A stretch of DNA of 64,000 bases from Leptolinea sp. HRD-7. Its GTDB lineage: Bacteria; Chloroflexota; Anaerolineae; Anaerolineales; Anaerolineaceae. The stretch covers positions 2,140,001 through 2,204,000 of the forward strand of contig AP024710.1 in NCBI GenBank assembly GCA_024363285.1, in the 5' to 3' direction. Under the pieces are notes generated by a model. That model ran no database searches. It was given only the letters and a program-made list of their open reading frames with translations, and was not told the DNA's origin. Both the position numbers and the translations under genes were made by a program. How positions within the stretch are numbered: the first letter of the stretch is position 1; every line of letters begins with the position of its first letter. Shown here one piece after another: positions 1 through 64,000 of this stretch.

Positions 1-1
1 T

Positions 2-568
2 GGCAAAGCGGATATCGCCGGTTCTCATCTCTGGGATCGGGAGACGGAAACCTATAACACACCCATGTTGAAAACCCTGTTTCCGGGGGAGAAAATGGCC
101 CTGATCACGATGGCAAATCGCCGGATGGGGTGGATGATAAAAAAGGGAAATCCGAAAGGATTTCATACCATACAGGATCTATCGCGGCAGGATATCCGGT
201 TTGTGAATCGCCATGCCGGATCCGGGACACGCGTCTATCTTGACGCGCTCCTGAGTAAAGACAAAATTGATCCGGCGGTAATCAACGGATTTGACAATCA
301 AAAGGCCAACCACGCGGAAGTCGCCATGGAAATTTCTGAAGGAAAATCGGATGTTGGACTGGGACTCGAAGCAGCCGCCCGAGCCTACGGTCTCGATTTC
401 ATCTTTGAGAACCTGGAATGCTATGACCTCATCGTCACAGAAAAATCATTTGCCGCGCAGCCTGTGCAGGAATTGATCGCCTGGCTGAAAACAGACAGGT
501 TCCAGCAGATACTGGCCAGTATGGGCGGGTATGATGGCAAAAACAGCGGTGATGTGCGCTGGACGTGA
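2..568 (+). CDS. PBP-like (molybdate/cofactor-binding-type) domain protein, 5' truncated by window edge
   Basis: The reading frame is open from base 2 to the TGA at 566-568, so the visible part is the C-terminal ~188 residues of a larger protein; the ATG at 65 lies inside the domain and is not the real start. It is clearly paralogous to the C-terminal half of the MoeA fusion at 15122-17080 and of the regulator at 17259-18257: the same blocks recur in order (AGSHLWDRETETYN, KGNPKGF, RQDIRFVNRHAGSGTR, then AYGLDFIFENLECYDLIV). This is the PBP-like domain often fused to MoeA or to HTH domains in molybdopterin loci. The missing N-terminus could be either MoeA or an HTH. The gene converges on moeB, leaving 4 bp between the stops. 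Ligand is unknown; tungstate, molybdate or a pterin are plausible by context only. Confidence 0.8.
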   Translation, partial: GKADIAGSHLWDRETETYNTPMLKTLFPGEKMALITMANRRMGWMIKKGNPKGFHTIQDLSRQDIRFVNRHAGSGTRVYLDALLSKDKIDPAVINGFDNQKANHAEVAMEISEGKSDVGLGLEAAARAYGLDFIFENLECYDLIVTEKSFAAQPVQELIAWLKTDRFQQILASMGGYDGKNSGDVRWT

Positions 569-572
569 TTAT

Positions 573-1715
573 CTAGTACCGGAACGTTTCGGGTTCGTAC
601 AGTGATACCCAGGCATTGATGCCGCCGGTCAGGTTTTTGACCGATGTAAACCCGGCTTTCTTTAAGATCGAAACTCCGCGCGCGGACCGGCGCCCGGAGC
701 GGCAGATCACCACAATTTCTTTTTGTCTGTCCAGTTCATCCAACCTTTCGGCAAGTTTTTCAAGTGGAATGTTGACCGCGTTGGGCATGGAAGATATCTG
801 AAGTTCAACCGGGGCGCGCACATCCAGCAGGGTGACCGGCGCGTCACCCTGGAGTTTATTTTGCAGCTCTTCGGGGGTGATCCTGTCTTCGGGCGCAAGC
901 GTGAAGAGGCTTGAATCCGCGCAAGACGCGGCTGAATCCGTCAGTGTGTGAATGGTAGGATTCTCGCCGCATACCAGGCAGCCGGGCTGTTTGGGGAACG
1001 TCACCTTGTGGAAAGCGGCTTCCAGACCGTCATAGATCATGAATTGACCGATCATTGGAGTCCCAATGCCCAATGCCAGTTTTATCGCCTCCGTAGCCAT
1101 CATGGTGCCCACCACGCCCGGTAAAATACCAAATACGCCGGCATCGGAACAACTGGGAGAAAGCTCCGGCGGGGGAACATTCGGGAAAAGGCAGCGGTAA
1201 CATGGCCCGATCTTCGCGTCAAACACGCTGACCTGACCCTCAAAGCGGTAGATTGCGCCATACACTTCCGGCTTTCCGGTAAGAACACACAGGTCATTGA
1301 TCAGATAACGAGTGGCGAAGTTATCGGTGCAATCCAGAATGATGTCATACTCTTTTGAAATTTCCATAGCAGAACCGGCATTGAAAAATTCTGTGATGGC
1401 ATCAACTTCGATATACGGATTGAGCGCCAGCAGTTTTTGTTTCCCGGATTCCGCTTTCAATTCGCCCACATGCGCTGTGTCATGCAGTATCTGCCGCTGC
1501 AGGTTCGACGCGTCGACCACATCGTCGTCCACCAGACCAATATGCCCAACGCCGGCGGCTGCGAGATAATACGCTGCCGGGGAGCCAAGTCCTCCGGCTC
1601 CTACCAGCAGCATCGAACATTCTTTTAATTTCCGTTGACCTTCCAACCCGACTTCGGGGATCATCAGATGACGGGAATACCGGTAGATTTCTTCCTGCGA
1701 GAATAATTGATTCAT
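573..1715 (-). CDS. moeB: MoeB/ThiF-type adenylyltransferase with C-terminal rhodanese domain
   Basis: A 380-residue E1-like enzyme. The N-terminal ThiF/MoeB domain (about 1-260) has the nucleotide loop GAGGLGS (39-45), the conserved SCSDAGV segment, and two CxxC pairs (CYRC, CLVC) that should bind zinc. The C-terminal rhodanese domain (about 285-380) ends with the active-site loop CRSGRRS. Family knowledge: such MoeB-R/MoeZ proteins adenylate the C-terminal GG of MoaD or ThiS and supply sulfur through the rhodanese cysteine. The window encodes two MoaD-type partners ending in GG (8393-8668, 21482-21721), so a role in making the dithiolene sulfurs of the AOR cofactor is likely. ATG at 1715 has AGGAA just upstream. 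A terminator at 1792-1830 separates it from the hydrogenase operon, and a TATAAT lies between, so it is probably transcribed alone. Confidence 0.93.
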   Translation of the reverse strand: MNQLFSQEEIYRYSRHLMIPEVGLEGQRKLKECSMLLVGAGGLGSPAAYYLAAAGVGHIGLVDDDVVDASNLQRQILHDTAHVGELKAESGKQKLLALNPYIEVDAITEFFNAGSAMEISKEYDIILDCTDNFATRYLINDLCVLTGKPEVYGAIYRFEGQVSVFDAKIGPCYRCLFPNVPPPELSPSCSDAGVFGILPGVVGTMMATEAIKLALGIGTPMIGQFMIYDGLEAAFHKVTFPKQPGCLVCGENPTIHTLTDSAASCADSSLFTLAPEDRITPEELQNKLQGDAPVTLLDVRAPVELQISSMPNAVNIPLEKLAERLDELDRQKEIVVICRSGRRSARGVSILKKAGFTSVKNLTGGINAWVSLYEPETFRY

Positions 1716-1764
1716 CTTATTCCTGTGAACAAATGCGTATTTTTCTTCAAACGATCAAAAAACC

Positions 1765-1770
1765 ATTATA
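1765..1770 (-). promoter_or_regulatory. Candidate -10 box for moeB
   Basis: TATAAT on the minus strand about 50 bp upstream of the moeB start; the best -35 at 17 bp spacing (TTCGAA, 1788-1793) is weak. It lies just beyond the terminator of the hydrogenase operon, which makes an independent promoter sensible. Downstream at 1746-1755 the minus strand reads ATCGTTTGAA, a weak match to the TCGTTTTA-like boxes upstream of the other cofactor genes. Confidence 0.45.
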
Positions 1771-1791
1771 CAGAATTTATTTGTGGATTCG

Positions 1792-1830
1792 AAAAAAATG
1801 AACCTGTTGATGAATCCCATCAACAGGTTC
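1792..1830 (-). terminator. Rho-independent terminator of the AOR-hydrogenase operon
   Basis: Perfect 13-bp stem (GAACCTGTTGATG at 1800-1812 pairing with 1818-1830) with a 5-nt loop. Read on the minus strand it is followed by A and then seven T (1798-1792). It begins 40 bp after the stop of the hydrogenase large subunit, so it closes the long minus-strand operon. Confidence 0.9.
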
Positions 1831-1869
1831 ACAGGGAAGTGTTTGATTTTAAACCTGAATACGTCAGGG

Positions 1870-2949
1870 TTACCGGTCTGTACAGGAACAGCAGGGATCG
1901 ATGGACGCCTGAATCAGGGGCATGTCCGCCAGATACTGTCCTTTGACCATCGCCTTAATGGATGGAATGTTCATGAAAGACGGCGTGCGAATTTTGACAC
2001 GTGCCGGGGTATCCGTCCCATCCGATCTTACGTAGTAGAACACTTCACCGCGGGGGGCTTCAGACCGGGCTGTGGCTTCCCCTTCCGGGATCATCAATGG
2101 CACCTGTTCCGGGCGGATCGGGCCTGCGGGCATGTTCTTCAGGGCTTCCTCGATCAACCGCACGGACTCGAGCATTTCCAGCGCCCTGACGATCACACGC
2201 GCCTGAACATCACAGGTTTCCATCACAACTTTCTTGAATCCAAGGTCGGCATACGCGGCATACGGGAAAGTTTCACGAATATCCTCGGCTATTCCGGAGG
2301 CACGTGCCAGCGGACCAACGGTTCCAAACGTCAGGGCGTCTTCTCTGGAAAGAACACCGATTCCCCTGGTACGGGCGATGATGGTTTTATCCTGTGTGAA
2401 TATCGGAATAACAACTTTTTCAAGTCCCTTTTTGACGGTTTCTGCCATTGCCAGCAGACGTTTCGGATCGGTGATATCGCGGGTGACACCACCCAGAGTG
2501 ATCATTCCATAGTTCACCCGGTTGCCAGAGATGGCTTCCAGAATGTCCATCACCTGTTCACGAAGCTGATAAATTTCCATGAACATGCTGTGGTATCCGA
2601 TATCTTCAGACCCGATACCGGCCCAGAGCAGGTGGGAATGCAGACGTTCCAATTCGCCCATAATTGTGCGGATGTAGCGGGCGCGGTCTGGAACGGTGAT
2701 ATTGCCTATTTTCTCAACAGCCATCGCCATGGTACTGGCGTGCACATTGGAGCAGATACCACAAACATGTTCAACGAGCACCAGGTCGCGGATATAATTC
2801 CGGCGCTGGGTCAACAGTTCGATCGAGCGCATCACGAAACCCACTTCGACTTCGGCGTCTTCAACAATCTCACCTTTGCAGGTCAGGGTCAACTTATAGG
2901 GTTCTTCATACGCGGGGTGAAGCGGTCCAATGGGAAGTTTGTAAGGCAT
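1870..2949 (-). CDS. Group 4 membrane-bound [NiFe] hydrogenase large (catalytic) subunit, NuoD/EchE-like
   Basis: A 359-residue protein of the NuoD/HycE/EchE family. Both nickel-binding motifs of a real hydrogenase are present: CGIC with H70 (C63 and C66) near the N-terminus and DPCCSC at the very C-terminus (C353 and C356). Complex I NuoD lacks these cysteines, so this is a [NiFe] hydrogenase, expected to interconvert protons and H2 on the cytoplasmic side. The protein ends three residues after the last cysteine, so there is no C-terminal peptide for a maturation protease to remove. The ATG at 2949 follows directly on the NuoC-like gene, with GAGG upstream. It is the last gene of the operon. 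The subgroup within group 4 cannot be settled by eye. No hydrogenase maturation (hyp) genes are in the window. Confidence 0.94.
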   Translation of the reverse strand: MPYKLPIGPLHPAYEEPYKLTLTCKGEIVEDAEVEVGFVMRSIELLTQRRNYIRDLVLVEHVCGICSNVHASTMAMAVEKIGNITVPDRARYIRTIMGELERLHSHLLWAGIGSEDIGYHSMFMEIYQLREQVMDILEAISGNRVNYGMITLGGVTRDITDPKRLLAMAETVKKGLEKVVIPIFTQDKTIIARTRGIGVLSREDALTFGTVGPLARASGIAEDIRETFPYAAYADLGFKKVVMETCDVQARVIVRALEMLESVRLIEEALKNMPAGPIRPEQVPLMIPEGEATARSEAPRGEVFYYVRSDGTDTPARVKIRTPSFMNIPSIKAMVKGQYLADMPLIQASIDPCCSCTDR

Positions 2950-2950
2950 G

Positions 2951-3385
2951 TTATTTTGCCTCGCTTTCTTTCAAAAGAGACTCAGCCACCTTCTTGCGGA
3001 AAAAACCTTCCGGCATCTGGGGCGGCCGCACCAGCGGACGAGGATCCGGGTGTCCGTCGAAGGAAACGGCATACAGATCGCGCATTTCACGTTCAATCCA
3101 ATTCGCTGACGGAGTAAAGACCGCCAGCGATGGCATACGCTGGTTTTTTGTCGTTATGCGGATATTGACGCTTATTGAACGATGAATAAAGTGGTATATG
3201 ACGTCAAACTCACCGTCACCCCGTTCCAGGCAGGTGGCGGTTGACAGGCGGAATTCCAATGACCGCATGGCGTCGGATAGTTTCTTCCTATCGTTTCCGG
3301 TATACGTAAACCAGAAGCCGTCTTTGCGGCTTTCCGGTCTGCTTAAACCGGTTAATTCCATCAATTTTTCAATTCGATCTTCCAT
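2951..3385 (-). CDS. Group 4 hydrogenase NuoC/EchD-like subunit
   Basis: 144 residues matching the NuoC 30-kDa family: the C-terminal region contains the typical pattern of a short loop (NWIEREMRDLYAVSFDGHPD) followed by a proline-rich tail (RPLVRPPQMPEGF). This subunit has no cofactor and bridges the large and small subunits of the hydrogenase's cytoplasmic arm. It is encoded separately from NuoD, as in Ech hydrogenases, not fused as in some Hyc-type complexes. The stop codon abuts the start of the large-subunit gene, implying translational coupling. ATG at 3385 has GAGG 5 bp upstream. Confidence 0.9.
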   Translation of the reverse strand: MEDRIEKLMELTGLSRPESRKDGFWFTYTGNDRKKLSDAMRSLEFRLSTATCLERGDGEFDVIYHFIHRSISVNIRITTKNQRMPSLAVFTPSANWIEREMRDLYAVSFDGHPDPRPLVRPPQMPEGFFRKKVAESLLKESEAK

Positions 3386-3398
3386 ATCTACCTCACCA

Positions 3399-3917
3399 TT
3401 AATCCTTAGATCCGCTGATACCGGATTTTAAGAACTGGCCGTGCAGCCGGTTACGGCATCTTTCGCACAATTTGTGTACTTCAACGGCTTTTCTCGCCGC
3501 TTCTTCCGAATGATATAAATGCACCAACGATTCATACGCGAGAGGCAGGATAGTGGCGCCGCATCGTGTGCAATGCTGGTATTCAACTATGTGGAATGTT
3601 TTTTCCTGTGAGCGGCTGTTCGCGATAGGAGTGGAATTCTGTTTGAATGAAAGCGCTTTCGTCGGGCAGTATTCCACACAGCGGCCGCAGAAGGTGCATT
3701 GGCCGGCATCATAATTCCAGTAACCCATATCCTCTTCTTTGGATATATCAATGGCTTCCGGAGAGCAGACATAGGTGCAGGTACCGCACAACGTGCACAT
3801 GAGCGCGTTATGATCCAACTCTCCCCTGAAGTCCACCGGGAAGGGGACATGATTATCCGGTTTGCGGGTGCGGGATTGTTTCCCCGCATTCTTGAAGATG
3901 ATTTGAAGTATGTTCAT
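3399..3917 (-). CDS. Group 4 hydrogenase polyferredoxin subunit, NuoI/EchF-like
   Basis: 172 residues with two [4Fe-4S] motifs: C41-C44-C47-C51 (CTLCGTC, in which serine replaces the usual proline after the fourth cysteine) and C74-C77-C80-C84 (CTFCGRC). A C-terminal region has two extra CxxC pairs (C116/C119 and C151/C154), which may hold zinc or another cluster; this tail resembles HycF-type subunits. It should pass electrons from ferredoxin to the small-subunit cluster of the hydrogenase. The ATG at 3917 is chosen because GGAAGAG (3924-3930) lies 6 nt upstream; an in-frame TTG at 3923 is too close to it. Confidence 0.9.
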   Translation of the reverse strand: MNILQIIFKNAGKQSRTRKPDNHVPFPVDFRGELDHNALMCTLCGTCTYVCSPEAIDISKEEDMGYWNYDAGQCTFCGRCVEYCPTKALSFKQNSTPIANSRSQEKTFHIVEYQHCTRCGATILPLAYESLVHLYHSEEAARKAVEVHKLCERCRNRLHGQFLKSGISGSKD

Positions 3918-3930
3918 AATCAACTCTTCC

Positions 3931-4842
3931 TTACAGGATCAAAGCTGCCGCGACAACCAGCACAGTCGCCGCGATGCCCCAGGTCCAATAGAATTTGAAC
4001 GCGTGCTGAACTTTCAACCGGGCAGTACCAGCAGAAACCACATTTGTCAAAAGGATGACGATCACCGCCACGATGGTGAAAATTAACAACTTCATCCAGA
4101 GAGATGTATATGGACCAGTGAACAAAACGGAAATCAACCCGACCAGCAGTGACGTTTCCAGCGCGTGCGTCAATTCAAACAGAGCCAGAGGCAGCCCGTT
4201 ATATTCCGTGTGTATACCCGCAACGATTTCCTGTTCCGCGTTGGGGATGGAAAACGGATTTACTTTTAACTGGGCCAGTAATGCGATGAACAGGGCAACC
4301 GCGGCAAGTATGGTTGCCGCAGATATTGGAGCGGCTGCCAGTGACGCCAGCTTGAAGGATTGAAGTTTGAATGCCAGCGCGATCAAAGCACCCAGAAATG
4401 GCAGGTTATAGGCGATGGTGAGAATGGCTTCGCGTGTGGCGCCCACCTGGGCGTAGACGGAACGTGATATATACCCGGCGATGACATCCATTAAAACCGG
4501 CATTTCGATCAGGTAGATCAAAAGAACCAGGTCGCCTTCAAACGAGATGCTTGAACTGCCCGGCACAGGGATCAACGCGAGGGCAAACAAAATAGAAACC
4601 AGCCCGATCACCGGCAACGCATAGAACACAACCGGATTTACGCCCCTGGGGATGAGGGTCTTTTTCCCGACCAGTTTCCAGAAATCAAAGAAAGGCTGGT
4701 AGAACGGAGGCCCCTGCCTTCCCTGCAGTCGGGCTACAAATTTGCGGCTTATCCATAACAGGAACCAGCCGAATAACGCGCCAAACAACAAACCAGGCCA
4801 GATGAAGATAGCCAGTATGGAATTGATCCACCAGTTAGCCAT
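3931..4842 (-). CDS. Group 4 hydrogenase membrane anchor subunit, NuoH/EchB-like
   Basis: 303 residues, strongly hydrophobic with about eight membrane helices and the NuoH hallmark stretch near the N-terminus (RLQGRQGPPFYQPFFDFWKL), which sits at the interface between membrane and peripheral arms. A second typical segment is NAEQEIVAG with ELTHALE further on. In complex I and Ech this subunit couples the redox site to the ion-translocating modules. The gene overlaps the small-subunit gene by 8 bp and has AGGAGG upstream of its ATG, so it is expressed with the rest of the operon. Confidence 0.92.
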   Translation of the reverse strand: MANWWINSILAIFIWPGLLFGALFGWFLLWISRKFVARLQGRQGPPFYQPFFDFWKLVGKKTLIPRGVNPVVFYALPVIGLVSILFALALIPVPGSSSISFEGDLVLLIYLIEMPVLMDVIAGYISRSVYAQVGATREAILTIAYNLPFLGALIALAFKLQSFKLASLAAAPISAATILAAVALFIALLAQLKVNPFSIPNAEQEIVAGIHTEYNGLPLALFELTHALETSLLVGLISVLFTGPYTSLWMKLLIFTIVAVIVILLTNVVSAGTARLKVQHAFKFYWTWGIAATVLVVAAALIL

Positions 4843-5305
4843 TTTTCACCTCCTGCTGGCTGTGGGTTTGTCCCTTTTCAAGCATGACAGCCGCTTTTTG
4901 TATGGCTTCTGTGATGGCCTGCGGGCGGGGAGGGCAGCCGGGGACATACAGGTCCACCGGGATAACGGCTTCCGCCGACCCGACAATGGTTGGACTTCCA
5001 TGAAACACATTGCCGCTGGCGGGGCACGAACCGAGCGCGATCACCGCTTTGGGAGATGGGATCTGTTCGTACACATCTTTGACCATGTCTTTGGTCCGCA
5101 GGGTAATGGGACCGGATATCAAGAGAATGTCAGCATGTTTGGGACTACCCTGCAAGACCGCGCCGATTTGCTCCGCATCGTATCGAGGGCTGAAACAGGG
5201 TGCCACCTCAATGTCGCAACCATTGCAAGACCCGGCATTGACCCGGTACACCCAGGGTGACCGTCTACGCGATATTTGTATCAGGCGTGAGAAGATATTG
5301 CTCAT
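4835..5305 (-). CDS. Group 4 hydrogenase small subunit, NuoB/EchC-like
   Basis: 156 residues of the NuoB/Ech small-subunit family. The four ligands of the proximal [4Fe-4S] cluster are visible: C27 and C30 (SCNGCDIE), C94 (LGSCPASG) and C124 (VPGCPPRP). It delivers electrons to the NiFe centre in the neighbouring large subunit. In complex I the equivalent motif begins with two adjacent cysteines, whereas here it is CxxC as in hydrogenases, supporting the assignment. ATG at 5305 is preceded by GGGAGG. It starts 3 bp after the antiporter-like gene and overlaps the NuoH-like gene at its end. Confidence 0.93.
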   Translation of the reverse strand: MSNIFSRLIQISRRRSPWVYRVNAGSCNGCDIEVAPCFSPRYDAEQIGAVLQGSPKHADILLISGPITLRTKDMVKDVYEQIPSPKAVIALGSCPASGNVFHGSPTIVGSAEAVIPVDLYVPGCPPRPQAITEAIQKAAVMLEKGQTHSQQEVKNG

Positions 5306-5308
5306 GTA

Positions 5309-6484
5309 TTACCTCCCGCCTATTCCGGGCAAAATAGTGGGGAACAGGCAAGCGACGATCATCAAAATGATCATTAGAATAAATAAACCGTCGATCATAG
5401 ACAGGCTGGGTTTGCGCTTTTTGTTTTCCTGTTCGGATCCGCCCAGCCAGACTTTGTGAATAACTCTGACGTAATACAGCAGCGCCAGAGCGGTGGCTAA
5501 CGCCATGGCAATTCCAAGCAACAGCCCTCCGGCTTCGATACCGGCGAAATAAAGACGCCAGCGGCCGAGGAACCCCATCAATGGCGGAATGCCGATCATT
5601 CCAAACGCGCCGGCGATGAACGCGGCGCCGGCAACCGGATGCCGGGAAGACTGTCCACGGTCGTCGAGGGTCAGCGGATGTTTCAGGTCTTTTTCCGCCA
5701 CACCGACGGCTCCAAACAGCAGGAATTTGCACAGGCTGTGAGAAAGCGCGCCGATAAGAGTGCCAAGAACGCCGCCCGAGGTGCCGGCAGCGAGACCCAG
5801 AAGCAGGTAACCAACATCATCGATCGTTGAGAACGCCAACATGCGCCGGATATTATTCTGAGAAAGAGCCAGCAGCGCTCCCCCGAACATGCTAAGCAGG
5901 GCCAGAGCGATCCAGATCCATTGAACACTGGAAAAAAGCCAGGGGATCTCTGCTCTGAGATTTGCGAGTTCACCCAATTCCGCCATATCCAGCAGGCTGA
6001 TGACGAGCACGGCGGTCATCGCGGTGCTTTTTTCCGCCAGAGGTGCAAGCCAGAATGAAAATGGGATTACAGCCAGTTTAAGGGTGAAGCCGATCAAAAT
6101 CAGGCTGGTGACAACTTTCAACATTGTTCCTTTCGGCGCAGCTGCAGCTTCACCAGCGAACAATCCTCCGATCGTCATTCCGACCGCCGCCAGAACCGAA
6201 CCGGTCACGACAACGAGCAAAAATAGTTTTCCAGCTTGCCGGTCCTGCTGCCAGACGAACCATGCAAGGACCAATGCGGCAGCATCCAATGCCAGAGTCT
6301 TTCCCAGTGAGGTTGGCAGCCAGAGTCCGGCCAGAATAAAGCCAGTTGTGAGGATTGAAACCCACGAAAAATGCTTCCCCTGGTTGATCTTTGACGCATA
6401 GGTTTGGACCGCGATAAAAATTAGAAGTGAAATGGCGGTAAACGCGTAACGCCAATCCAATCCTGTTAGTTCCATTATTTCCAT
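5309..6484 (-). CDS. Antiporter-like membrane subunit (NuoN/NuoM type) of the hydrogenase, short form
   Basis: 391 residues, almost entirely transmembrane, of the proton-conducting antiporter family. The core segment with LLALSQNNIRRMLAFSTIDD, followed by a region containing LSHSLCKFLLF, corresponds to the channel helices of NuoL/M/N with their conserved lysines. It is about 90 residues shorter than usual NuoN or NuoM proteins, so the helix bundle is likely reduced at its ends. It probably forms the second ion channel next to the NuoL-like subunit. ATG at 6484 has GGAGG at 6490-6494. It sits between the NuoL-like and small-subunit genes with gaps of 12 and 3 bp. Confidence 0.85.
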   Translation of the reverse strand: MEIMELTGLDWRYAFTAISLLIFIAVQTYASKINQGKHFSWVSILTTGFILAGLWLPTSLGKTLALDAAALVLAWFVWQQDRQAGKLFLLVVVTGSVLAAVGMTIGGLFAGEAAAAPKGTMLKVVTSLILIGFTLKLAVIPFSFWLAPLAEKSTAMTAVLVISLLDMAELGELANLRAEIPWLFSSVQWIWIALALLSMFGGALLALSQNNIRRMLAFSTIDDVGYLLLGLAAGTSGGVLGTLIGALSHSLCKFLLFGAVGVAEKDLKHPLTLDDRGQSSRHPVAGAAFIAGAFGMIGIPPLMGFLGRWRLYFAGIEAGGLLLGIAMALATALALLYYVRVIHKVWLGGSEQENKKRKPSLSMIDGLFILMIILMIVACLFPTILPGIGGR

Positions 6485-6496
6485 ATCAACCTCCGC

Positions 6497-8335
6497 CTAT
6501 ACCAGCCAGATGACAACCGAGAGGAGGACGGCTGCCCCGACGATCAATACTATCGGTGAACTTTCGATTTTTTCCGATACTTGTTTGATCCACTGACTGA
6601 AGGTGAATACCCCACGCCAGATTCCTGTATAAACCGGGTCTGGATCGAGGACTTTCAACGCGGGAGAGAAAATATCCTCCACGAATTCCGAGAAGTCCAC
6701 CGTATTCAATGAATTTCTTTCAGGAAGAGGATCACCCCCGGTGAAGGAAGATACACCATGTGGAGAAGGCTTCCGGATGGCATAGATGATCCAGACAATC
6801 AGCAGGGCAGAAATAGCCAGTACAGCGCCCGCGGTGACCGGTACACCGGATTGATCAAGATGAAATCCGAGGAAAGAAATTGTCTGTGTCGAGTCAAATT
6901 TCATGGCAAGCATGGCCGGTTTCGCCAGCCAGTCGACCAGAAGCTGGGGCGCGATTCCGATGATCAGGCTCAGAGCGGCCAGAATCCCCATACCTGTCAG
7001 CATCACGGAGGATGCTTCCTCTACTTTTTTACCTGTCAAAAAGTCAGATGGTTCACCATAGAACACACTGACTGTGGCTTTGAGGATATAGAAGGCGGTG
7101 AATGTTGAGACCAACCAGGCAATGATGACAACCGCCCAGTTTCCTGAAGCCAGCGCGGAATCGTATAAAAGCCATTTTGCTACAAATCCATTGGTCAACG
7201 GTACGCCGATGATAGCGGCGGCGGCGATTAACCAGATAACAGCTGTGCGGGGCATGGTTTTAGCCAGCCCGCCTAGCTGACGCATATCGCGTGTTCCAGC
7301 GGCGTGTTGGATGGCGCCCGCGCAAAGGAAGAGAGTTCCCTTAAAAAGGCCGTGACTGAAAACATAGAAAACACCGGCCAACGCGCCAAATGGTGTGCCG
7401 ATACCGAAAGCCGTCATGATGTAACCCAACTGGCTGATCGTGGAGAATGCCAGCAGACGTTTCAGATCAGTTTGCGCCAGGGCGAACAGCGTGCCCACGA
7501 TCATGGTGATGCATCCAATGACCAATAGAATGACATTCCATGAGGGCTGCCAGGGAGCGATCGAATACATGCGGGCGACGAGATATACACCGGCTTTCAC
7601 ATAGCAGGCGGAATGCAGTAAAGCGGAAACAGGCGTCGGCGCGTTCATGGCTTCAGGAATCCACGTATGAACGGGGAACATAACGGATTTTGCCATGGCG
7701 GCGATCAGGATCAACAGGAAGATACCCGTGTTGAAATTGGCGGCGATGGCGGGATCTGTCCAGGTGAAGGTACCGGCATCTCTGTATAAAAGCAAAATAG
7801 CCAGAAGAAGCGCGTACCCCGGTATATGTGTCATTACCAGAACTTTTCGGGCACCGTTTACCGCGGCTGTTTCGTTGTACCAGAACCCCACCAGGAAGTA
7901 CGAACACAGGCCGATGATTTCCCAACAAAGATAGACCATGATCAGGCTGCGGGCGCTTACCAGTCCGATCAGACCGGCAATAAATGTGAGCATGAGCATG
8001 TAAAAGCGGGTTGTGCCTTTTTCATGCTGCATATAGTCAATACAATAGACGAGAATGGCAGAACCGATCCCCGCGGCCATCAGGCTAAAGACAAGGCTAA
8101 GGCCGTCAAAGTAAAGCGCAAAAGGTGATTCAGCCTGCCACGGGAACAAATTGAACTCGATCGTCTCTCCTCCAATCACAGTCGGTGACAACCAGAGGAT
8201 GGCTCCCAGAGATCCAAGTCCGGCAATAAATGATAACCAGCCTTTAATTTTGTTGGATACCATACGGCCGATCAAAAATAAAATGATCACTGCCCCCAAC
8301 AAAAATAACAGAGAATATCCTGCCAGAGCGTTCAC
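6497..8335 (-). CDS. Antiporter-like membrane subunit, NuoL/EchA type
   Basis: About 612 residues, many transmembrane helices. Typical NuoL segments are visible: the helix with CWEIIGLCSYFLVGFWY, HTWIPEAMNAPTPVSALLHS, the lysine in CYVKAGVYLVARM, and FSHGLFKGTLFLCAGAIQHA. The length matches NuoL and EchA; the C-terminal 100 residues contain a soluble stretch and a last helix, consistent with the lateral arm of NuoL. Expected role: ion translocation driven by electron flow from ferredoxin to protons. The GTG at 8335 is chosen because GGGGAG (8342-8347) lies 6 nt upstream; the frame is open to a TTG at 8359, which would place this ribosome site inside the gene. Confidence 0.92.
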   Translation of the reverse strand: MNALAGYSLLFLLGAVIILFLIGRMVSNKIKGWLSFIAGLGSLGAILWLSPTVIGGETIEFNLFPWQAESPFALYFDGLSLVFSLMAAGIGSAILVYCIDYMQHEKGTTRFYMLMLTFIAGLIGLVSARSLIMVYLCWEIIGLCSYFLVGFWYNETAAVNGARKVLVMTHIPGYALLLAILLLYRDAGTFTWTDPAIAANFNTGIFLLILIAAMAKSVMFPVHTWIPEAMNAPTPVSALLHSACYVKAGVYLVARMYSIAPWQPSWNVILLVIGCITMIVGTLFALAQTDLKRLLAFSTISQLGYIMTAFGIGTPFGALAGVFYVFSHGLFKGTLFLCAGAIQHAAGTRDMRQLGGLAKTMPRTAVIWLIAAAAIIGVPLTNGFVAKWLLYDSALASGNWAVVIIAWLVSTFTAFYILKATVSVFYGEPSDFLTGKKVEEASSVMLTGMGILAALSLIIGIAPQLLVDWLAKPAMLAMKFDSTQTISFLGFHLDQSGVPVTAGAVLAISALLIVWIIYAIRKPSPHGVSSFTGGDPLPERNSLNTVDFSEFVEDIFSPALKVLDPDPVYTGIWRGVFTFSQWIKQVSEKIESSPIVLIVGAAVLLSVVIWLV

Positions 8336-8392
8336 TTCACACTCCCCGGGTATCTCCAAATTAATTGGGATACCTGTTTTTTAATTTTGTGT

Positions 8393-8668
8393 TTATCCAC
8401 CGGCGATCGGTGGAAAAAGCGAAATTACATCGCCGTCCTTGATTTGTGTTTGAAGCCCATTAAGGCTTCGGTAATCTTGACCGTTAACCAGAAAGATACT
8501 TAAGCTGCCAAAACCGCCTTCTTCGAATGTGACCCATTTCTCAAATGCCTTTCCATATTTTTTGCAAAGGATATGGATCAATTCATCTAGAGTGAGAGAA
8601 TTGACACTAATAGTCTCTTCCGGTGTGTGGGTAATATCTCGAAGGGTGGCGAAGTATTTTATTTGCAT
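8393..8668 (-). CDS. moaD: MoaD/ThiS-family sulfur carrier
   Basis: 91 residues with the ubiquitin-like MoaD fold: the N-terminal strand (MQIKYFATLRDI), VNGQDYRSLNG in the middle, and the functional C-terminus DVISLFPPIAGG ending in GG. The terminal glycine is the one adenylated by MoeB and thiocarboxylated to donate the dithiolene sulfur of the pterin cofactor. It lies inside the operon between AOR and the hydrogenase genes, a common place for an AOR-dedicated MoaD. A stem-loop (8696-8727) separates it from the AOR gene upstream, so it may be expressed at a different level from AOR. ATG at 8668 has only a weak AGGA-like site. Confidence 0.9.
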   Translation of the reverse strand: MQIKYFATLRDITHTPEETISVNSLTLDELIHILCKKYGKAFEKWVTFEEGGFGSLSIFLVNGQDYRSLNGLQTQIKDGDVISLFPPIAGG

Positions 8669-8695
8669 ACATCTACTATCCTGGATGAAATGATT

Positions 8696-8727
8696 CCACC
8701 CCCCTCAAGATAATAGGAGGGGGGTGG
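8696..8727 (-). other. Perfect GC-rich stem-loop between AOR and moaD
   Basis: An 11-bp perfect stem (CCACCCCCCTC at 8696-8706 with 8717-8727) and a 10-nt loop lie 23 bp past the AOR stop. On the minus strand, the direction of both flanking genes, no T-run follows; the T6 at 8732-8737 is on the plus-strand side, where nothing is transcribed towards it. It is therefore more likely an mRNA 3'-end stabiliser, processing site or partial terminator than a full stop. Confidence 0.75.
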
Positions 8728-8749
8728 ATGGTTTTTTCATACCAATAAA

Positions 8750-10555
8750 TTATGCCAGAGAAAGTTCGTGGAGTTTCTCTGGAGTCGGGACGCCCTTGGA
8801 ATCCCATCCACGCAGGCTGTAGTACTCGGGCAACATCTTATCCAGATGACTGACTTCGCCTTTGGACGGACCAGCCGGGATCGGTTCTTTGGTCATACGG
8901 TCCGGGAGACGGTCATCTTTGCCGCTGATGGCCGATTTAAGGCCGAAGAGGCGTTCCAGGTTCCAGATTCGTTCGCCTGCTTTCATAAAATCATCAACAG
9001 AGTATGGTACGCCAGTGACAGCAGAAAGCAAAGCAGCCAGTTCTTCTGCGCCAATGCCGAAGGTGGTGAACAGGCAGGAACCGGTTGAATCCAGAGCAGC
9101 CGTCAGGTTCTGGAAGGTAATTACCAGAGCGGGTTTGCCTTCAGTAGCGTGCTGGTCAACTTTGAATGGTACACCCAGAACTTCTGGAGAGATGGTATAG
9201 CCGCGAACGTGGCAGCCGCCGCGATTACTGGTGGCATAGTGCAGGCCAATACCCTGAACGCCACGTGGATCGTAAGCCGGCATTTCCTGTTTTTTCGCCG
9301 ACATCGAGAATTCAGGATGGTTATACCGGGTCGCAAGGCGGAAGGAACCTTCAGCCAATTGATCGCCGAAACCTTCACGATTAGCGGTCATTTCAACCAG
9401 TTTGACCATAGTCTCGGCATCGCCGAATTTGATAGCCATACCGCCGGTATCTTTCGCGGTAATAATTCCGCTTTCATATAGATCCATGGCGCAGGCAATT
9501 GTTGTGGCGCAGGTTATGGTATCCAGTCCCAACTCGTTGCAGAGGTAGTTGGCTTTGATGATGGCATCCATATTGTCGACACCGCAGTCAGAACCAAAGC
9601 CCCAGGCGGTTTCGTATTCCGGACCTTCGCCTTCGCCGGCAAATTTTGGATTGGTCACTTTTGTTCCCCGTCCGCAGGAAATGATGCAGGAGAAACAGCC
9701 GCGCGGGCGGGTAAGGTATTTGGCTGTAAGCGTTTCACCACCGAATTTATCCGCATTCGGGAAGTAACCTTCGTGGAAGTTGCGAGTGGGGAGAGAGCCA
9801 ACACTGTTCAGGATGTTGGTCAACACATCGGTGCCATATACACGCAACCCGGTTCCGCCAACAGGATGTTCCGATATTTTCTTGCGGGCAACCATAACAG
9901 CCTTTTCGAAGGCTTCAGGATCAGCCACTGTTATGGGTTTCGTGCCAACAACGGCGACAGCCTTCAAGTTCTTAGAACCCATGACAGCGCCAACACCCGA
10001 GCGGCCGGCAGCCCGATGCATCTCGTTCATAATAGAGGCAAAGAGGACTTTCTTCTCACCAGCAGGCCCAATGCAGGCTACTTTCGCGTCTTCATCGGTT
10101 GCCGCGCGAAGAGCCTCTGTGGTGTCTGGAACATTCTTCCCCCAAATGTCAGACGCGTCACGGATCTCTACGGTATCATCATTGATCCATAAGTAAACAG
10201 GTTTCTTAGCGGCACCTTCGATAATGATCAGGTCATATCCGGCAAATTTGACTTCCGGGCCAAAAGAACCACCAGAATTGGAAGCAGCCAGAAGACCCGT
10301 CAAGGGAGCTTTGCAAACCACGTCATAGCGACCCATGGAAGGAGCCATAGTTCCCGAGAGAGGCCCCGGAGCAAAAATCAATTTGTTATCTGCACTTAAA
10401 GGGTCAATCTTGGGGTCGATCTCGTCTGTCAGGATTTTGCTGGCCAAACCACGGGCACCAATAAAGAGTTTCGCATCCTGTAAATTCGTCGGCTCTTTTT
10501 TGATTTCACCTGAACTGAGATTTACTCTTAGAATTACACCTGTCCAACCGTTCAT
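8750..10555 (-). CDS. aor: Aldehyde:ferredoxin oxidoreductase (tungsto/molybdopterin), classical type
   Basis: 601 residues. [4Fe-4S] ligands are C287, C290 and C294 (CFSCIISC) plus C494 (TGSCLF), spaced as in Pyrococcus furiosus AOR. The bis-pterin signature RAAGRSGVGAVMGSKNLKA (181-199) is present, and E313 (GPEYET) and H449 (GGCH) match the active-site Glu/His pair. Reaction in the family: aldehyde plus water to carboxylate plus two electrons, passed to ferredoxin; reversible in some enzymes. The metal (W or Mo) and the aldehyde cannot be read from sequence. The start ATG overlaps the stop of the upstream four-cluster ferredoxin by 4 bp, implying a fixed partner. The moaD and hydrogenase genes follow on the same strand. 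No signal peptide, so it is cytoplasmic. Confidence 0.94.
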   Translation of the reverse strand: MNGWTGVILRVNLSSGEIKKEPTNLQDAKLFIGARGLASKILTDEIDPKIDPLSADNKLIFAPGPLSGTMAPSMGRYDVVCKAPLTGLLAASNSGGSFGPEVKFAGYDLIIIEGAAKKPVYLWINDDTVEIRDASDIWGKNVPDTTEALRAATDEDAKVACIGPAGEKKVLFASIMNEMHRAAGRSGVGAVMGSKNLKAVAVVGTKPITVADPEAFEKAVMVARKKISEHPVGGTGLRVYGTDVLTNILNSVGSLPTRNFHEGYFPNADKFGGETLTAKYLTRPRGCFSCIISCGRGTKVTNPKFAGEGEGPEYETAWGFGSDCGVDNMDAIIKANYLCNELGLDTITCATTIACAMDLYESGIITAKDTGGMAIKFGDAETMVKLVEMTANREGFGDQLAEGSFRLATRYNHPEFSMSAKKQEMPAYDPRGVQGIGLHYATSNRGGCHVRGYTISPEVLGVPFKVDQHATEGKPALVITFQNLTAALDSTGSCLFTTFGIGAEELAALLSAVTGVPYSVDDFMKAGERIWNLERLFGLKSAISGKDDRLPDRMTKEPIPAGPSKGEVSHLDKMLPEYYSLRGWDSKGVPTPEKLHELSLA

Positions 10556-11034
10556 GATTCCACCTCCTTGAAAGCTTCTTTAAACTTGGTTGCAAAAGCT
10601 TTCTTCCTTGAACGTGTAGCTACATTTTCTTCTACATATTCAATCGCATGAACGGGACAAGCAACCACACAACTGGGATCGTCGTTGCAGGTGTCGCATT
10701 TTAGAATGGAGTCAGTCACGCTATCGTATACTGCATTGCCAAACGGACAAGCCTGAACACACATTCGGCACCGTATACATTTGCTGGCATCATATTCGAT
10801 AAGTGTTGAACCTGTAACACGGTGCATGGCACCGGTGGGACAAACACTCGCGCAGGGCGCATCGTTACATTGCTGGCACATCATGGGGACGGAAATACCC
10901 TCGCGTTCCCATGCGTAGACATGTACACGTGCAGCAGCCGGACGGAATTGCTTTTCTTTGGCATAGCTGCAGGCTACAACACAGTTCTTGCAACCCGTGC
11001 ACTTGTCAGGATGGATCATGATCAACTTCGCCAT
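10552..11034 (-). CDS. Four-cluster ferredoxin-like electron-transfer subunit of AOR (AorA/HycB-like)
   Basis: 160 residues with sixteen cysteines in four [4Fe-4S] motifs: C12/15/18/22, C53/56/61/65, C86/89/92/96 and C113/116/122/126. This is the DmsB/HycB-type arrangement, and similar proteins partner AOR catalytic subunits in AorABC-type enzymes. A basic/acidic tail (about 140-160) follows. Its stop overlaps the AOR start (ATGA). It should carry electrons from the AOR cluster to the hydrogenase arm or to soluble ferredoxin. ATG at 11034 is preferred because AAGGAGG (11042-11048) lies 7 nt upstream; a TTG at 11040 is too close. It is the first gene of the operon. Confidence 0.92.
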   Translation of the reverse strand: MAKLIMIHPDKCTGCKNCVVACSYAKEKQFRPAAARVHVYAWEREGISVPMMCQQCNDAPCASVCPTGAMHRVTGSTLIEYDASKCIRCRMCVQACPFGNAVYDSVTDSILKCDTCNDDPSCVVACPVHAIEYVEENVATRSRKKAFATKFKEAFKEVES

Positions 11035-11109
11035 TGACAAACCTCCTTCATAGAGTAAATTCCTGATTCAGTGTACAGAATCGTCCTTTGGAATACACCC
11101 GCATTGAGG

Positions 11110-11119
11110 TTAGTACGAA
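11110..11119 (-). promoter_or_regulatory. TCGT-type box upstream of the AOR-hydrogenase operon
   Basis: On the minus strand the sequence TTCGTACTAA sits 76-85 bp upstream of the first gene. It differs by one base from TTCGTATTAA (18307-18316, before the second AOR locus) and by two from TTCGTTTTAA (13781-13790, before moeA). A role as a shared regulator site is inference; the motif is short. Confidence 0.35.
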
Positions 11120-11150
11120 GCTGGCTAAAAGATGGGATTTCTAATTAAAT

Positions 11151-11170
11151 ACCTGTACTTAAGTACAGGT
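11151..11170. promoter_or_regulatory. Perfect 20-bp palindrome upstream of the AOR-hydrogenase operon
   Basis: ACCTGTACTTAAGTACAGGT is self-complementary over all 20 bases. It lies 117 bp upstream of the first operon gene and 7 bp after the stop of the receiver-protein gene. It could be an operator for the AOR operon or a weak terminator of the signalling genes (on the minus strand it is followed by ATTTAATTAG, not a clean T-run). The AT-rich centre and perfect symmetry favour a dimeric protein site. Confidence 0.55.
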
Positions 11171-11177
11171 AAAAGTT

Positions 11178-11600
11178 CTATTGTTTTTCTCGAATAGAGT
11201 TTAATATGTTTATAAGTCTGGAGGGTTTATCTCCGTGGTAGATGTATTCATCCGCGCCAGCATACCGAACAGAAAAAGTGTCTTCCTGATTCTGCCCGGT
11301 GACAACAATTACAGGGTTGGAAGGCAAATTATGAAGGGATTGAATAACCACTCCACGGATCTGCGAATTTGATGGAGTACCGGTCAATTTATTCTTATGG
11401 CTGGAAAGGCTGAATTTCTTAAAATCCGGTAGATCCCAGGCCAGAATGATCAAGTCTGGTTCAAGAATTGATGCATCGCGCAGCATTTCACCCACACGTT
11501 TTACTTCAGAGACAATCTCAATATCGGGTTGAGCTTGCAAAAACATTTGCAAAGCCAGACGAATGGATGTGTCTTGGTGAGCGATGATTACCCTGATCAT
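11178..11600 (-). CDS. Receiver-only response-regulator-like protein
   Basis: 140 residues with one receiver domain and no output domain. Recognisable positions are the acidic pocket around D10 (AHQD), the likely phospho-acceptor D56 (LAWDLPD), the threonine in VVTGQ and the lysine in HGDKPS. A segment of about 20 residues (61-82, Ser/Lys/Asn rich) is inserted after the acceptor loop, which is unusual. It is the third gene of a minus-strand unit with the histidine kinase and NarL-type regulator, and lies directly upstream of the AOR operon. It may act as a phosphate sink or a protein-protein switch; its target is not apparent. Confidence 0.8.
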   Translation of the reverse strand: MIRVIIAHQDTSIRLALQMFLQAQPDIEIVSEVKRVGEMLRDASILEPDLIILAWDLPDFKKFSLSSHKNKLTGTPSNSQIRGVVIQSLHNLPSNPVIVVTGQNQEDTFSVRYAGADEYIYHGDKPSRLINILNSIREKQ

Positions 11601-11609
11601 GAATTGACC

Positions 11610-12254
11610 TTAATGGGAAAAATCTACCAGATGATGTTTAATAGCAATTGAAATAGCTTCACTGCGATTATGAGCGTTCATTTTTGACAAAATATTCGAA
11701 ACGTGAAACTTAATTGTTGACAGACTGAGTGTCAATTCCTGACTGATCTCCTGGTTATTCTTGCCGTTTACCATTTGTTGAAGAACTTCCAATTCTCGGC
11801 TTGTCAGATTAAAAGCCGGATGATTTTTTTTGTCACCCGCATTCATGATCAACTGTGTCACTTCAGGCGAAAAAATTGAATTTCCTGACATCACAGAGCG
11901 AATCGCATTTGCTAGTTCATTGGCTGAGGTGTTCTTCAACATACATCCAGAAACACCCGCTTCAATAGCATCAAGAATAAGCTGGGTATCACTAAAACTG
12001 GTAAGCGCGAGAATTTTAATTTCTGGAAAATGCTTATGTAATTCGTATGTGGCATGTAATCCGTCCATACCGGGCATAATCAGGTCCATTAGAATCAGGT
12101 CGGGGTGGATAGTGCCAGCCAACCTGACGGCTTCATTGCCGTTGGAAGCTTCACCGGCAAATTCAAGATCATCAAACGCCAGTAAGAAAGTTCGCAATCC
12201 GCTGCGTACCATGGCATGGTCATCAACGATCATAATTCTGATGGGAGCAGTCAT
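11610..12254 (-). CDS. NarL/FixJ-family response regulator
   Basis: 214 residues: receiver domain (1-125) with acidic pair D11/D12, phospho-acceptor D57 (LILMDLIMPG), T in LALTSF and K at LKNTS; then a LuxR-type helix-turn-helix (about 147-205, NLTSRELEVLQQMVNGKNNQEI). Its start codon abuts the stop of the histidine kinase gene, so the two are a cognate pair. As a DNA-binding activator or repressor its first candidate target is the co-oriented AOR-hydrogenase operon about 600 bp downstream, whose upstream region holds a 20-bp palindrome. That link is inference from position. Confidence 0.93.
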   Translation of the reverse strand: MTAPIRIMIVDDHAMVRSGLRTFLLAFDDLEFAGEASNGNEAVRLAGTIHPDLILMDLIMPGMDGLHATYELHKHFPEIKILALTSFSDTQLILDAIEAGVSGCMLKNTSANELANAIRSVMSGNSIFSPEVTQLIMNAGDKKNHPAFNLTSRELEVLQQMVNGKNNQEISQELTLSLSTIKFHVSNILSKMNAHNRSEAISIAIKHHLVDFSH

Positions 12255-13475
12255 TTATGCAAATTCCTCATCTTTCGCTTTCCAGGAGAGTTGGATGGTT
12301 GTCCCGATGTTTACCTTGCTTTTTATCTCGAGATCAGCCCCGGCGTTTTGTGCCCGTTCTTTCATAATACAAAAACCCAGATGAATGGCCGAATCTGGTA
12401 TGTCTTTAAATCCGCAGCCATCATCCTGTATCACAAGAACGGCGCTGGTACATGTGCCATCAACTTCATCCGGGGTCAAAGTTAGCGATATCTTGATGGT
12501 TTCTGCTTCAGCGTGTTTGATTATGTTATTAAGAGCTTCCTGAGCAATGCGGTAAAACGTTAATCGAATGTCAGAAGGCAGAAAAGCCTGTCCTTTAATC
12601 TCCAAACTTACCGGTTTGCGAAGTCTACCGGATGCTGTTTCAGCCAGTTGGTGGAACAGATCTTCCAATGAGGTGTCTTCTAGCGCGTTAGGCCGGAGTT
12701 CCAATAATAATGAACGCATTTCCGCCAGCGCCCCTTTAGTCAACAACCGCAATTCATCCAATCCTTCCAACGCTTTTTGAGGGTTTCGTTGGATTAATAC
12801 CGGTATCGTATCTGCAATCAGATTGGCAGAAAACAGGTTTTGTGTGACCGAATCGTGTAATTCGCGCGCCAACCTGTTGCGTTCTTCCGTAACGGCATCT
12901 TGCTTGATCTGGGTACGCATACGTGCATTGTCAATGGCAAGGGCAGCCTGATTCGAGAAATCTCTGGCCAGCGAGATCTCTTCTTCGGTAACGGCATGTT
13001 GTTTCCGGTAATACAAGGTCAATGAGCCATAATTCTCTTCGCGGATTTCTATGGGAACAGATAACAGTGATGAAAATTCTTTCGATAATTTATCAACGGC
13101 CATTACCAGATCGGATGTAATGCCTGGTTCTTCCAGAAGTTCTCTCGTATTGTAAACAAATATTGGTTTCTTAGTTAAAGCCGCATTTCCTGTGGCCATT
13201 TTTCCCAAAGGGATATTGCCGTATTTAATATATTCATTTGACAATCCGACCAACCCTTGAATGGTCAAAATGCCATTTACCTGGAGATGATATATTGCCG
13301 CCGCATCCGCGTTCAACAATGGACATGCCTGATTGACGATATAGTTTAAAAGTTTCTCTAGCGGAAGATTGGTATTTAGTATGGCAAGTGTTTCACGCAG
13401 GCTTGCCGCTACCTTTTGTCGCCGTTCCAGTTCGGCGATTTTGCCGATTTTCGATGTTGATTTCGTGTTAACCAT
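12255..13475 (-). CDS. Cytoplasmic GAF-domain histidine kinase, NarX/DesK (HisKA_3) type
   Basis: 406 residues without membrane helices. A GAF sensor domain spans about 30-185; the HisKA_3 box ERNRLARELHDSVTQ carries the phospho-acceptor H207; the ATPase domain shows an N-box (RIAQEALNNIIKHAEA) and a G1 box (QDDGCGF). The GAF domain holds two cysteines of possible interest (C51 and none clearly paired), so a redox or small-ligand signal is possible but not shown. It is the first gene of the three-gene signalling unit and is divergent from moeA across a 404-bp intergenic region, which links this system physically to both the AOR operon and the cofactor genes. Confidence 0.92.
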   Translation of the reverse strand: MVNTKSTSKIGKIAELERRQKVAASLRETLAILNTNLPLEKLLNYIVNQACPLLNADAAAIYHLQVNGILTIQGLVGLSNEYIKYGNIPLGKMATGNAALTKKPIFVYNTRELLEEPGITSDLVMAVDKLSKEFSSLLSVPIEIREENYGSLTLYYRKQHAVTEEEISLARDFSNQAALAIDNARMRTQIKQDAVTEERNRLARELHDSVTQNLFSANLIADTIPVLIQRNPQKALEGLDELRLLTKGALAEMRSLLLELRPNALEDTSLEDLFHQLAETASGRLRKPVSLEIKGQAFLPSDIRLTFYRIAQEALNNIIKHAEAETIKISLTLTPDEVDGTCTSAVLVIQDDGCGFKDIPDSAIHLGFCIMKERAQNAGADLEIKSKVNIGTTIQLSWKAKDEEFA

Positions 13476-13879
13476 TCTCTCATTATATCTTTCCGTCGGA
13501 TATAAAATGCCGGTGTAAATAATCCACCCGGTTTCTACACATCTTTCACCTCGTCTATAAAAGACAATAAGTGGATGGCATAATCAGGTAGAAATGTCTT
13601 TGATCACTTTCCACCCCGGTAAATACTCCGATCTTTTGATGATTATGGCAACGGATATTTATTTTTGGTAAGGATGTCTTTTTCTTATCGTTTTAAGTAT
13701 CAGGAACACATTTTTACAATCGAATCATTTTGGAATTATCCGATAAATCACCTGACCTGTTTTTTGACGAAAACTACCTGTTCGTTTTAAATTACTTAAG
13801 CATAAAACTGAAGGGCGTATAATTGCGTTTGGTTTTGGGGTTTTCGTATTTAATCCAACAACTTTAAGGATGAAAATGA
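13476..13879. promoter_or_regulatory. Divergent intergenic region between histidine kinase and moeA
   Basis: No gene is seen here. For moeA a clean -10 TATAAT lies at 13818-13823 (no good -35), giving a leader of about 50 nt and a Shine-Dalgarno AAGGA at 13866-13870. Upstream, ACGAA (13767-13771) and TTCGT (13781-13785) form a short dyad, and AACTAC followed by TCGTTTTA (13772-13789) recurs before the regulator gene at 17183-17199. Confidence 0.5.
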
Positions 13880-15115
13880 ATGCCTGAATTCTTGAAACTT
13901 CTGTCTCCCAGCCAGGCGATGCAGAACTGGTTAAATGAAATTTCTTCCAAAAATGTTTTTGCTGAAGAAACCCTCACAACAGAAGCCAATGGGCGGATTT
14001 TGTTCAATGATATTACGGCACCCCATCCGTTACCGCAGTTTTCGCGCAGTACGGTAGATGGGTATGCGGTTATTGCCAGAGATACATTCGGTGCCAGCGA
14101 TGGATTACCTGCTTACCTGAAGTTAATCGGTGAAGTTAAGATGGGGGAAAAAGCTGAGATCGAGGTTTTAAAAGGAACTGCCGTTTTGATCCATACTGGT
14201 GGTATGTTGCCTGTTGGCGCGGATGCGGTTGTGATGCTCGAACACACCCAATCAAGCCGGCAAGATGAAATTGAGGTAACAAAACCCGCGGCACCTTTGG
14301 AGAACACGATTCAAGTGGGGGAAGATGTGCAAACCGATGAGGTCATTCTTAAAAAGGGTGCATTAATTCGTCCGGTGGAGATTGGCGGATTGATGGCGTA
14401 TGGAATTCTTTCTGTTAATGTTGTTCGAAAACCGCGCATTGCCATAATCTCAACCGGTGATGAAGTTGTTCCCCCGTCAACAATGCCTTCTATTGGTCAG
14501 GTTCGTGATATCAACACATATACCCTTGAGGCTTTGATCAATGAGCATGGCGGAGAAGCGGTAAAGATGGGTATCGTACCGGACGATCCCACGAAATTAA
14601 AACAAATACTGGCAGCCGCGCTTAATGAATGTGATGCGGTACTGGTGACTGCCGGTTCATCAGCCAGCGCTCGTGATATGACTTCACAGGTAATTGATGA
14701 GTCGGGTCGACCAGGTGTACTTGTTCATGGTATCAATATTCGACCCGGAAAACCGGCTATTCTGGCGGTTTGCGACGGTAAACCGGTCATCGGGCTGCCC
14801 GGAAACCCTGTGAGTGCGTTTGTCATCGCATGGTTGTTTGTTCCCCCGATGATCAATCGCTTACAGGGGGTAATAAAGGAACCTTTTCAAAAACAGATCA
14901 CTGCCCGCCTTACCATCAACATCTCATCTCAGGCAGGAAGAGAAGATTACATTCCCGCGAAAATCACATTGGAAAATGGTGAATACCTGGCTGAACCCAT
15001 TTTTTTCAAAAGTAATCTGATTTTCAATCTTGTAAAAGCCGACGCTTTGATTTTTGTTCCCGCAGATGCCAACGGGTTGAATGCGGGTGATCGGGTAAAA
15101 ATTTTCTTTCTATAG
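13880..15115 (+). CDS. moeA: Molybdopterin molybdenumtransferase MoeA
   Basis: 411 residues covering the full MoeA fold. Visible family motifs: SRSTVDGYAV near 55-65, IHTGGMLPVGADAVVMLE (about 95-112), STGDEVV, GxVRDIN, VTAGSSASARDMT, the HGINIRPGKPAIL loop and GLPGNPVSA. MoeA inserts molybdate (or tungstate in W-enzyme organisms) into adenylylated molybdopterin. It is followed after 6 bp by a second MoeA with an extra domain, so the two are co-transcribed and may specialise for two metals or two acceptor enzymes. Two MoeA paralogues, MoeA1 and MoeA2, are a known feature of tungsten-using organisms. ATG at 13880 with AAGGA upstream. Confidence 0.94.
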   Translation: MPEFLKLLSPSQAMQNWLNEISSKNVFAEETLTTEANGRILFNDITAPHPLPQFSRSTVDGYAVIARDTFGASDGLPAYLKLIGEVKMGEKAEIEVLKGTAVLIHTGGMLPVGADAVVMLEHTQSSRQDEIEVTKPAAPLENTIQVGEDVQTDEVILKKGALIRPVEIGGLMAYGILSVNVVRKPRIAIISTGDEVVPPSTMPSIGQVRDINTYTLEALINEHGGEAVKMGIVPDDPTKLKQILAAALNECDAVLVTAGSSASARDMTSQVIDESGRPGVLVHGINIRPGKPAILAVCDGKPVIGLPGNPVSAFVIAWLFVPPMINRLQGVIKEPFQKQITARLTINISSQAGREDYIPAKITLENGEYLAEPIFFKSNLIFNLVKADALIFVPADANGLNAGDRVKIFFL

Positions 15116-15121
15116 GTCAAT

Positions 15122-17080
15122 ATGAGCATTTACCTTCACGATATTCCACTTGATGAAGCAAAATCCCGGTTTCAACAGGAATTAGAGAAAGCCGGGCTTT
15201 ATGGGTTGCTGGGTATCGAAGAAATCCCTCTGGATGAAAACGCAGCCGGCAGAGTTCTGGCGGAATCGGTATGGGCAAAAATCTCAAGTCCTCATTATCA
15301 CGCGTCTGCTATGGATGGGTTTGCGGTGCGGGCTGAGAACACAAAAGGGGCAACACCTTCAAACCCGATACTATTAAGGTTTGAAGAACAGACCGTGTAT
15401 GTGGATACGGGAGACCCGTTACCGGAATGGGCTAATGCTGTTATTCCCATCGAAAATGTTGAACCATTGGATGAGGATAGCAAAGTCAGCCGCCACCCGC
15501 GGCAGCCCTATACCATCAGAATTCGCGCTGCCGTACCACCCTGGACCCATGTGCGTCCTATGGGTGAAGATATTGTGGCAACTGAACTGGTTTTACCAGC
15601 CGGGCAGACTTTGCGTCCTGTAGATTTGGGCGCTCTGGCAGCATCCGGTCATAGCAGCCTGAAAGTTGCCCGAACCCCCCGAGTGGCCATTCTTCCAACC
15701 GGAACAGAGCTTGTTACAATCGGAACAGCATTAAAGACCGGTGATATCATAGAATTCAATTCGATCGTGCTGGGTGGACAGGTAAATCAGTGGGGCGGAA
15801 AAGCTGACCGATACCCGATCACAAAAGATAATTTTGACGCCATTTGCAAAAGGGTGGAGGAAGCCGCACAGGACCATAACCTGATATTGATTAATGCCGG
15901 TTCATCCGCTGGCGCTGAAGATTTTTCTGTCAGCGTTATTGAAAAATTGGGTAAGGTGTTGGTTCATGGTGTCGCGGTTCGTCCCGGGCATCCTGTCATA
16001 TTAGGGATGATCTTTCGCGGGGACAAATCACAGGTTCCCATCATTGGCATTCCCGGGTACCCGGTATCGGCAGCCTTGACTGGAGAAATATTTGTGGAGC
16101 CGCTTCTGTCATTATGGCTGGGAAGAGAAGATGCTTCGCAGGGAATGACGGTTACAGCAAAAATAACCCGAAAAGTAAATTCTCCACAGGGTGACGATGA
16201 TTTTATGCGCGTAGCCGTCGGAAAGGTGAACGGGCAAATACTGGCAGCGCCTCTGGCACGAGGAGCTGGAATGATCAATACTCTGGTTCATGCCGATGGC
16301 ATCGCGCTAATCCCCAGGGGAATTCAAGGATTAGAAGCGGGGTCTGATGTTAACGTCCGCTTATATCGCAGCATGAAAGACATTGAACAGACAATTTTTG
16401 CCATTGGATCACATGATCTAACCCTTGATGTGTTAGCCCAATTTCTCGCCCGCCGATCTCGAAGGTTGGTATCCGTCAATGCAGGCAGCCAGGGAGGATT
16501 GATTGCTCTTCGACGCGGCGAAGCGCATTTTGCCGGGTCACACTTACTTGATCCGGAGACGGGTATTTACAATGAGACGTATATCAAAACATATCTACCG
16601 GATTGCCCTGTGTCTGTATTTGGCTGGGTAGGGCGTGAACAAGGATTGATCATAGCTAAGGGAAATCCGAAAAATATTTCCACACTGAATGACCTGCAGC
16701 GACCTGATGTCGTTTACATAAACCGACAACGCGGTTCTGGTACGAGAGTGTTATTGGATTACTATCTGGGTAAACTTGGAATTTCTGAAGAATCGATAAC
16801 CGGTTACGAGCAGGAAGAATTCACTCATCTGGCGGTTGCCGCCGCGGTAAAATCAGGCCGGGCGGACTGCGGTATGGGAATAACAGCCGCGGCCAACGCG
16901 TTAGAACTTGATTTCATTCCTCTTTACACAGAGTTGTATCAACTGGTCATTCCAGTCTCTGTACTTGAGAGTCAGCTATTGAATCCGATTTTTGATCTGG
17001 CAGAAGACCGGGAATTCAGGGCAGCCATTCTGAGATTGCCAGGTTATGAAATCTCTCAAATGGGAAAGAAGATCAAATAG
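15122..17080 (+). CDS. MoeA fused to a C-terminal PBP-like domain
   Basis: 652 residues. Residues 1 to about 416 form a MoeA (SAMDGFAVRAEN, GDPLPEWANAVIPIE, VNAGSSAGAEDFSVSV-like INAGSSAGAEDF, VRPGHPVILG, GIPGYPVSA). Residues about 420-652 form a periplasmic-binding-protein-like domain lacking a signal peptide, hence cytoplasmic: AGSHLLDPETGIYN, VGREQGLIIAKGNP, INRQRGSGTR, and a closing stretch ending MGKKIK. The same domain occurs at 2-568 and in the regulator at 17259-18257. Such fusions are known from MoeA families; the attached domain may bind molybdate, tungstate or a cofactor intermediate and regulate insertion. The gene follows moeA by 6 bp. The start has no strong ribosome site and probably relies on coupling. 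Confidence 0.93.
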   Translation: MSIYLHDIPLDEAKSRFQQELEKAGLYGLLGIEEIPLDENAAGRVLAESVWAKISSPHYHASAMDGFAVRAENTKGATPSNPILLRFEEQTVYVDTGDPLPEWANAVIPIENVEPLDEDSKVSRHPRQPYTIRIRAAVPPWTHVRPMGEDIVATELVLPAGQTLRPVDLGALAASGHSSLKVARTPRVAILPTGTELVTIGTALKTGDIIEFNSIVLGGQVNQWGGKADRYPITKDNFDAICKRVEEAAQDHNLILINAGSSAGAEDFSVSVIEKLGKVLVHGVAVRPGHPVILGMIFRGDKSQVPIIGIPGYPVSAALTGEIFVEPLLSLWLGREDASQGMTVTAKITRKVNSPQGDDDFMRVAVGKVNGQILAAPLARGAGMINTLVHADGIALIPRGIQGLEAGSDVNVRLYRSMKDIEQTIFAIGSHDLTLDVLAQFLARRSRRLVSVNAGSQGGLIALRRGEAHFAGSHLLDPETGIYNETYIKTYLPDCPVSVFGWVGREQGLIIAKGNPKNISTLNDLQRPDVVYINRQRGSGTRVLLDYYLGKLGISEESITGYEQEEFTHLAVAAAVKSGRADCGMGITAAANALELDFIPLYTELYQLVIPVSVLESQLLNPIFDLAEDREFRAAILRLPGYEISQMGKKIK

Positions 17081-17182
17081 ATTTTAGAAGATTTTTAAAA
17101 TTCTTTATCCCGGTTCCTTCTGAAGCTGGTTATTAAGGTTATTCCTTATAAGATAACCCATACTGCCAACTATTTGTCTGAG

Positions 17183-17225
17183 AACTACGGATCGTTTTAG
17201 CGCACGTTGTTAGAATTACTATAAT
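17183..17225 (+). promoter_or_regulatory. Promoter region of the HTH-PBP regulator with repeated motif
   Basis: -10 TATAAT at 17220-17225, preceded by AACTAC (17183-17188) and ATCGTTTTAG (17191-17200). The AACTAC/TCGTTTTA pair also occurs before moeA (13772-13789), with one base of difference in spacing. Autoregulation by the encoded protein is a reasonable inference. Confidence 0.5.
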
Positions 17226-17258
17226 TAACCCCAAATCAGTCTGAAACGAAAGCCATTG

Positions 17259-18257
17259 ATGATGCAACTCATTCAACATATCCATTCTGGCGCGGGCATT
17301 AAACTTCTGGGTGACCCAACCCGATTGGGTATCTTACGAAATTTAATTGCCAGACAGGCGACGATTTCTCAACTGGGGGAAATATTCGGTATTCATCCTG
17401 CTCAGGTTCGCAACCATGTAAAGGTGCTTGAAAAAGCGGGGTTGGTGGAGCTGGTCTCAGTTCAGATGGGGAAAAATTTTGTCGAAAAATATTACCGGGC
17501 GACGGCAAAACTGTTTGTGGTTAATGAGGTTATAGTATCAGAGCCTCCGGCGAAAGATCAACTGATAGTTTTATCAAGTGATGACCCCGCGTTGAATTAT
17601 TTTGTCTCTCGTATTAATGATGCAATGAACCGGAATTACATCAACATAATCCCTGTAGGTAGCCTGGACGCGCTGATTTTTCTTCGCGAAAAATTCAGTG
17701 ACATAGCCGGATGCCATTTGTTTGATGTTGCCACCCAAACCTATAACATCCCGTATATTCAACATTTATTTAGCGATGAAGAGATGGTATTGATCAACTT
17801 TGTCGGCCGGGAACAGGGACTGTATGTGGAAAAAGGCAATCCTCAGAATATTACCGGATTGAGAGATTTGACCAGGCAAGATGTCACCTTCAAGAACAGA
17901 AACAAAGGGTCTGGAACCCGGGTTTGGTTTGATCAGCAATTAAAAATAATGAACCTGCGTTATGAAAAAATCAATATTGCGCAAGGAGACGCTTTGACGC
18001 ATGCCGACGTGGCGAAATGTGTTGCGGCTGGACTGGCTTCATCGGGGATTGGGATTTACTCTGTTTCAAGAGCCTATGGACTGGATTTCATTCCTTTGTT
18101 CACAGAACAATACGATCTGGTCATGAGAAAAGAACTATTTGATTCAGCCGCGTTTAAACCGGTTTTAGACATGCTGGGAAATCAGGCAATTAAGGATTTT
18201 GTTATACACATGGGGGGATATACAGTCACTTCTATGGGAAACTCACATTCCATATAA
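17259..18257 (+). CDS. Winged-helix (ArsR-like) regulator fused to PBP-like sensor domain
   Basis: About 332 residues. The N-terminal winged helix (about 10-90) contains LLGDPTRLGILRNLIARQATISQLGEI-type sequence, typical of ArsR-like proteins, with recognition helix HPAQVRNHVKVLEKAGLV. The rest (about 100-332) is the PBP-like domain shared with the MoeA fusion and with 2-568 (HLFDVATQTYN, VGREQGLYVEKGNP, NRNKGSGTRV). This architecture is a one-component sensor; given that the identical domain is attached to MoeA, it likely senses tungstate, molybdate or the pterin cofactor and controls the AOR and cofactor genes around it. Start is uncertain between TTG 17256 and ATG 17259 or 17262, with only a weak ribosome site. 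It lies 180 bp after the MoeA fusion with its own promoter. Confidence 0.9.
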   Translation: MMQLIQHIHSGAGIKLLGDPTRLGILRNLIARQATISQLGEIFGIHPAQVRNHVKVLEKAGLVELVSVQMGKNFVEKYYRATAKLFVVNEVIVSEPPAKDQLIVLSSDDPALNYFVSRINDAMNRNYINIIPVGSLDALIFLREKFSDIAGCHLFDVATQTYNIPYIQHLFSDEEMVLINFVGREQGLYVEKGNPQNITGLRDLTRQDVTFKNRNKGSGTRVWFDQQLKIMNLRYEKINIAQGDALTHADVAKCVAAGLASSGIGIYSVSRAYGLDFIPLFTEQYDLVMRKELFDSAAFKPVLDMLGNQAIKDFVIHMGGYTVTSMGNSHSI

Positions 18258-18306
18258 AATGTAATCCCGCGGTTCAGACAATTGTCACTAATACCCCGTG
18301 AATATA

Positions 18307-18375
18307 TTCGTATTAATTTCCGGGTTACATTAAAATTTTTTTTAAATCTTGTTTTACGTTAAAATTTTTTATAAT
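18307..18375 (+). promoter_or_regulatory. Promoter region of the moaD-like/AOR2 operon with direct repeats
   Basis: TATAAT at 18370-18375 with a modest -35 (TTGTTT, 18349-18354, 15-bp spacer). A direct repeat TTACRTTAAAATTTTTT occurs at 18325-18341 and 18354-18370, 29 bp apart or nearly three helical turns. TTCGTATTAA at 18307-18316 matches boxes upstream of the other AOR/cofactor genes. Confidence 0.5.
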
Positions 18376-18401
18376 ATAAAACCATCAAAGGTCCCCCGCA
18401 G

Positions 18402-18749
18402 ATGATCAAAGTAAATACGTGCCTTTATGGTTCTTTAGCTCGGTATGGTGGTGGAAAATATGTTGCCGAGGTGGTTGTTGAATTAAAACCAGGTTCAGGA
18501 AAAGCTGAACTTCTGGAACTTTTAGGTATTCCATCGGATGAAAGAGGCTATTTGTTTATCAACGCTGTATTGTGCGAAGTTCCGGGAATCAATACAGGAG
18601 CCAATGAAATATTGAAAGATGGCGACCATGTCGGGATTTTCTCAAAAGACCGCCTGTTTCCGTTTCAATACCGCGACGGATTACCTATCTCAGAAGGATT
18701 GAGAAAAACACTACGTGAACATGGTGCCATGCACCATTCTTATAAATAA
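18402..18749 (+). CDS. MoaD-like ubiquitin-fold protein lacking the terminal GG
   Basis: 115 residues. The first ~85 follow the MoaD/ThiS fold (VNTCLYGSLARYGGGKY, LFINAVLCEVPGINTG, LKDGDHVGIFSKDRLF), comparable to the bona fide carriers at 8393 and 21482. However the chain does not end in GG; it continues about 30 residues to HGAMHHSYK. It therefore cannot serve as a sulfur carrier in the usual way. It may be a structural or chaperone-like relative, or a MoaD that has become an AOR accessory subunit. It is the first gene of the AOR2 operon, 67 bp before the AOR gene. The upstream GGTCCCCCGCAG offers a poor ribosome site. Confidence 0.8.
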   Translation: MIKVNTCLYGSLARYGGGKYVAEVVVELKPGSGKAELLELLGIPSDERGYLFINAVLCEVPGINTGANEILKDGDHVGIFSKDRLFPFQYRDGLPISEGLRKTLREHGAMHHSYK

Positions 18750-18816
18750 TTTTTCCCCTGGCGATTCCGTTCAAGTTAGACCCGCAAATCCTATTTCAAA
18801 AAAAGGAGCTTCAAGA

Positions 18817-20574
18817 ATGCCCAAAAAAATCCTGCGAATTAATATGACTGACCTGAAGGCAACATATGAAGATGTGCCGGTGAAATGGTCACGGTGGGCT
18901 GGCCGCGCGTTGACATCCGCCATCGTTTGCGACGAAGTGGATCCAATGTGTCATCCCCTTGGACCGAACAACAAGATTGTGATCGCTCCGGGATGGGTAT
19001 CTGGTTCGCCGGCGGCGCCGAGCAGCGGCCGCACGTCTTTTGGCGGAAAGAGTCCCTTGACTGGCGGTATTAAGGAATCGAATGCCGGCGGTATGTCTTC
19101 ACAAAAAATCGCCAAACTACGCCTTGCCGCGATTATCATTGAAGGTACACCGGCAAAAGGAAAATGGTATACCCTGGTTATCAACAAAGATGGCGTGAAA
19201 TTTGAGAACGCGGCAGATCTGTTGGGCAAGGGCATGTACGAAGTAGATGAGATCCTTGGGAAGAAACATCCCAAACAGGCGATCATCGGTATTGGCCCTG
19301 CTGGAGAGATGAAACTGTCTAACGCGGGTATCTCTGTAAACGATCAGGAAAATCGGCCTGGCCGTTATGCCGGACGCGGAGGATTGGGCGCGGTCATGGC
19401 AGCCAGAGGGGTAAAAGCTATCGTGATCGATGATGACGGAGCTCCTGGTGTAGAGATTGCCAATGAAGAACTCTTCAAAGAAGGCCGCAAAAAACTGACA
19501 GAAGCCATTCAGGAACATGGTTTGACCAAGAAAGACGGCGGCCTCAACGCTTATGGCACCGCGGTTCTCGTCAATATTCTCAATGAAGCTGGCGGTTTAC
19601 CCACCCGTAATTTCAGCGCAGGCCAATTTGAAGGTGCCGCCAAGATCTCGGGTGAAGCAATGGCTGAACTCTGTGAAAAGCGCGGGGGCGAAGGCACTAT
19701 GGGGCATGGCTGCCACCCGGGCTGCATTATCAAATGTTCCAATATCATCCCTGATGAAAAAGGCAATGCGGTGGCATCCTGTGTGGAATATGAAACCACC
19801 TGGGCGTTGGGCGCGAACTGTGGCATTGATAACCTTGATTACATCGCTCAGATGACCCGTGAGTGCAATGATATCGGTTTGGATACCATTGAAGCCGGTA
19901 ATACTATTGCTATTGCCATGGAAGGTGGATTGCTGGAATTTGGCGATGAAAAAGGTGCCCTAAAGACCTTTGATGAGATCCGCAAAGGAACACCGCTGGG
20001 CCGTATTCTGGGCCAGGGTGTTGAGGCAACCGCTAAAGCCTTTGGCGTTAGCCGTGTTCCAGTGGTGAAGCACCAATCGATGCCGGCGTATGAACCGCGT
20101 GCCGTCAAAGGTATTGGTGTGACATATGCCACAACCCCTATGGGCGCTGACCACACCGCCGGTTATACCATCGCACCTGAAATTGCCGGTGTGAGCGGGA
20201 AACTGGATCCGTTATCTGATGAAGGCAAGGCGCAACTTTCTCTGACCTTCCAGGCGGCAACTGCTTTTATTGACAGCAGCGGCTACTGCCTGTTCATCGC
20301 TTTCCCGATCCTCGATATTGCCAAAGGTTGGGAAGGTATGGCTGAGTCTGTAGCCGGAGTGACCGGGCAAAATATAACCGGCGGCGATGTTATCGCTATT
20401 GGTAAAGAGATATTGAAGATGGAACGCCTCTTCAATGAGCGTGCTGGTTTCACCGCCCATGACGACCGTCCGCCGGAATTCATGCGAGAAGAAACCCTGC
20501 CGCCGCATAATGTCAAATGGACAATTACGGACGAACAGCTCGATTCTGTTTATTCCTGGGTACACGAAGGTTAA
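18817..20574 (+). CDS. Aldehyde:ferredoxin oxidoreductase family protein, divergent subgroup (AOR2)
   Basis: 585 residues from the ATG at 18817, chosen because AAAGGAG (18802-18808) lies 8 nt upstream; the open frame reaches back to 18715 but overlaps the previous gene. Cluster ligands are C299, C303 and C307 (CHPGCIIKC) plus C491 (SGYCLF): CX3CX3C instead of the CX2CX3C of AOR1. The pterin segment GRYAGRGGLGAVMAARGVKA, the active-site E324 (VEYET) and H446 (GADH) are present. It shares overall architecture with AOR1 but is clearly a different subfamily, so a different aldehyde or reverse acid reduction is possible. No dedicated ferredoxin gene is adjacent; electrons would use soluble ferredoxin. 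Downstream are an unknown gene, a GG-ending MoaD and a radical SAM protein. Confidence 0.92.
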   Translation: MPKKILRINMTDLKATYEDVPVKWSRWAGRALTSAIVCDEVDPMCHPLGPNNKIVIAPGWVSGSPAAPSSGRTSFGGKSPLTGGIKESNAGGMSSQKIAKLRLAAIIIEGTPAKGKWYTLVINKDGVKFENAADLLGKGMYEVDEILGKKHPKQAIIGIGPAGEMKLSNAGISVNDQENRPGRYAGRGGLGAVMAARGVKAIVIDDDGAPGVEIANEELFKEGRKKLTEAIQEHGLTKKDGGLNAYGTAVLVNILNEAGGLPTRNFSAGQFEGAAKISGEAMAELCEKRGGEGTMGHGCHPGCIIKCSNIIPDEKGNAVASCVEYETTWALGANCGIDNLDYIAQMTRECNDIGLDTIEAGNTIAIAMEGGLLEFGDEKGALKTFDEIRKGTPLGRILGQGVEATAKAFGVSRVPVVKHQSMPAYEPRAVKGIGVTYATTPMGADHTAGYTIAPEIAGVSGKLDPLSDEGKAQLSLTFQAATAFIDSSGYCLFIAFPILDIAKGWEGMAESVAGVTGQNITGGDVIAIGKEILKMERLFNERAGFTAHDDRPPEFMREETLPPHNVKWTITDEQLDSVYSWVHEG

Positions 20575-20601
20575 TCAACCTGAACACAAAATCCAACAAT
20601 T

Positions 20602-20629
20602 CCGGGTGCGGTTTATTGACCGCACCCGG
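20602..20629 (+). other. Perfect stem-loop after AOR2
   Basis: An 11-bp perfect stem (CCGGGTGCGGT at 20602-20612 with 20619-20629) and a 6-nt loop begin 27 bp after the AOR2 stop and end 11 bp before the next gene. No T-run follows. It matches in size and place the stem-loop after AOR1 (8696-8727), suggesting that both AOR messages are stabilised or processed here. Confidence 0.75.
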
Positions 20630-20640
20630 TCATCGATAAA

Positions 20641-21456
20641 ATGGCAGAATACTACGACCTTTTTTGGGGATATAAAATAACATATCCCGATTTTTGGATT
20701 CAACAACCTGCCGGTGATTCAGTATATTTTGCCGCAAGAAGTGAATGCTTTGATCCGCTATACGAAGAACCCGACGCGGGATTTATTGCTGTGAAGGGTG
20801 AATGGAACTGGGCAAAAAAAGACATCCGGCCCTTATGGTATGAGAATATAGGAAAGACCGCTGGCTTTCTGGGAGCGAAAGATGTAGGGTCTGCTCCCTG
20901 GAAGATGGCTGGCGCAACGGGGCTGGAAGCGGAAATCGTGCTTCCTAAAAAAGAAAACCGTCGTCTTTGGACGGGAATTTTGGCGTATGACTTTGTTGTT
21001 TTGCATTTCATGGTGTCACATCCGAAGATCGTGCGTTCGTATTTTGAGCCTTTAGCCACCAATCTCATTTCCAGCTTAACATTCACAGCGACAAATGTCG
21101 CCCTTGATACATCCCCGGAGGGAATTCCTGTCCCTCCCGGGTATCTAAGTATTGACCCAAAAACGATCATTGAAGATATTGATGATGCGTCTAAATGGCG
21201 CGCCTATGATGGGAATGCCAGTATCGGCGCGTTGCAATCATTTTTTGTTCGAACTCTCCCATCAAATGGTTGGGAAATTTTGGAATATGTTCCTTTCACA
21301 ACGTTATCTGATCTGGGATTCGCGCGGTATAAGATCAAAAAAGGGACATATGAAGTGATGTTAGGGATTATGCCTGCCAGCGTGTATGATGTAGAAAGTT
21401 CACAAAACAGGGCAAAAATCGTTTATAAAGTAAATGGTTATTCTGCTTCTTATTAA
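20641..21456 (+). CDS. Uncharacterised protein in the AOR2 operon
   Basis: 271 residues, no recognised family. No signal peptide or membrane helix is evident. The protein has two halves joined near a proline-rich stretch (about 158-172, TSPEGIPVPPGYLSIDP): an N-terminal half rich in aromatic residues (YYDLFWGYKITYPDFW) and a C-terminal half with alternating beta-like strands. The first half resembles PsbP/Mog1-type small folds only in its general pattern of strands, so no function is claimed. Its place between AOR2 and its MoaD, 66 and 25 bp from neighbours, points to an AOR accessory role. The ATG at 20641 lies 11 bp after a stem-loop and lacks a good ribosome site. Confidence 0.75.
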   Translation: MAEYYDLFWGYKITYPDFWIQQPAGDSVYFAARSECFDPLYEEPDAGFIAVKGEWNWAKKDIRPLWYENIGKTAGFLGAKDVGSAPWKMAGATGLEAEIVLPKKENRRLWTGILAYDFVVLHFMVSHPKIVRSYFEPLATNLISSLTFTATNVALDTSPEGIPVPPGYLSIDPKTIIEDIDDASKWRAYDGNASIGALQSFFVRTLPSNGWEILEYVPFTTLSDLGFARYKIKKGTYEVMLGIMPASVYDVESSQNRAKIVYKVNGYSASY

Positions 21457-21481
21457 AGGATAACGGTATTTGGAGAACGCC

Positions 21482-21721
21482 ATGCGTGTTTCCGTAAAAC
21501 TTTTTGCGACATTAACTCATTACGGTCCCGGGGTTAAAGCGGCGGAGCCGTTTGACGTTGATCTCCCGGAGAATGCCAGGGTCATTGACCTGATCCGTTT
21601 ACTGAATATCCCTCCGGTGGAAGCGCATGTTGTCTTTATTAATAACATTATCGTTCGGCATGATACACCTATAAAAAGTGGTGATAATATCGGCATCTTT
21701 CCTCAAGTTGCCGGCGGATGA
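21482..21721 (+). CDS. moaD: MoaD/ThiS-family sulfur carrier (AOR2-associated)
   Basis: 79 residues from the ATG at 21482, chosen because GGAG (21472-21475) lies 6 nt upstream; an in-frame TTG at 21470 would overlap that site. Features of MoaD: N-terminal strand MRVSVKLFATLTHYG, VVFINNIIVRHDTPI, and the C-terminal GDNIGIFPQVAGG with the GG needed for adenylation by MoeB. It is the second complete MoaD in the window and lies between the unknown AOR2 neighbour and the radical SAM gene. Having one MoaD per AOR locus suggests separate supply for each enzyme. Confidence 0.9.
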   Translation: MRVSVKLFATLTHYGPGVKAAEPFDVDLPENARVIDLIRLLNIPPVEAHVVFINNIIVRHDTPIKSGDNIGIFPQVAGG

Positions 21722-21782
21722 TTTGCTCGTTGGGTGATATTGTCTTTTTTTGTGTCCCAGGAACCTTAGAGGAAATGCCTTA

Positions 21783-23045
21783 ATGAAGAAACAATATTTG
21801 CACAAAGCCCATATCGATGAAATGGGGCGATTGATCATTCCACAGGACTTGGTTTCTCGCTTCGGGTATAAACCCGATTCGGATGTTTATATAGAGGAAG
21901 GGAATGATGAGATCAGGCTGCACCGGCCTGTTTCGCACCTGGCAAAAGTGTATATAGAGGTGACCAATCTATGCAACCTTGATTGTCAGACCTGCATGCG
22001 CAATGTTTGGGGTGAACCATCAGGTATGATGAGTGACGCTACATTTGAAAAAATCTTCGCTGAAATTCAGGGAATGTCTGTCTTACCCACGGTATTTTTT
22101 GGGGGATATGGCGAACCGCTTATTCATCCTAAAACAGCAGAGTGGGTAACAAGGTTTAAAGAAATAGGTGCCCGGGTGGAGTTGATCTCAAACGGGCTTC
22201 TTTTGACAGAAGAACGGTCACTTCAGTTCATTCGCGCAGGGTTGGATGTTTTATGGATATCGCTGGATGGTTCATCGGAAGAGAGTTATGTGGATATCCG
22301 GTTGGGTTCCTCACTTCCGGTGGTGATCGATAACCTGAAAAAATTGCGGTATATACGACATAAGGCAACTGACATCGATAACTCACTTCCCAATCTGGGT
22401 ATCGCTTTTGTGGCGATGAAAAAGAATATAAGTGACCTGCCTGAAGTCTTAAAGCTCGGTGTGCAACTGGGGGCGAACCGTTTTTCAATCAGCAATGTTC
22501 TCCCTCATACACCTGAATTAAATGATCAAATCCTGTATAAGCGGTCTATCCAGAATATGGTTGGCCGGCAAAATACATCTTATCCATTGGTCAATTTATC
22601 GCGAATGGACTGGAATGATGTTACAAAAGATGTGCTTGCGTATATTTATGGCCGGAAATTCCGCCTGGAATTAGCCGGATACGAAACCAATCGGGCAGTG
22701 GATACCTGCCCGTTTGTAGAGCAGGGGAGCATGTCAATCCGGTGGGATGGTAGCGTGTCACCGTGCCTTCCGCTTCTTCACACAAACCAATATGTGTGCC
22801 GGATGCAGTTGCGAAAGACCTTAAATTATTCGCTGGGAAATATCAATGACATCGGGGTTTTGGGGATATGGCAAGGCGAGAAATATGCTGCTCTCCGCGA
22901 TCGGTTGCAGCGGTTTGATTTTTCTCCCTGTACATTTTGTGATGGCTGTGAATTATCAGAAGAAAATTTGACCGATTGCCTTGGGAATACAGAACTGGCA
23001 TGCGGTGGTTGTTTGTGGGCACAGGGATTTATTCGGTGCCCATAA
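21783..23045 (+). CDS. AbrB-domain/radical SAM/SPASM fusion, AOR cofactor-modifying type
   Basis: 420 residues from ATG 21783 (AGAGGA upstream at 21768-21773). Residues about 6-50 form a swapped-hairpin AbrB/SpoVT-like domain (HIDEMGRLIIPQDLVSRFG). The radical SAM cluster motif is C64-C68-C71 (CNLDCQTC), followed by GGYGEPLIHP. The C-terminal SPASM-like region has many cysteines (CPFVEQGS, SPCLPL, CTFCDGC, CGGC). Related proteins beside AOR genes in archaea and anaerobes are annotated as tungsten cofactor-modifying proteins; their reaction is not established. The AbrB domain could bind DNA or protein and is odd on such an enzyme. Last gene of the AOR2 operon; a terminator follows at 23210-23256. 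Confidence 0.9.
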   Translation: MKKQYLHKAHIDEMGRLIIPQDLVSRFGYKPDSDVYIEEGNDEIRLHRPVSHLAKVYIEVTNLCNLDCQTCMRNVWGEPSGMMSDATFEKIFAEIQGMSVLPTVFFGGYGEPLIHPKTAEWVTRFKEIGARVELISNGLLLTEERSLQFIRAGLDVLWISLDGSSEESYVDIRLGSSLPVVIDNLKKLRYIRHKATDIDNSLPNLGIAFVAMKKNISDLPEVLKLGVQLGANRFSISNVLPHTPELNDQILYKRSIQNMVGRQNTSYPLVNLSRMDWNDVTKDVLAYIYGRKFRLELAGYETNRAVDTCPFVEQGSMSIRWDGSVSPCLPLLHTNQYVCRMQLRKTLNYSLGNINDIGVLGIWQGEKYAALRDRLQRFDFSPCTFCDGCELSEENLTDCLGNTELACGGCLWAQGFIRCP

Positions 23046-23335
23046 ATACCATCGTCGCGTGCTACATTCGGATAAATCAAGATGGGAATCGGTTAATGCA
23101 GACATTACACAAGTTCTATTCAGTTAGCTCATTTATGTGTCGATACATTTTTTTTACCCGCTATCTCTCATATTAATGTTGAACTGAAGTCTCTTGACAC
23201 ATGTGAAGGGGACCTGATCAGATTGCGATTTGCTATGATCAGCAGTCCTTTTTTTTCAGATCAATATGAAATATTTATTGAGGAGACAATGATGTGTGCG
23301 GGAATAACCTGACATCTGTAATGGATGAATGTAAT
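23046..23335. other. Intergenic region between AOR2 operon and sugar importer
   Basis: No convincing gene is seen. The stretch holds the terminator of the radical SAM operon (23210-23256) and, further right, the importer promoter. Confidence 0.6.
23210..23256 (+). terminator. Rho-independent terminator after the AOR2 operon
   Basis: Stem formed by GGAC-CTGATCA (23210-23220) and TGATCAG-CA-GTCC (23236-23248) with a 2-nt bulge, followed immediately by eight T (23249-23256). Confidence 0.8.
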
Positions 23336-23364
23336 TTGACATGGCAAACGTTTGCCGCTATACT
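23336..23364 (+). promoter_or_regulatory. Strong sigma-70-type promoter of the sugar importer operon
   Basis: -35 TTGACA (23336-23341), 17-bp spacer, -10 TATACT (23359-23364). Predicted start of transcription near 23371, about 80 nt before the first permease gene. A perfect LacI-type operator occupies most of the spacer and a second begins at the start site, so the promoter is built for tight repression. Confidence 0.88.
23343..23356. promoter_or_regulatory. LacI-family operator O1 inside the promoter spacer
   Basis: GGCAAACGTTTGCC, a perfect 14-bp palindrome with the central CG typical of LacI/GalR sites. It fills the spacer between -35 and -10, so bound repressor would exclude RNA polymerase. 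The likely ligand is the LacI-type protein encoded at 26763-27854. Confidence 0.85.
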
Positions 23365-23370
23365 ATTGTC

Positions 23371-23390
23371 AATGGCAAACGTTTGCCATT
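23371..23390. promoter_or_regulatory. LacI-family operator O2 at the transcription start
   Basis: AATGGCAAACGTTTGCCATT, a perfect 20-bp palindrome with the same core as O1. The two centres are 31 bp apart, close to three helical turns, placing both repressor dimers on the same DNA face. Confidence 0.85.
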
Positions 23391-23450
23391 GACCTCCCGC
23401 TTTACTTCTGTAATCCCATATCCATCCTTCTAACGTAAAGGGATCCTTTT

Positions 23451-24377
23451 ATGGCGTTTAATGCTGTCAAATGCTCAAAGAAACCACCCAGGGCTTCAGC
23501 CCGTAACAATCCGTTTACACCTTACCTGTATTTATTGCCCTCGTGCGTTTTCTTGCTGACGATCATGGGTTACCCCATCCTGTTTTCCATTTTTATGTCC
23601 TTCCAGAAATTCAACCTGGCTACCCTTGTTTCACGCCAGACGGAATTTATTGGGCTGGAGAATTATCGAGCTGTTCTTTCCAATCCTCAATTTGTCACCG
23701 CGCTCGGTCATTCCCTGAAATTCACCATATTTTCAATATTCTTCCAATTCCTGATCGGTCTGGGGTTGGCCATCTTGTTTAGCAAGGCTTTTCCGCTCAG
23801 CAATACGATGCGGGGTTTGTTGCTCTCTGGCTGGCAAATACCTTCTGTGGTGACCGGTACGATATTTCTCTGGTTGTTCAACGTTGATTATGGACTGGTC
23901 AATTTTATTTTGACTTCTCTTCATGTAATTCCGGAACCTGTAGGGTGGCTAACTCAAGCCGATACCGCCCTGAACACGGTTATCCTGGTAAACATTTGGC
24001 TCGGTATTCCCTTTAATACCATCCTGCTTACGGCCGGTATCACCGGTTTGCCGGATGATGTGTTCGAGGCCGCTACGGTTGATGGTGCCAACGCCTGGCA
24101 AAAATTGATCTATATGACCATTCCCCTGTTGAAAAACACGATCATGGCTGTTTTAATGTTGGGTTTTATTTATACCCTGCGTGTATTTGACGTGATCTGG
24201 ATTATGACAAAAGGCGGACCGGCAGATGCTACTGAGGTGCTTCCGACTTTTGCTTACCGGCTTTCCTTTATTAATTTCAACTTCGGGCAGAGTTCTGCTG
24301 TATCGGTCATCATTCTCTTGATCCTGATGGTCGCGGCGTTCTTCTATTTGAAATATGGTATCCAGGAGGAAAAGTAA
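23451..24377 (+). CDS. ABC sugar transporter permease, MalF/AraP-like
   Basis: 308 residues with six predicted helices and a BPD_transp_1 domain; the cytoplasmic coupling (EAA) loop reads FEAATVDGANAWQKLIYMTIPLL. The N-terminal tail is basic and the first helix begins near residue 25. It forms the membrane channel with the next gene, which it overlaps by one base (TAATG). Substrate is inferred as arabinose- or xylose-containing oligosaccharides from the neighbouring GH127, GH31 and GH51 genes. No ATPase gene is present, so a shared MsmK/MsiK-type ATPase elsewhere is expected, as for AraNPQ of Bacillus subtilis. Expression is under the double operator upstream. Confidence 0.93.
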   Translation: MAFNAVKCSKKPPRASARNNPFTPYLYLLPSCVFLLTIMGYPILFSIFMSFQKFNLATLVSRQTEFIGLENYRAVLSNPQFVTALGHSLKFTIFSIFFQFLIGLGLAILFSKAFPLSNTMRGLLLSGWQIPSVVTGTIFLWLFNVDYGLVNFILTSLHVIPEPVGWLTQADTALNTVILVNIWLGIPFNTILLTAGITGLPDDVFEAATVDGANAWQKLIYMTIPLLKNTIMAVLMLGFIYTLRVFDVIWIMTKGGPADATEVLPTFAYRLSFINFNFGQSSAVSVIILLILMVAAFFYLKYGIQEEK

Positions 24378-25231
24378 TGACCCGGGAAAAACGTGAAAAT
24401 GTTGTGAGATTTTGCATCGGATTGGTTGTCACTCTCCTCTATCTCATCCCGTTGTACTGGATGGTCACAACTTCAGTCAAGCCGGTGGACCAGATATTTC
24501 AGAAACCGCCGATGCTCTTTCCATCATCCTTCCAAATTGACAGCTATAAACAGATCTTCGGTCTTCCGACTGACCGAGGTGAAATTTACATCAACGCGTT
24601 GGTTTACCTCAAAAATTCGTTGATCATCGCTTCGATCACCACTTTCTTGACCCTAGCTATGGCGGTTCCGGCGGCATACGCGTTGTCTCGTTTCAATTTT
24701 GCCGGCCGGACTGCGTTTGTTCTGTTTCTGTTGGTGGCTCAGATGCTTCCGAGTGTGTTAATGGTCATTCCTTTATTTGTGATATTCAAACAATGGGGTA
24801 TCAGCAGCATCCCCTACGCCAATGTCATACTGGCGGATACTGCTCTGGCTCTTCCATTTGCCATCATCGTGTTGCGCACCAGTTTCCTGCAAATTCCCTG
24901 TGAAATTGAGGAAGCCGCGTGGATTGACGGCGGGTCTCGTTCGCAGGTCTTGTTCTACATCATTATGCCGCTGGTGCGATCCGGCATGGTGGCGGTGGGA
25001 GTCTTCTCCTTCTTAATCGCCTGGGGAGAATTTGTGTTCGCTCTTTCCTTCCTGCAAAAAGTGGAAATGCAACCGATCTCTATTGGCACATTCCAATTTA
25101 TTGGCATGTACAAATCAAACTTTGACTCCATGATGGCGTTTTCTACCATAGTCGCGATCCCGGCTGTAATTGCCTTCTTATTCCTGCAAAAGCAGTTTAT
25201 TAGTGGTATGACGGCCGGGTCGGTGAAATAG
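24377..25231 (+). CDS. ABC sugar transporter permease, MalG/AraQ-like
   Basis: 284 residues with six predicted helices; the EAA loop is EEAAWIDGGSRSQVLFYIIMPLV. It pairs with the preceding permease to form the translocation channel. Start ATG overlaps the upstream stop by one base; the ribosome site AGGAGGAAA lies in the end of the preceding gene. Followed after 90 bp by the solute-binding protein gene. Confidence 0.93.
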   Translation: MTREKRENVVRFCIGLVVTLLYLIPLYWMVTTSVKPVDQIFQKPPMLFPSSFQIDSYKQIFGLPTDRGEIYINALVYLKNSLIIASITTFLTLAMAVPAAYALSRFNFAGRTAFVLFLLVAQMLPSVLMVIPLFVIFKQWGISSIPYANVILADTALALPFAIIVLRTSFLQIPCEIEEAAWIDGGSRSQVLFYIIMPLVRSGMVAVGVFSFLIAWGEFVFALSFLQKVEMQPISIGTFQFIGMYKSNFDSMMAFSTIVAIPAVIAFLFLQKQFISGMTAGSVK

Positions 25232-25321
25232 CCTGATATGGACATGATTATAAGGAGGTGTCACGAAAGAATTTCAAGTAGTAGGCTTCAATCTGTTAAA
25301 CCAATATAAGGAGAAATGGTA

Positions 25322-26578
25322 ATGAAAGTCAGTTTTAAGAAAGCGTTCATGTTGATCATCGTACTTGCGGTTGCCACCACCAGTATCGCTGCCGCGCCTG
25401 CCTCTGTAAAAGCCGCCCCGGCTGAAGTAAACCTCTGGACTTACTATGGAGATACCGGTCCGGCGGCCGCCTGTGTTAAAACGGCGGCGGAAGATTTCAA
25501 TGCCGCCCAGAAAGATTACGTACTCAAGATTCGCAACCTGGCCTTCACTGATTTTAACCAGCAAGTGACCACGGCTATCGCTTCCGGTGATACTCCTGAC
25601 CTTATGATCGTCGATAATCCGGATAATGCCCGCTATGCCGCCGCCGGCGCCCTGGCTGACATCAGCGCTTACGTGAAGGAATGGGGCCAGGGTGATCAGT
25701 TCCTGGCTGGACCCTGGAATTCCACCATGTATGAAGGAAAGAATTATGGCATTCCGCTGGGCAGCAACACGGTCGTTTTGTGGATCAACACCGATATGGC
25801 CAAAGCCGCCGGGCTTGATATCGCCAAACCTCCCAAAACCTGGGCAGAATTCGCCACCTGGGCTGAGAAAATGACCAACAAAGAGAAAGGCGTTTACGGA
25901 ACGGCTCTCCTCGCTAAAAAAGATGAAACCGGCACGTTCTTGTTCCTCCCCTGGGTTTTGCAGAATGGTGCTGACCTGGATACCATCGATTCTCCCGAGG
26001 CTATTGCCGCTCTGGCTTTCTGGACAGACCTTGTGAACAAAGGGTATGCCCCCAAATCCGCCATCACCGATGGTTTCGCCGAGATCTATCAGCAGTTCAC
26101 CACCGGCAAAGCAGCCATGATGATCAGTGGTACCTGGAATGCTGCCACAATTAAAAAAGACGCACCCGATCTGAATTGGATTGTTGCGGAACTGCCCACT
26201 GCTAAGAAAGCCGCTTCTTCACTGGGTGGTGAAAACTGGGCTATGTTTGCTTCCAGTAAGCAACAAGATGGCGCCTGGGCATTCCTCAAGTTTGTGGTTG
26301 ACCCAAAATACGGTACCAAACTGACCGACTGCATGGGTTACATCCCCAGCCGTAAAGACATAATTAAGACTGTTGCCGAAAAAAGCAAGGATGATCCAAC
26401 CATGCAGGTTTTCCTGAAACAGATGGAATCTGCTGCTCCCCGCGGCCCATTGGCAAACTGGTCTGAGGTCTCCGCTTTTATACAGACGGCTATCCAGGAA
26501 TCCTTGAGTGGACAAAAATCTCCCGAGCAGGCTATGAAAGATGCCGGTGCCGCGATCAAACCACTGCTTAAAAAATAA
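25322..26578 (+). CDS. Extracellular solute-binding protein of the sugar ABC importer
   Basis: 418 residues of the SBP_bac_1 (MalE/AraN) family. Signal peptide: basic start (MKVSFKK), hydrophobic core, and a likely cleavage after an AxA near residues 29-33 (VKAAPA); there is no lipobox cysteine, so it is not a typical lipoprotein even though the organism may lack an outer membrane. The ATG at 25322 is chosen over 25316 because AAGGAG (25308-25313) is 8 nt from the former and 2 nt from the latter. It sits last in the permease operon, followed by a stem-loop at 26683-26718 that could protect its abundant message. Confidence 0.93.
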   Translation: MKVSFKKAFMLIIVLAVATTSIAAAPASVKAAPAEVNLWTYYGDTGPAAACVKTAAEDFNAAQKDYVLKIRNLAFTDFNQQVTTAIASGDTPDLMIVDNPDNARYAAAGALADISAYVKEWGQGDQFLAGPWNSTMYEGKNYGIPLGSNTVVLWINTDMAKAAGLDIAKPPKTWAEFATWAEKMTNKEKGVYGTALLAKKDETGTFLFLPWVLQNGADLDTIDSPEAIAALAFWTDLVNKGYAPKSAITDGFAEIYQQFTTGKAAMMISGTWNAATIKKDAPDLNWIVAELPTAKKAASSLGGENWAMFASSKQQDGAWAFLKFVVDPKYGTKLTDCMGYIPSRKDIIKTVAEKSKDDPTMQVFLKQMESAAPRGPLANWSEVSAFIQTAIQESLSGQKSPEQAMKDAGAAIKPLLKK

Positions 26579-26682
26579 GGATTCTGAATAGAATCAGATG
26601 AGCCGTAAAAGAAGGTCCATATTTGGTCCGGAAACCATAGATCACTTCTACTTTCGGCTCAGTAGAAAATTATACATCATCA

Positions 26683-26718
26683 CCGGGTGGAAGGGCGCCT
26701 TCTTCCCCTTCCACCCGG
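26683..26718 (+). terminator. GC-rich stem-loop after the importer operon
   Basis: Perfect 13-bp stem (26683-26695 with 26706-26718, core CCGGGTGGAAGGG) and a 10-nt loop, 105 bp after the binding-protein stop and 45 bp before lacI. No T-run follows, so it may be a partial terminator or 3'-end stabiliser allowing some read-through into the repressor gene. A looser inverted repeat (GAGCCG at 26600-26605 with CGGCTC at 26655-26660) lies just upstream. Confidence 0.6.
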
Positions 26719-26762
26719 GAACGGTAATTCCATTCGTTTATCGCGAGGATTAGAAACCCTAT

Positions 26763-27854
26763 ATGCCTGTTACCCTTCATGAACTAGCCAGAGCTGCCGG
26801 TGTTTCCGTGTCTACTGTTTCAAGGGCGCTTAATAGCAGTGCACACCCTGTCAATGAAGAAACCCGAAAATTAATTCTGGATCTGGCCGCCAAAATGGAT
26901 TACCGGCCTAACGTGGCAGCCCGTGGACTGAAGACAGACCGGACGTACACTATTGGATTGGTTGTCTACAATATCGCCAGCCCGTTTACACCGGTTTTGA
27001 TTCGGGGAATACAGGAATATCTTAAGCAGCATGATTATTTCAGCATCATCATCAGCACCGATTGGGATCCTGACCTGGAAGGTGAGGCTGTTCATCAATT
27101 GATCAGTCGTTCCATTGATGGTGTCATATTCGTCGAAACCTGGCGGGATATGACCAATAAACCGCTGGATCTGGCAAATAAACCGTATGTGTATGTCTAC
27201 CGGTTGTTTGATGGGGAATACGCGAATTCCGTCAATATCGATGATCGGGCGGGAGCGGTGTTGGCTGTTGAACACCTCGTCAAACTCGGGCACCGCCGTA
27301 TCGGTTATATAAACGGGCCTCAGGGATGGGCTTCATCACGAGACCGTTTGCTTGGGTACAAAGATGTTCTCGAGAAACATGAGATCCCTTTCGATCCTGA
27401 ATTGGTACAAGAAGGCAACTGGGAAGTACAAAGCGGAAACCAGGCAGCCTGTCGTTTAATGAAGATCGGAAACAGACCAACTGCCATTTTCGCCGCGAAT
27501 GATCTGATGGCTCTTGGTGCAATATACGGGATACAAAATACCGGACTTAAAGTACCAGAAGATGTAGCCGTGGTCGGATATGACGATCAGGATTTTGCGG
27601 GTTTTTCTAAACCGACAATAACCACCGTCCGTTCACCAGCATTTGAGATGGGAAAACTGGCGGCAAAACTGATTCTGGACCAGTTGGAAAATCAAATTGA
27701 AATACTGGACCCGATCAAAGTACCGGGAACGTTGGTAATTCGTGAATCATGCGGGTCAAATCAGGCAACGCTCCCGGCAGAACATTACATCAGTCACACG
27801 CTGCCGCCCGAATCATTAATCCAAAAGTGGAAAGGCAAGAATAAGCACGAATAG
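26763..27854 (+). CDS. LacI-family transcriptional repressor of the arabinoside locus
   Basis: 363 residues. The N-terminal HTH and hinge are clear: VTLHELARAAGVSVSTVSRALN (3-24) followed by YRPNVAARGL, the hinge that inserts in the minor groove at a central CG. The core (about 60-340) is a periplasmic-binding-type sugar-binding domain (IGLVVYNIASPFTPVLIRGI, FAANDLMALGAIYGI, VAVVGYDDQDFAGF). The matching operators are the two GGCAAACGTTTGCC palindromes in front of the importer. It lies between importer and hydrolase genes, so its inducer is probably a product of those enzymes. Followed at 27893-27908 by a short ACCCGGC/GCCGGGT hairpin and the GH127 gene. Confidence 0.93.
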   Translation: MPVTLHELARAAGVSVSTVSRALNSSAHPVNEETRKLILDLAAKMDYRPNVAARGLKTDRTYTIGLVVYNIASPFTPVLIRGIQEYLKQHDYFSIIISTDWDPDLEGEAVHQLISRSIDGVIFVETWRDMTNKPLDLANKPYVYVYRLFDGEYANSVNIDDRAGAVLAVEHLVKLGHRRIGYINGPQGWASSRDRLLGYKDVLEKHEIPFDPELVQEGNWEVQSGNQAACRLMKIGNRPTAIFAANDLMALGAIYGIQNTGLKVPEDVAVVGYDDQDFAGFSKPTITTVRSPAFEMGKLAAKLILDQLENQIEILDPIKVPGTLVIRESCGSNQATLPAEHYISHTLPPESLIQKWKGKNKHE

Positions 27855-27971
27855 TGTGCTTATGGCGTGAAGGTCGATAACCTGGTTTGAATACCCGGCT
27901 TGCCGGGTGAGTGAAACGCAGTATCGATATTATCCCTTGCGATCCTTTATCGATCGATATAGGAGAGGTTC

Positions 27972-29939
27972 ATGTTCTCATCTGGTAAATTCACAGGGTA
28001 TGGCCCTGTAAGCACTCTATACAGTAAATATGCCCACTTGCATACTCTCCCATATTCGGGAGTGGAAATTGTCGGGGGATTTTGGGCAAAGAAGAAAGAA
28101 GTTAATCGCACCATTAGCTTAAGATTTGCTTATGAAATGTTGGAGAAATCAGGAAACCTTGATAACATGCGAATAGCTGCCGGTCTAAAAAAGGGAAATT
28201 ACCGGGGATATGTGTTCTTAGACTCGGATATTTATAAATGGTTGGAAGCAGCAGCCTGGGAATTGGGAAAAAACCATGATAGTGAATTAATGGACAAAAT
28301 TAATAAGACTATTGATCTGATTATTCTTACACAACAGCCGGACGGATATATTAATAGTTATGTTCAGACCCGTGAGGTTCCACTTCCCTGGTCAGACCTG
28401 GATATGGGGCATGAACTCTATTGTGCCGGGCACTTATTTCAAGCTGGAGTGGCATTTTACCGGGCTTTGAATGATGACCGATTGCTTAATGTTTCCTGCA
28501 AATTTGCCGATCTGATCTATAAGACATTTATTACAGAAAAACACCCGGGTGCCTGTGGGCATCCGGAAGTTGAAATGGCACTGGTAGAACTATACCGCAC
28601 CACAGGAAATTTAAACTATCTGGATACAGCGGAACATTTTATAGAGCAACGCGGGCATAATGTGATGAAGGGTCATCGTTCCTATGGTCCGGAATATCAT
28701 CAGGATCACGTTCACGTTCGAGATGTAAAGGAGGCAGCCGGACACGCGGTCAGGCAACTTTATCTGGCATCTGGCGCAACGGATGTTTACCTTGAAAGGG
28801 GCGATCATGGGTTGCTGGATGCCATGCAGCGGCTTTCAAAAGATATCCGATCAAATAAGATGTACATTACCGGTGGAATTGGTTCAAGGTTTGACGGCGA
28901 AGCGTTTGGGGATCCATATGAATTGCCAACAGATCAATGTTATTGTGAAACATGCGCGTCAATCGCAAGTTTTATGTGGAACTGGCGGATGTTGTTAGCC
29001 ACTGGCGAAAGTATATTTGCTGACGAAATGGAGCGTGCGCTTTATAACAGTATCCTTTCCAGTCCGGCGCTTGATGGAAAGCATTATTTCTATATTAACC
29101 CATTGATGCTTCGAGAGGCTAAAGACCTGCGGCTTTCTACTGACCTTCCACCGAGTGAGGAGTTTTCCCCAGTAAGCCGGCCCGAATGGCATGATTGTGC
29201 CTGTTGTCCGCCCAATGTTATGCGGGTTTTTGCTTCATTTTCGAGTTATCTGGCCACACAGGATGAAAAGGGACTTCAGATCCATCATTACGCTTCAGCT
29301 TCCATTCAATTTTCCGATGAAGGGAATAAAAGAGCCTCCCTATTTTTGGATACAGGGTATCCCTGGGATGGAACTATCCGATTGCATATCAAAGATACAG
29401 GAAGCTCGGATTGGCGGTTGTCTCTTCGTGTACCGTATTGGGCTCAAACGTATTTACTTAAGGTCAATGGCGAAATCATCCATGATCCTATTCTGACAAA
29501 GGGCTATATCCATATTGACCGCTTCTGGCAAAAAAATGATATTGTTGAACTGAATCTGGATATTAAAGCAACCTTTATTCTTCCAAATCCCAGAATTGAT
29601 GCTACACGCGGATGTCTGGCTATCCAGCGCGGTCCGGTCATATATTGCCTTGAAGATCAAGATCAGATGATTCATGGCCGATTGTTGGATGTTGAAATTG
29701 ATCCACAAAAACCTTTGATATCTACATGGAAGGAAGAACTACTTGATGGTGTGGTTTTAATTGAATCAACCGGCCAATTCACAGATGATGCCGAATGGCA
29801 GGAAAATCTCTATCTGTTTGCCGGAAAGCCTATTCATAAGAAAATATATAAAACCCGATTGATGGCCGTGCCTTATTTTGCCTGGGGCAACCGGACCATT
29901 GGCGGTATGCGCGTTTGGATACCGGTAAAAAAAGAATGA
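27972..29939 (+). CDS. GH127 beta-L-arabinofuranosidase (HypBA1-like)
   Basis: 655 residues, the usual length. Catalytic residues known from Bifidobacterium HypBA1 are all recognisable: acid/base E310 (FDGEAFGD), zinc ligands E326 and C328 (CETC), and C411/C412 (CACCPPN), where the first of the last pair is the nucleophile. It hydrolyses terminal beta-L-arabinofuranose, as in extensin or pectic arabinan side chains. No signal peptide, so it acts in the cytoplasm on imported oligosaccharides. AGGAGAGG precedes the ATG. First gene of a three-gene unit with GH31 and an epimerase-like protein (19- and 15-bp gaps). No operator like those before the importer is seen upstream, but the sequence TATCGATCGATA (27947-27959) is partly symmetric. 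Confidence 0.94.
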   Translation: MFSSGKFTGYGPVSTLYSKYAHLHTLPYSGVEIVGGFWAKKKEVNRTISLRFAYEMLEKSGNLDNMRIAAGLKKGNYRGYVFLDSDIYKWLEAAAWELGKNHDSELMDKINKTIDLIILTQQPDGYINSYVQTREVPLPWSDLDMGHELYCAGHLFQAGVAFYRALNDDRLLNVSCKFADLIYKTFITEKHPGACGHPEVEMALVELYRTTGNLNYLDTAEHFIEQRGHNVMKGHRSYGPEYHQDHVHVRDVKEAAGHAVRQLYLASGATDVYLERGDHGLLDAMQRLSKDIRSNKMYITGGIGSRFDGEAFGDPYELPTDQCYCETCASIASFMWNWRMLLATGESIFADEMERALYNSILSSPALDGKHYFYINPLMLREAKDLRLSTDLPPSEEFSPVSRPEWHDCACCPPNVMRVFASFSSYLATQDEKGLQIHHYASASIQFSDEGNKRASLFLDTGYPWDGTIRLHIKDTGSSDWRLSLRVPYWAQTYLLKVNGEIIHDPILTKGYIHIDRFWQKNDIVELNLDIKATFILPNPRIDATRGCLAIQRGPVIYCLEDQDQMIHGRLLDVEIDPQKPLISTWKEELLDGVVLIESTGQFTDDAEWQENLYLFAGKPIHKKIYKTRLMAVPYFAWGNRTIGGMRVWIPVKKE

Positions 29940-29958
29940 CATGGATAAGGACTGAAAT

Positions 29959-31947
29959 ATGATCGAATTCTCTCGTGATGGCAACCGTCTGATCTGTCAG
30001 CTTGAAAATGAAATTGTGGTCCTTGAACCCTGGGGGCCGGATGGTATTCGGGTGCGTGCCAGTATGGGGCGGACAATCATTCCTGGATTATTTAGCGCGT
30101 TAATTGATCAGAAAAACAACAAGCCTGTGATTAATATTGATAACCAGACGGCCAGTTTACAGCATGGTGATCTGATCGCCTGCATGGATCAAAAAGGTTG
30201 TCTTTGCTTTTCATCCGTATCCAGAGGGGCAGAATTGCTGGCCGAGCAGCCGGTACACCACATCTCCATCCCCGCTCGGGTCTATAAATCCCTCCAGGGA
30301 AACCTCTTCCACCTCGATTGCAATTTCAAAGCGTATGATGACGAGAAGTTATTCGGCCTTGGGCAGCACCAGCACGGAAAACTAAACCAGAAAGGGTGTG
30401 TTATCGAATTAATACAACGTAATTCAGAAATCACAATCCCTTTCATGGTCTCCAGCCGGGGATATGGTTTTTTGTGGAATAATCCGGCCCTTGGCCGGGT
30501 TGAACTGGGTTGTTCTTCAACACGCTGGGTAGCGGAAGCAGCACCGCAGATCGATTATTGGATTACAACAGGAACAGAAACTTCAGATATTCTATCCCAT
30601 TACGCAGATGTGACCGGTCACGCGCCCGAATTCCCGGAATGGGCATCCGGTTTTTGGCAGAGTAAGCTGAGGTATTCAAGCCAGGATGAGTTGGAAACCA
30701 CCGCCAGAGAATATGTCAGCCGCGGACTTCCTTTATCTGTTATAGTCATCGACTTCTTCCACTGGACCCTTCAGGGTGACTGGCAATTTGACCCCCGATA
30801 TTGGCCTGATCCCGCTGGAATGGTCAAACGCCTGGAAAAAATGGGTATAAAAGTAATGGTATCGGTCTGGCCGACGGTCAACCGCCTGTCTAAGAACTTC
30901 CCTGAGATGTGGCGTAAAAATTACATCGTCCGTAACAAACATGGTGCGGCGGCGCAGATGTACTTCGTGGATAATAAAGCAGAAGATGGCGTTTACGTCC
31001 ATTATTATGATTCAACTCACCCCGGCGCCCGTAAGTTTATCTGGGAGCAGGTACGAAAAAATTACTTTAAACACGGTATAAAAATTTTCTGGTTAGATGC
31101 CTGTGAGCCGGAGATGATGCCGTTTCACCCGGATAACCTGTTATTTGACGCCGGTGATGGATTGGCGATTGCCAATATCTACCCGCTTGAGAATGTGCGC
31201 GGTTTCTATGATGGCATGAAAGCGGAGGGTGAGCAGAATCCATTTTTCCTGTGCCGGTCTGCTTGGGCGGGAAGTCAGCGTTATGGCGCGGCGGTCTGGT
31301 CAGGCGATATTTATTCCACCTTTGACGCGTTGCGCGCTCAGGTACGTGCTGGATTAAATATGGCAATCAGCGGAATCCCCTGGTGGACAACGGATATAGG
31401 CGGGTTCAGGGGAGGAAACCCCGATGACCCGATATTCCGGCAGTTGATGGTCCGGTGGTTCCAGTATGCCGTATTCTGCCCATTGTTCCGCAACCATGGG
31501 CACCGCCAGCCGAATACCAGCGATTTCAACGGCGCGCCAAATGAGGTCTGGTCGTTTGGTGATGAAGCTTATGGGATCATCAAGGATTACATGTTCTTAC
31601 GGGAGAGACTGCGCCCATATGTGAACAAACACATGAAGAAAGCCTCATCAAAAGGTTTGCCCCTTATGCGGCCATTGTTTTTAGATTTTCCCTCTGACCC
31701 GGTTTGCTTTGACGTGGATGATGAGTTCATGTTTGGGCCAGATTATCTGATTGCTCCTGTTATGGATCAGGATACAACATCACGCATGGTTTACCTTCCA
31801 TGCGGTGAAAAATGGACAAACGCCTGGACAGGGGAAACCTTTGAAGGCGGTAGCCGAGTGAAAGTTAATGCGCCTCTCGCGATCATCCCTGTTTTCACTC
31901 GGGGTGATTCAAGACTGCCGATTGAAAATCTCGGACTGCTTCACTAA
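29959..31947 (+). CDS. GH31 alpha-glycosidase, probably alpha-xylosidase
   Basis: 662 residues. N-terminal beta-sandwich (about 1-215), then the GH31 barrel: nucleophile D380 in FWLDACEPE and acid/base D450 in WSGDI, followed by TDIGGF. The ACEPE extension after the nucleophile is seen in XylS-type alpha-xylosidases, so removal of alpha-linked xylose is favoured over alpha-glucosidase, though not certain. No signal peptide. It lies 19 bp after GH127, so its substrate probably arrives with arabinose-decorated oligosaccharides through the importer upstream. Confidence 0.9.
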   Translation: MIEFSRDGNRLICQLENEIVVLEPWGPDGIRVRASMGRTIIPGLFSALIDQKNNKPVINIDNQTASLQHGDLIACMDQKGCLCFSSVSRGAELLAEQPVHHISIPARVYKSLQGNLFHLDCNFKAYDDEKLFGLGQHQHGKLNQKGCVIELIQRNSEITIPFMVSSRGYGFLWNNPALGRVELGCSSTRWVAEAAPQIDYWITTGTETSDILSHYADVTGHAPEFPEWASGFWQSKLRYSSQDELETTAREYVSRGLPLSVIVIDFFHWTLQGDWQFDPRYWPDPAGMVKRLEKMGIKVMVSVWPTVNRLSKNFPEMWRKNYIVRNKHGAAAQMYFVDNKAEDGVYVHYYDSTHPGARKFIWEQVRKNYFKHGIKIFWLDACEPEMMPFHPDNLLFDAGDGLAIANIYPLENVRGFYDGMKAEGEQNPFFLCRSAWAGSQRYGAAVWSGDIYSTFDALRAQVRAGLNMAISGIPWWTTDIGGFRGGNPDDPIFRQLMVRWFQYAVFCPLFRNHGHRQPNTSDFNGAPNEVWSFGDEAYGIIKDYMFLRERLRPYVNKHMKKASSKGLPLMRPLFLDFPSDPVCFDVDDEFMFGPDYLIAPVMDQDTTSRMVYLPCGEKWTNAWTGETFEGGSRVKVNAPLAIIPVFTRGDSRLPIENLGLLH

Positions 31948-31962
31948 GCCCGCGTAACGAAA

Positions 31963-32952
31963 ATGAAAATAACTGAAACAAAATACAAGAATATCGATGC
32001 CATTAGAATGGAAAGCCAATCCATCGCAGTGACGATGTTACCCGGGAGCGGCGCTAAGATCCAGAGTATTTTCGACAAAAAAGCTGGAAAAGAAATTTTG
32101 TTCCAATCGTATAGGCCAGATTTTCGGATGGCGGATTACGGAGACCCTTTTCCCTGGGGTGACATGAGCGGATTTGATGAGGTTTTTCCGACCATTGATG
32201 AGTGTTTCTATCCATCTGGTCCATGGAAAGGAACATATATACCGGACCATGGCGAGGTTTGGACGCTGCCCTGGGATTGTCGGATTGAAGATGAAAGAAT
32301 CAAATTCAGAGTGCATGGTATTAAGTTCCCCTACTCATTGGAGAAGACAGTTGAATTCATCCGGGATGACTGCTTCCGCATGTCATACCGGGTTGAAAAC
32401 TTGTCTTGCTTTGACCTGTATTCCATCTGGTGCCCGCATCCCTTCTTCAAAGTAGATGAACCTACTACTCATGTCATTCTCCCGCCTTCCGTGAAAGAGG
32501 TCATTTCAACCTGTGGATTGGATAATAAATTAGGGGCTTACGGCCGTATTCATTCCTGGCCTGTCACAAATTTAGAGGACGGCACTCCCTATGATATTTC
32601 GGATGTAAAGGATCCTCCCTATCCGGAAAAGTGTGAAAAATTTTATGCTGTGCAAACACCCGAAGAAGGGTGGTGCGCGTTACATAATACAATAACCGGA
32701 TACGCGGTAGGTCTATCCTATCCGGTCGAACAGTTGCCTTACCTGGGGGTATGGGAAGGGATCATAGACGGCATGTATGTCACCGCGTTGGAACCGGTGA
32801 CCGGCTCGCTGGACCGGTTGGATCTGGCGGTGCTGGCCGGGAAAGCTGGAATGATCCCGGCGCGTGGAACGGTGGAATGGTATCTAAACATTACGCTGGG
32901 CGTGGTGGAACAAATTTCAAGAATCTCGAAAGAAGGAGAAATTTTCTCGTAA
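31963..32952 (+). CDS. Aldose 1-epimerase-like (galactose mutarotase superfamily) protein
   Basis: 329 residues with the all-beta supersandwich pattern of the galactose mutarotase superfamily: MLPGSGAKIQSIFDKKAGKE near the N-terminus, DHGEVWTLPW in the middle, WCPHPFF with a candidate catalytic histidine, and a C-terminal LGVWEGIIDGMYVTALEP. It probably interconverts sugar anomers released by GH127 or GH31, or binds the oligosaccharide. It follows GH31 by 15 bp and is the last gene of this unit. It belongs to a less characterised branch than GalM, so the exact reaction is open. Confidence 0.82.
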   Translation: MKITETKYKNIDAIRMESQSIAVTMLPGSGAKIQSIFDKKAGKEILFQSYRPDFRMADYGDPFPWGDMSGFDEVFPTIDECFYPSGPWKGTYIPDHGEVWTLPWDCRIEDERIKFRVHGIKFPYSLEKTVEFIRDDCFRMSYRVENLSCFDLYSIWCPHPFFKVDEPTTHVILPPSVKEVISTCGLDNKLGAYGRIHSWPVTNLEDGTPYDISDVKDPPYPEKCEKFYAVQTPEEGWCALHNTITGYAVGLSYPVEQLPYLGVWEGIIDGMYVTALEPVTGSLDRLDLAVLAGKAGMIPARGTVEWYLNITLGVVEQISRISKEGEIFS

Positions 32953-34847
<1,895 letters not shown>

Positions 34848-34884
34848 TCACCGCTTACTCAGTTTTAAATAACGATTAATTAGT

Positions 34885-34922
34885 ACCGAGGGAAACTGAT
34901 ATAGTAAACAGTTTCTCTCGGT
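34885..34922 (+). terminator. Terminator after GH51
   Basis: 14-bp stem with one G-T pair (ACCGAGGGAAACTG at 34885-34898 with 34909-34922), 10-nt loop, followed by TTCATTTCT. It begins 37 bp after the GH51 stop. Confidence 0.75.
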
Positions 34923-35065
34923 TTCATTTCTGCCGGTTACACCCTGATTTATTTGGTTTTCTCCATTGGGATCTCTTTTCGGCTGGTTTAAGGCTACAAT
35001 AGCTCTTAAAGAAGAAGTTCAATCACTCTTTCCGGTTGAAACTGGAATAACCTTTAGAGGTACAC

Positions 35066-35956
35066 ATGACCCTGGTATACATGAAGACTGTTCTGGATAA
35101 AGCCTATAAAAACGGATACGCCGTTGGCGCGTTCAATGTGATCAATATGGAGTTTTTGGAGGCGATCATTACGGCCGCCCGGAAATCTGCTTCGCCGGTG
35201 ATATTGAATATCGCGGAAGTCCACCTGCCTTTTGTGACTCTTGATAACATCGTTCCCGCGATCAAGGCTGTGGCTGGCCGCGAACGCTTTGACATTGTCC
35301 TTAACCTTGATCATGGTTTGACCATCCCTACGATCGAAAAAGCTATTTCTCTCGGGTTTACGTCGATCATGTTCGACGGCTCCCACCTGGATTTTGACGA
35401 AAACATCCGGCAAACCCGGGAAGTGGTGAAGCTGTGCCGTCCGTGGAATATCACCGTTGAGGCAGAGTTAGGGGCAGTAGGTGGAGCGGAGGGCGGAGAA
35501 CTGATCGGCAAAGCTGACCCCGCCAAATACACCGATATCAATCAGGCCAAACAGTTTGTCAATGAAACAGGAATCGATGCGTTGGCTGTAGCGATCGGTA
35601 ATTCACACGGCAAATACAAAGGTGAACCAGATCTGGATTTTGATCGTCTGAAAGCGATTCGGGATGTAACCGGAATCCCGTTAGTTCTACATGGCGGCTC
35701 TGGAATTTCCGCGGCTGATTTCAAGAGAGCTATCTCTTTAGGGATTGCCAAGATCAATTTCTTTACAGGTATGTCTGAAGCGGCCATGAAAGCAACGGCT
35801 GATTACATGATTACAGCGGGTCAACGCTATAACGATTATCCGATGATGATGAACCGGGTGAGAGAACAGGTGGCTCGGGTTGTATCCGAGCAGATGGATA
35901 TATTTGGGAGCTGTGGAAAAGCCGCGGCTGACCTGACTGAAACCAAACCTGTTTGA
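35066..35956 (+). CDS. Class II ketose-bisphosphate aldolase (GatY/KbaY/Fba family)
   Basis: 296 residues. Zinc and catalytic motifs of class II aldolases are in order: NLDHGLT (H about 82), VEAELGAVGG (about 133-142), GNSHGKYKG (about 173-181) and LHGGSGIS (about 207-214). The enzyme cleaves or forms a ketose bisphosphate with dihydroxyacetone phosphate; whether the substrate is fructose-, tagatose- or another bisphosphate is not decided by these motifs. It follows the arabinoside locus and could serve its downstream catabolism, but has its own upstream region. ATG 35066 has AGAGG at 35056-35060. The C-terminal DIFGSCGKA is typical of shorter KbaY-like members. Confidence 0.9.
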   Translation: MTLVYMKTVLDKAYKNGYAVGAFNVINMEFLEAIITAARKSASPVILNIAEVHLPFVTLDNIVPAIKAVAGRERFDIVLNLDHGLTIPTIEKAISLGFTSIMFDGSHLDFDENIRQTREVVKLCRPWNITVEAELGAVGGAEGGELIGKADPAKYTDINQAKQFVNETGIDALAVAIGNSHGKYKGEPDLDFDRLKAIRDVTGIPLVLHGGSGISAADFKRAISLGIAKINFFTGMSEAAMKATADYMITAGQRYNDYPMMMNRVREQVARVVSEQMDIFGSCGKAAADLTETKPV

Positions 35957-36163
35957 AATCCAGGGATGCGACTTTATTATCAGGACTGAATTAACTCTTG
36001 TCTGGAAATGTTTTTAAAACATCCTGATGAAATCTCACGAATTCGGAAATTTGCTATCAAGAAGTTGCGAAACCTGACGATAAGAATATGAATTGATGGC
36101 TGACGAGAGATTCGTCACATCGCAGATTTTATTTTTATCCGTTACCTTTAAGTCAGGTTACTT

Positions 36164-38056
36164 GTGGATCGCAGAAGTTTATTGAAGAGATTTGAAATAA
36201 AAACCATACTGGATCAATTTATTGAGAAAAAAGTCCGTGTAAAAAATTCACAAAAACGCGAAAATATAATTTTCACATTATGCATTTTAGCTTACCTGGG
36301 ATTGATGGGCTCCCTGACGATTCCCAATGTTTCCAATGCCGGAAAAGGGATAATCGCGCAGTTTGAAGTTCTTTTATCCATTTATATGGCGTTGAGTTTT
36401 TCCAAAAAAGGATTTTGGGCAGGTGTGTTACTCAATACGGCCAACATCCTTTTAATTGTACTTACCATATTTCTTGCGGAAAATTCTGGCGCTGTGACTG
36501 GGATTGTGGTCAATGTTTTTACTATCCTGTCTATTTGGATTGTCTCGATATTGATGAGCCGCAATGAGAAACACATCTCGGAAGTGATTCAACAAAAGGA
36601 ACAATTACTTCACCTGAACAAAGAGATCCTGGAATCTGAACAGGAACTAAAAAGGCAAAATAACGAGCTTCAGGTTTCATATCAGATTATTAAGAATGGG
36701 GAAGAAAAATTAAACTATCTGGCCTTCTATGACACACTGACGAAGTTGCCCAACCGAAAAATGATCATGGACAGGTTGGAATTATTGGTCAATTTGTCAC
36801 GTCACAATGCGCTCTCCTTTTTTGTGGTTTTTATTGACCTCGATGATTTTAAAAAGATCAATGATTCTTTAGGTCATTCCATGGGAGACGCGCTTATCGT
36901 GGCTGTAGCCTCAAGGTTGAGGAAACTCGTTCATGAAAATGATATTCTCGGCCGTTTGGGTGGCGATGAATTTGCTTTGATCATTCAGCAGGATTTAAAG
37001 GATGAGGATGTCCTCCAGTATGTTGAGACATTAAGAAGGTCACTTGAACAGAAATTCCGTATCGAAACCCATGATTTAGCGATTAATGCCAGTTTTGGAA
37101 TTTCAAAATATCCCCGTGATGGCATAGACCCCAATGAATTGATCCGGAGTGCCGATACGGCTATGTATAGAGCGAAAGAAACTGGAAAGAATGGTGTGTA
37201 TTTCTTCCAACGAGACATTTTGAATGAGATTTTGACCCGAATCGATTTTGAAAACCACATGAAAAAAGCCATTGAGAATGACGAGTTCTTTCTGGTTTAT
37301 CAACCTCAGTACAATCTGGATGGGGGAACATTAAGAGGATTTGAAACATTGATCCGGTGGCAGTCAACGGCGTATGGTCTGGTCACTCCGTTGAAATTCA
37401 TCCCGGTTGCAGAAGACACCCGGCTTATCATCCCACTGGGAAAGTGGATTTTGTTGACAGCCTGCAAGAGAATTGTTGAATTGATGGAAAAATATCAGTT
37501 GCCGGATATCGTTTTATCTGTAAATATCTCCGCTATTCAGATTGAAGATCCGGATTTTATTTTTATGCTGAAGTCTGTTCTCGAACTGAGTGGCCTTCCA
37601 CCCCGGAATCTTGAACTGGAGATTACCGAGAGCGTTATGATCAAATCATTGGAGCGGACCCGTCAGATTCTTAATGACTTGAAAACGATGGGTGTAATGA
37701 TCGCACTGGATGATTTTGGCACCGGGTATTCATCACTTCGGTATTTGCAGCTTCTTCCTATCGATACATTGAAGATCGATAAATCTTTCATCGATAACAT
37801 TTCTGAAAATGAAAGAAACAAACAGGTTATCGGCGCGATCATCTCGCTGGTACATCAAATGGGCATCATCGTAGTGGCTGAGGGGGTAGAAAATGATGTT
37901 CAATTGAATTACCTGAGAGAAGAAAAATGCGATGGCATTCAAGGGTTCCTGCTGGGAAAACCTTTATCCTCCCGGGAGCTTGTCGATTTCCTGGAAAACA
38001 AATTAAATACCCAATTTGACGAAGCTATACTAACCCGAAAACTCTCAATAATTTAA
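36164..38056 (+). CDS. Membrane GGDEF-EAL cyclic-di-GMP protein
   Basis: 630 residues from a GTG start (weak ribosome site, so the start is provisional). Three or four N-terminal helices (about 40-130) are followed by a coiled coil (about 135-185), a GGDEF domain with intact GGDEF at 266-270, and an EAL domain (about 365-615) with FETLIRW in place of EAL, plus DDFGTGYSS and EGVEN. Both active sites look usable. The inhibitory I-site before GGDEF reads HEND instead of RxxD, so product inhibition is probably lost. No partner genes are adjacent; it stands alone between the aldolase and glycosyltransferase genes. Confidence 0.92.
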   Translation: MDRRSLLKRFEIKTILDQFIEKKVRVKNSQKRENIIFTLCILAYLGLMGSLTIPNVSNAGKGIIAQFEVLLSIYMALSFSKKGFWAGVLLNTANILLIVLTIFLAENSGAVTGIVVNVFTILSIWIVSILMSRNEKHISEVIQQKEQLLHLNKEILESEQELKRQNNELQVSYQIIKNGEEKLNYLAFYDTLTKLPNRKMIMDRLELLVNLSRHNALSFFVVFIDLDDFKKINDSLGHSMGDALIVAVASRLRKLVHENDILGRLGGDEFALIIQQDLKDEDVLQYVETLRRSLEQKFRIETHDLAINASFGISKYPRDGIDPNELIRSADTAMYRAKETGKNGVYFFQRDILNEILTRIDFENHMKKAIENDEFFLVYQPQYNLDGGTLRGFETLIRWQSTAYGLVTPLKFIPVAEDTRLIIPLGKWILLTACKRIVELMEKYQLPDIVLSVNISAIQIEDPDFIFMLKSVLELSGLPPRNLELEITESVMIKSLERTRQILNDLKTMGVMIALDDFGTGYSSLRYLQLLPIDTLKIDKSFIDNISENERNKQVIGAIISLVHQMGIIVVAEGVENDVQLNYLREEKCDGIQGFLLGKPLSSRELVDFLENKLNTQFDEAILTRKLSII

Positions 38057-38180
38057 CCTTAAGGAAAAATCAGCGGCAGCGCATTGTAATTTATTGCTGG
38101 TGGGATATTAATGGTAGACTTAACCCGGTAATTCCCTGGATACAACAAGGTATCTTTCATTTCAAATACTACCAGAGGTA

Positions 38181-39128
38181 ATGATGATCGACGGTAAGAA
38201 AATCGGAGTAGTAGTTCCTGCTTACAATGAATCAAAACTAATCGCGAAAACCATCGCAGGAATGCCGGAGTATGTCGATCAAATAATTGTCGTCAACGAT
38301 TGCAGCAAAGACAATACCGGAGAAATTGTCGCCGAAATTGCGAAAACAGACCCCAGAGTAATACTTATCAATCATGATGTAAACAAAGGAGTCGGTGGAG
38401 CCATCAGTACGGGGTATATCTACTGCCGTGATAATGACCTTGATATTGCCGTGGTCATGGCCGGTGACAACCAGATGGACCCCAACGATTTACCCAATCT
38501 TCTCGCCCCGGTTCTGCAGGATAAAGCAGATTATTCAAAAGGCAACCGGTTAATCACCGGAGAAGCGTGGAAAAAAATTCCGAAGGTGCGGTATTTCGGG
38601 AATTCTATGCTTTCTTTCCTTACTAAAATCGCCAGTGGTTACTGGCACGTGGCTGACTCTCAAACCGGGTATACCGCTTTAAATAAACGCGCTCTAAAAA
38701 TGCTCCCGCTGGAAGATATCTACCCTCGCTACGGGATGCCAAACGACTTTCTGGTTACATTGAATATATACAATATGCGCGTGGTCGACGTCCCGGTTCG
38801 GCCTGTCTACGCGGATGAGACCAGTGGTATCAATATCAAGAAAGTCATCTTCAGTCTTTCCTTCCTGCTTGTTAAATTATTCTTCAAGCGCATGATCCAG
38901 AAGTACATCATCCGCGATTTCCATCCCCTGGTACTGTTTTACTTCTTCGGGGCATTTTTAATGATGCTCGATATTCCGCTGTTGATCCGGTTCTTTTATC
39001 GATGGGCTATAACGAATGCCGCGCCGGAGGTGACCCTGATGATGATCCTTCTCTGTTCCATCTCCGGGCTGCAGTTGATGTTATTCGCCATGTTGTTCGA
39101 TATGGAAAGCAACCGCGAATTAAAATAG
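38181..39128 (+). CDS. GT2 family glycosyltransferase (dolichyl/polyprenyl-phosphate sugar synthase-like)
   Basis: 315 residues. GT-A domain with VVVPAYNES, VVNDCSKDNT, and the DXD-like AGDNQMDP; two C-terminal membrane helices (about 248-305). This layout resembles DPM1/GtrB-type enzymes that load a sugar on polyprenyl phosphate, which GT-C enzymes such as the product of the next locus then use. Start may be ATG 38181 or 38184; AGAGG (38174-38178) suits the second. The pairing with the downstream GT-C gene (109 bp away) suggests a cell-envelope glycan pathway. Confidence 0.9.
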   Translation: MMIDGKKIGVVVPAYNESKLIAKTIAGMPEYVDQIIVVNDCSKDNTGEIVAEIAKTDPRVILINHDVNKGVGGAISTGYIYCRDNDLDIAVVMAGDNQMDPNDLPNLLAPVLQDKADYSKGNRLITGEAWKKIPKVRYFGNSMLSFLTKIASGYWHVADSQTGYTALNKRALKMLPLEDIYPRYGMPNDFLVTLNIYNMRVVDVPVRPVYADETSGINIKKVIFSLSFLLVKLFFKRMIQKYIIRDFHPLVLFYFFGAFLMMLDIPLLIRFFYRWAITNAAPEVTLMMILLCSISGLQLMLFAMLFDMESNRELK

Positions 39129-39237
39129 CATCACTTCAGGATAGAAATGTGAATAAAAACTTCCGACTGCTGATTACCACGCTTATTCATTTCCGGCAGA
39201 CTGTTTGCAATTCCATTTCTCAGGGAAGATCATATTC

Positions 39238-39624
39238 ATGAGTCTTGCGTTCGATATCCCACAATTCTCTTCCGAACCCCGGATTTTGTTTTTCCTATCA
39301 GCGCTGATGATCGTTGCGACCGGGCTTTTTCTGCTTTCACTGTTCAGGGTAAAAACCATTCCGGAATACCTGGTGGGTTTCTATTTATTGTGCGTCGCTC
39401 AAATCGTGCTTGTTTTTGAGGCAGCCAGTCTCTGTCACAGGGTTAACGAGAAAGGGTTTATTCTTGCCGGGAACCTGGTGCTTTTTGCTCTGTCGTTAAT
39501 TGCCTGGTATCTTGGGAAGCGGCCGCGATTGCTGGATATCAACCTAATTAAGTCCGGTACCGGTAGACTCTTAAATACACTGCGTGACAATCCAGCGCTA
39601 TCCATTTTTCTTTTTTTCTTTTAG
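39238..39624 (+). CDS. N-terminal part of a GT-C membrane glycosyltransferase (frameshifted)
   Basis: 128 residues from ATG 39238 (AGGGAAG at 39222-39228). It has three hydrophobic segments and ends in SIFLFFF at a TAG inside a T-rich tract. In the -1 frame the sequence continues smoothly as LLAAYAYAAYLILNVPQ into the next reading frame. A heptamer T TTT TTC (39612-39618) in the correct phase lies two codons before the stop. Either one T is missing here (sequencing or real mutation) or the gene uses programmed -1 frameshifting to make a product of about 650 residues. Confidence 0.75.
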   Translation: MSLAFDIPQFSSEPRILFFLSALMIVATGLFLLSLFRVKTIPEYLVGFYLLCVAQIVLVFEAASLCHRVNEKGFILAGNLVLFALSLIAWYLGKRPRLLDINLIKSGTGRLLNTLRDNPALSIFLFFF

Positions 39625-39647
39625 CGGCTTACGCGTATGCCGCGTAT

Positions 39648-41195
39648 TTGATCCTCAATGTGCCACAAAATGTGGATGATGTTCTGTCGACCTATCTGGC
39701 GAGGGTAGGATTCTGGCTGCAATACGGATCTTTCGCTCCATGGACAACATCACCGTATAACCTTCCGCAGGTCGTTTTCCCGGCCAATCCTCAAATACTG
39801 TCACTCTGGCTTGTGCTTTTTTCGGGCACAGATCAACTGGCAGGATTTTCTCAGTGGGTCACCTCAATGGTTACCGTGGTGGCAATTTTCGGTCTGGCGC
39901 GGATTATTAAACAGAGTATGGCGCATTCCCTGTTTATTGCCGGGCTGTATATCACCATTCCGGCTGTGGCATTAGAGCTTTCCACCGCGCAGACTGACCT
40001 GATGGCCGCGGCATTTTTTGTCTGCGGAGTGTTTTTGTTATATTCCGGCTGGAAATCCAACAGATTCGGTGTCATCCTCTTATCCGCGCTTTCCTTCGCA
40101 CTGGGGATAGGCACCAAGCAAACGGTGCTGTTTGCCGCGCCGGGGGCGGCTGTTATATTCATTTTATTATTCATAATGGTTCCCCAAAACCGGTGGAAAA
40201 AGACCTGGTTCCTGGCCGGGGGAATGGCTGCTTTTTTTATATTGGTCGGGTCTTATTTCTATATTCAGAATCTCGTTTATTTTGGCAAGCTGTTGGGACC
40301 GGAAACTGTCGCAGAGACATATACCGGTATCCAGGGCTTATCCATTTTCGGCCGAATCTGGATGGGATTGGGCAACTTTGCTCAATTCCTTCTCTCCTGT
40401 TTTTTCAGCGAATTTTTTGCCGACCAGATCACACCGATCATAGCGCTTTACCCTCCGTTACTGGGTGATGTGACAGAATTCACCGAGCTGATCACAACCT
40501 TTAGTACGGGAACGATCGGTATACTGGTCACATACCTGTCAATCTATGTGATCTGCTCCGGTTTTCGTAAGATAAAGAAAGAAAAGGATCCAATCGTGCT
40601 AGGATTGCTGGCCGCGGGTCTTATCTATTTTCTGGTGCTGTGTTTTATCCGCCAGTATTCCGCTTCCATCTTCCGATATTCCCTGTTATCCTTCGCGCTA
40701 TTCCTCCCGTTGATCGGAGAGGCTGACTATTTTAAAATTGACGCGAAAGGCCGCCTTGTTTGGAACGAAAGACTGGGAATCGTCATCGTGGTATCCCTGC
40801 TAATACTGGGGTGGACGCTGACGGCCGATAAAGCGAAGTCATTGTACAATCACGTGGCGCTTCCCGGTATGAACCGTACGGAAAAACAACTGGTGCTGAT
40901 GCCGGAATTTGCCAATACTTACAAATATCTTGACGAGTTGATCCCGTCGGATTCTTCCATTGGATTGGTCGGTACGGGGAAATACCCGGTTTTACCGCTT
41001 TTTGGAAAGTATTACACCCGCCGGGTGGAACAGATTGTGCCCACAGAAGATGGTCAGCTACATCTGGACAGAATGAAGCCGCTGGAATTTTTACTGATTG
41101 ATTCCATTCTTCTGGATGGCAATCTGATCGTTCCAGATGACTATATAAAGCTCACAACTCGCAACGACTTCACCATCTATCGTCTGGCGAAATAG
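39648..41195 (+). CDS. C-terminal part of a GT-C membrane glycosyltransferase (PMT/ArnT-like)
   Basis: 515 residues from a TTG, but the frame is open upstream to the slippery tract at 39612-39618 and the first helix spans the junction, so this is not an independent gene. It has about ten membrane helices. The DD of NVDDVLSTYLARV lies in the first extracytoplasmic loop, as do the acidic catalytic residues of protein-mannosyltransferase and ArnT-type enzymes. A soluble C-terminal part (about 400-515) follows the last helix. Expected role: transfer of a sugar from polyprenyl phosphate to an external acceptor, in partnership with the GT2 protein at 38181-39128. Confidence 0.8.
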   Translation: MILNVPQNVDDVLSTYLARVGFWLQYGSFAPWTTSPYNLPQVVFPANPQILSLWLVLFSGTDQLAGFSQWVTSMVTVVAIFGLARIIKQSMAHSLFIAGLYITIPAVALELSTAQTDLMAAAFFVCGVFLLYSGWKSNRFGVILLSALSFALGIGTKQTVLFAAPGAAVIFILLFIMVPQNRWKKTWFLAGGMAAFFILVGSYFYIQNLVYFGKLLGPETVAETYTGIQGLSIFGRIWMGLGNFAQFLLSCFFSEFFADQITPIIALYPPLLGDVTEFTELITTFSTGTIGILVTYLSIYVICSGFRKIKKEKDPIVLGLLAAGLIYFLVLCFIRQYSASIFRYSLLSFALFLPLIGEADYFKIDAKGRLVWNERLGIVIVVSLLILGWTLTADKAKSLYNHVALPGMNRTEKQLVLMPEFANTYKYLDELIPSDSSIGLVGTGKYPVLPLFGKYYTRRVEQIVPTEDGQLHLDRMKPLEFLLIDSILLDGNLIVPDDYIKLTTRNDFTIYRLAK

Positions 41196-41233
41196 CCAGA
41201 TTAATCTATGAGTTAAATGGGAATTCTTCCACG

Positions 41234-42088
41234 TTGAGATCATCGCCTGTGGAATACGGATTAAAGCCGGGAAACATAGCGAATCCCTTTTGGGTTTTAA
41301 TCTTTCTTCTGATGCTCACCGCCTGCGTGCCAGTGACGCCTACACTGTTTTCCACGACCAAAGAGCCAGTAACGCCAACAATAACCTATTCGGCGACATT
41401 AGAACCTTCGGGCACACCAACGGAAACGCTTTTACCTTCTCCCTCTTCTTCGCCAACATCCATATTAACTCCGGAACTATCGAAAACCTTCACGCCTTCG
41501 CCCGCCCCCACGCTGACTGTCACTCCGGCTTATGTGGTGCTTCGGGGAGTTGTCAACCCGGAGCATGTCAACTGTTATTATGGGCCGTCTAAAGCGTATC
41601 TCTACAAATATGGTTTGCTGAAAGGCAACCGGTTGGATATCATCGGCTGGCAGCCGGATACCGGCTATCTTCAGGTGAAGGCTATTGGCGGTGACAATCC
41701 CTGCTGGATGAACAGGGAATTTATGGATATTGCCGGAGATATTCAGTCAGTACGGCCAGTATCGCCGGAAGACGTAAAACTACCGCAATCACCATATTAT
41801 CCCGCGCTGGCTTTTGCGAAGGCGGAACGCAGTGGCAACGAAGTGACAATCACATGGTCTCCGTTGAAATTGAAAGCCGGTGATGATTCAGAGCAGGAGC
41901 CATATCTATTGGAAACCTGGGTATGCCGCGATGGAAAGATCACTTTCGTGCCGGTAGGCGCCTATCAGAACCAGGCGAAGGTGGCCGACGAACCTGGTTG
42001 TGGCGGGTTGTCACACGCTCGGGTGTACGGGGTGGAAAAACACGGCTATACAAAGTACCTCGAATTTGACTGGCCGCAGGCGGATTAA
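41234..42088 (+). CDS. Lipoprotein with Thr/Pro-rich linker and SH3-like domain
   Basis: 284 residues from a TTG (GGGA at 41219-41222). A type II signal peptide with lipobox LTAC puts the lipidated cysteine at residue 31. A Ser/Thr/Pro-rich linker (about 35-97) follows, then a bacterial SH3-like domain (about 98-165) with VNPEHVNCYYGPSKAYLYKY, a pattern common in Chloroflexota surface lipoproteins. The C-terminal part (about 185-284) resembles a fibronectin-like strand region with two cysteines. Probable surface or cell-wall-associated protein of unknown binding target. It stands 38 bp after the GT-C gene. Confidence 0.8.
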   Translation: MRSSPVEYGLKPGNIANPFWVLIFLLMLTACVPVTPTLFSTTKEPVTPTITYSATLEPSGTPTETLLPSPSSSPTSILTPELSKTFTPSPAPTLTVTPAYVVLRGVVNPEHVNCYYGPSKAYLYKYGLLKGNRLDIIGWQPDTGYLQVKAIGGDNPCWMNREFMDIAGDIQSVRPVSPEDVKLPQSPYYPALAFAKAERSGNEVTITWSPLKLKAGDDSEQEPYLLETWVCRDGKITFVPVGAYQNQAKVADEPGCGGLSHARVYGVEKHGYTKYLEFDWPQAD

Positions 42089-42181
42089 CAAAAATCTTGT
42101 GCCGGCAAAGGACAATTCAGGGTATAAATCTATCTCTCAGAATACAATTTTGGTTGTCAAATATAAAAAGGAAAATACACA

Positions 42182-42658
42182 ATGAGCCATGTTCTAATCA
42201 TTTACGAATCCCGAACCGGGAATGTGAAGCAGATGGCGGAAGCGATCTCCGAAGGCGTTAAACAGGAAGGGCTTGATGTAAAGGTACTCCCCGTCAATCA
42301 GGTTCAGATCGAAGATATGACCGGCGCTTCTGGCATCATAGCCGGGACCTTTACTTCCTACGGCATTGTCGCCGGTGAGATGAAAACTCTGTTCGACGCA
42401 TCGGTTAAAAAACACGGGAGCCTGAAGGGCAAGGTAGGCGGGGCTTTCGCGTCAAGCGGCGGATTGGGTGGCGGAGTGGAGATCACTATTCTTTCCATCC
42501 TGCAGATGATGCTGGTACATGGTATGATCATCGAAGGCAATTACCACTCGCCGCATTTTGGACCGGTAGCCATCGGTAAACCGGATGAAAAGAACCTGAA
42601 GGCCTGTGTTGATCTGGGAAAACGCGTGGCGGTTCTGATAAAAAGACTCGGGTTGTAG
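42182..42658 (+). CDS. Flavodoxin / NAD(P)H-oxidoreductase-like flavoprotein
   Basis: 158 residues with the flavodoxin fold. The FMN phosphate loop is IYESRTGNVKQMA (7-19) and the aromatic loop TFTSYGIVAGEMK is typical of WrbA-like short flavodoxins; SSGGLGGGVEIT forms the third contact loop. Likely a low-potential electron carrier or quinone reductase in this anaerobe. AAGGAAA precedes the ATG. A strong terminator follows (42673-42714), so the gene is probably monocistronic. Confidence 0.9.
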   Translation: MSHVLIIYESRTGNVKQMAEAISEGVKQEGLDVKVLPVNQVQIEDMTGASGIIAGTFTSYGIVAGEMKTLFDASVKKHGSLKGKVGGAFASSGGLGGGVEITILSILQMMLVHGMIIEGNYHSPHFGPVAIGKPDEKNLKACVDLGKRVAVLIKRLGL

Positions 42659-42672
42659 TCTGGATTTTACAA

Positions 42673-42714
42673 AAAACCAGGAGAGAATACTTGAAAATGC
42701 TCTCTCCTGGTTTT
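42673..42714 (+). terminator. Terminator after flavodoxin
   Basis: Perfect 14-bp stem (AAAACCAGGAGAGA at 42673-42686 with 42701-42714) with a 14-nt loop; the right arm ends in TTTT followed by ATATTC. Confidence 0.85.
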
Positions 42715-42738
42715 ATATTCACCCGGGAATGTAAAAAT

Positions 42739-42963
42739 TCACCGTCCGATTTCCCGGGCAGCTTTCTGTAGAAGAATATTTCCCATGTCGGTCAGGCGTT
42801 TTAATTGTTGCGGGGATGGCGTTATTCCATTTTCGAAATCATCCAATAACCTCAGCATTGCTCCGCGAACTCCACTGGCGCGGTGTGCCACAACGGAATC
42901 AGCCGATATGCGTTCAAGCCGTAATAGCAATATTTTCATGGATCGAATTTGTTCTTCAGTCAT
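42739..42963 (-). CDS. Small hypothetical protein
   Basis: 74 residues, predominantly helical, charged (MTEEQIRSMKILLLRLERIS, LKRLTDMGNILLQKA). No family recognised. It has no strong ribosome site, but the sequence has a natural amino-acid composition and nothing else occupies this strand or the opposite one between the flavodoxin terminator and the next gene. Could be a small regulatory or structural protein; a chance open frame is not excluded. Confidence 0.5.
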   Translation of the reverse strand: MTEEQIRSMKILLLRLERISADSVVAHRASGVRGAMLRLLDDFENGITPSPQQLKRLTDMGNILLQKAAREIGR

Positions 42964-43155
42964 ATGATAATTGTATCTAACTTCGTTCCGGAGAAACCAG
43001 AACCTTATACCAATGGCTGATAAGCCGCAGAAGTATTCTTTATATTGAGCCCTCTTTTTTTCGGGGCTTTTGATTATCTGGTTTAAAATTCTCCAGGGGT
43101 ATGGGTGTATATTTGAGAAATCCGTTGTTTTATCTTATACCCGCGCGGGGGTTGT

Positions 43156-44493
43156 ATGGATACTGATTGCATTGGCCAAACATTAATGGATGTACAGGAG
43201 ACGAAATCCATCAGTCTCAGATCCGGTATTCTGGCGAAAACTCCGGAAATATTTTCCCGGTATTTCCCCGGCCAAAAAGCTGTCATCGTGGCGGATGAAA
43301 ACACATATATCGCTGCCGGGCGGCAGGTTCAGGATCTGTTTTCAGCCGCCGGGATGCCCGTGTGTGAACCGCTCATTTACCCCGGCAAACCGTTACTGTA
43401 CGCCAGTTTTGACAATGTCCTCCGGTTAGCGGAATCGCTGCGCCATATAGACGCCATTCCCGTGGCGGTGGGATCGGGAACGATCAATGACCTGACCAAA
43501 CTGGCATCGCACCGGTTGGAGAGGCGCTACATGGTGGTGGCCACAGCCGCTTCCATGGACGGGTACACAGCATCCGGCGCTTCGATATCAAAGGATGGTT
43601 TCAAACAAACTTTTTCCTGCCCTGCGCCTGTGGCAGTGGTGGCGGACCTGGATGTGATGATCCGGGCGCCAAAACCCATGACCGCTTCGGGCTATGCGGA
43701 CCTGCTGGCGAAGAATGTAGCCGGCGCGGATTGGATCATCGCGGACGCGCTGGGAATAGAACCAATAAATACGCGTACATGGGATATTGTTCAGGGGCAT
43801 CTCAGGGAAAGCACCGAACATCCCGATCTGCTTTCCAGCAATGATCCGCAGGCTTTTTTCCGGCTTGTTCGCGGGCTTATGCTTTCAGGGCTTTCCCTGC
43901 AGCATTACCAGGCATCACGGCCGGCATCCGGCGCGGAGCATCTGATCAGTCATCTGTGGGAAATGGCAGAGACTACGCACGGTGAATTCTCGCATGGTTT
44001 GAAAGTGGGATTGGGGACGATCGCTTCTGCCGCTTTGTATGACCGGGTGCTTGCGCGTGACTTCACCCGATTGAATGTTGACCGGATGGTCAACGCGTAC
44101 CTGTCACGTAGCGAAGTTGAGGCCGTTATCCGGAAGGCATTCTCCAATCCTGATGTGGTTGATTCTGCCATTCAGCAATCCATGGCGAAATATCCCGAAC
44201 CAGACGAAATGAGAATCCGTCTGATCCGGTTGAAAGAACAGTGGCCGCAGATAAAAACCAGGCTGCAGACGCAGTTGATCCACGCGCCGGAAATGCGTGA
44301 CATGCTGGCTGCCGCCGGCTGCGTCACCCATCCGTCACAAATGGGCAAAACTACCACTGATTTGCTTAAAGCTTACCGGCAGGCACGTTTGATCCGCAAC
44401 CGGTATACCATCCTGGATATGGCCGAAGAAGCCGGCTGTCTGGAGGACTGCCTGAATGAACTGTTTTCTCCCGGCGGGTTCTGGGCTTCATAG
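43156..44493 (+). CDS. sn-Glycerol-1-phosphate dehydrogenase (AraM/EgsA family)
   Basis: 445 residues of the iron-containing alcohol dehydrogenase-like G1P dehydrogenase family. NAD binding: VAVGSGTINDLTKL (about 100-113) and TAASMDGYTASGASI; metal ligands are the expected D (ADLLAKNVAGADW), H (HLWEMAETTHGEFSHG) and a following H. It reduces dihydroxyacetone phosphate to sn-glycerol-1-phosphate. The AraM of Bacillus subtilis lies in the arabinose operon next to the HAD phosphatase AraL; here a NagD-type phosphatase follows after 8 bp. A C-terminal extension of about 90 residues beyond the catalytic core is normal for AraM-like proteins. The CCCGCGCGGG palindrome at 43140-43149 precedes the start. 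Confidence 0.9.
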   Translation: MDTDCIGQTLMDVQETKSISLRSGILAKTPEIFSRYFPGQKAVIVADENTYIAAGRQVQDLFSAAGMPVCEPLIYPGKPLLYASFDNVLRLAESLRHIDAIPVAVGSGTINDLTKLASHRLERRYMVVATAASMDGYTASGASISKDGFKQTFSCPAPVAVVADLDVMIRAPKPMTASGYADLLAKNVAGADWIIADALGIEPINTRTWDIVQGHLRESTEHPDLLSSNDPQAFFRLVRGLMLSGLSLQHYQASRPASGAEHLISHLWEMAETTHGEFSHGLKVGLGTIASAALYDRVLARDFTRLNVDRMVNAYLSRSEVEAVIRKAFSNPDVVDSAIQQSMAKYPEPDEMRIRLIRLKEQWPQIKTRLQTQLIHAPEMRDMLAAAGCVTHPSQMGKTTTDLLKAYRQARLIRNRYTILDMAEEAGCLEDCLNELFSPGGFWAS

Positions 44494-44501
44494 GGGGTGG
44501 T

Positions 44502-45293
44502 ATGAAATATAAAGCCTGTATTTTCGATCAGGATGGTACTATCTATCTGGGCAATAGTTTGATCTCCGGCGCGGCGGAAACGATTGCCCGCCTGCGTGCT
44601 GCCGGATCACGGACGATCTTCCTCTCCAACAACCCCACGAAAACCCGGGAGCAGTACGCTGAGAAACTGGCCCGTCTGGGGATCCCGACTAACGTGGATG
44701 ATATTGTCAATTCTTCTTATGTAATGGTGGAATGGCTAAAAGAAAACACACCCGGCGCATGCCTGTATGTGATCGGCGAAGAGTCTATTATCGGAGAGTT
44801 GAAAGAGGCGGGATTTGTCCTGTCAGAGAAGCCCGGTGAGGTTGATGTGGTCGTCGCTTCGTTCGACCGCACCTTTGACTACCATAAGCTGCAGGTGGCT
44901 TTTGATGCCATTAATGCCGGTGCCCGGCTGGTGGCTACCAATCCAGACCGCTATTGCCCCACACCAACCGGTGGTGAACCGGATTGCGCGGCCATTATTG
45001 CGGCCCTTGAAGCCTGCACGGGGGTGAAATGCGACCCGGTGGTTGGGAAACCGTCACCCATTATGGTCCGAACGATCATGGAAAAACTCGGGCTTCTCCC
45101 GAAGGATTGCCTGATGGTAGGTGACCGACTGGAGACGGATATCCGGATGGGAATTGAGGCAGGAATGGATACCTGCCTGGTGCTCACCGGAGACGCGGAT
45201 CGGGAAAAACTGAAAATTTCCGGTTTGAAACCGACAATGGTTCTTAATTCCATTGCCGGATTACTGGAAATGTGTAACCTGTCAGGCTCCTGA
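44502..45293 (+). CDS. HAD-IIA (NagD/AraL-type) sugar or glycerol phosphate phosphatase
   Basis: 263 residues. HAD motifs: nucleophile D9 and acid/base D11 in FDQDGT, motif II SNNPT, K in the VVGKPSP region, and motif IV GDRLETDIRMG. The C2 cap with NPDRYCPTPTG is typical of NagD-like enzymes. AraL of Bacillus subtilis is a family member encoded next to AraM, so this pair probably makes and dephosphorylates a phosphorylated metabolite linked to pentose or glycerol phosphate use. GGGGTGG precedes the ATG; the gene overlaps the convergent small membrane gene by 12 bp. Confidence 0.9.
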   Translation: MKYKACIFDQDGTIYLGNSLISGAAETIARLRAAGSRTIFLSNNPTKTREQYAEKLARLGIPTNVDDIVNSSYVMVEWLKENTPGACLYVIGEESIIGELKEAGFVLSEKPGEVDVVVASFDRTFDYHKLQVAFDAINAGARLVATNPDRYCPTPTGGEPDCAAIIAALEACTGVKCDPVVGKPSPIMVRTIMEKLGLLPKDCLMVGDRLETDIRMGIEAGMDTCLVLTGDADREKLKISGLKPTMVLNSIAGLLEMCNLSGS

Positions 45294-45596
45294 ATTGTTT
45301 TTTTCGGCTTCCTCGCGGGCGATTTGTTCCTTTTCCCGGGCCTGTTGTTCTTCATCGATCAAGGGGAGGCAGGTGCAACTGGTCACCTGGTTGGGATTGT
45401 TTTTCTTGATATAGGTCATGATAAAACCGGCAACAACAAAGACCGCTACCAAACCCCACGGGAATCCGGTCAATAAACTTGATTGCGCCACGGCAGCAGG
45501 GGTGGGGTCAACCGGTGGATTGCCTTCAGCAAGAACTGGAAAACTAGTACTTATTGATAGTAAAACTGCCAGTAAAAAAGATTTAGAAATTTTCAT
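45282..45596 (-). CDS. Small secreted/membrane protein with signal peptide and charged tail
   Basis: 104 residues. Signal peptide (MKISKSFLLAVLLSISTSFPVLAEG) with a probable cleavage after VLA; a second helix about 46-63 (GLVAVFVVAGFIMTYI); then a cytoplasmic or external charged tail (EEQQAREKEQIAREEAEK) preceded by CTC. No family recognised. Convergent with the phosphatase gene, overlapping its last 12 bp. Expression from an AT-rich region at its right end, where arrays of A/T hexamers occur. Confidence 0.7.
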   Translation of the reverse strand: MKISKSFLLAVLLSISTSFPVLAEGNPPVDPTPAAVAQSSLLTGFPWGLVAVFVVAGFIMTYIKKNNPNQVTSCTCLPLIDEEQQAREKEQIAREEAEKNNSGA

Positions 45597-45705
45597 TCTT
45601 ACTCCGGTAAAAATGATATCTATTCATGATTATGACTTAATTGATTTCGACTGTATACCGGTCTAATGTAAAATACATTCAGTTTGTATAACCTGTGATT
45701 ACAAA

Positions 45706-46500
45706 ATGCCCAATAAAAGAACGTCCTCCCCGTATGTCACCCAATACTTCAAAACATCAGACCTCGCCAGGGCGGCCGGTGTGCATGAGAACACCGTCCG
45801 GCGGTATGTGGATTGGGGATTGCTGCCTGCGGTGGAACGCGCGCCGAACGGTTACCGGCGGTTTACCCAGCGCCACCTGGATTGCCTGAAACTTGATCGG
45901 CTCATAATGGAAGGCAGCTACCCGGGAAAGTCGATCCACCGTTCAGGCGCGGAGATCATCGCGAGCGCGGTACGTGATGACTGGGGTGGGGCTTTGGAAC
46001 TGGCATATCAGCATCTGGCCATTGTCAAATCGGAAAAAGCGCAGGCCGATGCGGCCGTTGAATTATTGGAACGCTGGGCGAATGGCCGGCACGCCGAGGT
46101 CTCAGGCCGCATTTTGCGCATAGGCGAAGTTGCGCGGCTTCTGGGTGTCACAAACGATGTGCTGCGCAATTGGGAACGTAACGGGTTGCTGGATGTGCCC
46201 CGCCAGGAAAGCAATACGTACCGCCTGTACGGGCCAGGTGAGATCAGCCGGCTGCGGGTGATACGCATGCTTGTTAACGCGGGTTACAGCCTGATGGCCA
46301 TTCTTCGAATGCTGCTTCAATTGGACAGGGGTGATACGCGTGACCTGCGCCAGGTGCTGGATACCCCTCAGCCGGATGAAGATGTGTATATGGCCTCAGA
46401 CCGGTGGCTTTCTACTCTGGATAATGAAGAGAAACGCGCCCGGAAGATCATTGATTACATTGAGACAGTTATTCAGAGCAGGGCAGGCAAACCGGCTTAA
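45706..46500 (+). CDS. MerR-type regulator with two HTH domains
   Basis: 264 residues with two complete MerR-like winged helices: about 14-75 (FKTSDLARAAGVHENTVRRY) and about 137-205 (LRIGEVARLLGVTNDVLRNW). Between and after are helical segments (about 85-135 and 205-260) for dimerisation. No cysteine metal site and no obvious drug-binding domain are present. Just downstream are the UvrA2 gene and an ABC-2 exporter that share a promoter containing the dyad AACCCT-N13-AGGGTT directly before the -10, the position where MerR proteins act. Autoregulation is not obvious. No clear Shine-Dalgarno precedes the ATG; a short leader is possible. Confidence 0.88.
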   Translation: MPNKRTSSPYVTQYFKTSDLARAAGVHENTVRRYVDWGLLPAVERAPNGYRRFTQRHLDCLKLDRLIMEGSYPGKSIHRSGAEIIASAVRDDWGGALELAYQHLAIVKSEKAQADAAVELLERWANGRHAEVSGRILRIGEVARLLGVTNDVLRNWERNGLLDVPRQESNTYRLYGPGEISRLRVIRMLVNAGYSLMAILRMLLQLDRGDTRDLRQVLDTPQPDEDVYMASDRWLSTLDNEEKRARKIIDYIETVIQSRAGKPA

Positions 46501-46531
46501 ACCCTCCCTTTGCGCACCAGGGTTCTACAAT
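46499..46531 (+). promoter_or_regulatory. MerR-type promoter/operator before uvrA2 (copy 1)
   Basis: Dyad AACCCT (46500-46505) and AGGGTT (46519-46524), 13 bp apart, with -10 TACAAT (46526-46531) immediately after. The 26 bases 46499-46524 are identical to 49370-49395 in front of the exporter genes. A dyad placed in an over-long spacer is the hallmark of MerR-activated promoters. Confidence 0.8.
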
Positions 46532-46567
46532 GAGATAGTACACAAAATTATCTCATCGGGAGTCTGA

Positions 46568-49105
46568 ATGAACGAAACCATCGATATACGGGGAGCCCGG
46601 CTGCATAACCTCAAAAATATCAGCCTGAGCATCCCCAAGAACAAACTGGTCGTGTTGACCGGTCTTTCCGGTTCGGGCAAGTCCACTCTGGGGTTTGACA
46701 TCCTGAACAGGGAAGGGATGCGTCAGTACATGGAATCGCTGGGGATGGTCACCGATGGATTGACCAGACCTCAGGGGATGACCATCACAGGTCTTTCCCC
46801 GTCCATCAGCGTTGACCAGCATCTGACGAACCACAGCCCACGTTCCACCGTCGGCACGTCAACCGAAGTTTTCACCTACCTGCGGGTTCTTTTCGCCCGG
46901 GTAGGTCACCGGCCATGCCCTAAATGCGGTAAAGATGTTCCGCCGCCTACGTTTGAATTCGCGGAAGATGAATTACCGGACGAAGCGGATGAATCTCAGA
47001 CTGTTAATCCTGAGGATACATTTCCCTGTCCGCATTGCGGCGCGCCGGTGCCTGAAATGGGGATGGCGAATTTTTCGTTCAATAAACCGGCCGGCGCCTG
47101 CCCCACATGCACCGGTCTGGGTGTAGTCCGGCAGGTGGTTGTTTCGCGAATGCTGGATGAGAGCAAATCCATTGCCGAAAATGGCATCACCTTCTGGGAT
47201 GAATTCCACATCAACTATTACACAAAGATACTGGAGAACGCCAGCCTGTATTTCGGGTTGGATATGGATGTCAACCAGCCGCTGAACCAGTTGACTGAAC
47301 CGGCTCGCGACCTGATCCTGTACGGCACGAACAGCCCGAAATTTCTAAAGCACTTCCCGGGTGTCAAACCGCCCCGCACCAACGCGCAGGGCAACTTTGA
47401 AGGCATCGTCACCAACATGCTGCGACGCTATGACGAACATGCCGACAATGAAGCCTACCGGCAAAAGCTGGAACCGTATTTCGCGTCACAGGTCTGCCCG
47501 GATTGCGGTGGAACCCGCCTGCGCCCTGAAAGCCGGGCGGTGACGGTCGCCGGACGGACGATCATCGACATCTCCCAACTGCCGCTGAACGAGCTGGATG
47601 CCTGGTTGAAGTCACTTCCCACTGGGTTTTCCACACAGGAGACATTGATTGGCGGGCCTATTATCAATGACCTGGATGACCGTATTCACCGGCTATTGGA
47701 GGTTGGGGTAGGGTATCTGACCCTGGAGCGTTCATCGCCCACACTTTCCGCGGGTGAGGCTCAGCGGCTGCGGTTGGCTTCTCTTTTAGGCTCCGGTTTA
47801 ACGGGTGTGCTTTATGTTCTGGATGAACCGACCATCGGATTACACCAGCGTGACACGCAGAGCCTTATCCGGGTTTTGCGCCGCCTGCGGGACCTGGGCA
47901 ACACGGTGCTGGTGATCGAACATGACCTTGAGATGATGCATGCCGCCGATTACCTGATCGATATCGGTCCCGGCGCGGGAAAGTACGGCGGTGAGGTGGT
48001 AGCCTGCGGAACGCCAGAAGAGGTGATGCGCAATCCGGCTTCATTAACCGGAAAATATCTATCCGGCGAACGCTCTGTTCCAATGCCCGAGAAACGCCGG
48101 GCGTACAACAGACGGGAATTACTGATCAACAATGCCCGCCAATTCAACCTGCGGAATGTGACGGTCTCTATACCGCTGCGTATGCTGGTGGCAGTGACCG
48201 GCGTATCCGGTTCCGGCAAATCGTCTCTGATCTTCGATATTCTGGACAAAGCGCTCAGGCAGCGGTTGAACGGGGCAAATGAACAGCCCGGGAAACATGA
48301 CCGCATCGACGGGATGGACCAGGTGGACAAAGTGATCACCATTGACCAGGAACACATCGGGCGCATCCCGCGGTCCAATGCGGCTACATATTCAGACGCG
48401 TTCACGGCTATCCGTGAAGCCTTCGCGGCAACAGACGAAGCCCGAAAACGCAAGTTCTCTCCCCGGCATTTCTCTTTCAACGTTCCCGGTGGGCGCTGTG
48501 AACGCTGTGAAGGATCGGGTACCCTGACGGTAAAGATGCACTTCATGCCGGATGTGGAAGTCCGCTGCCCGACATGCCATGGAAGGCGGTTTACCCGTGA
48601 AACACTGGCGGTCAAGTTCAACGGGTATGACATCTCTCAGGTGCTGGATATGACCGTGGAAGAGGCACTGCAGGTGTTCAAACAGGTTCCCGCGGCGGCT
48701 TCACGTCTGCAGGTGATGTCTGATGTAGGTCTGGGGTATCTGCAGCTCGGCCAGCCGGCCACCACACTCTCCGGCGGTGAGGCGCAGCGCGTTAAGTTGG
48801 CGAAAGAGCTGGGGCGTAAATCTACCGGGCGCACACTCTACCTGCTGGACGAACCGACCACCGGCTTGCACCCGGATGACACCGGACGGTTGTTGGCCGT
48901 GCTTCAGCGGCTGGTGGATGCCGGGAACTCTGTCATCGTAGTGGAGCACAACCTGGATCTGGTTCGCGCGGCTGATTGGGTGATCGATATGGGGCCGGAA
49001 GGCGGTGACGCCGGCGGCCGGGTGATCGCCGAAGGAACACCCGAGCAGGTGGCGCTGGTGAAAGAGTCGTATACCGGGCAATACCTGGCAAAGATGTTGA
49101 AATGA
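46568..49105 (+). CDS. UvrA2-like (excinuclease A paralogue) ABC ATPase
   Basis: 845 residues with two ABC ATPase modules: Walker A GLSGSGKST (about 32-40), signature LSAGEAQRLRL and Walker B VLYVLDEPTIG in the first; GVSGSGKSS, LSGGEAQRVKL and LYLLDEPTTG in the second. Zinc modules CPKC/CPHC/CPTC and CERC/CPTC are present. It is about 100 residues shorter than housekeeping UvrA (about 940), consistent with the UvrA2/DrrC class that lacks the UvrB-binding domain and is linked to drug or DNA-intercalator resistance. It sits downstream of the MerR-type regulator and its promoter; GGGAG lies upstream of the ATG. An ABC-2 exporter with the same promoter follows. Confidence 0.92.
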   Translation: MNETIDIRGARLHNLKNISLSIPKNKLVVLTGLSGSGKSTLGFDILNREGMRQYMESLGMVTDGLTRPQGMTITGLSPSISVDQHLTNHSPRSTVGTSTEVFTYLRVLFARVGHRPCPKCGKDVPPPTFEFAEDELPDEADESQTVNPEDTFPCPHCGAPVPEMGMANFSFNKPAGACPTCTGLGVVRQVVVSRMLDESKSIAENGITFWDEFHINYYTKILENASLYFGLDMDVNQPLNQLTEPARDLILYGTNSPKFLKHFPGVKPPRTNAQGNFEGIVTNMLRRYDEHADNEAYRQKLEPYFASQVCPDCGGTRLRPESRAVTVAGRTIIDISQLPLNELDAWLKSLPTGFSTQETLIGGPIINDLDDRIHRLLEVGVGYLTLERSSPTLSAGEAQRLRLASLLGSGLTGVLYVLDEPTIGLHQRDTQSLIRVLRRLRDLGNTVLVIEHDLEMMHAADYLIDIGPGAGKYGGEVVACGTPEEVMRNPASLTGKYLSGERSVPMPEKRRAYNRRELLINNARQFNLRNVTVSIPLRMLVAVTGVSGSGKSSLIFDILDKALRQRLNGANEQPGKHDRIDGMDQVDKVITIDQEHIGRIPRSNAATYSDAFTAIREAFAATDEARKRKFSPRHFSFNVPGGRCERCEGSGTLTVKMHFMPDVEVRCPTCHGRRFTRETLAVKFNGYDISQVLDMTVEEALQVFKQVPAAASRLQVMSDVGLGYLQLGQPATTLSGGEAQRVKLAKELGRKSTGRTLYLLDEPTTGLHPDDTGRLLAVLQRLVDAGNSVIVVEHNLDLVRAADWVIDMGPEGGDAGGRVIAEGTPEQVALVKESYTGQYLAKMLK

Positions 49106-49113
49106 ACCTGATG

Positions 49114-49152
49114 AACCTCCTCTGGAACAGTAGCTTTCCGGGGGAGGTTTTT
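49114..49152 (+). terminator. Terminator of uvrA2
   Basis: 14-bp stem with two G-T pairs starting at AACCTCC (49114-49120) and ending GGAGGTT (49143-49149), loop 49128-49135, followed by TTTATT. Confidence 0.75.
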
Positions 49153-49369
49153 ATTGGAGTTCTTTTATGATTATTTTCAGACGCAAAATACCCCCTCCAA
49201 CCTCCCCCATTTTCAAAATGCGAAAATGGGGGAGACATCGATCTGTAAAAAAATGAGAAATGACGAAATTTCAAGTTAAGATCGATCAGGAACTCATATT
49301 GCCAACGATTCCAGCCAAAAGGCACCTTCCTCCATCTCGCAGAGATGGGGGAAGGCCGGGATGGGGGTA

Positions 49370-49402
49370 AAACCCTCCCTTTGCGCACCAGGGTTGTACA
49401 CT
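49370..49402 (+). promoter_or_regulatory. MerR-type promoter/operator before the ABC exporter (copy 2)
   Basis: AACCCT (49371-49376) and AGGGTT (49390-49395) with -10 TACACT (49397-49402) directly after. Identical to copy 1 over 26 bp and at the same distance from its -10; the leader is about 23 nt with AAGGAG (49421-49426). Confidence 0.8.
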
Positions 49403-49431
49403 GGTAAAGAAACCAACATCAAGGAGTTGAA

Positions 49432-50430
49432 ATGAACGAACTTCACATTCAGGCAAAGAACCTGAGCAAGACCTACCGTGTTCCGGTGCGCCACGAGGGA
49501 TTGGGCGAGTCCATCCGCAGCCTGTTGCGGCCAACCTATGACGAAGTCCCCGCCGTGAAGGATATATCATTTGATGTATCCGCCGGGGAGATGGTAGGGT
49601 TTATCGGGCCGAATGGCGCGGGGAAAACCACCACGCTCAAGATGCTATCCGGGCTCGTTCATCCCACCTCGGGTGATATTACCGTTTTGGGGCACAAACC
49701 CTGGAAGCGCGAAGCGGATTACCTGCGCCGAATTTCCATTATTATGGGCAACAAGAGCCAGATGCTGTGGGATATTCCACCCATGGATTCCTTCCGGGTG
49801 CTAAGCGAGATCTATAACGTTCCGGCCGCTGATTATAAAAACACTCTGGACGAAATTATCGACCTGCTCGATATGAAAGAACTGCTCACCAAACCGGTAC
49901 GCAACCTGTCACTCGGTGAGCGCATGAAATGCGAGCTGACGGCCAGCCTGCTGTACCGCCCGGCCGTCCTGTTCCTTGACGAACCCACGCTGGGATTGGA
50001 CGTTTCCATGCAGCTGCGCCTGCGCCGCTTCCTGGCGGATTACAACAAACGCAGCGGGGTGACGGTCATCCTTACCAGTCATTACATGGCGGATGTCACC
50101 GCGTTATGCGAGCGGGTGATCCTGATCCACAACGGCAGCCTGATGTTCGATGGCGCCCTGTCTACCCTGGCACATGACCTCTCGCCATATAAATTACTTC
50201 GACTCACCCTGCTGGAAGATATCCCGGTTGAAACCCTGAACCTGCCTGCCGGCGCTGAAGTGACTGTGTCTGAAGAGCAGGGGGAGGGGCTTTCCATCCG
50301 GGTGCCGAGGGCTGACGCGCCAGCCATAACAGCGAAATTATTACAAACCTTGCCGGTGGCTGACCTGACCGTTGAGGATCCGCCCATTGAAGCTGTTATC
50401 GACCGTGTGTATTCCGGAGGTCTCCAATGA
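49432..50430 (+). CDS. ABC-2 exporter ATP-binding protein
   Basis: 332 residues with one nucleotide-binding domain: Walker [13 protein letters not shown] (about 61-72), signature [11 protein letters not shown], Walker [13 protein letters not shown] and switch histidine ILTSHYM. The C-terminal about 90 residues form the extra domain of DrrA/CcmA-like exporters. Overlaps the next gene by 4 bp (ATGA). Two ABC-2 membrane genes follow, a three-gene layout known for drug and lipid exporters. Expressed from the same promoter type as UvrA2, so the two systems are probably induced together. Confidence 0.92.
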
Positions 50431-51218
50431 ACTCTCGCGGTGGACTGGCGTTGATCCGCGGGTTGTGGCTTTCATGGATGCAATACCGCAGTTTCTTCTT
50501 TGTGCTGGCATTCGGCTGGATGATACCGCCGCTGATCTACCTGCTGGTCTGGTCAACGGCAGCCGGTGACGGCAGCCTGGGCGGATACACACGCGGTGGA
50601 TTTGTGGCGTATTACCTGGTGCTTATACTGGTCAATCAGATCACCTATGCCCAGGTCAACTGGACGGTTGGCGACCTGATCCGTTACGGGCAGATCAATC
50701 ACATCCTGCTGCGTCCAATCGCCCCGGTGTATGACGCACTGGCATCTGAAGTGGCCGGGAAGTTCGTGTATCTGGTGTTTGACCTGCCGATACTGATCGT
50801 GTTGGCCTTCATCATGAAACCCGAGTTGACCGTCACCGTGCAGAGCGGGTTGCTTTTCTTGCTGTCATTATTGATGGCCTGGGCGCTGCGTTTCCTCTGG
50901 GGGTACTGGATCGCGCTGCTGGCGTTCTGGTCCGCGAGGGCAGACGCGCTGCTGACCCTGCAGGATTCGCTGATCTTCCTGCTGGCCGGACAGGTGGCGC
51001 CCATCGCGCTGCTGCCGGGTTGGCTGCAATCCGCGGCGGTGGTGCTGCCCTTCCGGTATATGGTCGCCTTTCCGGTGGAGATTCTGACCGGAAAGCTATC
51101 CAGCGCTGATCTGGTCTTCGGTTTTTCCATTCAACTGGTCTGGTTGGCAGCCGCGGCTGTTCTAGCACTGGTCATCTGGCGGCGCGGAATTACCCGTTAC
51201 GCCGGCTTTGGAGGTTGA
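50427..51218 (+). CDS. ABC-2 exporter membrane subunit 1
   Basis: 263 residues, six predicted helices, family of ABC-2-type (DUF990-like) permeases that occur in pairs. Typical segment YGQINHILLRPIAPVYDALASE with LRP before helix 3, and LPGWLQSAAVVLPFRYMVAFPVEI near the C-terminus, conserved in these families. It forms the pore with the next gene. Start overlaps the stop of the ATPase gene; GGAGG precedes it. Confidence 0.88.
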   Translation: MNSRGGLALIRGLWLSWMQYRSFFFVLAFGWMIPPLIYLLVWSTAAGDGSLGGYTRGGFVAYYLVLILVNQITYAQVNWTVGDLIRYGQINHILLRPIAPVYDALASEVAGKFVYLVFDLPILIVLAFIMKPELTVTVQSGLLFLLSLLMAWALRFLWGYWIALLAFWSARADALLTLQDSLIFLLAGQVAPIALLPGWLQSAAVVLPFRYMVAFPVEILTGKLSSADLVFGFSIQLVWLAAAAVLALVIWRRGITRYAGFGG

Positions 51219-51219
51219 T

Positions 51220-52011
51220 ATGCGTTTAATAAAATTAATCCCGCGGTTTATTAAGGTTTCATTTCTGGAGGAAGCCGCCTACCGCTCGAATTTCTTTATC
51301 AGTATTTTTTCCTCCATTCTAAATCTGGTCACAGGCGTGCTGGGAATCGCCATTTTGTACGGGCAGATCCAGTCTGTCAACGGTTGGGGAGTGTTTGAGA
51401 CAATGGCTCTCCTGGGTGTCTATTTGATCGTTTCCGCCCTCCGCGGTCTATTTATCGGGCCCGGATTGGAAGCACTCGCCGGGATGGACGGGGAGATCTG
51501 GGCTGGTAAGTTTGACTTTGTGCTGCTGCGCCCATTGAACACACAGGTGTTCGTCAGCCTGCGAAAATGGCGGTTGTTTTCAATGTTCGACCTGTTACTC
51601 GGCATCGGTGTACTGGTCACGGCAGCCATAAACCTGGGGGCCGCGTTGACGGGAGTCAACATGGTGCTGTTCCTGTTGACCCTGATCTCCGGACTGACCA
51701 TTCTGTACGCCATTTTGTTGATCTTTTCGGCGCTGGTCTTTTGGAGCCCCGGAGTGCTGTTTACCTGGATATTTGACGGTCTTTTCCAGATGTCGCGCTA
51801 CCCGATGGGTATGTATCCCGGTTGGTTGAAAATGGCACTTACCTGGATCGTGCCGGTAGGGATGATCACCACCATTCCGGCTGAAGCATTGACCGGTAAG
51901 CTCAATCCGTGGATGCTGGGAGCGAGCCTTGCTCTGGCAGCCGTCTTGCTCGCCGTTGGATCCTTCCTATTCAGGACGGGATTACGGAGGTACGCGAGCG
52001 CGTCGAGCTAA
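51220..52011 (+). CDS. ABC-2 exporter membrane subunit 2
   Basis: 263 residues, six predicted helices. Start ATG 51220 is chosen because GGAGG (51210-51214) lies 5 nt upstream; a TTG at 51208 would overlap that site. Internal conserved segment FVLLRPLNTQVFVSLRKW parallels the LRP motif of the preceding subunit, so the two are paralogues from duplication and probably form a heterodimer. A C-terminal helix ends in RRYASASS. Operon end; no clear terminator before the convergent gene at 52033. Confidence 0.88.
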   Translation: MRLIKLIPRFIKVSFLEEAAYRSNFFISIFSSILNLVTGVLGIAILYGQIQSVNGWGVFETMALLGVYLIVSALRGLFIGPGLEALAGMDGEIWAGKFDFVLLRPLNTQVFVSLRKWRLFSMFDLLLGIGVLVTAAINLGAALTGVNMVLFLLTLISGLTILYAILLIFSALVFWSPGVLFTWIFDGLFQMSRYPMGMYPGWLKMALTWIVPVGMITTIPAEALTGKLNPWMLGASLALAAVLLAVGSFLFRTGLRRYASASS

Positions 52012-52032
52012 TAGCATATTAATCAATATTGA

Positions 52033-52410
52033 TCAACAACCGGCCATTGTAAGCACAGGTCCAAGGGAAAAATACCAAACGGTGTTGATCACGCCACAAA
52101 TCAGGATGGTCAGCAAAATAACTGGCCATCTTTTATTTTTCATAATGAGGAAGGAAGGCAGCAATGACCCTGTCAATAAGAGCAAAGGCCAGATGACCAC
52201 CACCCAAATGGACCACACAGTCCCTATCGATTCTCCCGAGCATGAATCCGTCATAAATACCGCGCCGTAGCCTCCAACAAAAAACACTACCACACCGATT
52301 CCCAAAAGAAAAACTGAAAGTAATATTGCGGCTACTGTCTTCTTCCGTCCTTTCCCCGGTTCAGGAACTACCTGATTGGGTTTGATAGGCGCAACAGTGT
52401 CATTAATCAT
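52033..52410 (-). CDS. Small integral membrane protein, unknown
   Basis: 125 residues. After a polar, proline-rich N-terminus (about 1-24) come three membrane helices (about 26-48, 68-88 and 93-117). One cysteine lies in the first loop (DSCSGES) and one at the end. No family recognised. Its gene converges on the exporter operon and is not obviously linked to it. Confidence 0.65.
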   Translation of the reverse strand: MINDTVAPIKPNQVVPEPGKGRKKTVAAILLSVFLLGIGVVVFFVGGYGAVFMTDSCSGESIGTVWSIWVVVIWPLLLLTGSLLPSFLIMKNKRWPVILLTILICGVINTVWYFSLGPVLTMAGC

Positions 52411-52571
52411 TGATTATTCTCCGTAGAATTCATGGGATTCGTGTTAAAAAGAAGTTTATAGAGACAAAGGTTAATTTGACAGGGGTTGGATAAGGTTTTG
52501 TCTATCCAGCCTCTTGATTTTCTGCGGATTATTACACATAAAACTCCCCCGGATCGGTTTTAGAAAAACCG

Positions 52572-52577
52572 TATAAT
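52572..52577 (+). promoter_or_regulatory. -10 box before the pentapeptide-repeat gene
   Basis: TATAAT three bases before the ATG at 52580. A transcript starting about 7 bp after this box could not use that ATG, so the next in-frame ATG (52607) is the better start. No clear -35 at 17 bp. Confidence 0.5.
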
Positions 52578-52606
52578 GGATGTCAAACCTTATTCTAGGC
52601 AACCCT

Positions 52607-53257
52607 ATGATCCATCCGCCGCGACTCCCCAAACCTATGCCTACCGGTGACCCCGAACCGCTGGCAGACCATACTCATATCTACCAGGCCATGATGAATG
52701 GGTTGGACTACAACGACCTCAACGCCGGTGGTTTATTTCTGGAACAGGTAAAAGCGCGAAAAGTACAGTTAATGCGGTCACGCCTTCCTGGTTTGAGAAT
52801 TGTCGACTCTTTTTTTGAAATGTGCGAGTTCTCTGGTTCGCAGTGGGAGACCGGATTTTTCCGGCGAGTGGTGTTCAAAGATTGCCGCCTGTTGGGAACC
52901 CAGATGCTGGAAGGTATCTTTGAAGATGTGGAATTTATCAATTGCCAGGCGGAGAGTCTGGCAATGGTTTCAGCCAAATTTAAGAACTGCCTGTTTCACA
53001 AGTGTGTTCTGAAGAAAGCCACATTTGACGGTGCTGACGCTTCGAGAGTAATTTTCAACGAATGTGACTTGATTTCCGCGAATTTCCATCTGGCGAAATT
53101 GAAAGAGACAGATTTCCGTACATCCGATATTGGCGGCTTGCAGGTTGGGGTGACTGAAATGCAGGGCGCGATCATCGCGCCTCATCAGACGCTTCAAGTG
53201 GTTGGTTTGCTGGGTGTGACTGTCAAAGAGATAGAGGATTCGGATCAGGAGACCTGA
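52607..53257 (+). CDS. Pentapeptide-repeat protein
   Basis: 216 residues from ATG 52607. Central and C-terminal parts (about 60-200) carry degenerate A(N/D)LXX repeats forming a right-handed quadrilateral helix: FSGSQW, FRRVVFKDCRLLG, FEDVEFINC, FKNCLFHKCVLKKATFDGA, FNECDLISANFHLAKLKE. The polar N-terminus is proline rich. No function is assigned; some relatives (Qnr, MfpA) protect gyrase, but the present repeats are too degenerate to infer this. It stands alone, upstream of the arsenic cluster. Confidence 0.8.
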   Translation: MIHPPRLPKPMPTGDPEPLADHTHIYQAMMNGLDYNDLNAGGLFLEQVKARKVQLMRSRLPGLRIVDSFFEMCEFSGSQWETGFFRRVVFKDCRLLGTQMLEGIFEDVEFINCQAESLAMVSAKFKNCLFHKCVLKKATFDGADASRVIFNECDLISANFHLAKLKETDFRTSDIGGLQVGVTEMQGAIIAPHQTLQVVGLLGVTVKEIEDSDQET

Positions 53258-53274
53258 TTTTAATTTTTATCTGC

Positions 53275-53321
53275 TGGACAATCCAACGAATTGTTGTAAA
53301 ATATTATTCAAAAAAATGAAT
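53275..53321 (+). promoter_or_regulatory. Promoter and operator of the arsenic regulator
   Basis: -35 TGGACA (53275-53280), 16-bp spacer, -10 TAAAAT (53297-53302), predicted start near 53309, so the message would have almost no leader. ATTCA (53306-53310) and TGAAT (53317-53321) form a dyad across the start codon, a sensible place for ArsR autorepression. Confidence 0.6.
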
Positions 53322-53678
53322 ATTATAGACAAACCTTCCACCAGTGCATTGGAAACACTTTTTAAAGCAATTTCTCATCCAGCCCGGTTGGCTATTTTGG
53401 AAGAATTGCGTAAAGGGGAATTTTGCGTGTGTCACCTTGAAGCATTACTGGGATTCCGCCAGGCGTACGTTAGCCAGCAATTGGCGGTGCTGCGCGATGC
53501 CGGACTGATCATTGACCGGCGTGAAGGATGGAATGTTTATTACCGGGTGGTTGACCCGCGTGTTTATGAATTATTCGACATAGCTTATGCCATAACCGGT
53601 ACGCAACCTGCGGATAATAAACCGGTAAAAGGGTGTTCCTGCCATTATTGCAATAAAGGAAAAGAGAGTACGTGTTGA
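53316..53678 (+). CDS. arsR: ArsR-family arsenic-responsive repressor
   Basis: 120 residues. Winged helix (about 10-90) with the metalloid-sensing CVC motif (C37 and C39) in ECVCHL-type context (FCVCHLE), as in arsenite-sensing ArsR. A second cysteine cluster CSCHYC lies at 107-112. Family knowledge: arsenite binding releases DNA and derepresses efflux. No Shine-Dalgarno precedes the ATG and the predicted leader is only a few nt, so translation may be leaderless. Followed after 72 bp by acr3. The dyad TTCAA-ATC-TTGAA (53686-53698) in that gap may be a further site. Confidence 0.92.
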   Translation: MNIIDKPSTSALETLFKAISHPARLAILEELRKGEFCVCHLEALLGFRQAYVSQQLAVLRDAGLIIDRREGWNVYYRVVDPRVYELFDIAYAITGTQPADNKPVKGCSCHYCNKGKESTC

Positions 53679-53750
53679 TCGCACGTTCAAATCTTGAAAC
53701 GAATTAGTTCTGATATCCTGTAAAACCTATATTTATGCGGAGGAAAAGAA

Positions 53751-54800
53751 ATGAAAGAAGCTCCAACAAAGAAATTGTCATTTATCGACCAATATCTTAC
53801 TTTGTGGATTTTTCTTGCCATGGCCATTGGTGTTTTACTTGGCTACTTGATACCCGGGTTTGAAATATTTATTAATCAATTTCAAGTCGGCACCACAAAC
53901 ATCCCCATTGCCATTGGATTAATCCTCATGATGTATCCACCGCTGGCAAAGGTTCATTATGATGAACTGGGAGATGTTTTTCGTAATTGGAAGATACTGG
54001 GACTTTCATTGGTTCAGAACTGGATTATTGGCCCGATCTTGATGTTCATTCTGGCGATAATTTTTTTGCGCGGATACCCGGAATACATGACAGGTTTGAT
54101 CATGATCGGTCTGGCGCGTTGCATTGCCATGGTAATTGTGTGGAATGAGCTGGCAAAAGGTGACACGGAATATGCCGCTGGACTGGTAGCTTTCAATTCT
54201 ATCTTTCAGGTTCTTTTTTACAGCGTTTATGCTTATGTCTTCATTACCGTTTTGCCCACCTGGCTTGGAATGGAAGGTGTGGCGGTCAATGTAACCATCG
54301 GTGAAATTGCCCGTAGTGTTTTTATTTACCTGGGAATTCCGTTCATCGCCGGTTTCCTGACCCGCCTGTTTCTGGTCAAGGCTAAAGGAAAAGACTGGTA
54401 TTACAGCAAATTCATTCCTAAGATCAGTCCGTTGACGTTGATCGCGCTATTGTTCACGATTGTCGTCATGTTCGGTCTGAAGGGAAATTTGATCGTCACG
54501 ATCCCAATGGATGTTGTGCGGATTGCCATTCCGTTGTTGATCTACTTCCTGGCGATGTTTTTTGTGAGTTTCCTGATGGGAAAAACCCTGGGAGCCGATT
54601 ACAAAAAAACAACCACACTTTCTTTTACGGCAGCCAGCAATAACTTTGAACTGGCAATCGCTGTGGCTGTCGCCGTTTTTGGTATCAATTCCGGCCAGGC
54701 ATTCACTGCGGTGATCGGACCGCTGGTCGAAGTTCCGGTTATGATTGGCCTTGTAAATGTAGCTTTTTGGCTAAAGAAGAAATGGTTCCCGGCGGAATAA
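53751..54800 (+). CDS. acr3: Arsenite efflux permease ACR3
   Basis: 349 residues with ten predicted helices; ACR3 family hallmarks are the conserved cysteine C124 in [13 protein letters not shown], and a C-terminal [16 protein letters not shown] stretch. It extrudes arsenite using the membrane potential. GGAGG lies upstream. The gene is 72 bp after arsR and ends at a terminator shared with the convergent arsC. Confidence 0.95.
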
Positions 54801-54810
54801 AGGACCGGGT

Positions 54811-54851
54811 AAGAAAACAGGAGTGGCTTTACCAGTCACTCCTGTTTTCTT
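54811..54851. terminator. Bidirectional terminator between acr3 and arsC
   Basis: Perfect 15-bp stem (AAGAAAACAGGAGTG at 54811-54825 with 54837-54851), 11-nt loop. The A/T-rich outer ends give T-runs on both strands, suitable for the two convergent genes. Confidence 0.88.
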
Positions 54852-55285
54852 TATTTGCTCAGAGAACCGTACCAATCCGTTACTTTTTCTTGTATTTCAT
54901 CTCGTATGGTACGAAAGGCGTTCAGTTTTTCTTCTTCTGAACCTTCTACGGCGGCCGGGTCGTCAAACGGCCAATGAAGCCGCTGTCCCACTCCGGGAAA
55001 GATCGGACACCGTTCTTCCGCCCGGCTGCATACAGTAATCACATACCCGAAATGTAACTTGCCAAGGAATTCAGTCAATCCTTTTGCCTGAGCTTTTGAC
55101 CAATCTATTCCTATTTCACTCAATACTTTAATGGTGAAAGGATTTACTGTTGACGGTTCATGTCCGGCACTATAAACGTCAAATTTGCTGCCGCCTATAT
55201 TTTTGAGGATGGCCTCTGCCATTTGACTTCGGGCAGAATTGCCCGTACAGATAAAAAGAACGCGGGGTTTTTGAATTTGGTCCAT
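54851..55285 (-). CDS. arsC: Arsenate reductase, thioredoxin-coupled (LMW phosphatase fold)
   Basis: 144 residues. P-loop C13-TGNSA-R19 and redox cysteines C86 and C93 (VCSRAEERCP), matching the three-cysteine mechanism of Staphylococcus aureus ArsC (C10, C82, C89). It reduces arsenate to arsenite for export by ACR3. The gene converges on acr3 with its stop at the shared terminator. Upstream the dyad TGAAT-TTT-ATTCA (55343-55355) could be an ArsR site. Confidence 0.95.
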   Translation of the reverse strand: MDQIQKPRVLFICTGNSARSQMAEAILKNIGGSKFDVYSAGHEPSTVNPFTIKVLSEIGIDWSKAQAKGLTEFLGKLHFGYVITVCSRAEERCPIFPGVGQRLHWPFDDPAAVEGSEEEKLNAFRTIRDEIQEKVTDWYGSLSK

Positions 55286-55614
55286 AGCTTGAATAATACC
55301 GAAAATGGATTAATAAACGATTTTCAGATTGTTAAGAAATCGTGAATTTTATTCATCGTGACCTTACTTATTGATTGTTGCGTTTCTTTTTAAACATTTT
55401 TCAAATTTATACAATTTATATAATCTAATTATCACAAAAATGGTAAGATATATTTCATGATCTTTATAAAAACTGAAAAAGGTTTTACAAAGATTTTGCA
55501 CTATATACAGCATATTCGAAGGAGAAGCGGATATAGTACTTTGATAGCTGACATTTCAGTAGATATCTGTATCCGGTGTTTCAGGTTCTCTCAACAAATT
55601 CTATGAGGCTTAAG
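55286..55614. other. Divergent region between arsC and the first B12-binding regulator
   Basis: AT-rich, 329 bp, no gene. It holds TGAAT-TTT-ATTCA (55343-55355) on the arsC side and TATACAA (55408-55414) and TATATACAG (55502-55510) on the regulator side; the last two resemble the CTATACAA sites before the second regulator. Confidence 0.45.
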
Positions 55615-56601
55615 ATGACATCAACATTCGCTGAAGATATTTCCGATGATCCAAAATACACCATTAAGTCTGTATGTGACCAGACTGGAATATTGCCTGT
55701 AACTTTGCGCGCCTGGGAACGCCGACATGAGGTATTAAACCCTCAACGTGGAGATAACCGATACCGTTTATATTCAGAACGCGATGTTGCCACACTACGT
55801 TGGATCAAGAATCGACTTGAATCCGGCATTTCCATCAGCAGCGCGGTGGCGGAATTACGGCAGCTTCAGAAAAATGGCGGACAGTTGGAAGCTGCACCGG
55901 TCATTCCTTTTTCAACACCCAAACCGGTGATGCCGCCTGTTCCGCCGGCTGAAATTGCGCATAAGCTTTACCTGGCTTTGATCGAACACAATGAAGAGGT
56001 GGCCAGCAAGCTGCTGCATGACGCGTATGAAATGTATGACTTGCAAACCTATATTTTGCAAACGCTCATTCCCGCGCTGGTTGAGATCGGAGAAGCCTGG
56101 GCAACCGGTGTCATTCCAGTGGCTACGGAACATTTTGCCAGTGTATACATCCGCGGCAATCTTATGACCATTTTCCAGGCTTACCCGGCGCGAACCAGCG
56201 CGCCGTTCGTACTGGTAGGCTGCGCCCCGACAGAACTGCATGAAATAGGCAGTCTGATGTTTGCTGTTATGTTGCGCAGTGTGGGTTATCGGGTGGAATA
56301 CCTGGGGCCAGATCTTCCACTGGATGATCTGGTGGATTACGCAAAATATGAACATCCGGCGATGGTAATTATGGCAGCCACATCATTGGAATCCGCCGAA
56401 TTGATCGATCACCTGCAGGAAAAACTATCTAAACTGAAGCCGGCTCCCATCCTTGGGTATGGAGGTAGTGCCTTCAACCAGCAGCCAGAATTAATTGATA
56501 GGGTCAAAGGCACATTTCTCGGATACACATTGGATTCTGCCGTAGAGACCGTTGATAGACTTTTGAAGCGGCCTGGAAAGTCAACCAGTGGAAAGAAATA
56601 A
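55615..56601 (+). CDS. CarH/LitR-like MerR regulator with B12-binding domain (1)
   Basis: 328 residues from ATG 55615 (GAGG at 55605-55608; the open frame extends upstream without a better site). MerR HTH at about 15-80 (YTIKSVCDQTGILPVTLRAWERRH). A helical domain contains the CarH signature W162-x9-E172-H173 (AWATGVIPVATEH), where the tryptophan caps adenosylcobalamin. The Rossmann B12 fold follows with E207-x-H209-xx-G212 (ELHEIG), whose histidine is the lower axial ligand. These features predict a DNA-binding tetramer that responds to light or B12, as in CarH. A paralogue is at 58271-59209. Target genes are unknown; nearby genes are candidates. Confidence 0.92.
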   Translation: MTSTFAEDISDDPKYTIKSVCDQTGILPVTLRAWERRHEVLNPQRGDNRYRLYSERDVATLRWIKNRLESGISISSAVAELRQLQKNGGQLEAAPVIPFSTPKPVMPPVPPAEIAHKLYLALIEHNEEVASKLLHDAYEMYDLQTYILQTLIPALVEIGEAWATGVIPVATEHFASVYIRGNLMTIFQAYPARTSAPFVLVGCAPTELHEIGSLMFAVMLRSVGYRVEYLGPDLPLDDLVDYAKYEHPAMVIMAATSLESAELIDHLQEKLSKLKPAPILGYGGSAFNQQPELIDRVKGTFLGYTLDSAVETVDRLLKRPGKSTSGKK

Positions 56602-56613
56602 AACTCGCTTTAG

Positions 56614-57276
56614 TTAGATTAAAATTTTTCGAGAACGTAGAATACCAACAGATACGGCATTACGAAGCAATGCCGTATTTTGTTTATCGGTTATTGAAAT
56701 CTCAAGAGAGGGCACTTTACCCTGCCATTCCGGGTATTTGTTAAGAATACAGTCCTTAATAAATTTGCTGCCATTTGTAATCATTTCATGAGACACTTCG
56801 CGGGAAGCGTCCATATCAAGATGTGTGCCTACCAGTATGTATTGAGTAGACGGGCTGCTAATTTCAAGGGCACGGTTAATCCAGAATTCAAGATCATTAA
56901 AACTGTCGAGTTCTACCAGCTTATACGATAGCAGGATTACATCGATCTGTTTGAACATGAATTGATACATTTTTATGATCTGTTCAAATGATCGACCTCC
57001 GCTAATTCCTTCGTTCTCTTTCTGTCCGGGGGGAACAAGGTATTGTTGGGTAACTTGAAATGCCTGTTCGCGTACTATCAAACGATCGACCACATAGCTG
57101 AATTCCATATTTACCGATTTGCCAATTTTCACCGGTTGACTAAATTGATCGTCCAGAACAGCCGGTAATGTTGACTTCCCAACAGCGCCATTTCCAATCG
57201 GAAGGACATATCCCGTTGCTTTCTTTACTTCCATGTATTGAATTTGAGGTTTATTTTCCGTTTCCATGTCAAACAT
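56614..57276 (-). CDS. Ras-like small GTPase (MglA-type)
   Basis: 220 residues from ATG 57276 (GGTGGA upstream); an earlier ATG at 57330 would overlap the preceding gene by 62 bp. Walker A GNGAVGKST lies near residue 28-36 and the guanine motif reads VGTHLDMD in place of NKxD, so nucleotide preference may be altered. The usual DxxG is not clear: the region contains VPPGQKENEG. Such MglA-like proteins in Chloroflexota and other bacteria are usually paired with a regulatory partner; here the CBS-domain protein directly upstream (8-bp overlap) fills that place. Function unknown. Confidence 0.78.
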   Translation of the reverse strand: MFDMETENKPQIQYMEVKKATGYVLPIGNGAVGKSTLPAVLDDQFSQPVKIGKSVNMEFSYVVDRLIVREQAFQVTQQYLVPPGQKENEGISGGRSFEQIIKMYQFMFKQIDVILLSYKLVELDSFNDLEFWINRALEISSPSTQYILVGTHLDMDASREVSHEMITNGSKFIKDCILNKYPEWQGKVPSLEISITDKQNTALLRNAVSVGILRSRKILI

Positions 57277-58078
57277 AGGTTTCCACCAATCTAGAAGGTC
57301 TGAGTGAGCGAAGCTGCAATTCATTGTCATGATAAACCGGTATTTCGCGGATTTCCTGCCCGCACTTATGTCTCACATAAAGAACATAGGACCGGCTTCC
57401 CATTTTCTCAATGATCTCTACACCCATGGATAATTGTGGATGCGACCGGACAATATCGGCTATAGTGTAGTTGACCGAACTCCCGCAGTGATCGCAAATG
57501 ACGGCAAATGAATTTATCAGTACTCTGGGTTCCTGTAATTGACGGATACCGGTAAATTTTAAAAAACGTTTAATGGCCTCCTCGTTGGTCAATGGCAACC
57601 CGGACAATCTGGTATCCACGTACTGGTTATGCAGGGTTAATAAGATCTGATTTTCCGCCACAAATAGAGACAAAATATCAATAATTCGAAATTCTCCAGT
57701 AAATTTTTGGACAATGATCGGGTCATAAACGGTATGCGAGTCTCGTTTTAAAGCTTCATGAATAGCCATACTGATCCTGGTACTTTCCGGTAAGATCAAA
57801 GGTGTTACTGAAAAACTATTCAGCATGGCTTTGATGGGTTTCCCAAGAAATAACTCCACTCCATATCGTTTCCCTGTCGTTTCAAAAAAAGTTTCTCGTG
57901 AAATCATCCCAATAATGGATGAGTTCTGGAAGATAATGACACCGGGGTTTTTCGGATTTTCTTTAAAAAGCCGCATTACTTGTTCTCCCGGTGTATTTGA
58001 TTCAATCTGGGATGATATGGAGGGTAGATCGCCCAGAGTTGAATCAAGCGAGTAAACAGTCTCTGCAAAGTTCGCCAT
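57269..58078 (-). CDS. CBS-domain protein with zinc-ribbon-like insert
   Basis: About 269 residues from ATG 58078; a TTG at 58099 is also in frame and neither has a strong ribosome site. The N-terminal 140 residues form a CBS pair (NPGVIIFQNSSIIGMISRETFF and VYDPIIVQKFTGEFRIIDIL). The C-terminal part contains CDHC and a later C (HKCGQE), perhaps a zinc site. CBS domains bind adenine nucleotides or S-adenosylmethionine, so this may be a nucleotide-sensing regulator of the GTPase, whose start lies inside its end. The pair is located between the two CarH-like genes. Confidence 0.75.
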   Translation of the reverse strand: MANFAETVYSLDSTLGDLPSISSQIESNTPGEQVMRLFKENPKNPGVIIFQNSSIIGMISRETFFETTGKRYGVELFLGKPIKAMLNSFSVTPLILPESTRISMAIHEALKRDSHTVYDPIIVQKFTGEFRIIDILSLFVAENQILLTLHNQYVDTRLSGLPLTNEEAIKRFLKFTGIRQLQEPRVLINSFAVICDHCGSSVNYTIADIVRSHPQLSMGVEIIEKMGSRSYVLYVRHKCGQEIREIPVYHDNELQLRSLRPSRLVETYV

Positions 58079-58173
58079 AATGATTTCTTGGAAAAACAAT
58101 TTGTATTAGAATACCAAATCACATCTTTCATAAGACAAAGAAGGGGTTAAGGGTTTGTAAATGGATGATTAAC

Positions 58174-58252
58174 CTATACAAACGATTCAATTTGTAGAGA
58201 AAGCTATACAATGCTTCGACAAACCCCGGTATTTACTGTTACTATTGTATAG
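58174..58252 (+). promoter_or_regulatory. Three CTATACAA-type sites before the second B12-binding regulator
   Basis: CTATACAA at 58174-58181 and 58204-58211 on the plus strand, 30 bp apart, and its reverse complement TTGTATAG at 58245-58252. The last lies 19 bp before the start codon. Repeated sites in one or both orientations are typical of CarH/LitR operators; auto-repression is inferred. Confidence 0.6.
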
Positions 58253-58270
58253 AAAGTGTATCCGTAAAAA

Positions 58271-59209
58271 ATGCAAACACTATCTGAAGACGATAAAACA
58301 AAGCCTATTTATAATATCAAAGCCATTTCAAATATGGTTGGCCTTTTGCCTGTGACATTGCGTGCCTGGGAAAGGCGTTATAACTTTCTGAATCCTGTCA
58401 GAGGTAATCAGGGGTATCGGATGTATTCCGAAAATGACCTTCAGACGTTACGCTGGGTTAAGCAGCAGATCGATTCTGGAATGAGTGTCAGTCGCGTTGT
58501 AGAGCACCTCAATGATATGCGCCAAAAAGGTCAGGATCCGGTAACAAACCACAAGAATGGTCTGTCAGAAAATTCCATGGCGTTTGACTCATTATCACGC
58601 CAGTTATTTAACGCAGTAACAAAATTTGATGCCGATTCCGCTAATGAGCTTATGCGGCGTGCATTCTCTATTTACACTGTTGACGAAGTATTAACACGTA
58701 TCGCCAAACCAACCTTAATTGAAATTGGTCTGGCATGGAAACGTGGAGAACTTCCAATAGCCTGTGAACATTTCGCCTCTCAGTTCTTCATGCAACGATT
58801 GATATCTATGTTGTCTACATCCATGCCGCCATCTCAAAAACCGGTGATCATCGCGGCAGGTGCGCCCGGCGAAGAACATCAGATCGGACTGCTGATGATT
58901 GTGGTTATGCTGCGTTGGCGAGGGTGGGATATCCGTTATCTGGGGTCAAATCTTGCATTAGAGAAATTGCCTGAAGCTCTGGCGCCTATCAATCCACGAA
59001 TGTTGCTTTTTTCAGCAACTACAGAGGAAACTGCCCGATCGGTGTTAAAGATAGAACCTGAAATGAAACGATTTGGTGACCGTCAACCGCTGCTGGTTCT
59101 AGGAGGGCAGGGTTTTACTCGAGTGAAAATACCGGCTTCATTAAAAGCCATCTGGTTGGATAACTCTCCCGACGAGACCGTTGCTGCCATCGAAAAGATG
59201 CTGACTTAA
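58271..59209 (+). CDS. CarH/LitR-like MerR regulator with B12-binding domain (2)
   Basis: 312 residues. MerR HTH at about 14-75 (YNIKAISNMVGLLPVTLRAW). CarH motifs are intact: W156-x9-E166-H167 (AWKRGELPIACEH) and E201-x-H203-xx-G206 (EEHQIG). It is a clear paralogue of the protein at 55615-56601. The upstream region holds three CTATACAA-like sites, so it probably controls itself, and possibly its neighbours. A short or absent leader is suggested because no Shine-Dalgarno is visible before the ATG. Confidence 0.92.
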   Translation: MQTLSEDDKTKPIYNIKAISNMVGLLPVTLRAWERRYNFLNPVRGNQGYRMYSENDLQTLRWVKQQIDSGMSVSRVVEHLNDMRQKGQDPVTNHKNGLSENSMAFDSLSRQLFNAVTKFDADSANELMRRAFSIYTVDEVLTRIAKPTLIEIGLAWKRGELPIACEHFASQFFMQRLISMLSTSMPPSQKPVIIAAGAPGEEHQIGLLMIVVMLRWRGWDIRYLGSNLALEKLPEALAPINPRMLLFSATTEETARSVLKIEPEMKRFGDRQPLLVLGGQGFTRVKIPASLKAIWLDNSPDETVAAIEKMLT

Positions 59210-59394
59210 AAGCGAATTCTTAAACCCAAAAAAAACCAGCCTTTACGCTAACAATGGATTGCCCATTCATATCCATACCGCGGCAAACATATATGTATTG
59301 ACAGTCTCTGCAACTTGCGAAAAAGAAAGCGGCGGATGTCAGAAAAAAGATCATCCACCGCTAAATCCATTCGATGTTTCAGGATTACTAAAGG

Positions 59395-61257
59395 TCAGTT
59401 GATAAATGATTCATAATCTTCTATGGTTCCATCCTGGAGACAGCAATCGATGATCTTCCGTCCAAGAGGATCCAATTCAGGGTGCAGAAAATCTTGCAGG
59501 CATTCTTTGAAAAAATTGGTGATCAGTTTGGCGCCAATATCATAAGCTTCTTCACCGACCTCAGGTTGAGTATCCACCTGAAGCATCCAGCGGGCAATGC
59601 TGCGGCCTTCGATCAACAATTGATGCATGGTGTACCCGAGAAGTGGCAGACGTGCCTTACGGATCTGTTCTGGACGGAATTTTGCGTTGCCGCGCCGGGC
59701 AAGGTATTCGCGGGCGATCCACTGCGGCATAAAGCCGACTTTCCACGCGCCAATATACTGATTGGGAATAAGCACATACGATGTGCGGGTATTTTCAACA
59801 AATTGGCGGAATAGCAGGTTTGCCTGATCCACACGGCGGCCTGTAGCGAACGGCCAGTAAGAACCAACACCCTCGCTGCTCATACCTTCTTTGTCAATAA
59901 CACTCGGGTTATCATGGCCACGTGGAGCTACCAACCTCCATAACCAGGCCAGTGATGGCGGCAGAATATGAAAGATGCCGATAATGCCGTATGTAGGGTT
60001 TTCTTTCGTGCAGGGAGGTGTTCGTACGCCCATACTGCGAATGTCCACGCTAACCGGTTCATCAACGATGCCGGGAATAATCCGCCTCGGAATAATTACG
60101 CGAGGATTCGGACAACGTTTCCCGGGGGCGTCCATTGTGTGTTCCCAAATTAACGCGCGGCTATTGGGAACCGCATCGATATTGATAAACAACAAAGGTT
60201 CCGGAGGTTCGGCTGTCAGGCGCTCGGTTTGCACATCCGTACCGTAGTGTTCAATGTGATTGACGCGCATAAACCAGGCTTTTTCGGCATCGACCACGGT
60301 TAATTTTTTGTTGTTGGATTGAATTGATGGATGGCAGAGAGCCATATCGTCGGTGACAGGGCGAATCTGACAGGTGCGTGGGATTTCAAGATGCCGGGTC
60401 TCTTTGGTGATGATATTCTCTCCAAGGAGGATACGTCCATCCATTTCTCGATGAACCTGTTCCAGCATTTCGCTTTTACCTCCGCCGCTGGCGCCTTCGT
60501 GCATGAAGGTGATGACGTTATCGTAGGGGGTGATCAACTGGGCGGTGGAGCAGTGTGTGGTCACCCAGCCTTCTTTTTCGCCCAGACTGATTAATACACC
60601 ATATACACCTTTCTTCGCGCTGGGGCCGGGATAAAGGTTGTAGGAATACAACTCATGCATCCCTTCAAGGCGGTTGTGAACAACGATCTGTTCACCATTG
60701 AAATGAGTGTGTCGGAACGGTGGAGCCACATAAATTATCATATGAGGCTGGAAATTATCGGGGATCTCGTCATACGGGATCATCCCCTGAAGCATGGCCA
60801 GCCCGAGGGCAAAGAATCCGGCATTGGCTGGCGCGATGACCAGCGCGTCAGTCCCCATGCCTTTTTGTCCGGCGATAAAACCAAATATCAATAATTGTTG
60901 GGTTTTTAACCAATTAAAAGTTTCCTGCCGGAGAGTTTCAAATTCGGTACCAAAACGAGACATGAACGTGGGCTTATCGGTGGGATTTTGGTCACCGATA
61001 ACCATACATTCTGGATCACGCCGCCGCATATACGCTTCAAGGTAATTGGCCGCCACGCCGTTGCGCACCCGGCTGACTGTGGCTTCAGTAACCCAGCCTT
61101 TGCCTTTTACTTCATAGGCGACTTCGTAGTAACTGCTACCCGGCCCGCCGCATGACAGGTCGATCAGTTGCGGAATAGTACTGGCAGCGATCACGCCTGG
61201 CGCGGCGTTTAAAATCTCAATCGCTTCTGGTGGAGGGTTATATTTACGGAACTCCAT
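59395..61257 (-). CDS. PEPCK-like protein of an uncharacterised family (DUF4914-like)
   Basis: 620 residues from ATG 61257 (AGAGGAG at 61268-61274); the open frame to 61281 would contain that site. A P-loop-like segment EGASGGGKSEM resembles the phosphate loop of ATP-type PEP carboxykinases. Other conserved-looking blocks are ISLGEKEGWVTTHCSTAQ and DVDIRSMGVRTPPC-type VDIRSMGVRTPPCTK. I believe this is the DUF4914 family, a PEPCK-like group without established activity; the assignment is from memory of the pattern. It stands alone on this strand, with about 185 bp of non-coding DNA beyond its stop. Confidence 0.7.
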   Translation of the reverse strand: MEFRKYNPPPEAIEILNAAPGVIAASTIPQLIDLSCGGPGSSYYEVAYEVKGKGWVTEATVSRVRNGVAANYLEAYMRRRDPECMVIGDQNPTDKPTFMSRFGTEFETLRQETFNWLKTQQLLIFGFIAGQKGMGTDALVIAPANAGFFALGLAMLQGMIPYDEIPDNFQPHMIIYVAPPFRHTHFNGEQIVVHNRLEGMHELYSYNLYPGPSAKKGVYGVLISLGEKEGWVTTHCSTAQLITPYDNVITFMHEGASGGGKSEMLEQVHREMDGRILLGENIITKETRHLEIPRTCQIRPVTDDMALCHPSIQSNNKKLTVVDAEKAWFMRVNHIEHYGTDVQTERLTAEPPEPLLFINIDAVPNSRALIWEHTMDAPGKRCPNPRVIIPRRIIPGIVDEPVSVDIRSMGVRTPPCTKENPTYGIIGIFHILPPSLAWLWRLVAPRGHDNPSVIDKEGMSSEGVGSYWPFATGRRVDQANLLFRQFVENTRTSYVLIPNQYIGAWKVGFMPQWIAREYLARRGNAKFRPEQIRKARLPLLGYTMHQLLIEGRSIARWMLQVDTQPEVGEEAYDIGAKLITNFFKECLQDFLHPELDPLGRKIIDCCLQDGTIEDYESFIN

Positions 61258-61411
61258 TGTGTAGAATCTCCTCTGGTTCACACCGGCAGTTAAATTAATG
61301 CATTATAGTACGTATCAGTTTTTTTTAGAAAATTTTAATCAAAATTTGGACTATGCAACCCGGGCTTCTGAGTTTCGTATGTTGTTTAAAAATAAGATAA
61401 AGGAGTCCATA

Positions 61412-61588
61412 ATGGGATTAATAAAATTCGTGTTCGACTTAATAGGCGGTCTTATTGGCCTTGTATTCGGTATTATAGCGGGGGTGATCGGCCTTGTAGT
61501 GGGCGTCCTTGGATGCGTGGGAGGTCTGCTTGTGATCCTGGTTTTGATCATTTTGCTTCCCCTCGGAATTCTTGCCCTGATATTCTAA
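61412..61588 (+). CDS. Small glycine-rich membrane peptide
   Basis: 58 residues from ATG 61412 (AGGAG at 61401-61405); an in-frame start at 61298 lacks a ribosome site. The whole chain is hydrophobic, with two helices that carry glycine at intervals of three or four (LIGGLIGLVFGIIAGVIGLVVG), a glycine-zipper pattern. A terminator follows at once. Could be a stress or envelope peptide, or a membrane-active toxin-like peptide; no function claimed. Confidence 0.72.
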   Translation: MGLIKFVFDLIGGLIGLVFGIIAGVIGLVVGVLGCVGGLLVILVLIILLPLGILALIF

Positions 61589-61604
61589 TGAGAGCGGCAT
61601 AAGA

Positions 61605-61646
61605 AGAAAGGGACTATGGGAATTTTCTACCTGCAGTCCCTTTTCT
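61605..61646 (+). terminator. Terminator of the small membrane peptide gene
   Basis: Stem AAAGGGACT (61607-61615) with AGTCCCTTT (61635-61643), extended outward with a 1-nt bulge, followed by TTCTGTTCT. Confidence 0.7.
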
Positions 61647-61770
61647 GTTCTATATCTGATTTAAATAAGATGGTGGTTTGTTCTCTAAAGTTCTGTTATA
61701 AAATTTTTATTTTTCCTGATAAGAATGTAATAAATTGCTATTGCAAAATTGATAAAGTCTGGTAAGATTC

Positions 61771-61815
61771 AAGTGCAAGCGGTCGGGTGCCCCCCTCACC
61801 CGGTCGCTTGCACTT
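61771..61815. terminator. Strong hairpin terminator next to the GH114-like gene
   Basis: 19-bp stem with two G-T pairs (61771-61789 with 61797-61815, outer arm AAGTGCAAGCG) and a 7-nt C-rich loop. T5 at 61814-61818 on the plus strand; on the minus strand it begins immediately after the stop of the GH114-like gene without a T-run. Probably ends transcription from the minus-strand unit and blocks plus-strand read-through. Confidence 0.75.
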
Positions 61816-61816
61816 T

Positions 61817-62692
61817 TTAATCACAGGTTGACCGGTAACCGTCCAATTCACGGTGTTTTAACAGCGGTGTTAGTCCGAGTTCTCGTGCCAGATCGCAATA
61901 GGGAGATAGAGAAGTTATCCGGTCTGTGTATTCCACCGCGAAAACACTTTTATTCTGCTGAATGAAGAGTTTTGCGCTTTCACACCATCCTTCCACCAGA
62001 CAATCCTCGGTTATGGCAAAGTCGAATTCATGTGCCAGTTCATCCATTTGATCGGGATCATTCTTCAACCCAATGGATAACCCGCGTGAATGTGCCTGAC
62101 CGGCAAGCCATATATTAAACCCTGCCTGATCAGACGCGCTGATGTCAAACCCGGTGTTGTTTTGAAATCCGTCAAGATTGTCAGGTTCCACTCCATCAAA
62201 ACCTTTCTCTTTGCACAGGTCCAATCGGGCGGATAGTATGGGTGCCAATTTATCCCGTTGACGGATATCCAGCCACTTTTCACCCGGCCACCCGGAATAA
62301 TCACGGCCGATAACATCCCTTGGATAGGCATCCGCGTCAGGGCGCCAATCTTCCCATGCGCCCGCATTGAGATAACAAATGGCATGCGCGCCGGATTTGT
62401 GGATCGTTCTTATTAATTCTTTATCGGTGTCGAACAGGTCCAGATCATACACATCAATATCACTACTTACTACAACAGGAAGCCCGGTAAACTGTATCTG
62501 CAGATGGTCATGAAAACCAGGTTTCCAGAAATCAAGATCCGCCATCCCGGTCATGGTTGGAACGGTCTGGCGGATCGAAATGTTTGGATTTATTGGTGTG
62601 AAAGCAGGAGCAATCCGGCAGGCAGCGGTGATCAGTCCGGCCGAAAGGAAAGCGAGGGTGAAGCGCGATCTAAGGCCGGGCGTGGTAGTCAC
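61817..62692 (-). CDS. GH114-like (TM1410-type) glycosidase lipoprotein
   Basis: 291 residues from a GTG that overlaps proA by 23 bp. Type II signal peptide with lipobox ITAAC (cysteine 25). The catalytic-type barrel has DVYDLDLFDTDKE, AHAICYLNAGAWEDWRPD, LDIRQRDKLAPILSARLDLCKEKGFDGVEPDNLDG and DFAITEDCL, typical of endo-alpha-1,4-polygalactosaminidase-like (GH114) proteins. It should act at the cell surface on an amino-sugar polymer, possibly the cell's own exopolysaccharide. The link with proA is translational coupling only. Start not certain. Confidence 0.85.
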   Translation of the reverse strand: MTTTPGLRSRFTLAFLSAGLITAACRIAPAFTPINPNISIRQTVPTMTGMADLDFWKPGFHDHLQIQFTGLPVVVSSDIDVYDLDLFDTDKELIRTIHKSGAHAICYLNAGAWEDWRPDADAYPRDVIGRDYSGWPGEKWLDIRQRDKLAPILSARLDLCKEKGFDGVEPDNLDGFQNNTGFDISASDQAGFNIWLAGQAHSRGLSIGLKNDPDQMDELAHEFDFAITEDCLVEGWCESAKLFIQQNKSVFAVEYTDRITSLSPYCDLARELGLTPLLKHRELDGYRSTCD

Positions 62693-63938
62693 CCTCGATG
62701 ACCCATTTGTAGGTTGTCAATTCACGCAATGCCATCGGGCCGCGCGCGTGTAACCGTTGGGTTGATATAGCCACTTCCGCGCCCAGTCCCAGTTGAGACC
62801 CATCGGTAAACCGTGTACTGGCGTTGACATATACCGCGGCCGAGTCAACCAGCGAGACAAAAATTCTGGCGTTATTTGCATCTTCCGTGAGAATTCCATC
62901 CGAATGGGCCGTGGAATGCACCGCGATATGGTCAATGGCTTCGTTCAAATTGTCAACCACTTTTATGCCAAGAATAAGTGACAGCCATTCGGTATCAAAA
63001 TCATTTTCTCCGGCTGGTTCCACTGACACTGGCAATGGTGAAGGCAGGCAGGCTGCCGCTTTCGGGTCCACTCTGAAGGTGACACCGTCTTTAGTCAGCA
63101 ATTCCACCAGGTTCGGGATGAATTCTTTGGCGATAGATGAATGTACCAGAACTGTATCCAACGCGTTGCAGACACTGGGTCGTTGTATTTTGGCATTGCG
63201 GATGACTGGCAATGCTTTTTCCAGGTTCGCACTGGCATCCACAAAAAGGTGACAGATCCCAATACCACCGGTTATCACAGGTATCAGGCTGTTTTCACGG
63301 CAATAGGTATGCAACGCGGACCCGCCGCGTGGAATGACCATGTCGATGTGATCATGCAATTTTAGTAATTCAAATACCAATTCGCGGCTGGGACTGTCTA
63401 CAAATTGCACGGCACCTTCCGGCAATCCGGCAGCGGCTAATCCATTATGGATCACGTCCACGAGCGCGCGATTAGAGTTTAAGGTTTCGCTGCTTCCACG
63501 TAAGATGACGGCATTACCGGATTTCAAAGCCAATCCGGCCGCGTCTATGGTTACATTGGGGCGGGCTTCATAAATCACGGCCAGAACACCAAGTGGAACA
63601 CGTTGTTTCCGAACCTTCAATCCATTTGACATCACCTGGCTGTCAAATATCTCGCCTACCGGGTCTGGCAGGCTTGCTACGCGGCGGAGATCCGTTGTGA
63701 TCCAACCCAACCGCTCTTCTGTCAGCAGCAGGCGGTCAATGAAAGCGGATGAAAGTCCATTTTTTGTACCTTCAGCAACATCAAGCTGGTTGGCTGCCAG
63801 AATGGTCGCTGATCTTTTTTCTATCTCAGAGGCAATCGTCATCAATGCTTTTTCTCTGGAGGCCGAATCGGTTGTGGCGAGAATTCGGAAGGCGGATCTT
63901 GCCGCTTTTGCCAGAGCGAGAGGGGAAGTTGGATTCAT
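62670..63938 (-). CDS. proA: Gamma-glutamyl phosphate reductase ProA
   Basis: 422 residues of the aldehyde dehydrogenase superfamily. ProA hallmarks: IYEARPNVTIDAAGLALKSGNAVILRGSSE, IPRGGSALHTYC, GGIGICHLFVD, and the catalytic cysteine in QRPSVCNALDT. It converts gamma-glutamyl phosphate to glutamate semialdehyde in proline synthesis. AAAGG precedes the ATG. proB is not in the window, and the gene's end overlaps the GH114-like gene. It lies close to the right window edge with nothing recognisable beyond it. Confidence 0.95.
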   Translation of the reverse strand: MNPTSPLALAKAARSAFRILATTDSASREKALMTIASEIEKRSATILAANQLDVAEGTKNGLSSAFIDRLLLTEERLGWITTDLRRVASLPDPVGEIFDSQVMSNGLKVRKQRVPLGVLAVIYEARPNVTIDAAGLALKSGNAVILRGSSETLNSNRALVDVIHNGLAAAGLPEGAVQFVDSPSRELVFELLKLHDHIDMVIPRGGSALHTYCRENSLIPVITGGIGICHLFVDASANLEKALPVIRNAKIQRPSVCNALDTVLVHSSIAKEFIPNLVELLTKDGVTFRVDPKAAACLPSPLPVSVEPAGENDFDTEWLSLILGIKVVDNLNEAIDHIAVHSTAHSDGILTEDANNARIFVSLVDSAAVYVNASTRFTDGSQLGLGAEVAISTQRLHARGPMALRELTTYKWVIEGDYHARP

Positions 63939-64000
63939 GTTAATTGCCTTTCTGTTTTCTTAAAGCCGGTTTCAACAGCAACATGTTGTTGTGGTGTACA

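Follow-up and report, generated by a model that had tools for sequence, protein, structure and literature searches.

Several SPASM enzymes that modify peptides or proteins carry a winged-helix recognition element at their N-terminus. The swapped hairpins of AbrB, MazE and SpoVT, another small fold, make intertwined homodimers. In Thermococcus kodakarensis, the radical SAM gene TK1064 adjoins genes for a MoaD protein (TK1065) and an aldehyde:ferredoxin oxidoreductase (AOR; TK1066), and a role in tungsten-cofactor maturation has only been suggested (PMC11323500). In the aorABCDE operon of Aromatoleum aromaticum the AOR gene is accompanied by two genes for MoaD-like proteins, and the report on it mentions no radical SAM gene (PMC6365974). 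Here we describe a locus in Leptolinea sp. HRD-7, lying in a 64,000-nucleotide stretch of DNA (the window), which shares the MoaD-like pair beside an AOR gene with A. aromaticum and differs in including a gene for a radical SAM/SPASM enzyme, a putative AOR-cofactor maturase with an AbrB/MazE-type domain at its N-terminus.

The radical SAM/SPASM gene and its operon

The gene occupies 21783..23045 on the plus strand, from an ATG at 21783 to a stop ending at 23045, and encodes 420 amino acids. The start is backed by a ribosome-binding site, GAGGAA (21769..21774, +), read from the sequence 8 nt 5′ of the ATG, and by the variation among relatives of the residues between an alternative TTG at 21750 and the ATG. 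Profiles for both expected catalytic regions match above their cut-offs: radical SAM (PF04055, 54.4 bits against 29.5, residues 58-189) and SPASM (PF13186, 50.8 bits against 21.5, residues 309-389). Within the radical SAM core, residues 52-250 (21936..22532, +), lies the CxxxCxxC [4Fe-4S]/AdoMet motif, C64-N-L-D-C68-Q-T-C71 (21972..21995, +), whose columns, including C64, C68 and C71, are invariant in 32 homologues. The cysteines of the SPASM and cysteine-rich C-terminal region, residues 309-420 (22707..23042, +), which ends in CGGCLWAQGFIRCP, are invariant or nearly so in the same set. With the motif present and SPASM above cut-off, the protein belongs to the radical SAM/SPASM superfamily.

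The nearest curated family is TIGR04317 (W_rSAM_matur), putative radical SAM maturases of tungsten cofactor oxidoreductases, which is matched over its whole length (profile positions 2-349 of 349, SPASM included); the score, 274.8 bits, falls short of the 380 bits set as the curated cut-off. Seven relatives bearing the same N-terminal domain exceed that cut-off. The enzyme resembles TIGR04317 maturases in the whole-profile match, in its SPASM cysteines and in an operon with AOR-family and MoaD-like genes alongside; it differs in its lower score and in the added AbrB domain, as the model begins at residue 52 and residues 1-51 fall outside it. In a fold search with the whole predicted model, the catalytic part groups with SPASM enzymes that modify peptides or proteins (ChlB with leader, anSME and SuiB; Z 21-22).

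Upstream on the plus strand lie, in order, a gene for a MoaD-like protein without Gly-Gly and with a conserved C-terminal tail (18402..18749, identified by alignment; ThiS 13.6 bits, below cut-off), the AOR-family gene AOR1 (18817..20574; PF01314 287.6 bits, PF02730 194.4 bits), a gene for a 271-residue protein without a family match above cut-off (20641..21456), and one for a MoaD/ThiS-like sulfur-carrier protein with a Gly-Gly end (21482..21721; PF02597 39.8 bits), directly 5′ of the radical SAM gene. The association with AOR and MoaD made in the preliminary description is borne out by this operon and by the linkage in relatives. The genes stand downstream of moeA-type genes and of a likely operon regulator (17256..18257, +) that combines an ArsR-type helix-turn-helix (PF12840, 50.9 bits) with a PBP_like sensor (PF12727, 197.1 bits). 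The set is found again at loci L030 and L032-L040, with the 271-residue protein conserved between AOR and MoaD. In a distant second branch, whose scores exceed the TIGR04317 cut-off, the genes for AOR, the radical SAM protein, Gly-Gly MoaD and tailed MoaD follow a different order, and a third group of relatives adjoins another AOR type plus a MoaD-like gene. Scans for promoters and terminators returned no more than in shuffled sequence.

Further features of the neighbourhood were observed. The tail of the first MoaD-like protein (18402-18749) has the pattern PFQYRxG...HHxY and is retained next to AOR in each of the two distant branches of the radical SAM enzyme; the protein might be a non-carrier subunit or a scaffold. 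The AOR at 18817-20574 has a CxxxCxxxC motif (CHPGCIIKC) where other AORs near related enzymes have CxxCxxxC. A second AOR-family gene (8750-10555, minus strand) with a ferredoxin-like partner (10552-11040, minus strand) is located some 10 kb upstream in the opposite orientation, with no adjacent radical SAM gene. In seven relatives (L034:4999-5988; L031, L035-L039) the gene directly before that for the radical SAM enzyme encodes a MoaA-type protein with a Gly-Gly end; it is absent from the window. Downstream, the palindrome GGCAAACGTTTGCC occurs twice at 23343-23387, ahead of an operon for a sugar ABC transporter, and the two copies are likely sites of the LacI-type regulator encoded at 26763-27854.

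The N-terminal domain: fold and DNA-contact residues

The domain covers residues 4-49 (21792..21929, +). Taken alone, that of the window protein scores below cut-off against both relevant models (Pfam MazE_antitoxin, 18.6 bits against 24.7; NCBIfam TIGR01439 AbrB, 14.2 bits against 28.3). Across 36 homologous N-termini, MazE_antitoxin is matched by 26 (best E 1.1e-9) and the AbrB model by 25 (best E 1.6e-10), and when genomes were searched with the AbrB model, three fused relatives (L108, L110 and L120) scored above its curated cut-off. The reverse search, with a profile built from the N-termini, retrieved stand-alone AbrB-type ORFs of 81-131 amino acids from other genomes (E ~1e-6). Two further long Chloroflexota ORFs, L109 (350 amino acids) and L111 (341 amino acids), have an AbrB domain towards the C-terminus, which is another AbrB fusion.

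AlphaFold2 predicts a β-β-α-β-β arrangement, with strands at residues 10-11 and 17-18, a helix at 21-27 and strands at 36-39 and 44-47; the mean pLDDT of the domain is 83 in the full protein and 80 when modelled alone. As the whole-model fold search barely probed the N-terminus, the domain was folded by itself and compared using Foldseek and VIA-align. The leading matches are all swapped-hairpin chains, among them those of AbrB, SpoVT, Abh and MazE. AbrB 1z0r ranks first (Z 6.4, rmsd 2.1 over 51 residues), and SpoVT 2w1t (Z 5.6) and MazE 2mru (Z 5.3) are included. Single Foldseek E-values are unremarkable (best 0.03), which is normal for a query of 58 residues; the weight lies in how uniform the list is. 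The fold core is hydrophobic at positions 11, 17, 19, 23, 27, 29, 35, 37, 44 and 46 in 31-36 of the 36 fused domains, and the turn residues P20 (34/36) and G28 (30/36) are kept. A chance likeness to AbrB is ruled out by the family-wide matches together with the fold search. Residues ~4-49 are thus confirmed, by sequence profile and structure prediction, as a genuine AbrB/MazE swapped-hairpin domain, in keeping with the original assignment of an AbrB-like head to a radical SAM/SPASM enzyme. Both conditions that the preliminary description named as counting against the idea were checked, and neither arose: the predicted fold is that of AbrB, and homologues carry and conserve the domain. The domain shares with those of AbrB, MazE and SpoVT the predicted topology, the GR..P......G..PG signature and the hydrophobic core. 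It differs in being fused to an enzyme, in having mostly lost three of the four arginines with which AbrB contacts DNA, and in not being basic.

AbrB contacts DNA through R8, R15, R23 and R24, of which R15 is not essential for binding (PMC4022651). When AbrB is aligned to the profile by HMM, these residues fall at A9, R16, V24 and S25 of the window protein, and the equivalent positions are basic in 0, 20, 3 and 10 of the 36 fused domains, respectively. Each of 15 other AbrB domains encoded in these genomes has arginine at the position of R23. The fused domains are near neutral or acidic, with a median net charge of -1 versus +3 for the other AbrB domains of the same genomes (Mann-Whitney p 4e-5, for sequences that are non-independent). 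On this evidence, the AbrB fold is kept and its DNA-contact chemistry is largely gone.

These residues bear directly on the suggestion that the domain binds DNA and that the enzyme thereby also regulates its own tungsten-enzyme operon, one of two roles put forward in the preliminary description. The fold is homologous to that of DNA-binding AbrB, some orphan relatives (L073 and L086) have arginine at the R23 position, and the R15 equivalent is still basic in more than half of the fused domains, where other residues could also contact nucleic acid; yet the R8, R23 and R24 equivalents are mostly lost and the charge is near-neutral to acidic. The surroundings of the operon also speak against the suggestion: alignable close relatives (five sequences only) share no conserved element upstream of it, the inverted repeats in 18258-18401 are A+T-rich and mostly imperfect, and an ArsR-type regulator gene stands directly upstream. 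Autoregulation through DNA binding would seem quite unlikely.

Distribution, genomic linkage and retention of the domain

Searches covered a sample of 400 Chloroflexota genomes and 198 from Spirochaetota. The Chloroflexota yielded 27 family matches at E ≤ 1e-50 in 24 genomes, all 27 with the domain, and genome contigs added 11 close relatives with the domain (68-87% identity) and two Spirochaetota copies. With all 26 further Chloroflexota matches carrying it, a domain peculiar to one protein is ruled out. The Spirochaetota contain both domain-bearing copies and a group in which no more than ~15-30 residues precede the core. In a tree built from the core, with the N-terminus left out, 42 domain-bearing copies from the Chloroflexota and Spirochaetota fall together, joined only by a homologue from Thermovirga lienii (Synergistota) that lacks the domain and sits on a very long branch; the sister clade, from Spirochaetota, is without the domain. 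The simplest reading of the tree would be a single gain with a possible loss in Thermovirga, the rooting being uncertain. The preliminary description had called such a domain on a putative AOR cofactor-modifying enzyme odd. The combination is real, and it is less odd than it appeared, being the standard N-terminus of a clade in two phyla.

An AOR gene lies within ~3.1 kb of 25, and a MoaD-like gene within ~2.3 kb of 26, of the 42 domain-bearing loci with usable flanks (the window included), compared with neither gene nearby for any of 12 domain-lacking Spirochaetota copies. Neither AOR nor MoaD lies near sixteen of the 42 domain-bearing copies, and T. lienii shows the AOR-MoaD-radical SAM linkage without the domain, which rules out a perfect association of domain and linkage. 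The Thermovirga arrangement also implies that AOR maturation does not, as a general rule, depend on the domain. At the level of whole genomes, AOR is present in 24 of 24 enzyme-bearing Chloroflexota genomes versus 177 of 400 overall (hypergeometric 1e-9 by genome and 1e-5 by genus, indicative only as the genomes are related). AOR presence fails to separate domain-bearing from domain-lacking copies, since genomes with domain-lacking copies carry AORs too. Homologues are non-independent samples throughout, and test values are only indicative.

The domain evolves faster than the enzyme core (pN/pS 0.29 vs 0.18), and by this measure it is kept under purifying selection in all 42 clade members. The faster rate and the absence of the domain from related enzymes would suit a relic, or an element that lends stability and has no particular partner, retained by packing on the radical SAM core. 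The domain persists, however, with its fold signature intact in every member of a clade spanning two phyla, and we consider this explanation very unlikely.

Possible roles in dimerisation, docking and substrate recognition

An intact fold core, the loss of DNA-contact residues, purifying selection and linkage to AOR and MoaD together favour reuse of the AbrB fold as a protein-protein module, for homodimerisation or docking, on a putative AOR-cofactor maturase. We put the probability of this reading at roughly 0.55. Two N-terminal domains would swap hairpins as in AbrB and MazE, giving an enzyme homodimer, and the joined barrel, or the enzyme faces that it fixes, could then place a protein or cofactor-carrier substrate for radical chemistry. 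The candidates for that substrate are AOR and the adjacent Gly-Gly MoaD. Of the two roles first proposed, tethering or oligomerisation would fit better than regulation of the operon.

A different emphasis would make the domain primarily a substrate-recognition element that binds a peptide, or the MoaD or AOR protein, directly, with dimerisation secondary. SuiB, CteB and SkfB offer the closest comparison: there, as here, the SPASM enzyme is headed by a small domain whose fold belongs to a DNA-binding class, although theirs is a winged helix and ours a swapped hairpin, and no precursor peptide has been identified for the present enzyme. The domain is AbrB-type and not a winged-helix (PqqD-like) one, and the analogy lies in where the domain sits and in its logic, without extending to membership of the same family. 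The folds nearest to the whole model, those of ChlB with leader, anSME and SuiB, are likewise of peptide- or protein-modifying enzymes, and a MoaD-like gene adjoins most linked copies, yet an adjacent MoaD is absent from many copies and no shared substrate peptide was found. MazE-class antitoxins also bind proteins, a property of this fold class that suits direct recognition. MazE grips its toxin chiefly by its C-terminal tail, however, and not by the hairpin barrel. Direct recognition as the main function is possible, if rather improbable.

Searches of an open-access library returned no paper that links AbrB to radical SAM enzymes or to AOR, although this does not prove that none exists. The AbrB-headed domain architecture would be a new one on a known kind of enzyme, and annotation databases may already list it. 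A more speculative extension, to which we give little credence, would make AbrB folds a second and so far overlooked type of head by which SPASM radical SAM enzymes recognise their substrates. In the present enzyme the head would recruit the AOR apo-enzyme or the MoaD-like protein with Gly-Gly; if true, cofactor sulfuration, tungsten insertion and radical modification would take place on one scaffold. With dimerisation or docking as the preferred role, the AbrB-headed enzyme would add a case of a DNA-binding fold turned protein-handling module. The conserved extra domain, along with a natural set of relatives without it, gives a direct handle on oligomeric state and partner choice in this family.

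Follow-up and report, generated by a model that had tools for sequence, protein, structure and literature searches.

The window, the whole stretch of 64,000 nucleotides analysed here from Leptolinea sp. HRD-7 (genome G000, estimated contamination 5.5%), encodes two paralogous CarH-type repressors that are predicted from their sequences to bind adenosylcobalamin (AdoCbl). The pair is best explained as a remnant, in which CarH2 probably represses its own gene at an 11-bp direct repeat and the carotenoid target has probably been lost in the genus. AdoCbl-bound CarH2 would occupy the repeat, which overlaps its own -35 box, and derepression would follow loss of AdoCbl or breakage of the Co-C bond by light. 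The genes on either side of the site are divergent, so CarH2 may also damp those for a GTPase and its partner protein. CarH1 appears to be still constrained, and CarH2 would be drifting. The genes are arranged as follows.

55615-56601, forward strand: carH1, encoding MerR HTH, four-helix B12-binding_2 and B12-binding (Rossmann) domains; predicted repressor
56614-57330, reverse strand: Ras-like small GTPase (Pfam Ras, 1.2e-9); the true start may be internal to the open reading frame
57269-58078, reverse strand: partner protein; its N-terminal half also occurs in a GGDEF-HD protein encoded elsewhere in the genome, and its C-terminal half contains paired Cys
58271-59209, forward strand: carH2, with the same architecture as carH1; predicted repressor

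The two CarH-type proteins and their neighbours

Both products match MerR_1, B12-binding_2 and B12-binding, which is the domain order of CarH and class I LitR (the carH1 start codon was picked by comparison with orthologs in L053 and L054). Their closest solved structures are those of Thermus thermophilus CarH (PDB 3whp, 5c8d; E about 1e-28 to 1e-30), in agreement with the original prediction of two CarH-like regulators. The W-x9-EH adenosyl-cap motif (WATGVIPVATEH and WKRGELPIACEH) and the ExHxxG motif with the lower-axial His (ELHEIG and EEHQIG) were correctly recognised in both, and the aligned pocket positions G128, W131, E141, H142, H177 and G180 are retained in CarH1 and CarH2. The NCBIfam CarH model is the top-scoring NCBIfam model for both proteins, but their scores (142 and 148 bits) fall below its equivalog cut-off of 400 bits, so they are named CarH-type and not equivalogs of the named CarH. 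For the SignatureFinder light signature (GxxW, EH, GxxH, GxxxP), CarH1 has GEAW, EH and GPDLP but TELH, and CarH2 has GLAW, EH and GEEH but GSNLA, with GxxxP placed by alignment in each. A B12-binding domain protein adjoins MeaB, so AdoCbl use is likely.

In Thermus CarH, His132 couples photolysis with tetramer release, and the H132A variant forms an AdoCbl-bound dark tetramer that mostly remains tetrameric after light, according to the available portion of PMC10442372. By alignment, the equivalent residue is Ala in CarH1 and Lys in CarH2. (Thermus residue numbers follow the available parts of PMC9304148, PMC8156234, PMC10442372, PMC9758184 and PMC11796333; the placement on the alignment is our own.) Ala occupies this position in all four CarH1 proteins of the genus, and Tyr or Phe in 26 of 35 CarH1 proteins. 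The genus's two CarH2 proteins have Lys and Gln, and His is present in 18/21 CarH2 proteins. CarH2 of G012 has Gln, yet crt genes adjoin it. An AdoCbl pocket lacking the His132 equivalent also occurs in CtMerR and the photocobilins, for which the accessible text of PMC11796333 gives Arg (CtMerR), Gln (SasPcob) and Tyr (AbDPcob) in place of the window's Lys and Ala.

The window proteins share domain order, W-x9-EH and the lower-ligand His with T. thermophilus CarH, as well as an 11-bp direct-repeat operator with one repeat over the -35 box. They differ from it in residue 132, in being side-by-side paralogs and in having no carotenoid genes; the Thermus operator has three repeats, whereas two are clear in the window. 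Myxococcus CarH and CarA are likewise related, tandem-encoded MerR/B12-domain repressors, but there one of the two is B12-independent and both control carotenoid genes (available sections of PMC9304148).

The intervening genes had been described as a GTPase/CBS pair. The GTPase assignment stands on its Pfam match. The CBS label of the partner protein found no database support: Pfam gave nothing at E <= 1, and the best PDB match of a 5-sequence profile did not improve on E 1.4. A single-sequence fold of the partner protein was too poor for use (pLDDT 34). The CarH pair is not always accompanied by the GTPase and partner genes: three of four congeners have them next to CarH1, and a search of the fourth did not find the partner gene.

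The operator upstream of carH2

The CarH operators described in the literature consist of 11-bp direct repeats (nnnnTnnACAn), with one repeat lying over the -35 box (PMC9304148, available text). The following elements were located in the window.

55408-55414, forward strand: single TATACAA upstream of carH1; the sequence 11 bp away is TATAAT, not a second repeat
58175-58181, forward strand: isolated TATACAA, not conserved in the four-genus alignment
58194-58199, forward strand: degenerate repeat TGTAGA, possible third repeat in the 11-bp register, one mismatch to TnnACA, not conserved
58205-58222, forward strand: candidate operator, 11-bp direct repeat TATACAATGCTTCGACAA (TnnACA n5 TnnACA), conserved in G001, G023 (Levilinea) and G027
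58216-58245, forward strand: predicted sigma-70-type carH2 promoter (TCGACA, 18 nt, TACTAT), a consensus match only
58245-58251, reverse strand: isolated TATACAA, not conserved in the four-genus alignment

The carH2 repeat reads TATACA(n5)TCGACA, in which TCGACA doubles as the predicted -35 box of the gene. This repeat is the sole conserved block in a four-genus alignment of the carH2 upstream region, where the total of promoter-like matches is not above that in shuffles. Among 60 CarH upstream regions, TnnACA-n5-TnnACA occurs 30 times in 25 regions (0.7 expected), and the 11-bp spacing accounts for 30 occurrences against 0-5 for each other spacing from 6 to 23. The second repeat coincides with a -35 box followed 17-18 nt on by a -10-like hexamer in 7/22 CarH2-side genes, including that of the window. 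Autorepression by CarH2 is thus well supported as a prediction, since the repeat lies over the gene's own -35 box, is conserved and has the preferred spacing. The upstream region of carH1 in the window contains no 11-bp repeat pair; its TATACAA at 55408 is present as originally noted.

The earlier proposal was right about the kind of element and wrong in its detail. Its copies of CTATACAA at 58174, 58204 and 58245 (reverse) are in place, and conservation extends to the 58205 copy only. Pairs of CTATACAA spaced 30 or 41 bp apart were rejected as the operator, because the only conserved copy has its partner, TCGACA, 11 bp on; the candidate site is a single 11-bp direct repeat at 58205-58221, which covers the predicted -35 box. 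The window holds four copies of CTATACAA where 1.08 would be expected, a count reached in one of 100 shuffles, and three of the four are in the carH2 intergenic region. TATACAA alone is unremarkable (seven in the window, 5.63 expected).

Family context and loss of the carotenoid setting

The window's two genes are orthologous to a tandem CarH1-CarH2 pair in the Anaerolineaceae. In a tree of 60 proteins, one CarH1 and one CarH2 occur at each of 21 pair loci, with clade supports of 100/98 for CarH2 and 100/100 for CarH1 (L056 and L061, two of 41 loci, had no CarH in their ORF clusters and were left out of the counts). Carotenoid-type genes are nearby at 15/21 pair loci, mostly just downstream; they were defined as members of BLAST clusters 1, 2 or 7, from each of which a single representative was identified (crtI, phytoene/squalene synthase and crtD-like, respectively). 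The loci of Levilinea and other Anaerolineaceae (L034, L035, L031) match the window in orthology, gene order, strand and carH2 operator; they carry crtI and phytoene-synthase genes downstream, whereas in the window the GTPase and partner genes split the carH genes. Across 37 family genomes, CarH2 tends to co-occur with strong PF00494 (phytoene synthase) matches (8/4/1/24, Fisher p = 1e-4, a test that ignores relatedness).

PF00494 was found in 30 of 61 genomes overall and in none of the four genomes of the window's genus (G000-G003), so the original observation of no carotenoid genes nearby holds, and the absence of phytoene synthase extends to the whole searched genome and three congeners. 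No photolyase gene is nearby either, as had been noted, but one is encoded elsewhere in the genome (G000:C1, about 273-274 kb). The window's pair is largely explained by this setting, as remnants of the family's tandem CarH1-CarH2, which usually adjoins a carotenoid operon. Carotenoid genes were not found as the CarH target in the genus; such a target does not define all CarH members.

Sequence comparison indicates faster evolution in CarH2 than in CarH1. The G000 and G001 proteins share an identity of 0.79 for CarH1 and 0.58 for CarH2, and G060/G070 give a similar contrast (0.82 and 0.62), but some other genome pairs do not. The congeners G002 and G003 have no CarH2 beside CarH1, and the same is true of G010 and G044, which belong to the genus of G060/G070. 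The two congeners without CarH2 have no 11-bp repeat upstream of the partner gene.

Candidate targets and the nature of the signal

A genome-wide search of G000 found no three-repeat operator, and its 12 two-repeat sites were no excess over the 11 of a reversed-pattern control; in the genus as a whole, no excess was found beyond G001. Across 76 relatives there were 58 pattern sites against 19 in the control. The genes next to 55 strict sites (52 from the set of 58, plus three in other loci of the analysis) showed that, across the family, the operator stands before an alpha/beta-hydrolase gene, which in at least one genome has a peroxiredoxin-like gene downstream of it, and also lies upstream of fasciclin genes and of an uncharacterised, apparently membrane protein of about 250 residues. 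For the last, the repeat is present in 5/30 upstream regions (eight occurrences, 0.18 expected), although two of the five regions had come to light through the pattern search. In the window's genome the copy of this gene lacks an upstream repeat, so this target is not claimed for the window's species. A likeness of this protein to TspO was considered, but none of Pfam, NCBIfam and PDB bore it out. Ferritin was rejected as a CarH target because the site is missing in the G001 and G003 orthologs, and photolyase because no repeat lies near it in the G000, G001 and G002 stretches; the nearest repeats are about 4 kb (G000 stretch) and about 7 kb (G003 stretch) away.

Several other readings of the pair were weighed. 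It is possible, and we put this tentatively, that the pair is a true light switch without a bis-His state, similar to CtMerR, which now controls a small oxidative-stress set (the selenocysteine peroxiredoxin-like gene, for instance) in place of carotenoids. The pocket motifs are intact in both proteins, and photoreceptors with other residues at position 132 are described in the available part of PMC11796333. The site TTTACAAATATTATACAA lies before the peroxiredoxin-like gene and is identical in G000 and G001, the repeat occurs in 5/20 orthologous upstream regions (0.12 expected; two of the five prompted the search), and in G085 the peroxiredoxin-like gene lies just past a divergent CarH gene. 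However, the site contains a TATAAT -10 box able to mimic a half-repeat, most genomes' orthologs are without it, and the ferritin and photolyase results are against such a set. A sensor of AdoCbl availability, whose apo form releases DNA and whose holo form represses, with light minor and residue 132 lost, is somewhat doubtful. The genus departs from the family's His and Tyr/Phe at this position, and the H132A behaviour in Thermus would fit; the changed residue in both proteins lends some support to the original idea of B12 itself as a possible signal, tempered by the photoreceptors with Arg, Gln and Tyr. Against it, residue 132 varies widely among family members that are not known to have lost the light response (G012 with Gln beside crt genes; Tyr in most CarH1), no operator was linked to a B12-uptake or synthesis gene, and an Rfam search of the window returned neither a cobalamin riboswitch nor any other family. 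A pair retuned from a light switch to read AdoCbl or redox, which both paralogs' loss of the light-coupling residue would imply, is unlikely. It would guard a peroxide-defence set headed by the selenocysteine peroxiredoxin-like gene in a carotenoid-less lineage, and operators before the hydrolase, 250-residue and fasciclin genes would suggest that these Chloroflexota have a B12-dependent stress regulon that is so far undescribed. A search of open-access literature found no paper on CarH in Anaerolineae or on a CarH-peroxiredoxin regulon.

The faster divergence of CarH2 and its absence beside CarH1 in four genomes could also mark it as a decaying relic with itself as the sole remaining target, which we think rather unlikely; its reading frame, pocket and operator are intact in G000 and G001, and the identity contrast is not general. 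It is improbable that the pair includes a B12-independent repressor with a kept but unused pocket, as for CarA beside CarH in Myxococcus (PMC9304148, available text). Residue 132 is changed in both window proteins, but every other pocket residue checked is retained. Similarly remote is the view that the repeats are sites of another MerR-type regulator and CarH merely a neighbour. Thirty-five genomes in which no CarH match reached E < 1e-12 have 15 strict sites (7 control), including two in G006 (99% complete), one of which precedes an alpha/beta-hydrolase gene. However, 37 CarH-positive genomes have 40 sites (11 control), enrichment upstream of CarH genes themselves is strong, and the repeats match the CarH consensus given in the available text of PMC9304148.

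A remnant pair with an autorepressing CarH2 remains the preferred reading, and the predicted carH2 operator is checkable by a single gel shift. Two CarH paralogs with an AdoCbl pocket and without the switch residue would provide a natural test of the role of residue 132, set in organisms without a recognisable phytoene synthase. The sites found across the family offer candidates for CarH targets other than carotenoid genes, in a mostly anaerobic group that is large and little studied.

The CarH pair and its neighbouring genes

The features on which this part turns are as follows.

55615-56601 (+), carH1: MerR helix-turn-helix, four-helix B12-binding_2 domain and B12-binding Rossmann domain
58271-59209 (+), carH2: MerR helix-turn-helix, four-helix B12-binding_2 domain and B12-binding Rossmann domain
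Starts 58205 and 58216: predicted carH2 operator repeats, TnnACA-n5-TnnACA pattern

Thermus thermophilus CarH is the nearest solved structure for CarH1 and CarH2, and both carry the W-x9-EH and ExHxxG signatures named in the original prediction. Their best NCBIfam match is the CarH model, at 142 and 148 bits, far under its cut-off of 400. The GTPase of the GTPase/CBS pair proposed between them was borne out (Ras-like); it and its partner lie on the opposite strand. The CBS label of the partner was without support. The N-terminal region of a GGDEF-HD protein elsewhere in the window genome (G000:C1:631447-631899; L090:7394-9070 of the fetched locus) is about 40% related to the partner protein, and the common region is, on sequence comparison, an unnamed sensor-like domain.

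Directly upstream of carH1 (53316-55285) are an ArsR-type regulator, an SBF-family transporter and a low-molecular-weight phosphatase/arsenate-reductase-like gene; ArsR-like and transporter homologs also lie upstream of carH1 in the congeners G001 and G003. A full-length DUF4914 protein (1049 bits) is encoded beside carH2 (59395-61281, -), with homologs near CarH1 in the congeners G002 and G003.

The predicted carH2 operator and candidate targets

CarH operators are 11-bp direct repeats (nnnnTnnACAn), one of which covers the -35 box in Thermus (PMC9304148). Upstream regions (335 bp) of 60 CarH genes were scanned, with expectation taken from Markov shuffles. TnnACA-n5-TnnACA occurred 30 times, in 25 of the 60 regions, against 0.7 expected; spacing 11 gave 30 occurrences and each other spacing from 6 to 23 gave 0 to 5. 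The second operator half, TCGACA, is the predicted -35 of carH2, with TACTAT 18 nt further, a design found in 7/22 CarH2-side genes tested. This promoter prediction is weak by itself: shuffles give at least as many promoter-like matches as the region does. A four-genus alignment upstream of carH2 keeps TATACAA....T.GACAA and little else. Upstream of carH1 there is one TATACAA only.

In the window genome the strict two-repeat pattern matches three times (control 2), at carH2, at a ferritin gene and at a gene for a selenocysteine peroxiredoxin-like protein. The ferritin gene was rejected as a target, its repeat site not being conserved. Among the upstream regions of 20 peroxiredoxin-like orthologs, 5 carry the repeat where 0.12 would be expected, although 2 of these 5 are the matches that prompted the test; the site is identical in G000 (the window genome) and G001. 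The peroxiredoxin-like gene (G000:C1 ~552.6-553.1 kb, L089:7603-8079; also L125:5520-5993), with a CarH-type repeat upstream, has a conserved in-frame TGA (FNRTFT-U-PFCQ), and its nearest NCBIfam model is SelL-related, with a score under cut-off. A looser two-repeat pattern gave 12, 13, 6 and 12 matches in the four genus genomes against 11, 6, 6 and 12 for the reversed-pattern control, with no consistent excess. The stated lack of photolyase genes nearby held locally, but a photolyase occurs elsewhere in the genome; no CarH-type repeat was found near it.

Across 76 relatives the strict pattern occurred 58 times against 19 for the control: 40 against 11 in 37 CarH-positive genomes, 3 against 1 in four intermediate ones and 15 against 7 in 35 CarH-negative ones. 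Genes repeatedly adjoining strict sites encode an alpha/beta-hydrolase and a ~250-residue protein, each in four genomes, and fasciclin and sigma factors, each in two; in the relative G022 the hydrolase genes are followed by a peroxiredoxin-like gene. Sites in CarH-negative genomes, notably G006, are evidence against CarH as sole reader of the repeats, and another regulator may read them in G006. That genome (99% complete, no CarH detected; L207, L208) has CarH-type repeats of 11 bp, and one of them precedes an alpha/beta-hydrolase gene. The ~250-residue, apparently membrane, family (G000:C1:867020-867748, L278; L238:3566-4321; L218:2669-3445) has CarH-type repeats upstream in some relatives, and its G045 member is divergent from a CarH gene. 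No Pfam or NCBIfam match was found for two members, and no PDB match for one.

Residue 132 and the nature of the signal

Where Thermus CarH has His132, CarH1 has Ala and CarH2 has Lys; the remaining pocket positions examined are all kept. Among CarH2 orthologs the residue matching His132 is His in 18/21, Lys in the window and Gln in G001 and the relative G012; among 35 CarH1 orthologs it is Tyr/Phe in 26, His in 4, Gln in 1 and Ala in 4, all four of the window's genus. Thermus CarH H132A is mostly tetrameric still after light, and the final bis-His state requires oxygen (PMC10442372). CtMerR, with Arg at this position, still loses the adenosyl group in light but did not monomerise in the anaerobic conditions used (PMC11796333). 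CarH1 and CarH2 may therefore sense light, and B12 status is a real alternative as their signal. Adenosylcobalamin is probably available to the organism, because a B12-binding protein adjoins MeaB.

Probable carotenoid loss and the fate of CarH2

CarH2 was queried against 121 genomes, including the window's own (3.79 Mb, same family as Levilinea); 103 match at E <= 0.001. Forty neighbourhoods were fetched, and among the 41 loci with the window, two CarH genes occur in 21, one in 18 and none by clustering in 2. In a tree of 60 CarH proteins, each two-gene locus contributes one CarH1-clade and one CarH2-clade member. At least one carotenoid-type gene cluster (crtI, squalene/phytoene synthase or crtD-like, going by the representatives identified) lies inside the fetched stretch at 15/21 two-gene loci. 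The other six are those of the window, G001, G038, G070, G037 and G020, the stretches of G038 and G020 being short.

PF00494 (phytoene/squalene synthase) is present in 30/61 genomes searched and was found in none of the four genomes of the window's genus. Of 37 family genomes, 8 have both CarH2 and a strong PF00494 match (E < 1e-60), 4 have CarH2 without such a match, 1 has the match without CarH2 and 24 have neither (Fisher p = 1e-4, with genomes counted as independent and kinship ignored). Allowing any PF00494 match, the table becomes 9/3/5/20 (p = 0.002). PF00494 occurs in 1/8 CarH1-only genomes.

G002 and G003 keep CarH1, the GTPase and the partner, and no CarH2 was seen beside CarH1 at that locus; G001 keeps both CarH proteins without the partner gene. 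Identity between G000 and G001 is 0.58 for CarH2 and 0.79 for CarH1, and between the relatives G060 and G070 it is 0.62 and 0.82; their congeners G010 and G044 have CarH1 alone. Divergence of the two proteins is similar in G023/G052, G055/G033 and G007/G014, and G069/G022 show the reverse contrast, with CarH1 more divergent. Drawn from gene content and divergence in few lineages, the picture would be one in which the carotenoid target was lost first and CarH2 then drifted and was lost in its turn. The CarH pair is probably a leftover after carotenoid loss. Its family is an ordinary one, but the state in which it is met here is informative: an operator can be identified, and the residue that couples light to the response is naturally changed.
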